A stretch of 43,534 bases of DNA, from positions 1 through 43,534 of the forward strand of contig JAGHJS010000066.1 of assembly GCA_017886545.1 (NCBI GenBank). The letters are read 5' to 3'. Below, one piece after another: positions 1 to 43,534 of this stretch; position 1 is the stretch's first letter, and the number at the start of each line of letters is the position of its first letter. Under the pieces are notes generated by a model. That model ran no database searches and was not told where the DNA came from. It saw nothing but the letters and a program-made list of their open reading frames with translations. The position numbers were made by a program, and so were the translations under genes. The stretch comes from Clostridia bacterium (lineage in GTDB: Bacteria; Bacillota; Clostridia; Christensenellales; Borkfalkiaceae).

Positions 1-681
1 GATCATGTCGTCCACCATCAGGCACTTCTTTCCCTCGATGTCGCCGATGATGTGCATGACCTCCATCACGTTCGCCTTCGGGCGGCGCTTATCGATGATC
101 GCCATCTGGCAGTTGAGCTTCATGGCGACGTTGCGCGCGCGGGTGACGGAACCGATGGCCTGGGAAACGACGACAAAATTTTCGTCGATGATCTTTTTAT
201 TGCGGAAATAATTGTAGAGCGTAGGCCCGCCCAAAAGGTGATCGAGCGGGATATTGAAAAAGCCCTGGATCTGTGCGGCATGCAGGTCCATGGTCAGCAC
301 CCTGTCTGCCCCTGCCGCCGTGATGAGATCGGCAACGAGTTTTGCCGTGATGGGGTCGCGCGAACGCGCCTTCCTGTCCTGACGGGCATACCCGAAATAC
401 GGGATGACCGCCGTGATGCGCCCCGCGCTTGCGCGGCGGGCGGCGTCGATCATGATGAGCAGTTCCATCAGGTTGTCGGTGACGGGTGCGGACGTGGACT
501 GAATAATAAAGAGATCCCTGCCGCGCACCGTTTCATCCAGGTGCACGGAGGTCTCTCCGTCCGAAAAACGGCCCACTTCCACGCCGCCGAGCTCTGTGTT
601 GAGCTTTTTGGCGATCGCCTCCGCGAGGGGGTGGTTGGAATTGCCCGCAAACAGTTTGATCTCGTTGCCGTGCGTTATCAT
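1..681 (-). CDS. prs: Ribose-phosphate pyrophosphokinase, 3'-truncated by window edge
   Basis: This enzyme makes PRPP from ribose 5-phosphate and ATP for nucleotide, histidine and tryptophan synthesis in the cytoplasm. The first 227 residues of about 315 are present; the gene runs off the left edge. Visible family motifs are [14 protein letters not shown] (about residues 98-111), the metal-binding [11 protein letters not shown] (His134) and the flexible-loop region [14 protein letters not shown] (about 196-209). The segment normally reading SPDxG, whose Asp binds the metal, here reads SQAIG at 173-177. The ATG at 681 follows GGAGGTACAC and sits below a sigma-A promoter. The identity is secure; whether the odd loop changes activity is unknown. 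Confidence 0.93.
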
Positions 682-756
682 GTGTACCTCCGAAAAAACG
701 CTATGCGCGTCTGCGCATACCGCGATCTTTGCCGCAGCCAAGAATACAAAATACGA

Positions 757-803
757 CGGCTTTTATAAAAATGAAAAGCCGAGGGCGAAACGTACCGTTC
801 GCC
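757..803 (-). promoter_or_regulatory. Two consecutive hairpins in the prs leader
   Basis: Within the untranslated leader of prs, 784-789 pairs with 798-803 (GGCGAA/TTCGCC) and 757-764 pairs with 774-781 (CGGCTTTT/AAAAGCCG, 9-base loop). There is no long T-run after either, so this looks more like a leader structure or mRNA stabiliser than a terminator. It matches no riboswitch class that I recognise. Confidence 0.4.
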
Positions 804-877
804 TTCCCCCATACGCGCCTTTGCGGCGCCCCGCAACGTTCACCGCGGTTTTCCCCTGCGGCAGCCGTTATAGGTAT

Positions 878-906
878 ATTGTAATTTGTTTGTATAAAAT
901 AGTCAA
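878..906 (-). promoter_or_regulatory. Sigma-A promoter of prs
   Basis: On the minus strand TTGACT (901-906) and TACAAT (878-883) are separated by exactly 17 bases. The predicted start near 871 gives a long leader of about 190 nt before the prs ATG. Confidence 0.75.
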
Positions 907-930
907 CCGTTTCGCGCCCGTCCGAAAAAT

Positions 931-1467
931 TTATTCGGCGGCGCCATCTCCGTCCGCTTCCCGCCCGTCCGCGGGAAGAGCGCCCTCCTGTTGCCCTTCG
1001 GCGCGCCGCTGCGCGGCGGTACGCGCGCGCATGGCGCGGAAAAACCCGCTCAAAAGCTCCGAGCACGCCTCGCCGAGTACGCCGCCCTCCACTTCGACGG
1101 TGTGGTTCAGAAGGTTGCTCGCCGCAAGTTCGTCCGTCATCGACCTTCCCTTCTGCTCGTACGCGCCGAAATACACTTTACGGATGCGCGCGTTGAGCGC
1201 CGCACCCATGCACATCGGGCAGGGTTCGAGGGTGACGTACAGGTCGCAGTCCTCCAGCCGCCAGCTGTTCAGCTTTTTGCAGGCGCGGTCGATGGCGTAC
1301 ATCTCGGCGTGCGAACTTGCAAGCTGCGTCTTCGCGCGGCGGTTGTGCCCGCGGCCGATGACTTTCCCGTTCAGCACGACCACCGCGCCGACGGGCACTT
1401 CCCCTTCGGCGAGCCCGCGTTCTGCCTGCCGCAGCGCCGCGCGCATGAATTTTATCTTGTCTTCCAT
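931..1467 (-). CDS. tadA: tRNA-specific adenosine deaminase TadA
   Basis: TadA deaminates adenosine 34 to inosine in tRNA-Arg(ACG). The zinc deaminase signature is complete: His53-Ala-Glu55 (SSHAEMYAI) and Cys83/Cys86 in EPCPMCMGA. The ATG at 1467 is preceded by GGAGGAATT; an upstream in-frame extension has no such site. The 178-residue product has an alanine- and glutamine-rich low-complexity tail from about residue 150 beyond the usual ~155-residue core. The gene start overlaps the end of the M14 peptidase gene by 16 bp, so the two are probably co-translated. The window also carries a tRNA-Pro with A34 (29476-29552), a conceivable second substrate. Confidence 0.95.
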   Translation of the reverse strand: MEDKIKFMRAALRQAERGLAEGEVPVGAVVVLNGKVIGRGHNRRAKTQLASSHAEMYAIDRACKKLNSWRLEDCDLYVTLEPCPMCMGAALNARIRKVYFGAYEQKGRSMTDELAASNLLNHTVEVEGGVLGEACSELLSGFFRAMRARTAAQRRAEGQQEGALPADGREADGDGAAE

Positions 1468-2282
1468 AATTCCTCCGAAAGGACGGCGAGAACGTCGGCA
1501 TTCGCGCCGAGGAGCTGCGGCAGCTCCGCTTCCTCCAGCGGGTGCGCCGCGCTCTCCCGCCCCGCCTCGATGGTAAAGGCGGGAATGCCGCACGTCTGAA
1601 TGCACCAATCTTTATACCCGCCGCTGCTGCCCGCAATGCGCCGCGCGGCATACCCCGTTGCGCGGGCGAGCGCTTCGGCGAGCGCGCCGTCCCGCGCCTC
1701 CCGTTCTCCCGTCTGCCCGTAGTGCCAGTAGATCTCTTCCCCCTTCGTATGATAGCTGACCGTAGCGTCGGGGGAAACTTCGAGTGTGAAGTCGCGCAGG
1801 GCGCGCGTTTCCGGCTCCGAAAAGGGCGCCGCGCCGATGTAATTTTCGGGGGCGGGCGCGCGCACGTTCTGCACGCCCCGCCCCCAGTCCGCGTCGAAAT
1901 TCACGTTCAGGTCGACGGCGTTCGCGTTCGCCTTCCAAAGGCGAAACCCGCCCCCGCCGATGCGGCGCAGGCTTTCCGCCCGCTCCCGCGGGAGCGTCTG
2001 TAAAAAGGCTTCGCCGCGCAGGGCGAGCGCCGCGCCGTCGGGATTGGTACAGGGCAAAAACCAGCACCCGCCCCGCGGTACGCCGCGGCGGATATGTTCG
2101 GGCGCAAGGAGCGCCGTCACCCACTCCCGCGCGTGGATGGCATACTGTACAATGAGCTGCGGGTATCCCTTTTCCCCGACGAACAGCGCCACGATCGGCT
2201 GCCCGCACACGCTCCTGCCGATCACCCGCTTTTCGCCGCTGCAGCTTTCGTAAAACGCGTATACTTTTTGCAGTGCATCCAT
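1452..2282 (-). CDS. M14-family zinc carboxypeptidase
   Basis: The 276-residue protein has the three M14 zinc ligands in the expected order: His50 and Glu53 (IHAREW), and His178 (VSYHTKG), plus the catalytic glutamate Glu239 in FTIEAGRE. It resembles the gamma-D-glutamyl-diaminopimelate peptidase branch, which trims cell-wall muropeptides, but the substrate cannot be read from the sequence. No signal peptide is visible, so it probably works in the cytoplasm on recycled peptides (inference). The ATG at 2282 is chosen over an in-frame TTG at 2306. It lies downstream of rlmH by 109 bp and overlaps tadA. Confidence 0.85.
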   Translation of the reverse strand: MDALQKVYAFYESCSGEKRVIGRSVCGQPIVALFVGEKGYPQLIVQYAIHAREWVTALLAPEHIRRGVPRGGCWFLPCTNPDGAALALRGEAFLQTLPRERAESLRRIGGGGFRLWKANANAVDLNVNFDADWGRGVQNVRAPAPENYIGAAPFSEPETRALRDFTLEVSPDATVSYHTKGEEIYWHYGQTGEREARDGALAEALARATGYAARRIAGSSGGYKDWCIQTCGIPAFTIEAGRESAAHPLEEAELPQLLGANADVLAVLSEELWKTR

Positions 2283-2356
2283 GCTTCCACTATATGGCGG
2301 AAGCAAAAATTCTGTCCGCGACGGGAGCTTTCAAATACAGCTGTCCGCGGCGGGAG
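2282..2356 (-). promoter_or_regulatory. Direct repeat and start-codon hairpin before the M14 gene
   Basis: Two 16-bp direct copies (15/16 identical) of a CTGTCCGCGRCGGGAG unit lie at 2312-2327 and 2341-2356. Next to the start, 2282-2290 can pair with 2297-2305 (8 of 9 pairs), which would fold the only purine-rich stretch before the ATG into a stem. Both lie in the rlmH-M14 gap. Function is unknown. Confidence 0.35.
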
Positions 2357-2391
2357 GGTCCGGATGCATCCGTCCCTATTGTATCCGCCCC

Positions 2392-2829
2392 TTATTTATG
2401 GTACTCCGCCCCCGCGTTGATCATATACGCGCGGTAGATCTGTTCGAGCAGAATAACGCGCATGAGCTGGTGCGGAAAGGTCATCGCCGAAAAGGAGAGC
2501 AGCATATCCGCGCGCTCCTTTACGCGCGCGTCCAATCCGCAGGAAGAGCCGATGACAAAGGTCACTTCCGCGCCCGCCGCGGCGAGCGCTTTCATTTTTG
2601 CGGCGAGCGCCTCGCTGGAAAGCCCCTTCCCCTCCACCGCCAGCACGACGACGAACCCGCGCAGGCGGGGCAGGATGGCCTCCGCCTCCTCGGCGAGGGT
2701 GCGGCGCTCGGGGAGTTCCTCCACCCTGACATCGGCAAAGCGGGAGAGCCGCTTGCAATACTCCGCGCAGGCGTCGGCATAAAATTTTTCTTTGCATTTG
2801 CCCACGCAGACGATACGCACCTTCTGCAT
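2392..2829 (-). CDS. rlmH: 23S rRNA (pseudouridine1915-N3)-methyltransferase RlmH
   Basis: RlmH is a SPOUT methyltransferase that uses SAM to methylate pseudouridine 1915 in helix 69 of 23S rRNA. The 145-residue product has the family N-terminus (MQKVRIVCVGK), the SAM-knot segment FVIGSSCGL (about 96-104) and the conserved C-terminus ending AGAEYHK; it is slightly short against the usual 155-160. Its ATG shares one base with the stop codon of the upstream CPBP gene (TGATG), which suggests translational coupling. Confidence 0.94.
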   Translation of the reverse strand: MQKVRIVCVGKCKEKFYADACAEYCKRLSRFADVRVEELPERRTLAEEAEAILPRLRGFVVVLAVEGKGLSSEALAAKMKALAAAGAEVTFVIGSSCGLDARVKERADMLLSFSAMTFPHQLMRVILLEQIYRAYMINAGAEYHK

Positions 2830-4019
2830 CACAGCACCCCCACGACGAACACATATACCCACATCACCGCGCACACGATGATGCCGGGCAGCGCAGGCTT
2901 TACGAACGCCTTGCACGGGACCTGCCGTTTTGTATTGCCGCGCTTGTCAAAAAAGAGCAGCCACACGAGCGAACCGACAAGGCAGAGCGCGGACAGCACA
3001 TAGATGGCGATCTCCCCGCCAAGCGGCACATGCCGTAAAAAAGAAAACCGCAGTTCCAGAACGATGAACGCGTTGTTCAGAAGATGCGCCGCGACGGCGG
3101 GCAGCAGCGAATCCGCGCGTATCGCAAGCAGCGTGAACGCCGCGCCGCAGATGAATTGGTAGATCGTCTGTTCGGGGTTCTGGTGAAAGAGCGAAAAGCA
3201 CAGCCCGCCCAGAAGGCAGGCGGCGGCGGTGCCGAGCGCCTTCATCCCCTCCAGCATCACGCCGCGGAAAATGCTCTCCTCCAAAAACGCGGGCAGCACG
3301 GCGACGACGGCGAGCGCGCCGACGATCCCCGCGCCCGCCATGGAGGGCAGCGAAGAGGCGTCGCTCATTCCGCCGCTGTACCCGATCAGTTCGAGCAGTT
3401 CGAGGAAATAGGAATTGACCTTATCCAGGCTGAACAAAAGCCCGAATTGCAGTGCGATCGCGATGAGGAAGTATTTCCAGCTCGTTTTACGGTAGCCGAA
3501 CGCGCGCGGCCTTTCCTTATAGATAAAGATGACCGCCGCAAGCGCCCCGACGTACAGAAGCTGGTATAAAAGGTAGGAGAGATACTTTGCGACCTCCGAC
3601 CCCGTGACCGCGCCGACTTCGGTATTCCCTGCCCGCGCGATGAGCATGACCGTGAGCGAATACACACAGTTCAGAAGCAGCATCCCGAGGACGACCGCCG
3701 AATAGAACCCGCCCGAAAGCCGCGCCCGCATATACAGCGGCGAACGCACCTGCGTCTGCTGCCCGTCCGCGCCGCCCGCGGAGGGCGCGGGAGCGCCGCC
3801 CGCAGGCAATTCTTCCGTATCCATCGGCCGCACCTGCACGGTGTGCCCCGAAAGGGGCGCGCCCCTTTCCGTTTCTTCCGAAAGCGAAGGAATGCGCGCG
3901 GCGCGCTCTTCTGCGCCCGTCTGTTCGGGACTTTTTTCCGTCTGTTCGGGGTTTCTATTCGCCTGTTCGGAATTTTTATTCGTCTGCTGCGGCGAAGCGC
4001 CGCCGTTGTTCCCGTTCAT
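2829..4019 (-). CDS. CPBP-family intramembrane metalloprotease (CAAX-like)
   Basis: A 396-residue polytopic membrane protein. A long charged cytoplasmic-type N-terminus (about 1-110) precedes roughly eight hydrophobic helices. The Abi/CPBP motifs are present in order: EESIFRG (EExxxR), FSLFH and HLLNNAF (HxxxN), the presumed metal ligands. Members act as membrane proteases, some in bacteriocin immunity or peptide processing; the substrate here is unknown. The N-terminus holds three to four 7-residue repeats ending in EQ, encoded by 21-bp DNA repeats (about 3920-3992). The predicted transcript starts within one or two bases of the ATG. It heads the unit CPBP-rlmH-M14-tadA. Confidence 0.87.
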   Translation of the reverse strand: MNGNNGGASPQQTNKNSEQANRNPEQTEKSPEQTGAEERAARIPSLSEETERGAPLSGHTVQVRPMDTEELPAGGAPAPSAGGADGQQTQVRSPLYMRARLSGGFYSAVVLGMLLLNCVYSLTVMLIARAGNTEVGAVTGSEVAKYLSYLLYQLLYVGALAAVIFIYKERPRAFGYRKTSWKYFLIAIALQFGLLFSLDKVNSYFLELLELIGYSGGMSDASSLPSMAGAGIVGALAVVAVLPAFLEESIFRGVMLEGMKALGTAAACLLGGLCFSLFHQNPEQTIYQFICGAAFTLLAIRADSLLPAVAAHLLNNAFIVLELRFSFLRHVPLGGEIAIYVLSALCLVGSLVWLLFFDKRGNTKRQVPCKAFVKPALPGIIVCAVMWVYVFVVGVL

Positions 4020-4026
4020 GTCCTCT

Positions 4027-4055
4027 ATTATACCGAAAAATTTTGCGCAAGTAAA
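4027..4055 (-). promoter_or_regulatory. Promoter of the CPBP-rlmH unit, probably leaderless
   Basis: On the minus strand TTTACT (4050-4055), 17-base spacer, TATAAT (4027-4032). The start point should fall at 4020-4021, directly beside the ATG at 4019, so the GAGGA next to the ATG would not be in the mRNA. Confidence 0.6.
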
Positions 4056-4083
4056 TAAAAACCTTTCCCTTTGCGCGAATTTC

Positions 4084-4092
4084 TGCTATAAT
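4084..4092 (+). promoter_or_regulatory. Extended -10 promoter of the fumarase operon
   Basis: TGCTATAAT at 4084-4092 is an extended -10 element; the -35 region (TTTCCC at 4064-4069) is poor, as is usual for this type. It is divergent from the CPBP promoter and 30 bp before the fumA ATG, which has a GGAGGAACAGC ribosome site. Confidence 0.6.
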
Positions 4093-4122
4093 CAGATAGG
4101 AAGAAACACACGGAGGAACAGC

Positions 4123-4965
4123 ATGCGCACGATACGGTCGGAAGAAGTGGAACAGGCAGTCTACAGGTTGGCGGAGGAAGCCTGCCTCGGCATCATCCCC
4201 TCCTGCATGCAGGCGATCGGGGAAGCCGCAGATCGGGAAGAAGCGGGCAGCGCGGCGCAGTTCGCCCTCGAAACGGTGCTTTTGAACGCGCGCACCGCCA
4301 AGGCGGAGCGCATGCCCGTCTGCCAGGACACGGGCTACGCCGTCATCCTCGCCGAGATCGGGCAGGACGTGCACATCGAAGGCGCACTCCTTGCGGACGC
4401 GGTGAACAGCGGCGTGCGCAGGGCGTATGAAGATTTTCGTTTCCGCAAGAGCGTGTGCGACCCGCTCACGCGCGTGAACACGGCGGACAATACCCCCGCC
4501 GCGCTGCACACCGAGATCGTTGCGGGCGATCGGCTGCGGCTCACCTTTTTGCCCAAGGGATTCGGCAGCGAAAACATGTCGCGCCTGTACATGCTCACCC
4601 CTTCGCAGGGCGTGCAGGGCGTGATCGACAGCATCGTCGAAACGGTGCGCCTTGCAGGGAGCAGGCCCTGCCCGCCCGTCGTGTGCGGGGTCGGGATCGG
4701 CGGCACTTTCGACACCTGCGCCTTTCTCGCCAAAAAGGCACTCACGCGCGAACTCGGCACACACAACCCGCGCGCGGACGTCGCCGCGATCGAGAGCGAG
4801 GCTTTGGAGCGCATCAACGCCCTGCACATCGGTCCGCAGGGGTTCGGCGGCAAGGTCACCGCGCTCGGCGTGCTGTGCGAAGTCGCACCCACGCACATCG
4901 CGGGGCTGCCCGTCGCCGTCAACATCCAGTGCCACTGCATGCGCGCCGCCAGGACCGAGCTGTAA
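4123..4965 (+). CDS. Class I fumarate hydratase, alpha subunit (4Fe-4S)
   Basis: This is the N-terminal half of the two-subunit oxygen-sensitive fumarase / tartrate dehydratase family, which interconverts fumarate and malate. The 280-residue product carries the three cluster cysteines in their usual contexts: MPVCQDTG, VVCGVGIGG and the C-terminal NIQCHCMRA. The length is typical for the alpha chain. The beta chain lies 736 bp downstream with an acetyltransferase gene between them. An L(+)-tartrate dehydratase TtdA role cannot be excluded from sequence alone, but the lone alpha/beta pair in a Clostridia-type genome favours fumarase. Confidence 0.92.
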   Translation: MRTIRSEEVEQAVYRLAEEACLGIIPSCMQAIGEAADREEAGSAAQFALETVLLNARTAKAERMPVCQDTGYAVILAEIGQDVHIEGALLADAVNSGVRRAYEDFRFRKSVCDPLTRVNTADNTPAALHTEIVAGDRLRLTFLPKGFGSENMSRLYMLTPSQGVQGVIDSIVETVRLAGSRPCPPVVCGVGIGGTFDTCAFLAKKALTRELGTHNPRADVAAIESEALERINALHIGPQGFGGKVTALGVLCEVAPTHIAGLPVAVNIQCHCMRAARTEL

Positions 4966-4990
4966 GCAAAAACAGCCTATATGCCGCATT

Positions 4991-5008
4991 TATGCGTCGC
5001 ATAGTACT
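4991..5008 (+). repeat. Short interspersed palindromic repeat, copy 1
   Basis: TATGCGTCGCATAGTACT lies between the fumarase alpha gene and the acetyltransferase gene. TATGC/GCATA can form a small stem. Two further copies with the same orientation and constant CATAGTACT end lie at 9850-9867 and 11900-11917. Confidence 0.5.
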
Positions 5009-5027
5009 CTGAATTTGAGGTGAAATA

Positions 5028-5705
5028 TTGAAATACACGGAAATTCCCGATAAAAACGCAGTCTTTCCGAACGAATACGGCACGACGGTCTTCCTCAAAA
5101 ACGTGGTCAAAGCGCCCAATGTTTTTATAGGCGACTACACCTATTACGACAGCGAGCAGGCGCCGGAGGCGTTCGAGCAGACGAATATTTTGTTCAACTA
5201 CCCCGTATTCGGCGATAAGCTTATCATCGGAAAATTCTGCCAGATCGCGCACGGCACCGTCTTTATCATGGGCGCGGCGAACCACAGGCTGGGCAGCGCC
5301 ACGACCTATCCGTTCAACGTGATGGGCGGCGATTGGCGGAAGATCAGCACGCCGCACATAGAGGAGCTGCCGCACAAGGGCGACACCGTCGTCGGCAACG
5401 ACGTATGGTTCGGCAGGTGCTGCACGGTGATGCCCGGCGTGAAGATCGGCGACGGCGCAATCGTCGCCGCGTGCTCGGTCGTGACGGGCGACGTAGCCCC
5501 CTACACCGTTGTGGGCGGCAACCCCGCGCGCCCGCTCAAAAAGCGGTTCGACGACGAGACGATCGCCCTTCTGGAGCGCCTGCGCTGGTGGGATCTTCCG
5601 CCCGAGGAGCTGACCGACCTGCTCCCCGTTTTATGCGATATCAACATGAAGAGCGCGGCCGAAAAGCTGCGCGCCTTCCTTGCCGAAAAGGAGAAACTGC
5701 AATGA
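5028..5705 (+). CDS. Vat-like hexapeptide-repeat O-acetyltransferase
   Basis: The 225-residue protein closely matches the layout of xenobiotic (streptogramin A, Vat) acetyltransferases: the YTYYDS start, the LIIGKFCQI beta-helix turn, the catalytic His86 in GAANHRLG, the TTYPFN loop, the KGDTVVGNDVWFG repeats, PGVKIGDGAIVAA, the VGGNPARPLKKRF hinge and the WWDLPPE tail. It would transfer acetyl from acetyl-CoA to a small hydroxylated molecule; whether that is an antibiotic is not shown. The start is a TTG at 5028 with GAGGTG 5 bases before it. Its stop overlaps the beta-fumarase ATG (ATGA). Confidence 0.85.
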   Translation: MKYTEIPDKNAVFPNEYGTTVFLKNVVKAPNVFIGDYTYYDSEQAPEAFEQTNILFNYPVFGDKLIIGKFCQIAHGTVFIMGAANHRLGSATTYPFNVMGGDWRKISTPHIEELPHKGDTVVGNDVWFGRCCTVMPGVKIGDGAIVAACSVVTGDVAPYTVVGGNPARPLKKRFDDETIALLERLRWWDLPPEELTDLLPVLCDINMKSAAEKLRAFLAEKEKLQ

Positions 5706-6226
5706 AGACCCTGACCCTTCCCCTCACGGACGAAGCCATCGAAGCCCTGCACGCGGGCGAAAGCGTGCTTTTGAGCGGCACGATCCTGACGGGGCGCGAC
5801 TGCGCGCACAAGCGCATCTGCGAGATGCTCGACCGCGGCGAAGAACTGCCCTTCCCCCTTAAAGGGCAGACCATCTATTACGCAGGCCCCTGCCCCGCAC
5901 CCGAAGGCAAGGCGTGCGGCAGCTGCGGCCCCACGACGAGTGCGCGCATGGACGCATACGCGCCGCGGCTTTTAGATCTCGGGCTGCGCGGCATGATCGG
6001 CAAGGGCGAGCGCAGCGCCGCCGTGTGCGAGGCGATCGTACAAAACGGCGCCGTCTACTTTGCCGCGATCGGCGGAGCGGGAGCGCTGTACGGAAACGCC
6101 GTGCAGAAAAGCGAGCTCGTCGCCTTCCCCGACCTTCTGAGCGAAGCGGTCTACCGCTTCACCGTCAAAGACTTCCCCTGCATCGTCGCCATCGACTGCC
6201 ATGGCGGGAACATCTACAAACGCTGA
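5702..6226 (+). CDS. Class I fumarate hydratase, beta subunit
   Basis: The 174-residue chain is the C-terminal half of class I fumarase. Substrate-site motifs are GPCPAPEG, SCGPTTSARMD (about 77-87), MIGKGERS and AIGGAGALYG. It would pair with the alpha chain at 4123-4965 to form the active hydratase. Its ATG overlaps the acetyltransferase stop by four bases, so its translation is probably coupled to that gene instead of to its own partner subunit, which is an unusual order. Confidence 0.92.
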   Translation: MKTLTLPLTDEAIEALHAGESVLLSGTILTGRDCAHKRICEMLDRGEELPFPLKGQTIYYAGPCPAPEGKACGSCGPTTSARMDAYAPRLLDLGLRGMIGKGERSAAVCEAIVQNGAVYFAAIGGAGALYGNAVQKSELVAFPDLLSEAVYRFTVKDFPCIVAIDCHGGNIYKR

Positions 6227-6245
6227 CCGCACGGAGACAGTTGCC

Positions 6246-6890
6246 ATGACGATCCGCATTGCAAACGGCGAATGCGTCGCCCGATCGCTGCAGAAGATCT
6301 TTCCGCAGGACGAGATCCTCCCCTTCAACGAAGCCATGTGCGAAGGCGAATATTGCCTGCCCGTCTACGGCGACGCTTTCTGCAGCATGCGCGCCGAGGC
6401 GTACGGCGTTTCGCTCACGGACTACCTGAAAAAATCGCCGCGCGGCGCGCTCCGCACGATCGGTCGCTTCGGTCGCGCAGAACTGTATTTTGACGGCGAT
6501 ATGTTTTGCGCCGTGAACGCTTTGACTTTGCTGGCTTTTCTCGAACAGGAGGGCTATTCGGGCGAACTATGGTTCAACCATATCGAACAGGACGCAAGTG
6601 CGACCGTCCTTTCCCGCTTCCCTCTGCCGAAAATCGGTTGGGTCGCGGCTTATAAATGCATTTTTCTGAAAAAGCAGCCCTGTAAAACGGGAGTTGCGCT
6701 TTTCGATGACGCGCTTCCGCTCTTTTTTGCATACAAGCAAACGGACAACGAACTGCTCCGCTATGCCCGCAAACACGCGGAAAGGGAAGAAAGCGCGCTG
6801 CTCCGCGACATTATGGAGCGATTCCGCCCCTATGGGCTGAGCGACTGCGCCGCAAAGCGGTTCATCGACCGCGCAAAAGAGCCGCTTTGA
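6246..6890 (+). CDS. Uncharacterised protein, possibly DUF1835-like
   Basis: I do not recognise this 214-residue protein with certainty. The N-terminus (TIRIANGECVARSLQ), the EILPFNEAMCEG segment and ELYFDGDMFCAVNAL followed by a leucine-rich helix resemble the DUF1835 domain found in small regulators of unknown function. It has no signal peptide or membrane helices and is cysteine-containing but without a metal motif. The ATG at 6246 follows CGGAGACAG, 19 bp after the fumarase beta stop, so it is probably the fourth gene of that operon. Its last codons are part of a short tandem duplication (6876-6944). Confidence 0.6.
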   Translation: MTIRIANGECVARSLQKIFPQDEILPFNEAMCEGEYCLPVYGDAFCSMRAEAYGVSLTDYLKKSPRGALRTIGRFGRAELYFDGDMFCAVNALTLLAFLEQEGYSGELWFNHIEQDASATVLSRFPLPKIGWVAAYKCIFLKKQPCKTGVALFDDALPLFFAYKQTDNELLRYARKHAEREESALLRDIMERFRPYGLSDCAAKRFIDRAKEPL

Positions 6891-6944
6891 TTTCGCTTCG
6901 CGCAGTCCTGTAAAGAGCCGTTTTGAGTTCGCACAGTCCTTTCC
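6876..6944 (+). repeat. Imperfect tandem duplication across a gene end
   Basis: AAAGAGCCGCTTTGA and its following bases (from 6876) recur as AAAGAGCCGTTTTGA from 6912, each followed by a CGCAGTCCT or CACAGTCCT block. The first copy contains the stop codon of the preceding gene; the second is noncoding. Confidence 0.5.
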
Positions 6945-6977
6945 GTTCAAAACAATTTTATCGATAAAGGAGGCCCT

Positions 6978-7514
6978 ATGAACACCTTTGAAGCCATTGC
7001 CGCGCGCGTTTCGGTGCGCGATTTTTCGGACGCGCCCGTGGAGCGCGAAAAGCTCGAACAGATCGTACAGGCAGCGCTGTTTGCGCCCGTCGGTATGAAA
7101 CGGTACGACAGCCTGCACCTGAGCGTGCTCAGTACGCATGCGGCGGTCGCAAAGTTTACCGCGCTTGCGCGCGAACAGTGCGGCGATCCTGCCGCCGACC
7201 CCGTGCACAATGCGGGTGCGCTCATCATCGTTTCGGGCAAACGCCCCGACGAGCACACCGAATACGCGAACGCGGGCTGCATGATCGAGAACATGCTGCT
7301 CGCCGCGACCGAACTGGAGCTGGGCAGCCTCTACGTGCAGGGCGCCGTGCGCGCGATGCGCGGCACGGCGCAGGAGGCAAAACTCCGCGCCCTTTTGAAC
7401 CTGCCCGAAGGGTTCACGCCCATCGGCTCCGCCGCGGTCGGCTATTGCAGCGAACAGCTTTCGCCCCGCACCGCCCCCAAAAACGACGTGACGAAGGTCG
7501 ACTATATCGACTGA
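6978..7514 (+). CDS. Nitroreductase-family FMN oxidoreductase
   Basis: The 178-residue protein begins with the family signature RVSVRDFSDAPVEREKLE (residues 10-27), where the Arg/Ser contact FMN phosphate, and has the dimer-interface segment ANAGCMIENMLLAATELELG (about 96-115) and PEGFTPIGSAAVGY near the end. Such enzymes reduce nitro groups, quinones or enones with NAD(P)H; the substrate cannot be inferred. A very strong AAAGGAGG lies 4 bases before the ATG. The gap of 87 bp from the upstream gene leaves open whether it is read from the fumarase promoter. Confidence 0.88.
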   Translation: MNTFEAIAARVSVRDFSDAPVEREKLEQIVQAALFAPVGMKRYDSLHLSVLSTHAAVAKFTALAREQCGDPAADPVHNAGALIIVSGKRPDEHTEYANAGCMIENMLLAATELELGSLYVQGAVRAMRGTAQEAKLRALLNLPEGFTPIGSAAVGYCSEQLSPRTAPKNDVTKVDYID

Positions 7515-7587
7515 ACAGACATTTTGACATCGTCTTTAATTCATTTAATGCAAAAAAGCAGATACGCATTACCACCTACGGAACGAC

Positions 7588-8424
7588 ATGAACCAGCCAA
7601 ACGATTTTATTCATTGCAAAAACTTTATCAATGAATTTATAGGCAAACATCTGAATGGCGATATTCATGCCCTTCTCGATTTTGACTTTACCTCTTTACG
7701 ATACGACAAGCGGTTTGGCTGTAATGGCCGCAACTTCGATTGTGATGACACGAATGTAACGCGGGCTATCTGTTTTCTGCTGTGGGGTGAGACATACCCC
7801 GATATAACATTGTCCGATATCGGCACAGGAAAAAAGTATCGTGGCGATACGTTAAATACATTTCGGACGGTTTTAGGCGCTTATCTAACAGAACAACGCT
7901 CTTGCATTGGTATAGAGAGGAGCAACGCCTCTGAACGTTTACGGGCATTAGCAATTAAATTTTATACTATTTATCATTCAATAGGCAACTTTATTCTTTT
8001 ACCAAATATTGCAGAGTCAGACAATAAGCGAGCATATACGCTGAATACATATCGCGGAACAGCTTATAAAGATTATTTCGATTTATTTCTGCAACAATTA
8101 GATATGTGCTTGTCTGCCGGAAATGGCGACCCCCGTTTGAACACGTTAGTCCATCGAAACGAATTTTTCTTTTCTTGGTTAAACACAAATGGCGGGTTAA
8201 AACATTTCCGTAAGTTATGTTGGTTGGAAGATTATTTTGCCGATGATAAGCCGCAAGCTGTTTTCTCCCCATATGTATATTGTTTAAGAAAAAAACAAGA
8301 ATGGACTGAACTTGAAAAGTCGTATTATATTGAACACATTGAAAAATACTTGCTCAAAGCAACAGCGATCATTAAAAATCGCGCAAAAAAAATGATAGAG
8401 CAAATCTCTGTCAAATGCCGCTAA
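7588..8424 (+). CDS. AT-rich orphan, DUF6994-like hypothetical protein
   Basis: A 278-residue soluble protein of unknown function. Its pattern of FDFTSLRYDKRF near the start, GDTLNTF, FYTIYHSIGNFILLPN and YFDLFLQQLD resembles a family of uncharacterised bacterial proteins that I associate with DUF6994, but this is from memory. Base composition is strikingly lower in GC than every neighbour and codon choice is A/T-ending, which points to recent acquisition. There is no good ribosome site before the ATG at 7588. A strong terminator follows 20 bp after the stop. Confidence 0.6.
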   Translation: MNQPNDFIHCKNFINEFIGKHLNGDIHALLDFDFTSLRYDKRFGCNGRNFDCDDTNVTRAICFLLWGETYPDITLSDIGTGKKYRGDTLNTFRTVLGAYLTEQRSCIGIERSNASERLRALAIKFYTIYHSIGNFILLPNIAESDNKRAYTLNTYRGTAYKDYFDLFLQQLDMCLSAGNGDPRLNTLVHRNEFFFSWLNTNGGLKHFRKLCWLEDYFADDKPQAVFSPYVYCLRKKQEWTELEKSYYIEHIEKYLLKATAIIKNRAKKMIEQISVKCR

Positions 8425-8443
8425 ATCACAACACAAAACAACG

Positions 8444-8474
8444 AGAGCCGCGCTGCCTTGCGCGGCTCTTTTTT
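8444..8474 (+). terminator. Intrinsic terminator after the orphan gene
   Basis: A 9-bp perfect stem (AGAGCCGCG with CGCGGCTCT) with an 8-base loop is followed by six Ts at 8469-8474. It lies between convergent genes and probably also stops transcription of rarA on the other strand. Confidence 0.85.
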
Positions 8475-8476
8475 AT

Positions 8477-9820
8477 TTACGGATGCGGCCTGCCTGCGGG
8501 CGGGGTCGGGAGCGTATCGTCGCGCATGCCCTTGCGGCGGCGTACTTCCGCGACCGTCTTTTCAAAGCCCCGCCCCTGCGGACGGTAAAACACCTCGTTT
8601 CTGAGCGCGTCGGGCAGATACTGCTGCTCCACCCACCCGCCGAAATTGTGCGGGTACTTGTAGTTCGCACTCTGCGCCTTGTCCGCGGCAGAGCCGTAAC
8701 TGTTGTCGCGCAGGTACGGCGGCACGGGCGCTTCCGCCACTTCGTGCGCGGCGCGCTTCGCGCCGTCCATCGCCAGGATCACCGAGTTGGATTTTTCCGC
8801 CTCGCACACATAGATGATGGCGTTGCTGAGCGGAATGAGCCCTTCGGGTGCGCCCAGCTTTTCAAATGCGGTGAGCGCGCTTACCGCCACGACCAGCGCG
8901 TTCGGATCCGCCATCCCCACATCCTCGCTCGCGTGCACGACGAGGCGGCGCGCGATGAGCAAGGGGTCGCACCCGCCCTCGATGAGGCGGAAGGCATAGA
9001 AGAGCGCGGCGTTCGCATCGCTTCCGCGCAGGCTCTTGCAGAAGGCGGAAAGATAGTCGTAATACGCGTCCTCGTTGTAGGAGAGCGCCTTGCGCTGGAT
9101 GGACTGCTCGGCGTCGGCAAGGGTCACATGGATGCTCCCGTCCGCCGCGGGCGGCGTGGTGAGCACCGCAAGCTCGAGCGCGTTGTACGCCGTGCGCAGA
9201 TCCCCCGCCGCCGTGCGCGCGATGTGCGAAAGCGCGTTCTCGTCCATTTTTACATTGTAGGCGCGCAGCCCCTTGCGCGAGGTGAGCGCCGCCTCCAGCG
9301 CGCCGCGGATCTCCGCCTCGGTCAGCCGCTTGAACTCGAACACGCGGCAGCGGGAGACGATCGCGGGCGTCATGGACGCGTACGGGTTTTCCGTCGTCGA
9401 CCCGATGAACACGAGCGTGCCTTGCTCGACGGAAGGCAGCAGGGAATCGAGCTGCGCCTTGTTGAAGCGGTGACACTCGTCCAGCAGAAGGTAGGTGCGC
9501 TTGCCGTACAACTTGAGCGCCGTGCGCGCGTCCTCCACCGCCTTCTTTACGTCGGCGACGCCGCTCTGCACGGCGTTCAGTTTGATAAATTTGCCGTGCG
9601 TGGTGCTCGCGATGATGTGCGCAAGCGTCGTCTTGCCGCAGCCGGGCGGTCCCCAGAAGATACAGCTGCCCAGCCTGTCCAGTTTGATGGCACGCCGCAG
9701 AAGGCTGCCTTCCGCCACGATGTGGCTCTGCCCGATGAATTCGTCAAGGTTGGACGGCCGCATTTTTTCGGCAAGCGGCTTCGCGTCGTTTTCATTGTTG
9801 TTCAGATCAAAGAGGTCCAT
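8477..9820 (-). CDS. rarA: Replication-associated recombination AAA+ ATPase RarA/MgsA
   Basis: RarA acts at stalled replication forks in the DNA damage response. The 447-residue protein has an N-terminal AAA+ domain with Walker A GPPGCGKTT (57-65), Walker B LLLDECHRF, sensor 1 FIGSTTENPYASM and sensor 2 GDLRTAYNALELA, then the MgsA C-terminal tetramerisation domain (RKALSYNEDAYYDYLSAFCKS and ARRLVVHASEDVGMADPNAL). Length matches the family. The ATG at 9820 is preceded by a weak AGGA. It is 68 bp downstream of the patatin gene on the same strand, with a repeat copy in the gap. Confidence 0.96.
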   Translation of the reverse strand: MDLFDLNNNENDAKPLAEKMRPSNLDEFIGQSHIVAEGSLLRRAIKLDRLGSCIFWGPPGCGKTTLAHIIASTTHGKFIKLNAVQSGVADVKKAVEDARTALKLYGKRTYLLLDECHRFNKAQLDSLLPSVEQGTLVFIGSTTENPYASMTPAIVSRCRVFEFKRLTEAEIRGALEAALTSRKGLRAYNVKMDENALSHIARTAAGDLRTAYNALELAVLTTPPAADGSIHVTLADAEQSIQRKALSYNEDAYYDYLSAFCKSLRGSDANAALFYAFRLIEGGCDPLLIARRLVVHASEDVGMADPNALVVAVSALTAFEKLGAPEGLIPLSNAIIYVCEAEKSNSVILAMDGAKRAAHEVAEAPVPPYLRDNSYGSAADKAQSANYKYPHNFGGWVEQQYLPDALRNEVFYRPQGRGFEKTVAEVRRRKGMRDDTLPTPPAGRPHP

Positions 9821-9849
9821 TCTTTCAAAATCCTGTTATTTTATCGTTT

Positions 9850-9867
9850 TATGTGTGGCATAGTACT
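9850..9867 (+). repeat. Short interspersed palindromic repeat, copy 2
   Basis: TATGTGTGGCATAGTACT lies in the 68-bp gap between the patatin gene and rarA. It shares the first TATG and the CATAGTACT end with copies at 4991 and 11900; like the 11900 copy it is preceded by CGTTT. Confidence 0.5.
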
Positions 9868-9888
9868 TGATTTTTGTGCAAAATTCTC

Positions 9889-10680
9889 CTATTCGACGAT
9901 GAGTGTGCGGATTTTTTCAGCATTTTCCGTTCCGATGCGGTACCCAGCTTCGTACGCCTCGTCATAGTATCTGACCTTGTATTGGCTCAGGTCCCCCATA
10001 TCCGGTTCCAGCCAGAGGTCGGTGATGCGGCGGGTACGGCGGCGCTCCGCCTGCGTGCGCGCGTCGTCCATGATGTCGTATACCCGCGCCACGAGCGAAA
10101 GGACGTGCGGCACCTTCTCCGTTTCGCGGCACCTGCCGAGCACGTCGACCGCGACAACGACGTCAGCCCCCATCGCCTTGACCTGCCGTACGGGCACGCG
10201 GCAGAGCACGCCGCCGTCCACATACAGACCGCCCTCCCGCTCCACGGGGCGGAACACCGCGGGGATAGTGCCCGACGCGAGCACCGCGGAGAGCAGGTCG
10301 CCCGAAGAGAAGGTCGCCTCCTTCCCGCTCTTTATATCGACAGCGACGCAACAGAACGGGATACGCAGCTCTTCAAAGGTGCGCGCCGCGATGTGCGCTT
10401 CCAAGAATTTGCGCGCCCGCTCCCATTTCAAAAGCCCCAGCCTGCGGATGGGGCGCACGCCGAGGTCGACCACGTCGCCCGCGCGGAGCGATTTAAGCGC
10501 TTCGCGCATTTCGTCCGCCGTCATTCCCGCGGCATAGCACGCGCCGATGACGCTGCCCATCGAAGAGCCCGCAAGAAAGTCGGGAACGATCCCCGCTTCC
10601 TCCATCGCCTTTAAAAAACCGACGTGCGCGACGCCGCGCGCACCGCCCGCGCCGAGCGCGAATCCGAGCGTTTTCGGCAT
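9889..10680 (-). CDS. Patatin-like phospholipase (RssA/YlbK type)
   Basis: A 263-residue serine acyl hydrolase. The oxyanion hole GAGGARG (10-16), the nucleophile Ser40 in GSSMG and the partner Asp155 in VDGG are all present, so the catalytic dyad is intact. It has no signal peptide and is the size of the small bacterial patatins such as YlbK. The natural lipid substrate is not known for these. The ATG at 10680 follows GGAGGGGAGAAT. It is divergent from ylbJ; in Bacillus ylbJ and ylbK also lie close together, which supports both calls. Confidence 0.9.
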   Translation of the reverse strand: MPKTLGFALGAGGARGVAHVGFLKAMEEAGIVPDFLAGSSMGSVIGACYAAGMTADEMREALKSLRAGDVVDLGVRPIRRLGLLKWERARKFLEAHIAARTFEELRIPFCCVAVDIKSGKEATFSSGDLLSAVLASGTIPAVFRPVEREGGLYVDGGVLCRVPVRQVKAMGADVVVAVDVLGRCRETEKVPHVLSLVARVYDIMDDARTQAERRRTRRITDLWLEPDMGDLSQYKVRYYDEAYEAGYRIGTENAEKIRTLIVE

Positions 10681-10771
10681 ATTCTCCCCTCCGCAAAAAT
10701 ACAGTAGCAATATGTACGAATATCCCGTCCGACAGCGCGCGCCGCTTTCCGCGCGCGCACAAGAAACGGTG

Positions 10772-11887
10772 ATGAGCAGTCAGCACACACGCTCCGCCGC
10801 CCGCAAACAAAAGAAGCCGTTCCGCGCCAAAACCCCGCGACGCCGCAGACTGCCCGCAGCATTGCTCTCCGTGCTTCTGCTTTTCCTGCTCTGTCTGCTC
10901 CTTACCGCCCCTGCGCGCTACGCAGAGGCGTGCATTCAGGGCATGGCGTTGTGGGCAAAGGCAGTCCTGCCCGCACTCTTCCCCTTCCTTATCCTGACGG
11001 GGCTTTTGACCAAGCTGGGCGTTGCACAGAAACTTGCGGACAGACTTTCGCCCTTGACAGAGAAGATCGGATTGCCCGGCAGCGCGGCTTACTGCCTGCT
11101 CGTGAGCCTGCTTTCGGGATACCCCGTCGGCAGCCGTACCGTTGCCGACCTGTACAAAGGCGGCGCGATCACCCGCGAACAGGCAAAGCGCATGAGCGTG
11201 CTCTGCTCTACTTCGGGGCCGATGTTCCTCGTCGGGAGCGTGGGCGGCGCGATGTTCGGGAGCGCCGCCGCGGGAGCTGTCTTACTCGCCGCGCACCTGC
11301 TCGCAGTCATAGGCGTATATCTCGCATTGTACTTTGCAAACCGACGAAAAAAAAGAAATATACACGCCGGACAGAAAGCCCCTGCGCCGCACGCCGGGCT
11401 GAAAAAAACAATGCCTCCGCACGCCCTGCGCGTACAAAACAAAACCGCCGCGCCGCACCCCGATACGGACGGCATCCTCGCCGCATCCGTACAGAGCGGC
11501 GTGCTTACCGTACTGTGCGTGGGCGGGTTCATCGCCTTCTTTTCCGTGCTGATGCAGGCGCTTTCCGACCTGCACATATCGGTGCCGCTCGAACGGCTCC
11601 TCTCGTTTCCTCTCTCTGCCGCGGGCTCCGAAGGCGCCGCCGCGGGACTTACGGCAGGGCTGCTGGAAGCGACGCAAGGCTGCGCCTCGATCGCGGCGAG
11701 CGGCGCGCCGCTCGCCCTGCCGCTGTGCGCCTTCCTCGTCACGTTCGGAGGCGGAAGCATCCTCGCACAACAGCTCGCTTTCCTTACGGGCGCGGGCGTA
11801 AAGGCGGGGCCCTTTATCGGGATAAAGATACTGCAAGGCATAGCAGCTTTCCTCCTATGCCTTGCGTTTTGCTCTTTTGTTTTATGA
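10772..11887 (+). CDS. ylbJ: Sporulation integral membrane protein YlbJ
   Basis: A 371-residue polytopic membrane protein with the nucleoside-recognition/Gate domains typical of YlbJ and SpoVV/SpmA-like proteins; in Bacillus YlbJ is needed for late spore maturation. Diagnostic segments are ALFPFLILTGLL, LVSLLSGYPVGSRTVADLY (about 109-127) and LCSTSGPMFLVGSVG. A basic, poorly conserved cytoplasmic loop separates two groups of helices. The start is uncertain: ATG 10772 (used here, weak site) or ATG 10712, 20 codons upstream. Its presence suggests a spore-forming ancestor or a sporulating host. It is convergent with pheA. Confidence 0.87.
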   Translation: MSSQHTRSAARKQKKPFRAKTPRRRRLPAALLSVLLLFLLCLLLTAPARYAEACIQGMALWAKAVLPALFPFLILTGLLTKLGVAQKLADRLSPLTEKIGLPGSAAYCLLVSLLSGYPVGSRTVADLYKGGAITREQAKRMSVLCSTSGPMFLVGSVGGAMFGSAAAGAVLLAAHLLAVIGVYLALYFANRRKKRNIHAGQKAPAPHAGLKKTMPPHALRVQNKTAAPHPDTDGILAASVQSGVLTVLCVGGFIAFFSVLMQALSDLHISVPLERLLSFPLSAAGSEGAAAGLTAGLLEATQGCASIAASGAPLALPLCAFLVTFGGGSILAQQLAFLTGAGVKAGPFIGIKILQGIAAFLLCLAFCSFVL

Positions 11888-11899
11888 TTTTTGCCGTTT

Positions 11900-11917
11900 T
11901 ATGCCGCACATAGTACT
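11900..11917 (+). repeat. Short interspersed palindromic repeat, copy 3
   Basis: TATGCCGCACATAGTACT lies in the 40-bp gap between the convergent ylbJ and pheA ends. It shares the TATG start and CATAGTACT end with copies at 4991 and 9850, and CCGTTT before it resembles copy 2. Confidence 0.5.
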
Positions 11918-11927
11918 GTGCAACAGC

Positions 11928-12752
11928 TCAATAACAGCCCAAAAGCCTGAAATTTTTGCTGTACTCTTCCAAACGGTTCACAACGACCTGCACACTCGGT
12001 TCGGCGATGTCGCCCTTGAATTCGATGAAAAAGCAGTACTCCCCCGGCGAATTTTTGATGGGGCGCGATTCGATCTTCGTCATGTTCAGATCGAACGCGG
12101 CAAGGATCTGCAGCATCTTTACGAGCGCGCCCGGCTCGTGCGGGCAGCTCGCCGCAAAGTAGACGAAGCTGCTGTGTTCGGGAAGAGCAGCCGCCCCCTT
12201 TTTGACGAGCAGAAAGTGCGTAAAATTCTTCGGCTCGTCCGCAATGTTCCCGCCGAGGAAGGCGAATCCCTCCGCGCGCACATGCGAACCGACGATGCCC
12301 GCGTCCCCCTCCCGCTCGAGGTGAGACAGGCTCTCCGCCGTGGATTCGGTATAGATCAGCTCCGCCTGCGGCAGTTCGCGCGAAAGGAACTTTCCGCATT
12401 GCAGGATCGCCTGTTGGTGCGAAAAGATGCGCCGCACCTGCGAAAGCTCCGTTCCCGCCCTTGCGATCAGCCGATGTTCGATCTTCAAAAGATATTCGCG
12501 CACGGCAAACAAATCGGCAGACGCATACAGCAGATCGAGGTTCTGCGTGACCGCGCCCTGCAGCGTATTTTCCACCGGCAGGACGGCGCAATCCGCCTCC
12601 CCTCTTTCCACTGCGTCCGCCGCCGCGTAAAAACTGCCGCAGGGCATCCCGCAAGCTTCCGGCGCAAGCGCCTTTGCCGCAAGAGACGAATAGCTCCCCT
12701 GCGGACCGAGATAGCTTACGCGCCCGCACGGCTGTTTCGGCTGTTCTGACAT
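11928..12752 (-). CDS. pheA: Prephenate dehydratase
   Basis: PheA converts prephenate to phenylpyruvate in phenylalanine synthesis. The 274-residue product has the catalytic domain (YLGPQGSYSSLAA at 14-26, LPVENTLQGAV at 58-68, YTESTAESLSHL) and a C-terminal ACT domain with PGALVKML and the phenylalanine-binding ESRP, so it should be feedback inhibited. The usually invariant Thr-Arg-Phe reads Thr178-His179-Phe180 (NFTHFLLV), a notable change next to the catalytic Thr. It is the last gene of the alr operon, 14 bp after the DAHP synthase gene. Confidence 0.93.
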   Translation of the reverse strand: MSEQPKQPCGRVSYLGPQGSYSSLAAKALAPEACGMPCGSFYAAADAVERGEADCAVLPVENTLQGAVTQNLDLLYASADLFAVREYLLKIEHRLIARAGTELSQVRRIFSHQQAILQCGKFLSRELPQAELIYTESTAESLSHLEREGDAGIVGSHVRAEGFAFLGGNIADEPKNFTHFLLVKKGAAALPEHSSFVYFAASCPHEPGALVKMLQILAAFDLNMTKIESRPIKNSPGEYCFFIEFKGDIAEPSVQVVVNRLEEYSKNFRLLGCY

Positions 12753-12766
12753 TTCGCCTTTCCTCT

Positions 12767-13792
12767 CTACACTTTTTCGGCAATGTCGAGCACGAGGCGC
12801 TCCGTATCCGCCCAGCCGAGGCAGGGGTCGGTGATGGACTTTCCGTACACGACGTCCTCCTTCTGGCAGCCTTCCTCGATGAAACTCTCGATCATGAACC
12901 CTTTCACGTATTTTTTGAAATCCTTGTCATAGAGGCGGTTGCCGAGCACCTCCTCCACGATACGGATCTGCTGTTTGAACTGTTTCCCCGAATTGGAGTG
13001 GTTCGTATCGATGATGATGGCAGGATGCTTCAGCCCCGTCTGCGAATAACCTTCGATCACCTTCATCACCGTTTCATAATGGAAATTCGGTATATCGTTG
13101 CCGTACCCGTCCACCGCGCCGCGGAGCACCGCGTGCGCCAGCTCGTTCCCCGTTGTGCGCACCTGCCAGTTCTGGTACTTGAACACCTGCCCGCCGCTCT
13201 GCGCCGCGTAGATCGAGTTCAGCAAAACGGGAACGGACCCGCTCATCGGATTTTTGATCCCGACGGGAAGTTCGATGCCGCTCGCAACGAGGCGATGCAT
13301 CTGGTTTTCGCTCGAACGCGCCCCGATCGCTATGTATGTCAGAAGATCTTCCATATACGCATAGTTTTCGGGGTACAGCATTTCGTCGGCGGCGGAAAGC
13401 CCGCTCGCGCCGATGGCGTCGATGTGCAGACGGCGGATGGTGAGGATGCCCTTTAAAATATCTTCGCGGCTCTTCGGGTCGGGCTGGGTGAACATGCCCT
13501 TATATCCCACCCCCTTCGTGCGGGGCTTGTTCGTATAGATGCGCGGGACAAGAACGATCCTGTCTTTCACCTTTTCGTTGAGCTTCCCGAGCCGCTCCAC
13601 ATAGTCGAGCACGGGCTTGCTTTCATGCGCGGAACACGGCCCGACGATCACGAGCAGCTTGTCCGTTTCGCCGCGGATGACGGAGGACGCAAGCCCGTCG
13701 CGCTCCGCTTTGATCTTTTTCAGCTCCGCAGGTAGCGGAAGCTGATCCAGGATCTCCTCCGCCGAAGGAATGAGTTCTTCTCTTTTAAACAT
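12767..13792 (-). CDS. aroF: 3-deoxy-7-phosphoheptulonate synthase, class I (AroF/G/H type)
   Basis: This enzyme condenses PEP and erythrose 4-phosphate to DAHP, the first step of aromatic amino acid synthesis. The 341-residue protein has the class I-alpha motifs IVGPCSAHE (about 49-57), YTNKPRTKGVGYKG (86-99), GARSSENQMHR, GIKNPMSGS and IIDTNHSNSGK. It has no fused chorismate mutase or ACT domain. The gene starts inside the last codons of coaD (8-bp overlap) and is followed by pheA after 14 bp. It could be any of AroF, AroG or AroH in its feedback specificity, which I cannot tell. Confidence 0.94.
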   Translation of the reverse strand: MFKREELIPSAEEILDQLPLPAELKKIKAERDGLASSVIRGETDKLLVIVGPCSAHESKPVLDYVERLGKLNEKVKDRIVLVPRIYTNKPRTKGVGYKGMFTQPDPKSREDILKGILTIRRLHIDAIGASGLSAADEMLYPENYAYMEDLLTYIAIGARSSENQMHRLVASGIELPVGIKNPMSGSVPVLLNSIYAAQSGGQVFKYQNWQVRTTGNELAHAVLRGAVDGYGNDIPNFHYETVMKVIEGYSQTGLKHPAIIIDTNHSNSGKQFKQQIRIVEEVLGNRLYDKDFKKYVKGFMIESFIEEGCQKEDVVYGKSITDPCLGWADTERLVLDIAEKV

Positions 13793-14279
13793 TGTTTTTT
13801 GCCTCTTGCAGGTATTTCCTCAGATCCCCCCTGATCTCCTCCGGAATATATTTATCCACCTCTTTCCCGAACCGCAGCGCGTCCTTCACAAGCGAAGAAC
13901 TGATGTGCAGAAACTCCTGCCGCGTCGGCAAAAAGACGGTGATCATGTCCCTGTACATATCCATATTGATGTAATTGAGCTGCGCCTCGTAGTCGTAATC
14001 GGTGCCGTTGCGGATGCCGCGGACGTAAAACTTTGCGCCTTCGCGCTGCAACAGGTCGACGGTCAGCCCGTCATACGAAAGCACGCGCACGTTTTTATAG
14101 GAGGCGAACACCTTTTTCAGCATGGAAAGGCGCGCCTCTTCCGAAAAGAGCGGGCGCTTGTTCGGATTGATGAGAATGGCGACGATCACCTCGTCGAACA
14201 GCTCCAGACACTTTAAAACGATGTCCTTGTGCCCGAGCGTGGGCGGGTCGAACGTACCCGCAAAAACGCATTTTTTCAT
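13785..14279 (-). CDS. coaD: Phosphopantetheine adenylyltransferase
   Basis: CoaD transfers AMP to 4'-phosphopantetheine in coenzyme A synthesis. The 164-residue product has the nucleotidyltransferase signature FAGTFDPPTLGHKDI (6-20, TxGH), NPNKRPLFS, the YVRGIRNGTDYDYEAQL segment (about 89-105) and HISSSLVK near the end. The ATG at 14279 follows GGAGGAGAAG; the longer in-frame start has no such site. It lies 62 bp after rsmD, a classic pairing in Firmicutes. Confidence 0.96.
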   Translation of the reverse strand: MKKCVFAGTFDPPTLGHKDIVLKCLELFDEVIVAILINPNKRPLFSEEARLSMLKKVFASYKNVRVLSYDGLTVDLLQREGAKFYVRGIRNGTDYDYEAQLNYINMDMYRDMITVFLPTRQEFLHISSSLVKDALRFGKEVDKYIPEEIRGDLRKYLQEAKNNV

Positions 14280-14341
14280 CTTCTCCTCCCCCGAGGCGGC
14301 ACGCCTTCCGCGCCGTTCCCCGTCCTGCGCATCGCACAAGC

Positions 14342-14872
14342 CTATCCGAGCTCGAAAAAAGTCAGGTATGCGATGCCGTATTTGCGCTCGTCGTATTTGA
14401 CCAGCCCCTCCACCTTTTCCGTAAAAGGCGCGTCGCTCTCCAGCACGGCGACCCCGCCCGCATTGAGCAGCCCGTGCGCCGCGACGAGCGCGAGCGCCTC
14501 CCGCCCGAACCCGCTCTTGTACGGCGGGTCGATGTAAACGACGTCAAACGTGACATGCAGCCTCGCGGGGAGCAAGCGGAAATCCAGGTTATGCACCTGC
14601 GCGTCCGCATGCAGCAGCGCGAGGTTTTTGCGCAGCACCGCAAGGCTGTCCGCCGAAACGTCGTTGAACACGACAAGATCGGCGCCGCGCGACAAGGCTT
14701 CCAACCCTACCCCGCCGCTGCCGCAGAACAAGTCCAGCACGTTCGCCCCCGATATTTCGGGCGCGAGGATATTGAAGAGCGCTTCGCGCACCCTGTCGGA
14801 GGTCGGGCGGATCTCCCGCCCCTTGAATTCCGCCAGCTTTCTGCCACGGTATTTTCCGCCGATGATCCTCAC
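14342..14872 (-). CDS. rsmD: 16S rRNA (guanine966-N2)-methyltransferase RsmD
   Basis: The 176-residue SAM-dependent methyltransferase modifies G966 of 16S rRNA. It starts with the typical MRIIGGKYRGRKL and RPTSDRVREALFNIL (22-36), has the SAM-binding VLDLFCGSGGVGLEALSRGA (45-64) and the catalytic DPPY in YIDPPYKSG. The start is GTG at 14872 with AGGAGCGACA before it. Followed by coaD as in most Firmicutes; preceded at 8 bp by the membrane protein gene. Confidence 0.96.
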   Translation of the reverse strand: MRIIGGKYRGRKLAEFKGREIRPTSDRVREALFNILAPEISGANVLDLFCGSGGVGLEALSRGADLVVFNDVSADSLAVLRKNLALLHADAQVHNLDFRLLPARLHVTFDVVYIDPPYKSGFGREALALVAAHGLLNAGGVAVLESDAPFTEKVEGLVKYDERKYGIAYLTFFELG

Positions 14873-14880
14873 TGTCGCTC

Positions 14881-15606
14881 CTACTTTTTGCCGGTTTTGG
14901 AGGTCTGCGACTTCTTCCGCTCTTCAAGCTCCCTGTTGCGGCGGCGCTGTTCTTCGATACGCGCCTCGCGCGCCAGCTTCTGCTCTTCGATGCGTTCGGA
15001 GCGCTGTTCGAGCATGACCTGCCTTCTGCGCTCTTTGTTGGCGCCCAACTCATACCCGAAAATGCAGCAGGCGAGATACAGCGCGATCGGAACGAACCCG
15101 AACCAAAGCAGCCAGAACGGGAAGCCGCTCGCAGAGCCCGTCGCGATGGAATACACCATCGTTTCGGGGAAATACGCCCAGCCGCACACAAAGCCCATCA
15201 CCGCGCGCGCCGTAACGCTTTTCGCGAGCGCCGCAACGAGGATGAGGATGATCGGGATGATGCAGACCGCCAACCCGATCGTCAGCCCCTTGTACGGGCG
15301 GTACTCCTTGGAAAGGCGGTACTTTCCGTTCGCCGTGCTCTCGCTGCCGACCACGCCCGCACGGCGCGCGTCGCCCTGCTCTTTCATCTTATACGCCGAT
15401 TCGCCCGCCGCGCGCATGTAAACAAGCCCCGCCACACAGCAGCCCGCGAACAGCAGAACGATCAGGATCGCCTGCAGCGCGGCGATCTCGATCGCCATCA
15501 CGGCAAGCATCGTGATGCCGAACATCAGATTCAGGATGAACGGCGTCGCCATCCTGCGCAGGTATTCGACGATCTCCCATCCGATACGGGAAAGTATTTG
15601 CTTCAT
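14881..15606 (-). CDS. Uncharacterised four-helix membrane protein with charged coiled-coil tail
   Basis: I do not recognise this 241-residue protein. About four hydrophobic helices (roughly 20-42, 43-66, 106-130 and 158-185) are followed by a basic, glutamine/arginine/glutamate-rich tail (about 190-241) predicted to be a long helix in the cytoplasm. The start overlaps the cyclo-ligase stop (ATGA), so it is clearly a member of the alr operon. No enzymatic motif is visible. It may scaffold or anchor something, but that would be a guess. Confidence 0.75.
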   Translation of the reverse strand: MKQILSRIGWEIVEYLRRMATPFILNLMFGITMLAVMAIEIAALQAILIVLLFAGCCVAGLVYMRAAGESAYKMKEQGDARRAGVVGSESTANGKYRLSKEYRPYKGLTIGLAVCIIPIILILVAALAKSVTARAVMGFVCGWAYFPETMVYSIATGSASGFPFWLLWFGFVPIALYLACCIFGYELGANKERRRQVMLEQRSERIEEQKLAREARIEEQRRRNRELEERKKSQTSKTGKK

Positions 15607-16163
15607 TGTTCCTCCGCCTTCTCCCGCCGCAGCACACGCTTGTCCGTGACAATGACGTCCAGACGCGCGTCATGCGCCTCTGCGGGAATGGTTTTTATCA
15701 GTTGCACATCGTAACAGATGCCGATTTTAAAAGTACCGCGCCCCTCGCGCGCAAAATAGCGGTCGTAATACCCGCCGCCGTAACCCAGCCTGCGAAACAG
15801 CCCGTCCGCCGCGAGCAGCGGCGCGACGCACACGTCGGGCGCGCCTGCAAACGGCTCGCCGCACGGCTCTTCGATACCGAACGCGCCGCGTGCAAGAGGC
15901 TGCCCCGTATAGCGGACGGCGACCATCTCCCCGTTCTCCACGCGCGGAAGGAAGACCTCCTTCCCCGCGCCGCACAGTGCGGCAAGGATGGCGCCCGTAT
16001 CCGCCTCCGTTCCGAAAGACTTGTACACGAACAGGCTTTTCGCCGCGGCAACTTCGGGCAGTGCGAGCAGCGCTTCGCCGATCGCCCGATCGGCGGCGGC
16101 GCGCCCTTCCACCGCCGCGCGCACCGCCTTCATTTCGCGGCGCAGCGTCTTTTTATCCTTCAT
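15603..16163 (-). CDS. 5-formyltetrahydrofolate cyclo-ligase
   Basis: This enzyme (YgfA/FAU1, MTHFS) uses ATP to turn 5-formyl-THF into 5,10-methenyl-THF, rescuing a storage or by-product folate. The 186-residue product shows the N-terminal KKTLRREMKAVR, the FLPRVENGEM segment, GIEEPCGEP (folate contact region) and the diagnostic LGYGGGYYDRYFA (about 127-139). It overlaps alr by 11 bp and the next membrane gene by 4 bp. Confidence 0.94.
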   Translation of the reverse strand: MKDKKTLRREMKAVRAAVEGRAAADRAIGEALLALPEVAAAKSLFVYKSFGTEADTGAILAALCGAGKEVFLPRVENGEMVAVRYTGQPLARGAFGIEEPCGEPFAGAPDVCVAPLLAADGLFRRLGYGGGYYDRYFAREGRGTFKIGICYDVQLIKTIPAEAHDARLDVIVTDKRVLRREKAEEQ

Positions 16164-17160
16164 ATATCTTCACCGCACGCCGCCCCGCATTCACCAAAAC
16201 CTCGTACGGAATGGTGCCGCACGCCGCCGCACAGGCGTCCGCGTCGGCGAGCACGGGCAGCTCTTCGTATTTTTTTGCATCGCCTTCGCGGACGGAAGCG
16301 TCCATGCAAAGCGGAAAAGGTCCGCTTTCACGGCGGAACCCGTCCGCGTATCCGTACCGCAGCGTATACAGCCGCACGCCCGACGGCGTATGCGCGCCGT
16401 ACCCTGCGCCGCCCGACAAATATGCGCGTTCCGCCGCCACCGTCGCAAAAACGCGCATTGCGGGCGCAAGCGTACCGCGCGGCAGTGCAAAGCCCTGCGG
16501 CAGATACCCGTACAGCCCGATGCCGATGCGCACCATGTCCTGCTCATATCCGCCCGCGAGCGTTCCGCCCGTGGCGGCGATATGGCGCACGAGCCTGCCG
16601 AACCGCGTTTCCGCTCCGTCCGCCGCCTTGCGGAACAGCGCAAACTGCGCTTCGCGCGTCGGCGCATGTTCGGGACGGTAGAAATGAGAATAGACGCCTT
16701 CGACGCGGCAGCCTTTCTCCGCCGCGGCGCACAGCGCCGCAAACGAAGGCGCGTCCGTGCCGTAACGGTTCATGCCCGTGTTGCACTTGAGGTGACAGCG
16801 CGGCGGTTCGCCGTATGCCCTGCCCGCCCGCGCCAGGAGCGCACAGTCGGCAGCGTCGCCCGCCGTAAAGATCAGCCCGTAATACAGCCCGCGCAGCGCT
16901 TCCTCCTCGCAAAGCGGCGGAGTCAGCACAAGAATATCCTCCGCAACCCCCGCAAGGCGCAGCGCCGCCCCTTCCGACACGAGCGAAACGGCAAACAGAT
17001 CCGCCGTTCCGCGCAGCGCCGCGGCGACCTGCGCCGCGCCGTGCCCGTAGCCGTCCGCCTTGACGACCGCGCACAGCTTTGCGCCGCCCGCGCGCGCTTT
17101 GAAAAACGCCGCGTTCCTGCAAACCGCCCCGAGCGAGATCACCGCCCTCGTCTGCTGCAT
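16153..17160 (-). CDS. alr: Alanine racemase
   Basis: Alr makes D-alanine for peptidoglycan with PLP. In the 335-residue product Lys34 in AVVKADGYGHG would hold PLP, and Tyr254 in GAGYGAHTPSG is the second catalytic base; CNTGMNRYG and LRYGYADGF are also conserved. It is shorter than the usual 370-390, mainly through a compressed C-terminal domain (CMDAS to the end). The ATG at 17160 follows GGAGGTGGTCGGT. It is the first gene of the operon read from the promoter at 17254-17282. Confidence 0.94.
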   Translation of the reverse strand: MQQTRAVISLGAVCRNAAFFKARAGGAKLCAVVKADGYGHGAAQVAAALRGTADLFAVSLVSEGAALRLAGVAEDILVLTPPLCEEEALRGLYYGLIFTAGDAADCALLARAGRAYGEPPRCHLKCNTGMNRYGTDAPSFAALCAAAEKGCRVEGVYSHFYRPEHAPTREAQFALFRKAADGAETRFGRLVRHIAATGGTLAGGYEQDMVRIGIGLYGYLPQGFALPRGTLAPAMRVFATVAAERAYLSGGAGYGAHTPSGVRLYTLRYGYADGFRRESGPFPLCMDASVREGDAKKYEELPVLADADACAAACGTIPYEVLVNAGRRAVKIYEG

Positions 17161-17253
17161 ACCGACCACCTCCGCGCCGAAGTGCCTACGGTAATCAGTA
17201 TATGACGCGGCGGCACGAAAAGCGAACCGCGCCCGCAGCACGGAGTGTAAATT

Positions 17254-17282
17254 ATTATACCACAGAACCGCCCGTTTAGCAA
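17254..17282 (-). promoter_or_regulatory. Sigma-A promoter of the alr-to-pheA operon
   Basis: TTGCTA (17277-17282), 17-base spacer, TATAAT (17254-17259) on the minus strand, about 90 bases before the alr ATG. The region 17290-17560 beyond it is very GC-rich, and I see no gene or site that I can support there. Confidence 0.7.
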
Positions 17283-17569
17283 ATCTTTCGTAAAATTATT
17301 TCGGAATTTCACGCTGCCGACACGGAAAAAGAAACGACCGTTCCCTTCGCCCCTTCCCGACGACGCACGTCCACGCCCGCCGCGGCTCCCGCACGAGCGC
17401 ACGCTGCCGTCCGCCGGCTCCTCTTCCCGACGCCGCACACGCCGCCTGCCGCCCGCCGCCCTGCCCGCACCGCACTTCCCCGCTCGCTCGCCCGTCCTCT
17501 TGCACGGTTACCCCCACGCCCCGCCGCATGCCGCGCAAGAACCCCGCATTATCTGCCGCTTATAAAAAT

Positions 17570-17598
17570 TTGCTTTTTTACCGGATATATGGTATACT
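17570..17598 (+). promoter_or_regulatory. Sigma-A promoter before the LRR lipoprotein leader
   Basis: TTGCTT (17570-17575), 17-base spacer, TATACT (17593-17598). The predicted start at about 17604-17605 coincides with the base of a long hairpin, leaving a leader of about 175 nt before the LRR gene. Confidence 0.7.
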
Positions 17599-17601
17599 GT
17601 A

Positions 17602-17693
17602 GATGCCACTTGAACTTCATATTTCCATACAACGGGTACGATAAGGCATTTCGTATCTCTGTTTTCCGTTGTATGGGAAGTTTGAGTGGCATC
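17602..17693 (+). ncRNA. 92-nt hairpin at the 5' end of the LRR transcript
   Basis: 17602-17618 pairs with 17677-17693 along 17 consecutive positions (two G-U pairs), then after a 6-base bulge 17625-17635 pairs with 17666-17676 over 11 perfect pairs, and TACGA/TCGTA (17637-17641 with 17651-17655) closes the tip. The perfection of the stem and its position at the very start of the transcript argue for a selected RNA structure, or for a hairpin-type mobile repeat that became a leader. It matches no T-box or riboswitch that I know. Confidence 0.6.
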
Positions 17694-17707
17694 AATCGGA
17701 GGTACAA

Positions 17708-17767
17708 ATGCAGGGCGCGCCTTCGATTGGCGCGTTCTTTTTTTGCCCTGCCCGCTATTTTTATTGA
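17708..17767 (+). CDS. Putative 19-residue leader peptide
   Basis: GGAGG at 17698-17702 is 5 bases before an ATG that opens MQGAPSIGAFFFCPARYFY and stops with TGA at 17765-17767. The TGA lies inside the ribosome site of the LRR gene, so ending translation here would deliver ribosomes to the next start. Five of the last ten codons encode Phe or Tyr. The ORF spans a terminator-like hairpin, the layout of an attenuator. Its existence rests on context only. Confidence 0.4.
   Translation: MQGAPSIGAFFFCPARYFY
17710..17751 (+). terminator. Terminator-like or attenuator hairpin inside the leader ORF
   Basis: 17715-17721 pairs with 17729-17735 (one G-U) and is followed two bases later by seven Ts (17738-17744). 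Alternatively GCAGGGC (17710-17716) pairs with GCCCTGC (17745-17751), which encloses the T-run and partly covers the leader start. The two folds are mutually exclusive at 17715-17716. Confidence 0.55.
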
Positions 17768-17779
17768 GGAGGGACAAAC

Positions 17780-19984
17780 ATGAAACACAAAGCACTGCTT
17801 ACGGCGCTTTCCGTATTTACGGCATTCGCCTGCATACTCGGATCCGCCGCCTGCGCAAACGGCGATCCTGACCCGGACCACGGCAAAGACGAGCATACGC
17901 ACTCCTATTCTTCGGAATGGGAAAGCGACGACACCGACCATTGGCACGAATGCACGGAATGCGGCGCCGCCGGAGCGAAAGAGCCGCACGAATGGGACGG
18001 CGGCACGGTGATCGAACCGTCCGGCTGCGGCACGACGGGCACGGTAAAGTACGTCTGCACGGTCTGCGACAGAGAAAAGACGGAAACGACACCCGCCGGC
18101 TCGCATACCTTTGAAACGGAATGGTCTTACGACGAAGCCTCCCACTGGCACGCCGCGACCTGCGGACACGACCTCGTTTCCGAACAAGGCAAGCACGAAT
18201 GGAACGAACAAAACATTTGCTCGGTGTGCGGGTACGGAATGCAATACACCGAGGGACTGGAATACAGAAAGACGGGAAGCGTTCAAAACGCAAAGCTTAC
18301 CGTCGCGTCCATCGGAACGGCAACGGATACAGACCTCGTGATCCCCGCCTATGCGCAGTTCGAGGGCGAAATGCTGCCCGTCAAGGGCATTGATGAAAAT
18401 GCCTTTTCCGACAACATGAGCATCACCTCCGTAATAATTCCGGAAGGCATCACCTCGATCCCGGAGCAGGCATTTTTCAATTGTAAAAACCTTGTTTCGG
18501 TATCCCTTCCGGACAGCGTGACGGCGATCGGCAAGGCGGCGTTCAGCGATTGCTCAAAACTGGGAAATATCGAGTTGCCTGAAAAATTGACCAAATTACA
18601 GCTTTGGTGCTTTAAGGATTGCGATTCCATGACGGAGGTTACCATCCCGTGGTACGTACAGTATATTGACAGTGCGTTTTTGGGGTGCGATTCTTTGAAA
18701 AAGGTCGTATTTGAAAAGAATAATACGCTCATCAAAATACGCGATTTCAGCGGAGCATTCAGCGGTTGCGGAGCGTTAGAATCGGTTACGATCCCCGAGG
18801 GTGTGGAGGTGATCAGCGCGGAAGCCTTCAACGGCTGCGTGCGTCTTGCTTCCGTTACGCTTCCGGATACCATCGAGACGATCGGAGAGCGTGCTTTCAA
18901 GAATTGCTCGGGGCTGATTACTTTTACCGTTCCCGAGAATGTTACTTTGATCGAAAACGACGCTTTTAACGGCTGCACGCACCTGATCGAAATATACAAC
19001 AAAAGCGAGCTCGCCATCACCGCAGGCGAAAGCTCCAACGGCTACATCGCATGGAATGCGAAAAACGTCTATACCCCGACGAGCGGGAGCTCTATGCTCG
19101 CGTACACGGACGACGGCTTTGTATTTATGCTTGGTGAGAATACCGCACAATTGATATCTTATGTCGGCACGGACAAAGAGATCACGCTGCCCGATTCCGT
19201 TCCTACCGGCGACAACACAACGATTACGCAGTATACGATCAGCGAAACGGCGTTCGATTTCAGCCCCGACATCACCGCGATCAACGTTTCCCCCGAAAAC
19301 AAGTCCTACTCCTCCGTCGACGGAGTGCTTTACGATAAAACGGGCCTGACCCTTGTGCGCGTGCCCACAGGAAGGAGCGGCGACTTCGTGATCCCGGACA
19401 CCGTGTACCAAATGGAATACTTCGCATTCTATTATTGCGCAAAGCTGAACTCCGTCACCTTCAACGACAGGATAACGACCGTCGCATACGATTGCTTTAC
19501 GGGGTGCGAGGGGCTCACTTCCGTTACGCTCGGCGCAGCGGTAGACGATTTCCGGGCGGACTCCGCGCTGGAACGCTCGGCATTCCCCAATCTCCGTGAG
19601 ATCAAAGTTGCGGAAGGCAACAAAAATTATAAAGCCCAAGGCGGGGTTCTGTACGATTACGATATGACGACGGTAGAGTGCCTGCCTTACGGGATAAGCG
19701 GCGAACTGTATATCCCGGACGGAGTGCAGTATTTGGGCAGCAACGGGCTGTGCGCAAACCCCAACATCACATCCGTATCCCTGCCTTCGAGCATGAAACG
19801 GATCTACTATGGTTTTTACAACTGCACGAATCTCACCTCCGTCACATTCCGCGGCACCATGGAGCAATGGAACGCGGTCAGCGGGACCAAAGTGAACGGC
19901 GCGCAGACATGGCGCAGCGGCGCCGTATACGATGCGATCGTCTGCACCGACGGCAACATCAAACGGACGGAAGATAAGAAATAG
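17780..19984 (+). CDS. Surface lipoprotein with Cys/His-rich domain and BspA-type LRR_5 repeats
   Basis: A 734-residue secreted protein. A signal peptide ends in GSAAC with Cys25 as probable lipid anchor. Residues about 38-150 are rich in His, Cys and Trp with three similar modules (SDDTDHWHECTECG, YVCTVCDREK, EASHWHAATCGH, NICSVCGYG). From about 190 onward there are two blocks of ~23-residue LRR_5 repeats (for example LVSVSLPDSVTAIGKAAFSD, LESVTIPEGVEVISAEAFNG), separated by a non-repeat linker near 420-490. BspA-type repeats mediate adhesion in gut and oral bacteria. No LPXTG sorting signal is present. A good GAGGAGGG lies before the ATG. Confidence 0.88.
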   Translation: MKHKALLTALSVFTAFACILGSAACANGDPDPDHGKDEHTHSYSSEWESDDTDHWHECTECGAAGAKEPHEWDGGTVIEPSGCGTTGTVKYVCTVCDREKTETTPAGSHTFETEWSYDEASHWHAATCGHDLVSEQGKHEWNEQNICSVCGYGMQYTEGLEYRKTGSVQNAKLTVASIGTATDTDLVIPAYAQFEGEMLPVKGIDENAFSDNMSITSVIIPEGITSIPEQAFFNCKNLVSVSLPDSVTAIGKAAFSDCSKLGNIELPEKLTKLQLWCFKDCDSMTEVTIPWYVQYIDSAFLGCDSLKKVVFEKNNTLIKIRDFSGAFSGCGALESVTIPEGVEVISAEAFNGCVRLASVTLPDTIETIGERAFKNCSGLITFTVPENVTLIENDAFNGCTHLIEIYNKSELAITAGESSNGYIAWNAKNVYTPTSGSSMLAYTDDGFVFMLGENTAQLISYVGTDKEITLPDSVPTGDNTTITQYTISETAFDFSPDITAINVSPENKSYSSVDGVLYDKTGLTLVRVPTGRSGDFVIPDTVYQMEYFAFYYCAKLNSVTFNDRITTVAYDCFTGCEGLTSVTLGAAVDDFRADSALERSAFPNLREIKVAEGNKNYKAQGGVLYDYDMTTVECLPYGISGELYIPDGVQYLGSNGLCANPNITSVSLPSSMKRIYYGFYNCTNLTSVTFRGTMEQWNAVSGTKVNGAQTWRSGAVYDAIVCTDGNIKRTEDKK

Positions 19985-20015
19985 ATCGCTTTTCGCCACT
20001 CCTCTGCAAATCAAC

Positions 20016-20200
20016 GGGGGCGGTATTCCGCCCCCCCTTGCGCTCCGAAACAGCTTTACGCCCCCGCCGTACGGCGGGGGCGTTCCTGCATGCAACATGT
20101 CCGCTTTTGCGTTTCGGTCTCCGCAGACGCTCTTTGCGCGCCGCACCCCGCGCGAGGGCGCCTTGTATATGAAACGCCGCGCGGAATATTCCGCGCGGCG
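20016..20200. repeat. Cluster of three strong palindromes between convergent genes
   Basis: An 8-bp stem at 20016-20035, a perfect 26-bp palindrome at 20058-20083 centred on CCGTACGG, and a perfect 26-bp palindrome at 20175-20200 centred on GGAATATTCC. None has a T-run. They fill the 250-bp gap between the LRR gene and the XRE gene and may act as bidirectional barriers or terminators. I see no gene in the gap. Confidence 0.6.
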
Positions 20201-20234
20201 CAGCCTGCGTTATCGGAAAGGAGCGAACGCCCCT

Positions 20235-20825
20235 TCAACCTTCCCGCTTTTCCAAAAAGAAGAACCAGAGGACCGTTAAAATCTGCAGAGGGAAGGCGAC
20301 CACAAACACGACCCAGCCCTCCGGCACACCGTTCAGCGCCAAAAAGATCGTAAGCGCAAGCGTCCAGATAAGGAAGGAAACGGAGATCGTCCGATCCCAC
20401 TTATTCCCCCACACGCAGCTGAACACGACGGCGATGACGCCGCAGACGGGCAGCGCGTAAATAAACGCCATCCAGATGCGGCCCGGCACGGCAAAGAGAT
20501 ACAGCAGGCAAAAACAGACCGTTGCCAGGAAAAACACGATGAGGCAGGCGGCGATCAGAAAGATGATCTTGCGCAGCCTTCCGCCTGCGCCGCCGAAACG
20601 CGAACGCTTGGGCGGATGCTCGGTGACGAGGTAATCCAGCGTTACGTCGTACAGTTTGGCAAGCGCAACGAGCACGGAAATGTCGGGCAGGCTTTCGCCG
20701 CGCTCCCATTTGGAAACGGCTTTATCCGAATAATTGAGTTTTTCGGCGACCTGCAGCTGCGTCATGTCCGACGACTTACGGCAGTTTACCAGGTTGAGCG
20801 CCACAATGCTCTTAAGATCCCGCAT
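20235..20825 (-). CDS. XRE-family regulator with membrane-spanning C-terminus
   Basis: A 196-residue protein. The N-terminal helix-turn-helix (about 5-60) reads LNLVNCRKSSDMTQLQVAEK, LNYSDKAVSKWERGESLPD and LAKLYDVTLDYLV, typical of the Clostridia XRE group. About four hydrophobic helices follow (85-195), so this is a membrane-tethered DNA-binding protein that could sense a membrane or surface signal. The start at 20825 is chosen because it begins the HTH and follows GGAG; an open frame continues upstream but looks noncoding. Its promoter is at 21093-21121, giving an unusually long leader of about 260 nt. Confidence 0.82.
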   Translation of the reverse strand: MRDLKSIVALNLVNCRKSSDMTQLQVAEKLNYSDKAVSKWERGESLPDISVLVALAKLYDVTLDYLVTEHPPKRSRFGGAGGRLRKIIFLIAACLIVFFLATVCFCLLYLFAVPGRIWMAFIYALPVCGVIAVVFSCVWGNKWDRTISVSFLIWTLALTIFLALNGVPEGWVVFVVAFPLQILTVLWFFFLEKREG

Positions 20826-21092
20826 AGACTCTTGCTCCGCCCCGACGTACGCCGCCGCGCGTTGCCTCTCCCTCCTTCCGTGCGCCGCCCCGAAAGAGCG
20901 GCTTCCCGCTTTCCGCCCGAATGTGCGGATCCCGCTTGTTCCGCAGGAGCAGCCTCCGAAATATTTCATCGGAATGCCCGTCGGGCACGCCCCGTGAAAG
21001 CAGCCCGAAAAAATTATCCGCGAGCGGCACCGTGCGGAGACGGTAAAGAGTTTTTGCGCAATGCAGCGGCGCCGATCGGGCGCTTTTTCTTG

Positions 21093-21121
21093 ATTATACA
21101 AGATTTTCGGCGGAAAAGCAA
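21093..21121 (-). promoter_or_regulatory. Sigma-A promoter of the XRE gene
   Basis: TTGCTT (21116-21121), 17-base spacer, TATAAT (21093-21098) on the minus strand. The GC-rich 260-nt leader between it and the gene holds no RNA family that I can name. Confidence 0.7.
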
Positions 21122-21235
21122 CCAAAACAGCGGAAAATTCTGAAATTCTACCGCGATTCTACGCATAGTAGAGTGCCAATTCTACCGCTCTACCGCGCCT
21201 TGCAAAAGTGGATAGCAAAAGCGCGAAGGAAGGTG

Positions 21236-21264
21236 TTTACATTTACCGAAGGGTGATGTATAAT
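21236..21264 (+). promoter_or_regulatory. Sigma-A promoter of a probable noncoding RNA
   Basis: TTTACA (21236-21241), 17-base spacer, TATAAT (21259-21264). It faces a region with no credible ORF that ends in a strong hairpin at 21500-21530. Confidence 0.7.
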
Positions 21265-21270
21265 AAATGC

Positions 21271-21530
21271 GTAAACAGAAGCTCACCGCGCAGCGTTGCG
21301 GCTGCAGCATTTTCCCGAACAACGGGAGCGAACGGACGGCAAAGCGGTACCCGCCTCTGCGGCAGCAGACACAGCGGAACCATTGTCACGCAAGTGCCGC
21401 ACGGAAGCCGAAAACGGCGCCCTGCCCTTCTGTTTGAAAACCTGTTCACCCTCTTTCGGTGTTCGCACCACCGAAAGATCCTCTGTTATGTCAGAATGGA
21501 AACCGCCCGCGTACCAACGCGGGCGGTTTT
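21271..21530 (+). ncRNA. Unidentified structured noncoding RNA, about 260 nt
   Basis: A consensus promoter and a terminator bracket a gene-free stretch. The predicted 5' end pairs with an internal segment: 21273-21281 (AAACAGAAG) with 21427-21435 (CTTCTGTTT), a closing stem around 145 nt. A second hairpin, 21453-21461 with 21469-21477, is perfect over 9 bp, and the terminator has 13 perfect pairs with a 4-base loop. I looked for hallmarks of SRP RNA, RNase P RNA and tmRNA and did not find them. A 6S RNA is possible from the closed-stem layout but not demonstrated. Confidence 0.5.
21500..21530 (+). terminator. Terminator of the 21.3-kb noncoding RNA
   Basis: AAACCGCCCGCGT (21500-21512) pairs perfectly with ACGCGGGCGGTTT (21517-21529) around the loop ACCA, ending in TTTT. 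Confidence 0.75.
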
Positions 21531-21651
21531 CACGTTGTATGAAAATGTTTGCAGCGAAAACCGCATGTCTGGCACATGCTCATATACTTCTGCATATACG
21601 TCAGCAGCCCCTGCTACGGGCAGCGACGAGGTCTATTACAAACGAAATAGA

Positions 21652-21671
21652 GAGGAGCGGAACCGCTCCTC
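21652..21671 (-). terminator. Hairpin after the 233-residue membrane protein gene
   Basis: GAGGAGC (21652-21658) pairs with GCTCCTC (21665-21671), 15 bp beyond the stop codon on the minus strand. The following bases are only moderately T-rich, so its strength is doubtful. Confidence 0.4.
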
Positions 21672-21686
21672 CCTTTGCTGTTTGCC

Positions 21687-22388
21687 TCACTTTTTCCGTT
21701 CGGCTTTTTGTTCTGCTTTGCGCTGTTTTTTTGCCATTCGCTCGGCTTTTTTCTGCTCCTTTGCCGCTTGCCATTCCTTTTTCTGCTGAACCTTAAAGTC
21801 TTCCAGCAGCTTTTTCCCGGGCTGTTCCTCTTTGCTGTATTCCACTCCCATTCCGGTATAGATCTCATTGATTATCTTCACTTTTTGCCAACCCGAAAAA
21901 TAATAGACATTAAGTCTTTGATTCATCCGTCCGTCCTTTAATTGGAATACTATATATTTCATATCCACAAAGACATACGGCACAAAATTACCCACACTAT
22001 CGCGTGTTGATTCCGTAACAAACACCCTGTCAATATCTTCATATTTTATCGCCAAAGCATGCTGCAATCTCTTAAATCCCGCTATACACAATCCGTCTTT
22101 TATGCTGATTTGCTCTTCTTCAAATATGATACGTCCACGATATTGCCAGACAAATAGCAGTATTATAAAAACATCAATAACGCAAGCCGAAATAAAAACT
22201 AAAATATTATACACTACTCTTTCATCTTGTTCAACAAAAATCCCAACTACCGCTAAGATTGACGCAACAAGCATAAGTGATGACAGCGTATAAAGAAATA
22301 AGGATACCCCCGAAAAACAATAAAAAACTTTTCTCTTCCTTTTTCCCTTCCCCACAGGCGATTTGCCTGTGCTGTTCTGTTCTTCCAT
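21687..22388 (-). CDS. Hypothetical membrane protein with possible PH-like domain
   Basis: A 233-residue protein of unknown function and lower GC than its neighbours. Two hydrophobic helices (about 28-52 and 62-83) are followed by a segment (IIFEEEQISIKDGL ... IKYEDIDRVFV, about 86-165) whose beta-rich pattern resembles bacterial PH-like domains, then a lysine/glutamate/glutamine-rich helical tail (about 195-233). The start codon lies at the predicted transcript start and has no ribosome site, so it may be translated from a leaderless mRNA. It stands alone between the noncoding RNA and the ABC operon terminator. Confidence 0.7.
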   Translation of the reverse strand: MEEQNSTGKSPVGKGKRKRKVFYCFSGVSLFLYTLSSLMLVASILAVVGIFVEQDERVVYNILVFISACVIDVFIILLFVWQYRGRIIFEEEQISIKDGLCIAGFKRLQHALAIKYEDIDRVFVTESTRDSVGNFVPYVFVDMKYIVFQLKDGRMNQRLNVYYFSGWQKVKIINEIYTGMGVEYSKEEQPGKKLLEDFKVQQKKEWQAAKEQKKAERMAKKQRKAEQKAERKK

Positions 22389-22394
22389 ACGGAA

Positions 22395-22423
22395 AGTATA
22401 CCAAATTCAAACGCCTTTGTAAA
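22395..22423 (-). promoter_or_regulatory. Promoter giving a leaderless transcript
   Basis: TTTACA (22418-22423), 17-base spacer, TATACT (22395-22400) on the minus strand. The start should fall at 22388-22389, exactly on the ATG. Confidence 0.65.
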
Positions 22424-22525
22424 GGCATTTTTTCTTTTCATCCCCGCGGGCGTAAGAGCCGCCCTGCACACACCGCACAGGCGCAAAAAAGGCCGCCCGC
22501 TGCCTTGCCCGCCAAAAAGGCACAA

Positions 22526-22573
22526 ATAAAAAAGCTGCGCGGCGGCACTCATACGAGCGCCGCCGCGCAGCTT
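22526..22573 (-). terminator. Intrinsic terminator of the ABC exporter operon
   Basis: On the minus strand a 15-bp perfect stem (22559-22573 with 22532-22546) leads into TTTTTTATTT. A second hairpin with a 10-bp stem and AAA loop (22574-22596) sits just before it, making a double terminator. Confidence 0.85.
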
Positions 22574-22618
22574 CCCTCCCTGCAAAGCAGGGAGGGAAAA
22601 CGTGTACAGTGTTTGTGA

Positions 22619-24565
22619 TTACTCCAACTCGAACGCACCCGTATAGAGCTGGTAGTACGTTCCCTTCTGCGCGATGAGCTGGTCGTGCGAGCCGCGCTCG
22701 ATGATGCGGCCGTGGTCGAGCACCATGATCGCGTCGGAGTTCTGAATGGTCGACAGCCTGTGCGCGATGACAAAGACCGTTCTTCCCTTCATAAGCGCGT
22801 CCATGCCCTTCTGCACGAGCGCCTCGGTGCGGGTATCGATGGAGGACGTCGCCTCGTCCAGGATCATGACGGGAGGATCCGCGACCGCCGCGCGGGCAAT
22901 GGAGATGAGCTGCCGCTGCCCCTGCGAAAGGTTGGACGCCTCGTGGCGGAGTATGGTATTATAGCCCTCGGGAAGCCGCGTGATAAAGTCGTGCGCGTTG
23001 GCAAGTTTCGCCGCCTCGATGCATTCCTCGTCCGTCGCGTCCAGTTTGCCGTAGCGGATGTTCTCCATGATCGTGCCTGTAAACAGGTTTGTATCCTGCA
23101 ACACGATGCCCATGGAACGGCGCAGGTCCGCCTTTTTGATCTTGTTGATGTTGATGCCGTCATAGCGGATCTTGCCGTCGGCAATGTCGTAGAAACGGTT
23201 CAGAAGGTTCGTGATGGTCGTCTTGCCCGCGCCCGTGGCGCCGACGAAGGCGATCTTCTGCCCGGGTTTGGCGTAGATGCTCACGTTGTGCAGCACGATC
23301 TTGTTGGGCACATAACCGAAGTCTACGTCAAAGAGGCGGATATCCCCTTTCAGTTCCGTATAGGTGACGGTGCCGTCCGCCTTATGCGGGTGGCGCCACG
23401 CCCATTTCCCCGTGCGCTCAGCCGATTCGGTAATGGTGCCATCCTCGGCAATGTCCGCATTGACGAGGGTGACGTACCCTTCGTCCGACTCGGGCTGTTC
23501 GTCCAGGATCTCAAAGATACGCGCCGCGCCCGCAAGCCCCATGACGACAGAGTTGATCTGCATGGACACCTGCCCGATGTTCAGCGAAAACTGGCGGGAC
23601 ATATTCAGGAAGGTCGCGATCAGCCCGACCATCGCTACATTGGCGGTAAACACATCGCCCCAGCCCGTGACCGTAAAATTCCGCACATTGAACAGCACGA
23701 ACAGCCCCGCCACGATCGCCGTGATGACGAACATGAAGTGCCCGATGTTCATGACGGCAGGCATCAGAATGTTACCGTAGGCGTTCGCCTTGTCGGACGC
23801 GTCGCACAGCTCGTCGTTGATCTTGTCGAAGTCCTGCTTCGCCTGCTCTTCATGGCAGAACACTTTTATGACCTTCTGCCCGCCCATCATCTCTTCGATG
23901 TAACCTTCGGTCTTACCGAGGATATCCTGCTGGCGGATGAAGTGCCGTGCGCTCCTGCCGCCGACGAACTTGGCGACCAACGCCATGATAACGACGCCGA
24001 GCAGCACCACGAGCAGCAGCCATATGCTGTTCAGCAGCATGATGACGAGCAGCGTGATCGCCGCTACGATGGAATAGAAGACCTGCGGGATGCTCATGGA
24101 CACGAGCTGGCGCAGCGCATCGGTATCGTTTGTATATACGGACATGATGTCGCCGTGCGTATGCGTATCGAAGTAGCGGATGGGCAGCGACTGCATTTCC
24201 GCAAACATATCGTCACGCACATGGCACAAAAAGCCCTGCGTCACGATCGCCATCGTCTGGTTGTAGAACACCGACGCACCGAGCGCGACGATATACACAA
24301 GCCCCATGCCGCCGATGATGTAGAACACGCTGTCGGCGACGTCCGCCCAAGCGGCGCCGCCGTCCGTCAGCGGCGTGATGACTTCCGAAAGGACGAGGCT
24401 CAAAAACACGGATGAACTGATACCCGCTGCCGCCGTAAGGGCAATGCAGACAAAGACGGCGATCAGCCTGCCCTTATAATAATGGAACAAATAGCGCAGC
24501 AGCCTGCCGAGGATCTTGAAGGAATGCATCTTCGGCTTCTGCACTGCAGTTTTTGCCTTACTCAT
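22619..24565 (-). CDS. ABC exporter subunit with the consensus ATPase site
   Basis: A 648-residue half-transporter: six-helix type I exporter membrane domain (about 30-345) then an ATPase domain with Walker A GATGAGKTT, the signature LSQGQRQ, Walker B MILDEATSSID and the switch histidine in VIAHRLST, all canonical. An insertion of about 50 residues between the domains (around 370-420) is typical of TM288/BmrD-like partners. It would pair with the subunit encoded just upstream to export drugs, lipids or peptides. The ATG at 24565 overlaps that gene by 8 bp and follows AAGGAGGTG. Confidence 0.95.
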   Translation of the reverse strand: MSKAKTAVQKPKMHSFKILGRLLRYLFHYYKGRLIAVFVCIALTAAAGISSSVFLSLVLSEVITPLTDGGAAWADVADSVFYIIGGMGLVYIVALGASVFYNQTMAIVTQGFLCHVRDDMFAEMQSLPIRYFDTHTHGDIMSVYTNDTDALRQLVSMSIPQVFYSIVAAITLLVIMLLNSIWLLLVVLLGVVIMALVAKFVGGRSARHFIRQQDILGKTEGYIEEMMGGQKVIKVFCHEEQAKQDFDKINDELCDASDKANAYGNILMPAVMNIGHFMFVITAIVAGLFVLFNVRNFTVTGWGDVFTANVAMVGLIATFLNMSRQFSLNIGQVSMQINSVVMGLAGAARIFEILDEQPESDEGYVTLVNADIAEDGTITESAERTGKWAWRHPHKADGTVTYTELKGDIRLFDVDFGYVPNKIVLHNVSIYAKPGQKIAFVGATGAGKTTITNLLNRFYDIADGKIRYDGININKIKKADLRRSMGIVLQDTNLFTGTIMENIRYGKLDATDEECIEAAKLANAHDFITRLPEGYNTILRHEASNLSQGQRQLISIARAAVADPPVMILDEATSSIDTRTEALVQKGMDALMKGRTVFVIAHRLSTIQNSDAIMVLDHGRIIERGSHDQLIAQKGTYYQLYTGAFELE

Positions 24566-26432
24566 TTGCAGCACCTCCTTCCGTTGCAGCCTCTCCCGAA
24601 ACAGGAGCGGCGTCCGCCGTCTGTTTGCTCTCCGCCTCGGCAAGCGCCGCAGCCGCGGCGGCGGGGTTGCCGATCTTGTTCTGCGAATAGAACACTTCCT
24701 TGTATATCTCGTTGCTTTCCAGCAATTCCTCATGCGTGCCGATCGCATCGATCCTGCCGCCGTCCATGACGATGATCTGGTCGGCTTCCTGCACGGAGGA
24801 AACGCGCTGCGCAATGATGATCTTGGTGACGTTCGGGATCTCCTCGCGGAAAGAGCGGCGGATCATTGCGTCCGTCTTGGTATCGACGGCGCTCGTCGAG
24901 TCGTCCAGGATGAGCACTTTCGGGTCTTTCAGCAATGCGCGCGCAATGCAGAGGCGCTGCTTCTGCCCGCCCGAAACGTTTGTGCCGCCCTGCTCGATAT
25001 AGGTATCGTATTTATCTGGGAAGGACTGAATGAAGTCGTCCGCGCAGGCGAGACGGCAGACGCGCCTGATCTCGTCGTCGGTCGCGTCCTCCTTGCCCCA
25101 GCGCAGGTTGTCTTTGATGGTGCCCGAAAAGAGCACGTTCTTTTGCAGCACCATGGCGACCTTGTTGCGCAGCGTTTCGAGGTCGTAGTCCTTTACGTTC
25201 ACACCGCCCACATACACGGCGCCTTCCGTCGCGTCGTACAGGCGCGGAATGAGGTTGACGAGCGTAGACTTCGACGAGCCGGTCCCGCCCAAAACGCCGA
25301 TCGTCTGCCCGCTTTTGATGTGCAGGTTCACATCCGAAAGAGCAAATTTTTCCGCCTTTTCCGAATATTTGAAGCTGACGTTATCAAATACGATGTCGCC
25401 GTCCGCGACTTCGGTCACGGCGTTTTCAGGGGAAACGATGTTGCTCTTTTCCTTCAAAACCGCCACGATACGCTCGGCAGACGTGCGCGCGATGATGATC
25501 ATGACGAGCACCATCGAAAGCTGCATGACGGCGGAAAGGATCTGCGAGGCGTACATGATGAGCGCCGTCAGATCGCCGCCGGTGACCGCGCCTGAAGCAT
25601 TGCCCGCCTCCATCGCGTTGCTCGTGAGGATGCCCGCAAGCAAAAAGATGAGCAGGAACGAAAGCCAGATGCAGAACTGCATGACAGGCCCGTTGATCGC
25701 CATGATGCGCTCGGCGAGCGTGAAGTCTTTGCGCACATCCTCGGAAGACGCTTCAAACTTTTTCTTTTCAAAATCCTCGCGCACGAACGACTTGACGACG
25801 CGGATGCCCTTGATGTCCTCGCGGACGGAGCGGTTCATGTTGTCGTACTTGTGGAACACGCGCTCGAAAATGGGGTGCGTTTTAAAGATGATGATAACGA
25901 GCACGCCCGCCAGCACAGGCACCAGCGCAAGGAAGATCCAGGAGATCGTTACGTTCACCGTGAACGACATCACCAGGGAAAAGATGAGCATGAGCGGGCA
26001 GCGGATCGCGACACGGATGATCATCATGTACGCCATCTGCACGTTCGTCACGTCCGTCGTCTGGCGGGTCACGAGCGATGAGGTGGAAAAGCGGTCGATG
26101 TTCGCGAAGGAATAGTCCTGAATGGCGTAGTACATATCCTTGCGCAGGTTCTTCGCAAACCCTGCGCTCGCCCGCGCCGCAAACCTGCCCGACAGCATGC
26201 CGAACAGGAGCGATAATATCGCCATGCCGATCAGGATGCCGCCGTAGACGAGGATGACTTCCATCAGCCTGCCCTCTGCGATGGTCTGCTCGCTTTCCAG
26301 CGCGTCCAGGAACCACACGATGACCAACGGCATCAGGCATTCGAGGATAACCTCACACGAGACGAAGATCGGCGAAAGAATGGACGATTTTTTATACTCG
26401 CGTATACTTTTAGCCAACGTTTTTACGATCAT
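24558..26432 (-). CDS. ABC exporter subunit with a degenerate ATPase site
   Basis: A 624-residue half-transporter: membrane domain (about 15-320) and ATPase domain with Walker A GGTGSSKST and signature NVSGGQKQR. The catalytic glutamate after Walker B is Asp (LILDDSTSAVD) and the switch histidine is Gln (IIAQRVSS), the hallmark of the degenerate member of heterodimeric exporters such as TM287/288 and BmrCD. The C-terminal 40 residues are an Ala/Glu-rich tail. It lies 61 bp after marR and overlaps the second subunit by 8 bp; MarR control of drug efflux is the usual reading. Confidence 0.95.
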   Translation of the reverse strand: MIVKTLAKSIREYKKSSILSPIFVSCEVILECLMPLVIVWFLDALESEQTIAEGRLMEVILVYGGILIGMAILSLLFGMLSGRFAARASAGFAKNLRKDMYYAIQDYSFANIDRFSTSSLVTRQTTDVTNVQMAYMMIIRVAIRCPLMLIFSLVMSFTVNVTISWIFLALVPVLAGVLVIIIFKTHPIFERVFHKYDNMNRSVREDIKGIRVVKSFVREDFEKKKFEASSEDVRKDFTLAERIMAINGPVMQFCIWLSFLLIFLLAGILTSNAMEAGNASGAVTGGDLTALIMYASQILSAVMQLSMVLVMIIIARTSAERIVAVLKEKSNIVSPENAVTEVADGDIVFDNVSFKYSEKAEKFALSDVNLHIKSGQTIGVLGGTGSSKSTLVNLIPRLYDATEGAVYVGGVNVKDYDLETLRNKVAMVLQKNVLFSGTIKDNLRWGKEDATDDEIRRVCRLACADDFIQSFPDKYDTYIEQGGTNVSGGQKQRLCIARALLKDPKVLILDDSTSAVDTKTDAMIRRSFREEIPNVTKIIIAQRVSSVQEADQIIVMDGGRIDAIGTHEELLESNEIYKEVFYSQNKIGNPAAAAAALAEAESKQTADAAPVSGEAATEGGAANE

Positions 26433-26493
26433 TCGCTATCTCCCTATAAGAATAAAATTTTAACCTGTCTGATAAACCCTGCGGCAGGACCGT

Positions 26494-26937
26494 TCAGGCG
26501 CCGTATTTTTCGAGGTTTGCATTGAAGCGCTCCACATAGGAGAAAAAGCGGTCGATCTCCTCCTGCGTAAAGCCCTCCGTCAGCAGCGATTCGATGCGCT
26601 CGACCTGTTCGCCGAGCTGCTTGCGGATCTCCTGCGCGTAGTCGGTGAGCACGATCTTTTTCAGCCGCGCGTCGTAGCCGACGGGTTCGCGCCGAAGCAG
26701 CCCGCCGCCCTCCATCGCCTGCAAAACTTCGCTTGCCGTGGAGCGGCGGATCTGGAATTCCGCTTCGATATCCCGCTGAAACACATCCTTTTCGGCATTT
26801 CGGAACAAAAAATTGAGTATCCAAACATGAATACCCGTCAGAATTTTGTTTTCCTTGATCGCCGGAATATTGTCCACCGCAAGATTGATGCGCCTTCCCA
26901 AAGACTTCACCGCGTAACCGATGTGCCGCCTGTTCAC
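26494..26937 (-). CDS. MarR-family transcriptional regulator
   Basis: A 147-residue winged-helix repressor. The fold core includes FQRDIEAEFQIRRSTASEVL (53-72, recognition helix), MEGGGLLRREP and DARLKKIVLTDYA (the wing), flanked by dimerisation helices. It starts with GTG at 26937 after GAGGTGCGGGA. As first gene of the operon with the ABC exporter and with a palindromic operator on its own promoter, it very likely represses the operon until it binds a ligand. Confidence 0.93.
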   Translation of the reverse strand: MNRRHIGYAVKSLGRRINLAVDNIPAIKENKILTGIHVWILNFLFRNAEKDVFQRDIEAEFQIRRSTASEVLQAMEGGGLLRREPVGYDARLKKIVLTDYAQEIRKQLGEQVERIESLLTEGFTQEEIDRFFSYVERFNANLEKYGA

Positions 26938-26956
26938 TCCCGCACCTCAAAAAATA

Positions 26957-27005
26957 ATTGTTAGGTTTACTAACAATATTATAGCGAAACGAATAAAATT
27001 GTCAA
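26957..27005 (-). promoter_or_regulatory. Promoter and MarR operator of the exporter operon
   Basis: TTGACA (27000-27005), 16-base spacer, TATAAT (26978-26983) on the minus strand. Immediately after the -10 lies a perfect inverted repeat, ATTGTTAG-5-CTAACAAT (26957-26977), covering the predicted start point. The spacing and arms fit a MarR dimer site. Confidence 0.8.
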
Positions 27006-27079
27006 CGCTTTGAAAGCCCTTCGCCGCTCTTTTTTATGAAAAAATTGTGACAGAACTTTCCGCCCCGCCCTTTCGGGAT

Positions 27080-27108
27080 TTGACTTTTCCGCACAAAAGC
27101 AATACAAT
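27080..27108 (+). promoter_or_regulatory. Sigma-A promoter of the YoaK-family gene
   Basis: TTGACT (27080-27085), 17-base spacer, TACAAT (27103-27108), 31 bp before the ATG. Confidence 0.75.
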
Positions 27109-27139
27109 AGTGCGCGGTCCGGCACGGAGGTAACACGCA

Positions 27140-27880
27140 ATGAAAAAAGAACCCTTCCTTGCAGAAAAATCGCTGTATGTTTTTGCTTCGCTCGCGGCCG
27201 TCGGAGGATTTCTGGAGGCTTTCACCTACTTCCATCACGACGGCGTATTCTGCAACGCGCAGACGGGCAACCTTGTCCTTTTGGCGGTAAACCTTGCGCA
27301 GGGGCAGTTTGCGGGCGCACTGCAATTTTTGTTTTCGATCCTGGCATATATCGTGGGGATCCTGCTCTCCGCCGTGGCGGTTTCCTTTATCAAAGCGCCG
27401 AAACGGCACTGCGCAGCCGTCGGGCTGGAGATCGCCGCACTGGCAGTCATCGCCTGCCTCCCCGAAAACACGCCGCACGTCGTGACCTATGCCACCGTCG
27501 CTTTTCTCTGCGCCCTGCAGTACAACACGTTCACCGAGTGCCGCGGCGCGGCGCTCGCCACTACGTTCTGCACGAACAACCTGCGGCAGCTTGTCGTCAA
27601 TCTGTACGGCTGGCTGCGCGAAAAAGAGCGCCTGAAGCTGAAAAAATCCGCCGTATACGCCGCGATCCTGCTTCTGTTCGTTGCAGGTGCGGTCGCCGGC
27701 GGATTCGCCGTACAGGGCGGATTGGGCAATTATTCCGCCTTTCTTGCGGCGGGAGTGTTGCTGCCCGTGTTTGTTCTGCTGCTCATACAGTCGCTGCGCC
27801 GCACGCCTCCGCAGGAAGGCGGCGAAACAAGTACCGCTCCCGCCCCTTGCGAACAGAACATCCGGCTCCCCGCCGAATAA
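27140..27880 (+). CDS. YoaK/DUF1275-family membrane protein
   Basis: A 246-residue protein with about six hydrophobic helices. The family signature is present: a first helix with GGFLEAFTYFHHDGVFCNAQ, then TGNLVLLAV (38-58 together), and the second-half LQYNTFTECRGAALATTFCT. Function of the family is unknown; a transport role is often supposed. It ends with a hydrophilic tail (about 218-246). Good GGAGGT before the ATG, its own promoter, and a terminator directly after: a single-gene unit, divergent from marR. Confidence 0.87.
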   Translation: MKKEPFLAEKSLYVFASLAAVGGFLEAFTYFHHDGVFCNAQTGNLVLLAVNLAQGQFAGALQFLFSILAYIVGILLSAVAVSFIKAPKRHCAAVGLEIAALAVIACLPENTPHVVTYATVAFLCALQYNTFTECRGAALATTFCTNNLRQLVVNLYGWLREKERLKLKKSAVYAAILLLFVAGAVAGGFAVQGGLGNYSAFLAAGVLLPVFVLLLIQSLRRTPPQEGGETSTAPAPCEQNIRLPAE

Positions 27881-27890
27881 AAAACAACGG

Positions 27891-27928
27891 GAAGAGCCGC
27901 CCGCATCAAACATTGCGGGCGGCTCTTC
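27891..27928. terminator. Bidirectional terminator between the YoaK-family gene and lacI
   Basis: GAAGAGCCGCCCGC (27891-27904) pairs perfectly over 14 bp with 27915-27928. On the minus strand it leads, after CCCGTTG, into TTTTTTATT, so it works best for the lacI transcript. Confidence 0.7.
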
Positions 27929-27961
27929 TTCGGGTCCGAACGTCCTGCTGCGCGGGCGGGG

Positions 27962-28972
27962 TCACCACCCCTTGCGCGGCGTCGACTTCCCTTCGACCAG
28001 GACGGAAACATGCGTATCTTTAAACGGCAGACGCGGCGTCAGGTCCTCATCCGTGAGCATCTCCAGCATTACCGCCGCGCCCGCGTGCGCAAACTCCGTG
28101 ACCCCCACGTCGATCGTGGTCAGCATGCGCGGCATCCGAAGCATCTGCTGAATGTTATCGTACCCGACGATCCCGTAATCCTCACCCATACGCAGCCCGC
28201 GGCGCTCCAGGGCGTCGATCATGACGAACGCAATAATATCGTTAAAGCAGAACAGCCCGTCTACTTTATCCGCCACAAGTTTATCCGCGATCGCATCGAA
28301 ATCCGTTTCGCGGATATAAAAAATGTGCGATCCGTCCAACGCGTCGCCCGCCGCTTCCGCAAACCCGTGCTGCCTGTCGAGGCACACTTTTACATCATGC
28401 CAGCTGCCGATGTACGCGAGGTTGCGATACCCGCGGGAAAGGAGATGTTCCCCCGCCAGCCTGCCGCCGAACTCTTCGTCCGCATCCACGCCGCGCATGC
28501 CGTAAGGCGTGCCGTCCCGTCCGAAGATGACAAACGGGATCCCCGATTCGCGGATGAAGCCGACTGTATCCTCCGCCGGCTCCAAAAACGACAGGATGCC
28601 GTCCGGCTTACGGGAAAGGACGCTGCGGATAAGGTCATTGTCCACATACGGAGAACGTGCGTTATTGGAAAAAATAATGGTATTGTACCCGTTTTCCTCA
28701 AAGATGCGCGACAGGATATCCGTTGTAAACGAATAGAACGGGTTCACGAGATCGTCGAACACGATCGCGATGGTGCGCGTACTGCCGCTGCGGAGGCCCG
28801 AGGCGTTCCTGTCCGCAATGTAGCCGAGTTCGCGGCAAGCCTGCGTGACTTTGTCCTCCACTTCCTTTGTGTAATACGGCTTTTTGTTCAGCACCCGCGA
28901 AACGGTGTTTACGGAAAGCCCCGTATGCGCCGCAACATCTTTCAACGTGATTTTTTTCTTTGCCTGGCTCAT
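27962..28972 (-). CDS. LacI-family transcriptional regulator
   Basis: A 336-residue repressor. N-terminal helix-turn-helix and hinge: ITLKDVAAHTGLSVNTVSRV (8-27) with LNKKPYYTKE, then a periplasmic-binding-protein-like sensor domain (IAIVFDDLVNPFYS, VIFGRDG, NLAYIGSW, GLFCFNDIIAF, YGIVGYDNIQ). The ligand is presumably a sugar, but no sugar gene lies beside it, so its targets may be elsewhere. The ribosome site is weak. A strong sigma-A promoter precedes it, and the 9-bp palindrome CGTTAAACG near 29010-29018 between promoter and gene could be an autoregulatory site (weak). Confidence 0.93.
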   Translation of the reverse strand: MSQAKKKITLKDVAAHTGLSVNTVSRVLNKKPYYTKEVEDKVTQACRELGYIADRNASGLRSGSTRTIAIVFDDLVNPFYSFTTDILSRIFEENGYNTIIFSNNARSPYVDNDLIRSVLSRKPDGILSFLEPAEDTVGFIRESGIPFVIFGRDGTPYGMRGVDADEEFGGRLAGEHLLSRGYRNLAYIGSWHDVKVCLDRQHGFAEAAGDALDGSHIFYIRETDFDAIADKLVADKVDGLFCFNDIIAFVMIDALERRGLRMGEDYGIVGYDNIQQMLRMPRMLTTIDVGVTEFAHAGAAVMLEMLTDEDLTPRLPFKDTHVSVLVEGKSTPRKGW

Positions 28973-29034
28973 AGTCTGTTACCGCCTGTTAATTCGTGAG
29001 GCACGCCGTTCGTTAAACGTTCCCCTTTTCTTTT

Positions 29035-29063
29035 ATCATACCATTTTTTTATTACGCTGTCAA
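29035..29063 (-). promoter_or_regulatory. Sigma-A promoter of lacI
   Basis: TTGACA (29058-29063), 17-base spacer, TATGAT (29035-29040) on the minus strand. Confidence 0.75.
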
Positions 29064-29173
29064 GGCTCGCATAAAAATTCAAGCGGAAAAACACACGATT
29101 TTCAGCAAATCGCCCGCAAAAGAAAAAGCCTGCGCCTTTCCTTGAAAAATTTTGAAAAACGGAGTAAAATCAT

Positions 29174-29201
29174 TTTACTTTTTTCAAAAAAGTAGTATAA
29201 T
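29174..29201 (+). promoter_or_regulatory. Probable promoter of the tRNA-Pro transcript
   Basis: TTTACT (29174-29179), 16-base spacer, TATAAT (29196-29201). A 19-bp palindrome TACTTTTTTCAAAAAAGTA (29176-29194) overlaps it. The transcript would include the broken tRNA pieces at 29221-29445 before the intact tRNA. Confidence 0.5.
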
Positions 29202-29220
29202 AAGTTATGCTGTTTTGCCC

Positions 29221-29445
29221 CGAGGTGTGGTCAATCGGCAGCATTCGGTCAAACGCCATTGAACAGAGCAACGAGGTGTGGCTAAGTATTGGTAGCGCGC
29301 ACGGACAGGGTTCCCGAAAATCGCAGTGAGCGCAGCGAACGAGATTTTTGGGATAAGGAGGAGCGGAGCGCGCATGCGAGCATTGCCCCACAGGGCGATG
29401 CGAGAGAGCAGCCGACCGCGACGACGCAGGGACCAAGAGGTCGTG
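29221..29445 (+). pseudogene. Broken tRNA-Pro-like copies around a structured insert
   Basis: CGAGGTGTGG, the first 10 bases of the tRNA-Pro at 29476, also occurs at 29221-29230 and 29272-29281; the second copy continues into a D-arm-like TATTGGTAGCGCGC. The anticodon-to-variable-loop segment AGGGACCAAGAGGTCGTG (29428-29445) is an exact 18-bp copy of 29510-29527. Between them lies about 120 bp with strong hairpins (11 bp near 29310-29351, 9 bp near 29380-29402). It looks like a tandem tRNA copy split by an insertion. Confidence 0.5.
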
Positions 29446-29475
29446 AAACGACCTGCCCGTTGAACTGAATAATTT

Positions 29476-29552
29476 CGAGGTGTGGCGCAGTTTGGTAGCG
29501 CGCTTGGTTAGGGACCAAGAGGTCGTGGGTTCAAGTCCCGTCACCTCGACCA
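29476..29552 (+). tRNA. tRNA-Pro, anticodon AGG
   Basis: A complete cloverleaf: acceptor CGAGGTG/CACCTCG, D-arm GCGC/GCGC, anticodon stem CTTGG/CCAAG with loop TTAGGGA (anticodon AGG), T-loop TTCAAGT and an encoded CCA end. The body matches bacterial tRNA-Pro. An A at position 34 is uncommon for bacterial tRNA-Pro; it would read CCU and, if converted to inosine, CCC and CCA as well. Confidence 0.93.
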
Positions 29553-29588
29553 AAAAAAGCGAAAGAGTTATTGCTCTTTCGCTTTTTT
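29553..29588 (+). terminator. Terminator of tRNA-Pro
   Basis: A 15-bp perfect stem (29553-29567 with 29574-29588) beginning with six As and ending with six Ts, directly after the CCA end. Confidence 0.9.
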
Positions 29589-29593
29589 GTTTT

Positions 29594-29640
29594 TGATGAA
29601 ACAGTTTGAACCCGCGACCTCTTGCCAACTAATATTATGG
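29594..29640 (-). pseudogene. Decayed tRNA 3'-half on the minus strand
   Basis: Read on the minus strand the stretch contains TTAGTTGGCAAGAGGTCG followed by CGGGTTCAAA, aligning with the anticodon arm, variable loop and T-arm of the tRNA-Pro on the other strand, but the T-stem and acceptor no longer pair. 29641-29763 holds nothing else that I can support. Confidence 0.35.
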
Positions 29641-29763
29641 CAGATATGTCGTGGCTGACGCGATCGGCACCCCGCCGCCCACTCTTCCCAGCCGCCTTTG
29701 CACCGATCGCTATTCCGTCGCCGCTGCGCGGCTCCCAAACGACTGCACCGCCCCTTTACATAC

Positions 29764-29800
29764 AACCGCGCCGCATCCCGTTTCGGGATGCGGCGCGGTT
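29764..29800 (-). terminator. Hairpin terminator after fbp
   Basis: A 17-bp perfect stem (29764-29780 with 29784-29800) with a TTT loop, 49 bp after the fbp stop on the minus strand. The T-run is poor. Confidence 0.65.
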
Positions 29801-29848
29801 TGCCGTAAATCAAATCACTATTTCTCTGCGGACAGTTTGCTTCTTTTT

Positions 29849-31780
29849 TTACCCGAGCATCTGCTCTTTGAAACTTTGCATCAGGAAGCGCAGCCCTTCG
29901 AGCTGTTCCAAAAGTTCCGCGCCCGTATCCGTGTCGCTGACAAGCAGCCGCTTTTCGCGCGTTTCGAACACGGTCACTTCGGAGTGGATGTCGCTGCGCT
30001 GTTCGATCGCCTTTTCAATGGAGTCGAACGGCTCGTGCGCGCACAGCCGCAGCCCGTGCGAATTGTAGATGAGCGTATAACCCGCGATGCCCGTCTTTTC
30101 ATGGTACGCCTTGCAGAACCCGCCGTCGATGACGATGAGCTTCCCCTCCGCTTTGACGGGGTTTTCGCCGAGCTTTGTACGCACGGGCACGTGCCCGTTG
30201 ATGATATGGCTGTACTGCCCCTCGATGCCGAAATCCTTCAGCACCCGCTCGCAGAAATCCCTGCGCTTGCAGTAGAGGTAGTAACTGTTGTCCTGCTCCT
30301 TATGGAAGGCGGGGTCGTCGATGTACAGCCGCTCGAAGGTGGTGAGCTTTTCCCTGCCGTACAGGGGCGAGGCGCGCCCGCACCAGAGGTACCAGCAAAA
30401 ATCCAGCGCCTCTTCCTCCTCCCCGCCCTCGCGGTACGCGGCATAGGCGCGGCGCACGGTGCGGTCACAGAAGTCCAGAAGCTCCTTCCCCTCATGCCCG
30501 CAGAAATTCATGTAAGAGCCGTCCGGCTCCAGCGGGATGCAGCCGTGAAAGATCAGGTTCCCGTTGCTGACTTTATATGCGGAGCCGTGTTCGAACAAAA
30601 ACGCGATGTGCCTGCGCAGTTTTTCGGAGGAACGGAAGGAACGTTTGAGCGCGTCGATGACCGCCCGCTCGGCGGGCGTGAAGCGGAGCGGATCGGCGGG
30701 GTCGACGTTCGGGAACGAAGTATCGCTGAGTTTTGCGCCGCAGAACTCTCCTTTCGCAAAATCGACCCGACGCAGGATATTCCGCCCGTCCATGCCGTAC
30801 TCGGGGCGGCGTTCGATGATATGCCCCTCCGCCTTGAGCTGCATGAGAAATGCCGCCTTGCGCATTTTTGCGAGCAGGCGCACGCTTTCGTCCGCATGCA
30901 CGGGATCGGCGCCGACGGGGTAAAAACGGGGGTCGTCGTCCATCTCCTCCGCCGCATACATCGAAAGTTTGCGCAGCGAAATGCCGTAGCCCTCTTCAAG
31001 AAGATCCGCATTGTCGTATTTCAGAGAGAGGTCGATCACGCTGAGCAGGCACGCCTCGTTGCCCATGTGCGCGCCGATCCACTGAATATCGTGGTTGCCC
31101 CACTGCACGTCCGCATTGTGATGCGCGATGAGCAGGTCCATGATCTTATCGGGGTTTTCGCCGCGGTCGAACACATCCCCGACGATATGCAGGCAGTCGA
31201 CGGCAAGCCGCTTGATGAGGTCCGTGATCGCCACGATGAATGCTTCCGCCCTGCCCAGCTCGATGATGGAGGTGAAGATCTCGCCGTAGTACGCCTCTTT
31301 GTCGAAATCGTCGCGGTCCATGTTGATAAGCTCGTCGATGATGTAATCGAAGTGCAGCGGCAACGCCTTGCGCACCTTGCTGCGCGTATATTTTGAAGCG
31401 ACCGAGCGGCATACCTCGACGAGGCGGTGCAGCTGTACGAGGAACCACGCTTTTCCCGCCGCGCGCTGCGCCTTTTTTTCGGCGATGATCGCCGCGGGGT
31501 AATAGATGAGCGTGGCGAACTCGTCGCGCTCGCGCTTGCTCATCGTCTTGCCGTACAGCCGCTCCACCTTTTCGCGGATGACGCCCGAACAGTTGTTCAC
31601 GATGTGACAGAACGCCTCGTATTCGCCGTGCAGGTCGCTCATAAAGTGCTCCGTGCCCTTCGGCAGGCGCAGGATCGCCTCGATGTTGATCATCTCCGTC
31701 GCCGCCGCCTGCACGGTCGGATATTTTTCACGGATCAGGCGCAGGTATTCGCGGTCACGCTTCCCCGTATCTTTCTGCAT
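29849..31780 (-). CDS. fbp: Fructose-1,6-bisphosphatase, class III
   Basis: The Firmicutes-type gluconeogenic FBPase hydrolyses fructose 1,6-bisphosphate. The 643-residue protein has the metallophosphatase motifs FMSDLHGEYEAF (about 46-57), HIVGDVFDRGENP (about 196-208) and WGNHDIQWIGAH (about 224-235), and C-terminal INGHVPV and IVIDGGFCKAYH. The length is normal. ATG at 31780 follows AGAGGGTGCAC; a GTG two codons earlier is too close to it. A TATAAT lies at 31807-31812 on the minus strand without a clear -35. It is a single-gene unit. Confidence 0.96.
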   Translation of the reverse strand: MQKDTGKRDREYLRLIREKYPTVQAAATEMINIEAILRLPKGTEHFMSDLHGEYEAFCHIVNNCSGVIREKVERLYGKTMSKRERDEFATLIYYPAAIIAEKKAQRAAGKAWFLVQLHRLVEVCRSVASKYTRSKVRKALPLHFDYIIDELINMDRDDFDKEAYYGEIFTSIIELGRAEAFIVAITDLIKRLAVDCLHIVGDVFDRGENPDKIMDLLIAHHNADVQWGNHDIQWIGAHMGNEACLLSVIDLSLKYDNADLLEEGYGISLRKLSMYAAEEMDDDPRFYPVGADPVHADESVRLLAKMRKAAFLMQLKAEGHIIERRPEYGMDGRNILRRVDFAKGEFCGAKLSDTSFPNVDPADPLRFTPAERAVIDALKRSFRSSEKLRRHIAFLFEHGSAYKVSNGNLIFHGCIPLEPDGSYMNFCGHEGKELLDFCDRTVRRAYAAYREGGEEEEALDFCWYLWCGRASPLYGREKLTTFERLYIDDPAFHKEQDNSYYLYCKRRDFCERVLKDFGIEGQYSHIINGHVPVRTKLGENPVKAEGKLIVIDGGFCKAYHEKTGIAGYTLIYNSHGLRLCAHEPFDSIEKAIEQRSDIHSEVTVFETREKRLLVSDTDTGAELLEQLEGLRFLMQSFKEQMLG

Positions 31781-31897
31781 GTGCACCCTCTTTGTTCTTT
31801 TCCGTTATTATACAACAAAACGGCCGTAAAAAAAAGAGGTTTGCGAAAATTTCCCTGAAAAAATCCGCCCCGCGCCTTTCCGCGCCTTTCACGGCAC

Positions 31898-31932
31898 AAA
31901 AAACGCCCGCAGACACCATGTGTCTGCGGGCG
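31898..31932 (-). terminator. Terminator of the sigma-factor gene cluster
   Basis: A 13-bp perfect stem (31904-31916 with 31920-31932), loop CAT, followed on the minus strand by TTTTTT (31898-31903), 57 bp after the lipoprotein stop. Confidence 0.9.
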
Positions 31933-31989
31933 CATTCCCTCGGCCGCCCTCAGAGGGATACGGGAGCACGGCCGCAAGGAGCGCTGAAA

Positions 31990-33432
31990 TCATCCGCGCC
32001 CGGCGCGCAGCTGCGCAAGATAGTCCTTCGCGGTCTGCGCCGCCTGTTCCTTCGCTTCCGCGAAAGCGTTTTCGAGCCTGCTCATCGCCTGATCCAGCGC
32101 CGCAACGGCGTTATCGACAAGTTTCAGGTCGTTTTCCGACAGTTCGGAACGGATGTCGGAAAGGGTGCTGTCGGCGCGGGAATCGAAGGTATCGCGCGCG
32201 GCGTATGCCGCCGCCTTCGGCTCCGTTGCGGAACCGATCGCCGTCTGCAGGTCGTTCACCAGCCCCTTGAATTCGTCGACGTATGCCGAGATCACGGACA
32301 CGGCTCCGTCGGGAATGACGGAAGAGATGTCGCTGCACAGCTTTTCAAACGCCGCTTTGTACTCGTCGGCAATGCCCGCATCCACCGTGGCGGCGAACTC
32401 CTGCACCTTTTCCATGGCGGCATCGATCTGCGCTTCGACCGCCGCGCGCTCGTCCGCCGTCATGTTTTTGACGTAGGAATCCAGCCAGTCGTTCATCTCG
32501 GCATAGTTCGTGACCTCGGAGAGGAACGCCTCCTTCTGCTCCTCGCTCATGCCGATCGCGTCCGCGACCGCCGTCAGCAGCTCCTGCGAAACGGCCGTCT
32601 TCTGCGCAGCCGCCTCCGCTTCTTCCGCCGCGACGAGCGCCGTATCCAGAGCGCCGTACGCATTGACATACAGGTTGTAGATCAACCCCCTGTTGACGGG
32701 ATAGGAAAGAATGTTGGCATAAGGCAGCAGGTAAGGCGTGACGAGCAGACTGTTCTTGCCGTTTTCGTACGTCGACTGCGCCACGCGCACCGCCGCGTCA
32801 TACGCCGCCGTCGCATACGGCTCGATGGCCTCCGCCGCGTCGTTCACGATGGCGATCAGTTCGCTTGCGTCCATATCCGCCGCCGCTTCGACCGTCAGCG
32901 TATTGTCCGCCGCCTGCGCCGAAAGGATAAGGCTGAACTCCGCCACGCCGAGGTCGAGATCGTACGCCGCATTGACGGCGTGCAGCTCGCGGTTGAGCGT
33001 GAACGTCCCTTCCGAGGAAAGGTTCACGTCGATCCCCTCCGCCTCTGCCGCCGCCGTAAAGGACGCCGACGCCGCGGCAAAGATTTCGTCTGCGTCCGCC
33101 CGCCCTTCGACCAGAACGTCGACGCCGTAATTGTTCTCATTGATGTACCCGAGATCGACGGAAAGCTGCGCGATCCTATCGATCGCGTCTTCCGCGCTCA
33201 GCCCCGTAAGGTCTTCTCCGTACAGGAGCACCTGCGCGTCTTCGTTCTCCGCGTACACGGAGAGCACGTCGCCGCCCGCGTCCAGAGACAGCGCCAAAGA
33301 AGGGTTCACATCCACCTGCACGTACGAGACCGCCTCGTCCTGCGGGGCGCACCCCACGCCGATCAGCCCGAACGCGCCCGTCATCACCGCCGCAAGGCAG
33401 CACGCCGTGACTTTCCCGATCGATTTTTTCAT
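31990..33432 (-). CDS. Lipoprotein with an RsgI-type sensor domain
   Basis: A 480-residue exported protein: basic start MKKSIGKV, hydrophobic stretch, then GVGC with Cys28 as probable lipidation site. Residues about 36-150 hold the extracellular domain known from RsgI anti-sigma proteins: VDVNPSLALSLDAGGDVLSV, a GLSAEDAIDRIA helix and LGYINENNYGVDV. The rest is an alanine/glutamate-rich helical region (about 190-480) without motifs. The domain is homologous in layout to residues 98-215 of the neighbouring anti-sigma protein. The ATG at 33432 has AGGAGG 8 bases before it. It has its own promoter, matching that of the sigma gene. Confidence 0.75.
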   Translation of the reverse strand: MKKSIGKVTACCLAAVMTGAFGLIGVGCAPQDEAVSYVQVDVNPSLALSLDAGGDVLSVYAENEDAQVLLYGEDLTGLSAEDAIDRIAQLSVDLGYINENNYGVDVLVEGRADADEIFAAASASFTAAAEAEGIDVNLSSEGTFTLNRELHAVNAAYDLDLGVAEFSLILSAQAADNTLTVEAAADMDASELIAIVNDAAEAIEPYATAAYDAAVRVAQSTYENGKNSLLVTPYLLPYANILSYPVNRGLIYNLYVNAYGALDTALVAAEEAEAAAQKTAVSQELLTAVADAIGMSEEQKEAFLSEVTNYAEMNDWLDSYVKNMTADERAAVEAQIDAAMEKVQEFAATVDAGIADEYKAAFEKLCSDISSVIPDGAVSVISAYVDEFKGLVNDLQTAIGSATEPKAAAYAARDTFDSRADSTLSDIRSELSENDLKLVDNAVAALDQAMSRLENAFAEAKEQAAQTAKDYLAQLRAGRG

Positions 33433-33464
33433 ATTCCGCACCTCCTGCGTTCTTTTTTACACAC

Positions 33465-33493
33465 TATAAACGAAGGACGGAACCGTTTTGTTG
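33465..33493 (-). promoter_or_regulatory. ECF-type promoter of the lipoprotein gene
   Basis: On the minus strand CAACAAAACGG (33483-33493), 10 bases, CGTTTATA (33465-33472). The same two blocks with the same spacing occur before the sigma factor gene (35505-35533), while the 10 bases between differ. Confidence 0.7.
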
Positions 33494-33533
33494 GGAAATT
33501 TTTTCTTTTTTGCAAAAATTTTTCCGCCGAAGG

Positions 33534-33613
33534 AGCCGCCCGCATGAATTGCGCTGCCGAGAAAGCCGCCCGCATGAATTGCGCCGCCGCGGAGATCCGC
33601 GGCGGCGCAATTC
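33534..33613 (-). terminator. Hairpin and 21-bp direct repeat after the anti-sigma gene
   Basis: A 17-bp perfect stem (33576-33592 with 33597-33613) lies 6 bp after the anti-sigma stop. A 21-bp exact direct repeat (33534-33554 and 33564-33584) duplicates part of the stem, so either repeat copy could pair with the first arm. No T-run; it may be a partial terminator or processing site between the anti-sigma and lipoprotein genes. Confidence 0.5.
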
Positions 33614-33618
33614 GTCCT

Positions 33619-34983
33619 TTACTGTTTACCGATCCTTGCGAGGAACGCCGCGTATTCCGCTTCGCCGATCGCTTCGCGCGGCAGCGAGAACAGGGCGGAA
33701 TACCGCAGGTACAGCGCCTGCGCTTCGCTCGTTACCAGGGAAGAGATGCTTTCAAAGAGTTCTTCCAGGGTATCCGTCACCCCGTCGAACAGTTCCGAAA
33801 AAATCGTTTGCAGCAGATCGTTCCCGACAAAATTATAATATTTGAGACGCAGCGAAAAATGTTCGGTCCCGCCGAAATTTTCCGCGCCGATCCCCTCTTC
33901 GAGCAAGACGCGCAATTCTGCGACGTCCGCCTCGCTGACCGTGAGCATGTACGCCCCGTAAGACGTTTCGAATGCAAAATACGAATCCCATTCCAGCCCG
34001 AAGAGCAGGCGCATCTGCGCCAGCGTACGCTCCGTTTCCGCACAGAGCGCCGCCACTTCTTCGGATGCGTCTTCCCTGCCCCGCCAATACCAATAACTTG
34101 CCGTATCGAACAGGAGGCTCAGCGAACCGCCGCATGCCTCCGCGATCTGCCCGTTCAGCTCACGGATGCGCACGTAAAGGTCGTACTTTGCGAGCGCGTC
34201 CGCAAGAAGGACTTCCGCACAATCGTACGCCCTCCTTTCCGCATACGCTTCCAGCGCAGCCGCCTCGCCGATCCGTTCGTAATACAGCGCCTGTTCTTCC
34301 GCATAACTTTCCGCCCGGTCGGAAACGTCCGTCTTCACCGTTTCGGCTTCCGCATAAAGGTAAATACCCAAACTGCGGCTGTGCTCCGTGATCGCGGTAG
34401 AAATTTCCGACGCGGTCTCCGCCGAGGCGTTCGCGCCCGTCAGCGTCAGCGTGACCTCGTTATACCCTTCCGCGCTGCCCGTATCCGTCACGTCGAGATA
34501 CCCCGTCTGCGCGGCGCGGTCGGTCACGGCGATCGCCGCCTCTTCCGCGGACGTACCGATCAGCGAATCGAAAAAGCCTTCCTCGCTCAGCAGAACGGTG
34601 TCGCCGTCCGCGTTGAGGCTGATAACGCCCGTCACCTTCTGCGAACCGTCCAAAACGAACCCGACGGACGGATTGATGTCCAGCCGCAGCACGGAAACAC
34701 CGCCGCGCGGCAGCGCGGCGAACAGCACGCCGAGCACCAGTCCGCACAGGAGCACGCACGCAAGGACGATCGCCGGCACGCGCCACCGCGCCGTACCGAA
34801 AAATCTGCCCGAATGCCCGCCTGCGCCCGCAGCCGCCGGCACGGGCTCCGCCTTGTATTCGGGAACGGGTTCGCGTTCGGGCGAAGCGGATACGATCGGT
34901 TCCGCTTTGAGCGTTTCGGAAAGAGGCGGCGTGATCGCGTCCAGCTCGCCGTCAAGCCGTTTGAAAAAATCTTTGCGGTCCAT
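33619..34983 (-). CDS. RsgI-like membrane anti-sigma factor
   Basis: A 454-residue single-pass membrane protein: short cytoplasmic N-terminus (1-66) with MDRKDFFKRLDGELDAITPP, a proline/glutamate linker, one transmembrane helix (about 68-92), then an extracellular sensor with LRLDINPSVGFVLDGSQKV, GTSAEEAAIAVTDRA and a long helical region. The DINPS block is the hallmark of the RsgI extracellular domain. The cytoplasmic part lacks the zinc HxxxCxxC anti-sigma motif and does not look like the RsgI N-domain. The ATG is two bases after the sigma gene stop, the expected sigma/anti-sigma pair. Confidence 0.8.
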   Translation of the reverse strand: MDRKDFFKRLDGELDAITPPLSETLKAEPIVSASPEREPVPEYKAEPVPAAAGAGGHSGRFFGTARWRVPAIVLACVLLCGLVLGVLFAALPRGGVSVLRLDINPSVGFVLDGSQKVTGVISLNADGDTVLLSEEGFFDSLIGTSAEEAAIAVTDRAAQTGYLDVTDTGSAEGYNEVTLTLTGANASAETASEISTAITEHSRSLGIYLYAEAETVKTDVSDRAESYAEEQALYYERIGEAAALEAYAERRAYDCAEVLLADALAKYDLYVRIRELNGQIAEACGGSLSLLFDTASYWYWRGREDASEEVAALCAETERTLAQMRLLFGLEWDSYFAFETSYGAYMLTVSEADVAELRVLLEEGIGAENFGGTEHFSLRLKYYNFVGNDLLQTIFSELFDGVTDTLEELFESISSLVTSEAQALYLRYSALFSLPREAIGEAEYAAFLARIGKQ

Positions 34984-34985
34984 AC

Positions 34986-35489
34986 CTATTCCACCTCCCC
35001 GAATTTTTCCAGCTTTTTGAGTGCCGCGGCATACTTCCAGCTGACCGTGCCCGCGGGCATATCCAAGAGTCTGGCGATCTCGCGGTGCTTATAACCCCAA
35101 TACACATGCAGGACAACGATCTCGCGCTCCGTTTCGTTCAGCGAAGAGAGCATATACGAGAGCGCCGCGCCGTCCGCCGCGGGCGGCGCGGGCATGTTTT
35201 CGGGCATTTCGCCCCGCCGTTTCCGCCTGCGCAGTTCGTCCAGCGCAAGATTTTTCACGATCTGCAAAAGCCATGCGCGCGCGTTCGTCCCCTTTTTATA
35301 GGTATACGCCCTGCGCTTGACCGTAAGATAGGCACTCTGCATGACGTCCTCCGCATCCTCGCGGTTCCCTAAATACGAATAGGCGAAGGAAAACACGCCC
35401 TTCGCGGTCGCCGCATAAAATTTTCCGAATGCGTCGTTATCGCCCTCCGCCACGCGCGCAAGGAGCGCATCCAGTTCTTTTGCATCCAT
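34986..35489 (-). CDS. ECF-type RNA polymerase sigma factor
   Basis: A 167-residue sigma-70 family protein with only regions 2 and 4. Region 2: AFGKFYAATAKGVFSFAYSY, GNREDAEDVMQSAYLTVKR and ARAWLLQIVKNLALDELRRR (about 72-91). Region 4: LNETEREIVVLHVYWGYKHR with EIARLLDMPAGTVSWKYAAA (about 117-156). It starts with ATG 35489 after GAGGGTACGGG. Two promoters of identical architecture before itself and before the lipoprotein gene suggest autoregulation. Confidence 0.93.
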   Translation of the reverse strand: MDAKELDALLARVAEGDNDAFGKFYAATAKGVFSFAYSYLGNREDAEDVMQSAYLTVKRRAYTYKKGTNARAWLLQIVKNLALDELRRRKRRGEMPENMPAPPAADGAALSYMLSSLNETEREIVVLHVYWGYKHREIARLLDMPAGTVSWKYAAALKKLEKFGEVE

Positions 35490-35504
35490 CCCGTACCCTC
35501 ACCG

Positions 35505-35533
35505 TATAAACGAACGGCCCCGCCGTTTTGTTG
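35505..35533 (-). promoter_or_regulatory. ECF-type autoregulated promoter of the sigma gene
   Basis: CAACAAAACGG (35523-35533), 10 bases, CGTTTATA (35505-35512) on the minus strand, ending 16 bp before the ATG. It matches the element before the lipoprotein gene base for base in both blocks. Confidence 0.7.
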
Positions 35534-35646
35534 ACGGTTTTTACAAAAAAATTCGTCGATCGCCCTCTTTTTTTTACGGAAGAGCGGCGGATGAGCCGTT
35601 CCTCCCGTTTACAGTATCCAGTATACACTATTTTCACGCGGAATGC

Positions 35647-35680
35647 AAAAAAAAGCCGCGGTGTTTTTCAACGCCGCGGC
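35647..35680 (-). terminator. Terminator of the two-component system
   Basis: An 11-bp stem based on GCCGCGG/CCGCGGC (35655-35680) followed on the minus strand by eight Ts (35647-35654), 15 bp after the kinase stop. Confidence 0.88.
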
Positions 35681-35694
35681 GATCCGTTTATCAT

Positions 35695-37191
35695 TCAGTT
35701 TGCCCGTTCCGTAAGCGGGAACTGCACCCAGAAGATGCTTCCGTGCCCGACTTCGCTTTCCACGCCGTACGCGAACCCGTGCTTGACGAGGATGGTCTTT
35801 ACGATAGAAAGCCCCAGCCCCGTCCCTTTTACGGGACGCTTGTGCGTATCGGTGGAACGGTAGTAGCGGTCCCAGATGGTTTCGCGCTCTTCGGGCGCGA
35901 TGCCCTTGCCCGTATCGGTGACGGTGAAGCGGATCTTTTCCCCTTCCGCATATAAGGCGACGGTGATCTTTTTATCCTCGCCCGTGTAGCTGACCGCATT
36001 CCCGATGAGATTGTACACGACCTGTTCGACCTTTTCGATATCCGCTTCGGTGCAAAGCCCCGCGTCGATCCTGCGCTCGATGACGTATCCCTGCGTTTCG
36101 GTCAGATACCCGAACCGTTCCAACACCGTTTCGACGACTTCCGAAAGATCGAACTCGCGTACTTTGAGCGTATCCATGCCCGAACGGATCTTGGAGAGGT
36201 TCAGAACGTCGTTGATGAGCGCCGTGAGCCTGTCAGACTCGTCGATGATGACCTGCGTATGCTTTTCGCGCTTGGCGGGGTCGGTGCCGCTGATCTCCTG
36301 GATCATCGATGCGTACGCCTTGATCATGGTCAGCGGCGTTTTCAGGTCGTGCGTAACGTTGGCAAGCACTTCGCGCTGCAATTCGTCCGACTTCCCGATC
36401 TCTTCCTTCGCATAATCCAGCGTTTCGGCAAGCGCGTCGATCTCGGCATAAGCGTATTCGCCCTTGAAGTTCACGGTAAAATCGCCCTTTGCCATGCGCT
36501 GCGCTGCCTGCGTGATGCGGTGCAGCGGCTTCGTGAGACGCGAAGAGAGCAATGCCGAAATAAACAGCGCCAGAAAGATGACGATGACGGAAATAAGGAT
36601 CAGCTCCCACTGCATGGTGCCGAACGCGCTGTTCGCCAGCTGCATCGAATAGCTTATATACAGGTAACGCGCGCTGTCCGTTGCCGCAGAATCCGTATCG
36701 CCGCCGTCCAGGCGCGCCGCATACGCATAATAATCGTCGCTCAGGCGCACGCGCACATCGCCGCGCTCGGTCTGCTCACATTCCAGGACATTTTTAAGCG
36801 TTTCCTTATTCGGCGCTTCCTGCGGCGGCGACGCCTGATCCCCGCTGTTCGGATAGAGAAGCGTCCCTTCGCCGTCAAAAATAAAAATTTTGACCTCCGG
36901 ATGCTCGCTCTGTATGGCGTCGATATACAGATCGATCTCCGACGCGACAGATTCCGCTCCGTTCGCACTGCCGGAGAACGCCGCTTCGGCTTTCATAAAA
37001 TATCTCATCCGCTCGCTCACCTGGATCCCGATGCTGTCCAGGTCATACTCCGCTTCGCGGCTGTAAAAAACGCGCAGAAGCGCCATCTGGAACACCCATG
37101 TAAGGAGCAGGATAAAAACGGCAAATACAAGAAAATAGACCCACAGTATGAAGTTGATGCTGTGAAAACGCTTTGCGTTCAACTTGATCAT
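35695..37191 (-). CDS. Sensor histidine kinase (HisKA/HATPase)
   Basis: A 498-residue membrane kinase: two transmembrane helices (about 13-35 and 194-216) enclosing an extracellular sensor of ~155 residues, a HAMP domain (about 217-270), the phosphoacceptor His281 in NVTHDLKTPLT, N-box NLIGNAVSYT, G1 DTGKGI, F-box region IWDRYYRS and G2 GTGLGLSI. It partners with the response regulator whose stop overlaps its ATG (ATGA). The signal is unknown; the organisation is that of PhoR/ResE/VanS-like kinases. Confidence 0.95.
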   Translation of the reverse strand: MIKLNAKRFHSINFILWVYFLVFAVFILLLTWVFQMALLRVFYSREAEYDLDSIGIQVSERMRYFMKAEAAFSGSANGAESVASEIDLYIDAIQSEHPEVKIFIFDGEGTLLYPNSGDQASPPQEAPNKETLKNVLECEQTERGDVRVRLSDDYYAYAARLDGGDTDSAATDSARYLYISYSMQLANSAFGTMQWELILISVIVIFLALFISALLSSRLTKPLHRITQAAQRMAKGDFTVNFKGEYAYAEIDALAETLDYAKEEIGKSDELQREVLANVTHDLKTPLTMIKAYASMIQEISGTDPAKREKHTQVIIDESDRLTALINDVLNLSKIRSGMDTLKVREFDLSEVVETVLERFGYLTETQGYVIERRIDAGLCTEADIEKVEQVVYNLIGNAVSYTGEDKKITVALYAEGEKIRFTVTDTGKGIAPEERETIWDRYYRSTDTHKRPVKGTGLGLSIVKTILVKHGFAYGVESEVGHGSIFWVQFPLTERAN

Positions 37192-37859
37192 GCTTCGAAT
37201 TTATACCCCATTCCGCGCAGCGTCACGATAAATTTGCGGTACTCGCCCAGGCTGCTGCGCAGCATTTTGATATGCGTATCCACCGTGCGGTCGTCCCCGT
37301 AAAAATCGAACCCCCACACGTCGGACAGCAGTTTTTCGCGCGAAAGCGCAATGCCGTTGTTCTTGACAAGATAAAACAGCAGCTCGTATTCCTTGGGCGT
37401 GAGCTCCAGCTTTTCGCCGTCGACGTAGACGTTGCGCCCCTTCATGTCGATCTCCAGCCCCTCGAATTTATAGGTCTTGCGGTCCGCCGCAGCCGTCCCC
37501 GCGCGGTGCCGCTTGGTGACCGCCGCGATGCGCGCCATCACCTCTTTGGGCGAAAACGGCTTGGTCACATAGTCGTCCGCTCCCACTTCAAACCCGAACA
37601 GCTTGTCATATTCCTCTCCGCGCGCGGAAAGCATGATGACGGGGATGTCCTTGTTTTTGCGGATCTCTTTGACGGCGGAAAAGCCGTCCAGCCCCGGCAT
37701 CATCACGTCCATCAGAATGATGTCGAAATCCATATCCTTGCACATGCGCACGGCCTGCAGCCCGTCTTCCGCCTCAAACGCATCGTTCCCCTCGAATTCA
37801 ACGTATTCGCGCAGGACGTCACGGATCATCTTTTCATCGTCCACGATCAGAACTTTCAT
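37188..37859 (-). CDS. OmpR-family response regulator
   Basis: A 223-residue regulator: receiver domain with the acidic pocket VDDEK (Asp7/Asp8), phosphoacceptor Asp51 in ILMDVMMPG, and KPF near residue 103; then an OmpR/PhoB winged helix (about 130-223) ending DDRTVDTHIKMLRSSLGEYR and RGMGYKFEA. ATG at 37859 follows AAGGAGAATACGA; an upstream in-frame start lacks such a site. First gene of a two-gene operon with the kinase. Confidence 0.96.
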   Translation of the reverse strand: MKVLIVDDEKMIRDVLREYVEFEGNDAFEAEDGLQAVRMCKDMDFDIILMDVMMPGLDGFSAVKEIRKNKDIPVIMLSARGEEYDKLFGFEVGADDYVTKPFSPKEVMARIAAVTKRHRAGTAAADRKTYKFEGLEIDMKGRNVYVDGEKLELTPKEYELLFYLVKNNGIALSREKLLSDVWGFDFYGDDRTVDTHIKMLRSSLGEYRKFIVTLRGMGYKFEA

Positions 37860-37945
37860 TCGTATTCTCCTTGCGGCGCCCGTTCTTGTTTCACCCATCT
37901 CTCCCGGATCCCGCCGAAAGGGAGCGGACCGACCGCCTGCTTTTA

Positions 37946-37999
37946 AGCATAGTATACATGCTCAATATTATTATACAACCATAACTGCATGAAAGACAA
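37946..37999 (-). promoter_or_regulatory. Promoter and palindrome before the two-component operon
   Basis: TTGTCT (37994-37999), 18-base spacer, TATAAT (37970-37975) on the minus strand. Just downstream of the predicted start lies AGCATAGTATACATGCT (37946-37962), with AGCAT/ATGCT arms around the palindrome GTATAC, a possible operator. Confidence 0.55.
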
Positions 38000-38113
38000 G
38001 TGAAATTTTCATTTATTTTCCCCTGTCCTCACACATGTGCCCCCGCACTGCCGCGTTTTGCGGGCGAACGCGGCGGCGAGCACAAAATTCCCGATAAAAA
38101 TACGAACAAATGT

Positions 38114-38142
38114 TTGACTTTTTGTGCGGCAAAGCGTATAAT
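38114..38142 (+). promoter_or_regulatory. Sigma-A promoter of the radical SAM operon
   Basis: TTGACT (38114-38119), 17-base spacer, TATAAT (38137-38142), 25 bp before the ATG, which has a GGAGG site. Confidence 0.8.
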
Positions 38143-38167
38143 AGCGGTACGAAGGAGGGCGGGAACC

Positions 38168-39418
38168 ATGATCGACGCCGAGCGGCTGAAAATTCTGACG
38201 GAGAGCGCGAAGTATGACGTTTCGTGCTCCTCCTCCGGGTCCGCGCGCGCGAACAAAGCGGGCGGCATCGGGAACGGATACGCGGCGGGCATCTGCCATT
38301 CTTTCACGCCGGACGGGCGGTGCATCTCTCTGCTGAAAATTTTGCTGAGCAACCGCTGCTCGTACAACTGCCTGTACTGCCCCAACCGCGCGGACGCGGA
38401 CGTTCCGCGCGCCTCCGCCACGCCCGAAGAGCTGTGCGAGCTGGTCATGGCGTTCTATAAGCGCAACTATATCGAGGGGCTGTTCCTCTCCTCCGCCGTC
38501 GAGCGCTCGCCCGACTACACGATGGAGCGCATGACGGACGCGGTCATCCGCCTGCGCAAAGTATACAACTTCAACGGGTATATCCACCTGAAGGGCATCC
38601 CGCACGCGGACAGGCGGCTCGTTTCGCGCGCGGCGCGGTACGTCGACCGCATGAGCTACAACATCGAGCTGCCCTCCGAAAAGAGCCTGCTGCTGCTCGC
38701 GCCGCAGAAGAGCAAGGAGAGCGTGCTGCTGCCCATGAAGCAGCTTGCCGAAGAGAAGCGCGAGGATATGGAGGCGAAAAAGCATACCGTTCTCCCCGCG
38801 GGGCAGACGACGCAGATGATCGTCGGCGCGTCGCCCGAAACGGATTCGCAGATCCTGCGCCTGAGCGAGGCGATGTACCGCCGCTTTTCGCTCAAACGCG
38901 TGTATTATTCGGCGTATGTGCCCGTCGTGCGGCACGCCTCCCTGCCCGACAAGTGCACGGGGCTGCTGCGCGAACACCGCCTGTACCAGGCGGACTGGCT
39001 GATGCGCTTTTACGGGTTCTCCGCCGAAGAGATCGCGCCCGACGGCGAAAACCTGCCCGAGGCGTACGACCCGAAATGCGCCTGGGCGCTGCGCAACATG
39101 CAGCTGTTCCCCGTCGAAGTGAACACCGCGCCCCTCGAAATGCTGCTGCGCGTGCCCGGCATCGGCACGATGGGCGCCTACCGTATCCTCAAAGCGCGCA
39201 AGTTTGCTTCGCTGGATTTTGCGGACCTTGCAAAAATGCGCATCGTCTTAAAACGGGCGAAGCACTTTATCACCTGCGGCGGAAAGTTCTGCGGGGCGGG
39301 CAGCGACGCCTCCGTGCGCACCCTGCTCGCGCTGGGATCGCGCGAAGAAACATACGAGCAGCTCTCCCTGTTCTCCACCCCCGAACTTGCGGCGAGCGCG
39401 CTGACGGGGCAATTATGA
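38168..39418 (+). CDS. Radical SAM protein, putative DNA modification/repair family (TIGR03916-like)
   Basis: A 416-residue protein with the radical SAM cluster motif CSYNCLYC (CxxxCxxC, about residue 64-71), preceded by the family's SCSSSGSARANKAGGIGNGY (about 19-38). A C-terminal helix-hairpin-helix, LLRVPGIGTMGAYRILKARK, indicates DNA binding. It matches what I know of the family 'putative DNA modification/repair radical SAM protein', which occurs beside the TIGR03915-type gene found next door. The reaction is not established. It overlaps the next gene by ATGA. Confidence 0.88.
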   Translation: MIDAERLKILTESAKYDVSCSSSGSARANKAGGIGNGYAAGICHSFTPDGRCISLLKILLSNRCSYNCLYCPNRADADVPRASATPEELCELVMAFYKRNYIEGLFLSSAVERSPDYTMERMTDAVIRLRKVYNFNGYIHLKGIPHADRRLVSRAARYVDRMSYNIELPSEKSLLLLAPQKSKESVLLPMKQLAEEKREDMEAKKHTVLPAGQTTQMIVGASPETDSQILRLSEAMYRRFSLKRVYYSAYVPVVRHASLPDKCTGLLREHRLYQADWLMRFYGFSAEEIAPDGENLPEAYDPKCAWALRNMQLFPVEVNTAPLEMLLRVPGIGTMGAYRILKARKFASLDFADLAKMRIVLKRAKHFITCGGKFCGAGSDASVRTLLALGSREETYEQLSLFSTPELAASALTGQL

Positions 39419-40164
39419 ACCTGTACCTGACCGACGGGAGCGAAGAAGGTTTTTTCACCGCCGCCTTCCGCGCCTGCACCGACGCGGACTGCGTGGTCAC
39501 TTCCGCGCGGAACGTACAGCTTGCGGCGGGCGCGGAGCTGATCGACGTGCAGACGGACGCGGAGCGCTGCGAACGGGTCAGGCGCTTCCTGCGCCGCTAT
39601 GACGCGCGTTCGCTCGGGGAAATTTCGCTGTTGCTCCGCCGCGGCTGTGCGACAAAGGAGATGACCGCGCTCGGCTACCTGCGCCTGATCGTGCAAAGGC
39701 GCGCTCCCGTGCGCGACATGCTTGCGCACCCCGCCGTGCTCGAAGCGATGAGCGAGATCAAAAAGGTGACGCAGGAGGCGCACCGCTTTAAGGGGTTTTT
39801 GCGCTTTATGGAGTGTTCGAACGGCATTTACTACGCCCCGTTCGAACCGGATAACGACGTGCTCGAGCTGCTTTTCCCCCACTTTGCGCGGCGGTTCGCC
39901 GCCATGCCCTTTGCCATTCACGACGTGGCGCGGCAGAAGGCGATGCTCTCCGACGGCAGGCGGCGCATGCTCGTGCACACCGAAGAGAAGGTAGACATCC
40001 CCCTCTCCGAAGGGGAACAGACGATGCAGGCGCTCTGGAAGGAGTACTACGCTTCCGTGAACATCGCGCAGCGCCCGCACGAAAAGCAGATGAAGGGCTA
40101 CATGCCCGTCCGCTACTGGAAATTTTTACCCGAAAAGCAGGAGGAACCAAAAAGACCGCAATGA
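39415..40164 (+). CDS. TIGR03915-like putative DNA metabolism protein
   Basis: A 249-residue protein that always partners the radical SAM protein encoded upstream; in other bacteria it can be fused to a uracil-DNA glycosylase-like domain, which is absent here. Recognisable segments are the start YLTDGSEEGFFTAAFRA, AHRFKGFLRFMECSNGIYYA (about 122-141), FARRFAAMPFAIHD and YMPVRYWKFLPE at the end. No catalytic motif is evident. Four-base overlaps on both sides show tight coupling in the three-gene operon. Confidence 0.83.
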   Translation: MNLYLTDGSEEGFFTAAFRACTDADCVVTSARNVQLAAGAELIDVQTDAERCERVRRFLRRYDARSLGEISLLLRRGCATKEMTALGYLRLIVQRRAPVRDMLAHPAVLEAMSEIKKVTQEAHRFKGFLRFMECSNGIYYAPFEPDNDVLELLFPHFARRFAAMPFAIHDVARQKAMLSDGRRRMLVHTEEKVDIPLSEGEQTMQALWKEYYASVNIAQRPHEKQMKGYMPVRYWKFLPEKQEEPKRPQ

Positions 40165-41102
40165 TCCTGAACACAGGAGCCCGCACGGATACCGTGCAGT
40201 ATTTTTCGGAATGGCTGCTGAACCGCTTCAAAGAGGGGTTCGTTTACACGCGCAACCCGCTGTTCCCGCACAAGGTCACGCGGTACGAACTTTCCCCCGA
40301 AAAGATCGACTGCGTGCTGTTCTGTTCCAAGAACTATGCGCCCATCCTGCCGCGGCTGCACGAGATCACGGACAAATACCGCACCTACTTCCACTACACC
40401 ATCACGGCGTACGGCAAAGACATCGAGCCGGGCGTGCCGCCCATCGGGGAGAGCATACAAACACTGAAAGAGCTTTCCGCCCTGGTCGGCAGGCAGCGGG
40501 TCGCATGGCGGTACGACCCCGTTCTGCTCACGAAGGAATATACGGCCGAGCGCCACTTGCAGACCTTTGCCGCCATGGCGGAACAGCTTGCGCCGCATAT
40601 CGACCGCTGTATTTTCAGTTTTGTGGAGATGTATAAAAAGCTGGAGAGCAACATGCCCGAGCTTATCCCGCTGACGCAGGCGGACAAGGAGCGCCTTGCC
40701 GAAGGAATGGGCGCGATCGCCGCAAAATACGGGATACGGCTGCAGACCTGCGGCACGAACGGCGATTTTTCGCGCTACGGCATCCACGCTTCGGGCTGCG
40801 CCACCCTGGAAATACTCGGCAATGCGAACGGCTGCGAATTCAGGGACAGAGCGCACAAAGGGCTGCGCGAAGGATGCCACTGCATCGAGAGCCGCGACAT
40901 CGGCGCATACGACACCTGCCTGAACGGGTGCAAATACTGTTACGCAAACAAAAACCCGGAGGCGGCGCGGCGGAACTATCGGCTGCACGACCCCTCTTCG
41001 CCTCTCCTTTTGGGGCACCTTGCACAGGACGACGTTCTCCAAAACGGGGACCAGCGCAGCTTCCTTCGCTCGCCCGCCCGCCAAAGCTCGCTGTTCGACT
41101 GA
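40161..41102 (+). CDS. DUF1848 protein
   Basis: A 313-residue protein of the DUF1848 family, function unknown. Segments typical of the family are NTGARTDTVQYFSEWLLNRF (4-23), YTRNPLFPHKVTRYELSP (about 29-46), VAWRYDPVLLTKEYT and the cysteine cluster CHCIESRDIGAYDTCLNGCK with YCYAN (about 235-259), which could bind a metal or iron-sulfur cluster. Coupled by ATGA to the TIGR03915-like gene, which places it with the radical SAM pathway. The C-terminal LGHLAQDDVL and RQSSLFD resemble the tail of that family. Confidence 0.85.
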   Translation: MILNTGARTDTVQYFSEWLLNRFKEGFVYTRNPLFPHKVTRYELSPEKIDCVLFCSKNYAPILPRLHEITDKYRTYFHYTITAYGKDIEPGVPPIGESIQTLKELSALVGRQRVAWRYDPVLLTKEYTAERHLQTFAAMAEQLAPHIDRCIFSFVEMYKKLESNMPELIPLTQADKERLAEGMGAIAAKYGIRLQTCGTNGDFSRYGIHASGCATLEILGNANGCEFRDRAHKGLREGCHCIESRDIGAYDTCLNGCKYCYANKNPEAARRNYRLHDPSSPLLLGHLAQDDVLQNGDQRSFLRSPARQSSLFD

Positions 41103-41226
41103 CCGGCAATCCCCCCGCCTGACCGACAATACCCCGACCGCCTGACCGCCGGATCCCGCCGCTGTCCGTCAGACCACCTTTCGCCCGCGCCTGCCGCGGG
41201 CGTCTTTATCTGCTGCAAACAAAAAC

Positions 41227-41276
41227 AATGATCGCCGCCGCGCCGAATGGCGCGGCGGCGATCATTCATGTTTTTT
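41227..41276 (+). terminator. Terminator of the radical SAM operon
   Basis: An 18-bp perfect stem (41227-41244 with 41249-41266), loop GAAT, with six Ts at 41271-41276. The 120 bp before it hold nothing that I can support. Confidence 0.85.
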
Positions 41277-41357
41277 CTAAAGCCGCGCGGCTTGGGCTGC
41301 GCTTTGCCTTTCCGCTCCCGCCCGTCCTGCTGCGCATGGCGCCGCCAAAAGGGCATA

Positions 41358-41391
41358 AAAAAACGCCCGAACACGTTCCCGTGTTCAAGCG
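41358..41391 (-). terminator. Terminator belonging to the truncated tRNA-Ser
   Basis: On the minus strand an 11-bp stem with two G-U pairs (41381-41391 with 41366-41376), loop GGAA, followed after CG by seven Ts (41358-41364). It sits directly after the tRNA 3' end. Confidence 0.75.
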
Positions 41392-41402
41392 CTGTCGCCC
41401 TT

Positions 41403-41462
41403 GGCGCAGAGAAAGGGATTTGAACCCTTGTTACCCTTATGGGGGTAAACACGATTTCGAGG
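41403..41462 (-). pseudogene. tRNA-Ser 3' half, probable integration junction
   Basis: Read on the minus strand, the sequence starts with the anticodon loop CTCGAAA (anticodon CGA), continues with the 3' anticodon stem TCGTG, the serine-type long variable arm (TTACCC/GGGTAA), T-arm AAGGGTTCAAATCCCTT, an acceptor 3' strand and CCA. The bases before the loop cannot pair with the anticodon stem and no D-arm or acceptor 5' strand follows. A cut at the anticodon loop is the usual crossover point of tRNA-specific integrases. Confidence 0.75.
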
Positions 41463-41562
41463 AGCCCAGTATATTCGAAAACACAATATATTGCTTTCCA
41501 ATTCATTTATAAACACAACATATAGTATTTTATTTGAAGTCTGAAAATCATACCCGTTTTTT

Positions 41563-41585
41563 ACCCGCCTTAAGGCGGGTTTTTT
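41563..41585 (+). terminator. Terminator-like palindrome upstream of the toxin-antitoxin genes
   Basis: ACCCGCCTTAAGGCGGGT (41563-41580) is a perfect palindrome followed by TTTTT. It would shield the toxin-antitoxin promoter from upstream transcription. The AT-rich stretch 41465-41562 before it contains nothing else that I can support. Confidence 0.7.
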
Positions 41586-41592
41586 CTTCTTT

Positions 41593-41609
41593 CCACCCGA
41601 GTGGAAAAG
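41593..41609 (+). repeat. Flanking repeat of the toxin-antitoxin module, left copy
   Basis: CCACCCGAGTGGAAAAG, with CCAC/GTGG arms, matches 15 of 17 bases of CCACTCGCGTGGAAAAG at 42306-42322 in the same orientation. The two bracket the promoter, both genes and the terminator of the module. Confidence 0.45.
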
Positions 41610-41647
41610 CATCTTCTATTTTTGTAACATGAAATTCTTTTGTGATC

Positions 41648-41684
41648 TTGACATAAACTGTTTAGCGTGGTATAATTATGCCAC
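41648..41684 (+). promoter_or_regulatory. Promoter and operator of the toxin-antitoxin module
   Basis: TTGACA (41648-41653), 17-base spacer, TATAAT (41671-41676). An 18-bp near-perfect palindrome GTGGTATAATTATGCCAC (41667-41684) covers the -10, the expected place for autorepression by the antitoxin. Confidence 0.8.
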
Positions 41685-41699
41685 AAGGGAGGTTTAATC

Positions 41700-41972
41700 A
41701 TGGCTCAAATCATTCCTATCCGTGACTTAAAAAACACTGCGGAAATTTACGAACGCTGCACATCATCCAATGAACCTATTTTTATTACGAAAAACGGGTA
41801 CGGCGGCATGGTCCTTATGAGTATGGACCTGTATAATAGAAAGATGGCAAAGCTCGATTTGCTTGAAAAACTGAAAGTTGCCGAAGACCAGCTTAAAAGC
41901 GGCGTTCAGGCTCTCCCCGCCGAAACAGTCCTAAGCGAATTACGGGAAAAATATGCAAAACTACAAGGTTAA
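41700..41972 (+). CDS. Antitoxin, Phd/YefM type
   Basis: A 90-residue antitoxin. The N-terminal DNA-binding part reads IIPIRDLKNTAEIYERC (4-20) and PIFITKNGYGGMVLMSMDLY (about 25-44), the Phd/YefM pattern; the helical C-terminus (about 48-90) would wrap the toxin. AAGGGAGG lies before the ATG. The next gene starts 20 bp before this one ends. Confidence 0.9.
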   Translation: MAQIIPIRDLKNTAEIYERCTSSNEPIFITKNGYGGMVLMSMDLYNRKMAKLDLLEKLKVAEDQLKSGVQALPAETVLSELREKYAKLQG

Positions 41973-42270
41973 AATTCTTCCTGTCGCGCAGGACGATCTG
42001 ATTGATACAAGCAACTACATCGCCAACGTATTGTGCAACCCGTCCGCTGCGGTAAACCTTCTCGATAAAATCGGAGCCGCTTTTCAGCAGCTCCAAACAT
42101 TTCCGTTCAGCGGGACAAAACTGAATGATGAAATTGTAAGGGAAACGGAATACCGTTTTTTACAGGTTGAAAACTACCTCATCTTTTATACGGTGAAACA
42201 GGAGATTGAAACCGTTTTTATCATGCGGGTGCTGTACGGCGCTTCGGATTACTCCTCAATATTGAAATAA
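41953..42270 (+). CDS. Toxin, RelE/ParE superfamily
   Basis: A 105-residue toxin with the family pattern VKILPVAQDDLIDTSNYIAN (5-24), FPFSGTKL, TEYRFLQVENYLIFYTV and IMRVLYGASDY at the end. Whether it is an mRNA interferase (RelE) or a gyrase poison (ParE) cannot be decided from sequence; the YIANVLxNPSAAVNLLDKI helix leans to ParE. Overlaps the antitoxin gene by 20 bp. Confidence 0.9.
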   Translation: MQNYKVKILPVAQDDLIDTSNYIANVLCNPSAAVNLLDKIGAAFQQLQTFPFSGTKLNDEIVRETEYRFLQVENYLIFYTVKQEIETVFIMRVLYGASDYSSILK

Positions 42271-42482
42271 GCAGGGATCACCCTGCTTTTTCTTTTGCCG
42301 ATTCTCCACTCGCGTGGAAAAGAGTGCAACATTCCATTGCTGCCCAAGTCGGCCGCTTCGGCGGTCTGGCTCTCGCAGTCAGGCTGAAGGCCCAGCTCAC
42401 TTACCAGCCGTTCTATTGTTCCCGACCTTATCTTTGCCCGAGCCGCGCCGCGACTGATGGATTGACGCTTGCGCGTTGGCAT
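42249..42482 (-). CDS. Possible 77-residue basic protein
   Basis: An open frame with ATG at 42482 preceded by AAGGAGTGGATC. The start MPTRKRQSISRGAARAKIRS is basic and a short helix ERLVSELGL follows, but nothing in it is recognised and its end runs through the terminator and last codons of the toxin gene on the other strand. I list it because of the good ribosome site; it may not be real. Confidence 0.3.
   Translation of the reverse strand: MPTRKRQSISRGAARAKIRSGTIERLVSELGLQPDCESQTAEAADLGSNGMLHSFPREWRIGKRKSRVIPAYFNIEE
42269..42291 (+). terminator. Terminator of the toxin-antitoxin module
   Basis: AAGCAGGG (42269-42276) pairs with CCCTGCTT (42281-42288), loop ATCA, ending in five Ts. Confidence 0.8.
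42306..42322 (+). repeat. Flanking repeat of the toxin-antitoxin module, right copy
   Basis: CCACTCGCGTGGAAAAG, the partner of 41593-41609 (15 of 17 identical), 15 bp after the toxin-antitoxin terminator. Confidence 0.45.
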
Positions 42483-42553
42483 GATCCACTCCTTCTTTTC
42501 GCGCCCTTTTGGGCGCGGGTCTCCCTCTGCAGGGAACGAAAAAAAATTTTTCG

Positions 42554-42607
42554 GTGTCACCCGGCGTTAGCCCCGCACCCCCTGACTACCGATAACCCGG
42601 GTGACAC
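42554..42607. repeat. 11-bp perfect inverted repeat
   Basis: GTGTCACCCGG (42554-42564) and CCGGGTGACAC (42597-42607) flank 32 bases. It lies in noncoding sequence of the putative element and could be a recombination site, a relaxase or replication hairpin, or an RNA stem; none is shown. Confidence 0.45.
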
Positions 42608-42654
42608 TGCGCTGCCTCAGACACGGCAACGCTGCGCCCTCCTTCCTTTTTATT

Positions 42655-42810
42655 TTACCGGGGAAAAGGAACAACCCGCTTGATGCGCTTTGCACCGCGC
42701 CCGGCCAATCCCCGCGGTGGTTCGTCAACGTCGATTTTCACTCTGCTCGAACGGCTGACAACACCACGTTTTTTGGACGGAAACGCAAAGGCAGAGACGA
42801 AAAACCGCAT
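42655..42810 (-). CDS. Possible 51-residue basic protein
   Basis: An open frame from ATG 42810 to TAA 42655 giving a basic product (KRGVVSRSSRVKIDVDEPPR, GRGAKRIKR). It lies 30 bp after the winged-helix gene on the same strand but has no clear ribosome site. Not recognised; it may be chance. Confidence 0.25.
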   Translation of the reverse strand: MRFFVSAFAFPSKKRGVVSRSSRVKIDVDEPPRGLAGRGAKRIKRVVPFPR

Positions 42811-42840
42811 GCTATGTACTTGTCGTGGCAGGTGCGCCTT

Positions 42841-43113
42841 TTATCCCGATTCCTCCCTCTGCTCCTCTTCGTTTATCTCAATGATGATCCCGTCGCTTAA
42901 TTTCATTTTATCTCCTGCCACTATCACGATCCTTGCCCTCTTTAATTTGTCGATATGATATTTGAATGCGTTCCGCGTGATACCGAGCTCCTCCGCAAGC
43001 GCGCCGTAGTCGATGCGCTCGCACCGCGTCCCGAGGCGGTCGACGAGCAGCAAAAGCACGTTCGTTTCCGGATTATTCAGTTTTGCGAGCGCGCTCTTGT
43101 TGATCGCCTTCAC
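42841..43113 (-). CDS. Small winged-helix DNA-binding protein
   Basis: A 90-residue protein: an N-terminal helix (NPETNVLLLLVDRLG), then YGALAEELGITRNAFKYHID (about 36-55), a helix-turn-helix with the recognition helix TRNAFKYHIDKLKRA, and a beta-wing IVIVAGDKMKLSDG before an acidic tail. It looks like a single-domain MarR/ArsR-like regulator of a mobile element. GTG start at 43113 after GGGGGGAGAACC. Two tandem palindromes lie upstream at 43184-43220. Confidence 0.7.
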   Translation of the reverse strand: MKAINKSALAKLNNPETNVLLLLVDRLGTRCERIDYGALAEELGITRNAFKYHIDKLKRARIVIVAGDKMKLSDGIIIEINEEEQREESG

Positions 43114-43183
43114 GGTTCTCCCCCCTCTCTATTTTTCTGCAGTTTTTTACAGTTTTTTCGGAGCCCGCCGATTTTTCGCGCGG

Positions 43184-43220
43184 GCTCAAAAATTTTGAGA
43201 CAAGCTCAAAATTTTTGAGA
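43184..43220. promoter_or_regulatory. Tandem palindromic operator, 20-bp period
   Basis: GCTCAAAAATTTTGAGA (43184-43200) and GCTCAAAATTTTTGAGA (43204-43220) are each near-palindromes and reverse complements of one another in the core, spaced two helical turns apart. They lie 71 bp before the winged-helix gene, the likely binder. Iterons of an origin are the other possibility. Confidence 0.6.
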
Positions 43221-43279
43221 AATAATGCGGTCGGAATTTATGCAATTTCGATACGCAGTTGATTATATAATTTACGTTG

Positions 43280-43417
43280 CACTCACTCCCGCACTTTTCG
43301 CGGGGCGCGTGCCGTGTTTTTGCGCCTGTATTCCGCCGCGCACGCGCGGCTGCTTTTTTACAGGCGCAAAAACCCTGACCCGCGCTCTTTCCCGCGAAAA
43401 TTTGCTATTAGTGAGTG
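43280..43417. repeat. 138-bp nested inverted repeat
   Basis: Three perfect stems nest inside each other: CACTCACT (43280-43287)/AGTGAGTG (43410-43417); TTTTCGCGGG (43295-43304)/CCCGCGAAAA (43391-43400); and a 15-bp stem 43316-43330/43359-43373 beginning GTTTTTGCGCC. The tip holds a further GCCGCGC/GCGCGGC palindrome. No ORF of substance lies within. A miniature inverted-repeat element, a single-strand or transfer origin, or a structured RNA would all fit. Confidence 0.55.
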
Positions 43418-43420
43418 AAT

Positions 43421-43534
43421 GACGCCGCCCGCGGCGTCCGCGGGATCATTTTTTCTTTTGCGGCCGCCCTGCATATGTATGCGTTACGGCTTTTCTCGTC
43501 TGCGTGACGGCGAATATTTCTCCCGTCCTTTGCC
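43421..43534. other. Right edge, noncoding as far as visible
   Basis: A small GACGCCG/CGGCGTC stem (43421-43439) is followed by a TCATTTTTTC stretch, which could be a terminator reading rightwards. Beyond it I see no supported feature before the window ends. Confidence 0.3.

Follow-up and report, generated by a model that had tools for sequence, protein, structure and literature searches.

Matched promoter elements probably tie an ECF sigma factor to its own operon and to a lipoprotein sharing the sensor domain of its anti-sigma factor

When the same sequence element precedes a sigma factor gene and a nearby lipoprotein gene, does it mark the promoters of that sigma factor, and what would make the lipoprotein its second output? 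We addressed this question for a stretch of 43,534 nucleotides (GCA_017886545.1, contig JAGHJS010000066.1; hereafter the window), in which a sequence-only reading had noticed two such elements. Both lie on the minus strand, one ahead of the lipoprotein gene (33465..33493) and one ahead of the sigma/anti-sigma operon (35505..35533), and each is an exact match to a -35 block CAACAAAACGG, a 10-base spacer and a -10 block CGTTTATA. As that reading had described, all 19 specified bases and the 10-base spacing are the same in the two elements, and the spacers themselves are unlike (TTCCGTCCTT / CGGGGCCGTT); it was also right that the window's anti-sigma gene has no CAACAAAACGG-N10-CGTTTATA element upstream. 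Allowing up to three mismatches, the window contains two matches, compared with 0.01 expected from shuffles. The genome-wide search that the reading had proposed as a check returned the same two sites and no others from the genome of origin (2,058,024 bases in 91 contigs, 85.4% complete; up to three mismatches).

The distance from the end of the -10 block to the start codon is 15 bases for the sigma gene (ATG 35489) and 32 bases for the lipoprotein gene (ATG 33432). The latter start was preferred because it fits an AGGAGG ribosome site at 33441-33446, which makes the GTG at 33441 given by the mechanical list of open reading frames an unlikely start. From the sequence and the family logo, an A/T-rich, UP-element-like tract lies directly upstream of the -35 block of the sigma operon (35534..35562, minus strand), and an A/T-rich tract lies upstream of that of the lipoprotein gene (33494..33522, minus strand). 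The stretch separating the anti-sigma gene from the lipoprotein promoter contains a hairpin at 33574..33615 with perfect 18-bp arms (33576-33593 and 33596-33613, 2 bases apart), a possible terminator; one of its arms is partly copied at 33546-33559. Several neighboring features were seen alongside. A histidine kinase gene and a response regulator gene lie directly upstream of the sigma gene (minus strand, 35695-37898), two small overlapping genes at 41700-42270 on the plus strand resemble, by eye, a Phd/ParE-type toxin-antitoxin pair, and opposite the lipoprotein and anti-sigma genes the antisense strand has a stop-free frame of 1100 residues (plus strand, 31792-35094), probably as a by-product of GC-rich codon use.

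The sigma factor encoded at 34986..35489 (minus strand, 167 residues) contains regions 2 and 4 only, both above the Pfam cut-off (PF04542, 7.8e-16; PF08281, 9.9e-11), which identifies it as an ECF (group IV) protein. A SigI system was considered and rejected, as the sigma factor has region 4. Adjoining the sigma gene, the anti-sigma gene (33619..34983, minus strand) encodes 454 residues comprising a short conserved cytoplasmic helix, one predicted transmembrane (TM) helix, the RsgI central (SEAL) domain and a helical C-terminal part. Pfam includes a model for the N-terminal domain of RsgI; a scan of the anti-sigma factor to E 1 gave RsgI_M only, with no RsgI-type N-terminal anti-sigma domain. 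The lipoprotein (31990..33432, minus strand; 480 residues from the ATG start) consists of a signal peptide with Cys28, a SEAL domain (residues 34-141, 33010..33333, minus strand) and a helical domain (PF23750, 1.6e-16; AlphaFold2 mean pLDDT 87.2). By alignment and by eye, the lipobox cysteine is present in all 21 aligned orthologues.

Anti-sigma factor and lipoprotein thus have in common the RsgI central domain with its Asn-Pro site, their SEAL parts matching each other at 99.6% in hhalign. The fold assignment is based on Pfam, hhalign and solved RsgI structures; Foldseek alone ranks RsgI on top, yet with an E-value of 2.5e-3. The Asn-Pro pair sits in the turn linking the first SEAL strand to the second, and is the expected self-cleavage site of both proteins. 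In the anti-sigma factor, Asn104-Pro105 (34669..34674, minus strand) is flanked by predicted beta strands 97-102 and 106-111, and in 26 of 28 aligned orthologues the two residues stand side by side. The two exceptions (G051 and G038; L170, L173) have 14 residues between Asn and Pro in the alignment, though the lipoproteins of the same loci retain Asn-Pro. For the lipoprotein, Asn43-Pro44 (33301..33306, minus strand) is present in 21/21 aligned orthologues, this alignment excluding 7 of 28 sequences that were short, partial or broken and that by eye have Asn-Pro as well. In the RsgI structures 8hep and 8her, the first residue of chain B is the one that aligns with Pro44. Of the earlier view of the lipoprotein as an output of the sigma factor, its place as a target is supported, but it is not a generic envelope gene, since its RsgI-type domain is the one also present in the anti-sigma factor.

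We then analyzed the elements in a family set of 151 genomes, 79 of which have an ECF match with an E-value no higher than 1e-15 and 58 of which, from 16 of 18 genera, encode an RsgI_M protein. Upstream regions were scored at 31 of the 32 best ECF matches, leaving out one clade-4 locus (G129:C25; L175, L390), with a relaxed motif for this line of loci (line 1), CAAYAAAA-N12..14-YGTTTAATA, at a threshold of 14/17; the motif was composed after inspection of the same upstream regions that it scores. It reached the threshold before the sigma gene in 30/31 loci and before the lipoprotein gene in 26/28, compared with 12 of 1962 random windows from the scored loci (38 of 2000 having been dropped beforehand for overlap with a true site) and with none of 28 loci before the anti-sigma gene. 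The sigma-motif miss is a clade-4 locus in which the lipoprotein gene comes first (G075), and the lipoprotein-motif misses are G100 (13/17) and G080 (12/17); in the latter locus (L155, G080:C34) the lipoprotein gene is broken, split over two frames. The promoter is retained in G120 before a lipoprotein gene lying well inside a different contig from that of the sigma gene, and in G088 the sigma promoter is present with a single RsgI_M gene only. The gap is 13 in 49 of the 56 line-1 promoters, and the median distance from the end of the -10 block to the start codon is 31 nt for sigma and 37.5 nt for lipoprotein genes. That the two copies in the window arose by chance or by recent copying of upstream DNA is next to impossible and was rejected: although the genome of origin has just two copies, their spacers differ, and in relatives the motif precedes both genes in 26 of the 28 loci where both were scored.

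Beyond the two boxes, the family logo shows an A-tract followed by a T-tract, at some 11-19 nt ahead of the -35 block, and a conserved AGYGAAA directly after the -10 block (L144, L151 and L164, for example); both exceed what two promoter boxes need. Being superfluous for a plain promoter, the AGYGAAA would fit an operator or RNA element in place of a promoter. We consider this very improbable, given that the repeated block is non-palindromic, its two halves stand at ECF spacing with an A/T tract upstream, and it keeps the median distances to the start codon given above. Moreover, within 230 nt before 27 lipoprotein genes there is no sigma-A-like site scoring at least 10/12.

As to the type of promoter, YGT starts 20 bases after the first base of the AAY triad in the family's sigma promoters (30/31 loci), and the Streptomyces sigma-E promoters given in PMC6767563 have 20 or 21 bases from AAC to CGT, counted by eye. 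An A-tract follows the AAY triad in line-1 promoters; according to the description in PMC6056542, a T-tract is found in B. subtilis ECF promoters and an A-tract in SigI promoters. An AAC-type -35 combined with a CGT-type -10 at ECF spacing would thus fit in sequence and geometry, and the promoters of a sister circuit, described below, appear similar. The case for an ECF promoter is strong, but it does not extend to the element marking a single sigma factor.

To estimate the size of the regulon, we used a strict family pattern, CAAYAAAM-N13..15-GTTTAAT, with the reversed pattern as control. Across the 151 genomes it gave 66 matches, 44 of them on locus contigs (26 genomes) and 22 elsewhere, the latter not above the 27 matches of the control. 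Six of the 20 off-locus sites inspected lie within 160 nt before an open frame of more than 100 residues, two of them in genomes that have this sigma factor (G019, G079). A large regulon under the strict motif was rejected, the off-locus matches being at background level; under strict forms of the motif, the two promoters appear to account for all that is visible above background in the family. The window promoters themselves, with CGTTTATA as -10 block, fall outside the strict pattern, and their genome has no strict match, so that the mismatch scan described above serves as the test for the genome of origin. Taken together, the motif's conservation at both genes and its absence ahead of the anti-sigma gene, along with the scarcity of strict matches elsewhere, support the proposal of non-sigma-A promoters with self-regulation and a separate lipoprotein output. 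What had been called direct evidence for the recognition sequence is better described as comparative evidence from related sequences.

The upstream regions of other ECF genes of the family led us to a sister ECF circuit that the genome of origin also encodes (G000:C36, 27918-31578; L364). It has the same wiring, with a sigma gene (27918-28427), an anti-sigma match (28700-29440) and a separate lipoprotein gene (30622-31578), but the ectodomain type differs. With the sister lipoprotein as query, matches were obtained in 54 of the 151 genomes, including the genome of origin and counting in anti-sigma genes, and 20 sister loci were fetched, in 11 of which the lipoprotein gene is divergent from the sigma gene. 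A sister pattern, CCAACAA-N-GTT..TA, composed after inspection of the 40 upstream regions, was present before the sigma gene and before the lipoprotein gene in 20/20 loci each, and before the anti-sigma gene in 0/20; none of 3788 random windows contained it (212 of 4000 that overlapped a true site were dropped).

The sister anti-sigma ectodomain is homologous to the mature sister lipoprotein along its length (hhalign 100%, E 2.8e-65, 284 columns; reversed control, E 1.7e-6). It represents an unnamed domain with an FSAASAG motif, and Pfam at E 1 gave nothing above cut-off for either sister protein of G116. Compared with the SEAL line, only the cytoplasmic part and TM helix of the anti-sigma factors match (96.3%, 76 columns) and, among the lipoproteins, only the signal peptide (89.7%, 27 columns); hhalign found no match between the ectodomains.

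Do the two circuits share their promoters? The sister sigma factor might use the window elements too, or instead, making the window a node of an overlapping ECF network. In the genome of origin, CAACAAAACGG alone also stands upstream of the sister sigma gene, so that the -35 halves of the two sigma genes are the same, followed by a different second half: CGTTTATA in the window vs TTGTTATA and CTGTTATA in the sister promoters. In addition, the relaxed line-1 motif scores 14 or more in 26 of 40 sister promoters (sigma, 12/20; lipoprotein, 14/20), and the sister pattern in turn fits the window lipoprotein promoter. The two sigma factors may therefore cross-talk, and the motif may not be specific for one of them; for the same reason, we weighed the network higher and the assignment to one sigma factor lower. 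Against a network, only 4 of the 56 line-1 promoters, the window lipoprotein promoter included, meet the sister pattern, and the sister promoters of the genome of origin are more than three mismatches away from the window element. Nearly all line-1 promoters have GTTTAAT (positions conserved at 89-98%), which the sister promoters inspected do not have, and three genomes with line 1 (G011, G013, G019) give no match to the sister lipoprotein. We therefore regard a shared network as unlikely, if worth bearing in mind, and the two elements as probably promoters that the ECF sigma factor of 34986-35489 recognizes, serving its own operon and the lipoprotein gene. For the recognition sequence claimed by the sequence-only reading, this means that its nature as an ECF promoter holds, and its specificity for this factor is put in question by the similar promoters of the sister circuits.

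How might such a circuit operate? The SEAL anti-sigma factor would hold the ECF sigma factor inactive at the membrane and, by analogy, cut itself at Asn104-Pro105 with the halves staying associated. Loss of the ectodomain would then lead to intramembrane proteolysis of the anti-sigma factor and release of the sigma factor, which would fire its own sigma/anti-sigma operon and, from the second promoter, the lipoprotein, displaying the same domain type with an Asn-Pro site on a lipid anchor. Self-cleavage followed by proteolysis is expected because of the RsgI precedent: the periplasmic domain of RsgI is described as cutting itself before RseP and ClpXP act (PMC12203970), and the cut halves of B. 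subtilis RsgI as staying associated for as long as no wall defect is sensed (PMC10202637). A site-2 protease homologue is encoded in the genome of origin (PF02163, E 3.7e-62). Transcription by this sigma factor, alone or with the sister sigma factor, self-cleavage, and lipoprotein action on the sensor are the parts of this scheme that we infer.

The matched ectodomains, with CseA as a loose precedent, suggest that the lipoprotein feeds back on the sensor, as a decoy or by load sharing. Tentatively, the design could be self-referential, the dedicated output of the sigma factor being a lipid-anchored copy of the ectodomain of its own anti-sigma factor that shares the sensor's ligand, load or partner and so sets or ends the response. 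A change of ectodomain would then usually be paired with a change of the lipoprotein, and a pair nearly identical in DNA, as in G047, could arise as by gene conversion. About equal weight goes to the view, likewise somewhat short of an even chance, that the lipoprotein is a plain effector protecting or bracing the envelope, its likeness to the anti-sigma factor reflecting common descent with no action on the sensor. The effector role is suggested by the better conservation of the lipoprotein SEAL domain (mean identity to the window copy 46.0% vs 34.9% for the anti-sigma SEAL domain; 19 loci, window included) and by the lack of locus-by-locus co-variation in the sister line, where the lipoprotein of the same locus ranks first for similarity to the anti-sigma factor in just 2/20. 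The lipoprotein has, furthermore, its own large helical domain. What speaks for feedback on the sensor is that ectodomain and mature lipoprotein are homologous over their length in the sister line and that the SEAL line has a different domain in both proteins.

Other lines show how far this matching extends. In a further SEAL line, a stretch common to the upstream regions of the sigma and SEAL lipoprotein genes stood above ten shuffles in 4/7 loci, containing GCGATAAAA in G137, G089 and G031. In clade 4, where the lipoprotein gene precedes the sigma gene (9 loci inspected), ectodomains are matched in 3/9, namely G053 (48%), G075 (51%) and G047 (100% over 291 residues). The remaining 6/9 (G135, G111, G123, G084, G117, G129) combine a SEAL anti-sigma factor with a lipoprotein bearing the other type of ectodomain, that of the sister line (L382-L385, L388, L390), and so favor the plain effector. 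Matched anti-sigma and lipoprotein ectodomains are thus common, but not a rule. Pointing away from an effector, the lipoprotein and anti-sigma ectodomain of G047 are identical at 869 of 873 DNA positions (L387, G047:C44, 505-1531 and 2445-3591). The pair flanks one sigma gene, and its near-identity points to gene conversion or to a recent duplication, or possibly to an assembly artefact. In another clade-4 locus (L383, G111:C13; minus strand, 1677-3264), the sigma and anti-sigma matches fall in a single open frame of 529 residues, possibly a natural sigma/anti-sigma fusion.

The circuit resembles SigI/RsgI of B. subtilis and Clostridium thermocellum in its SEAL ectodomain with Asn-Pro beside the TM helix and in the adjacency of sigma and anti-sigma genes, and by analogy self-cleavage followed by intramembrane proteolysis would be expected. 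It differs in that the sigma factor is a true ECF protein with region 4, whereas SigI is described as being without region 4 (PMC10575876) and SigI-type factors as keeping region 2, with region 4 replaced by SigI-C (PMC10575876, PMC6056542). Moreover, the cytoplasmic anti-sigma part has no Pfam match, and the other gene targeted encodes a lipoprotein in which the SEAL domain recurs. With canonical ECF systems under a membrane anti-sigma factor, the circuit shares a sigma factor of regions 2 and 4 only, a TM anti-sigma factor, a probably self-regulated operon and the AAC to CGT spacing; it departs from them in the A-tract, and not T-tract, after the AAY triad, in the -10 block YGTTTA(A)TA and in its very few targets. 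In Streptomyces sigE-cseA-cseB-cseC, a lipoprotein is likewise encoded together with an ECF sigma factor, and loss of CseA is reported to raise the sigE promoter (PMC6767563). That system, however, has no anti-sigma factor; a two-component system drives sigE, which does not regulate itself, and CseA is not described in that paper as a copy of the sensor domain.

True ECF genes adjoining RsgI_M genes also occur elsewhere in Clostridia, in other families of the class (L216-L219, L222-L224) and in named Lachnospiraceae, Oscillospiraceae and Erysipelotrichaceae records (L068, L069, L074, L075). In a class-wide comparison (341 genomes, at most four candidates scored per genome), the lipoprotein match ended by profile position 234 of 497 among the matches listed outside the genome of origin, meaning that the SEAL end alone matched. 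Thus, RsgI-type sensor domains, which are self-cleaving in RsgI, stand beside true ECF sigma factors, and the elements suggest a promoter code, open to testing, for related ECF lines within a clostridial family that has been little studied. Should the lipoprotein act on the sensor, it would represent a distinct feedback layout in bacterial transmembrane signaling, in which the response produces a detached copy of the outer part of its receptor, by a logic like that of decoy receptors, and the paired circuits with exchanged ectodomains would provide a natural experiment on feedback. Compared with the known systems, the promoter pair by itself is that of an ordinary self-regulated ECF pair; what is new is the ectodomain shared by anti-sigma factor and lipoprotein, and the recurrence of this layout with another domain.
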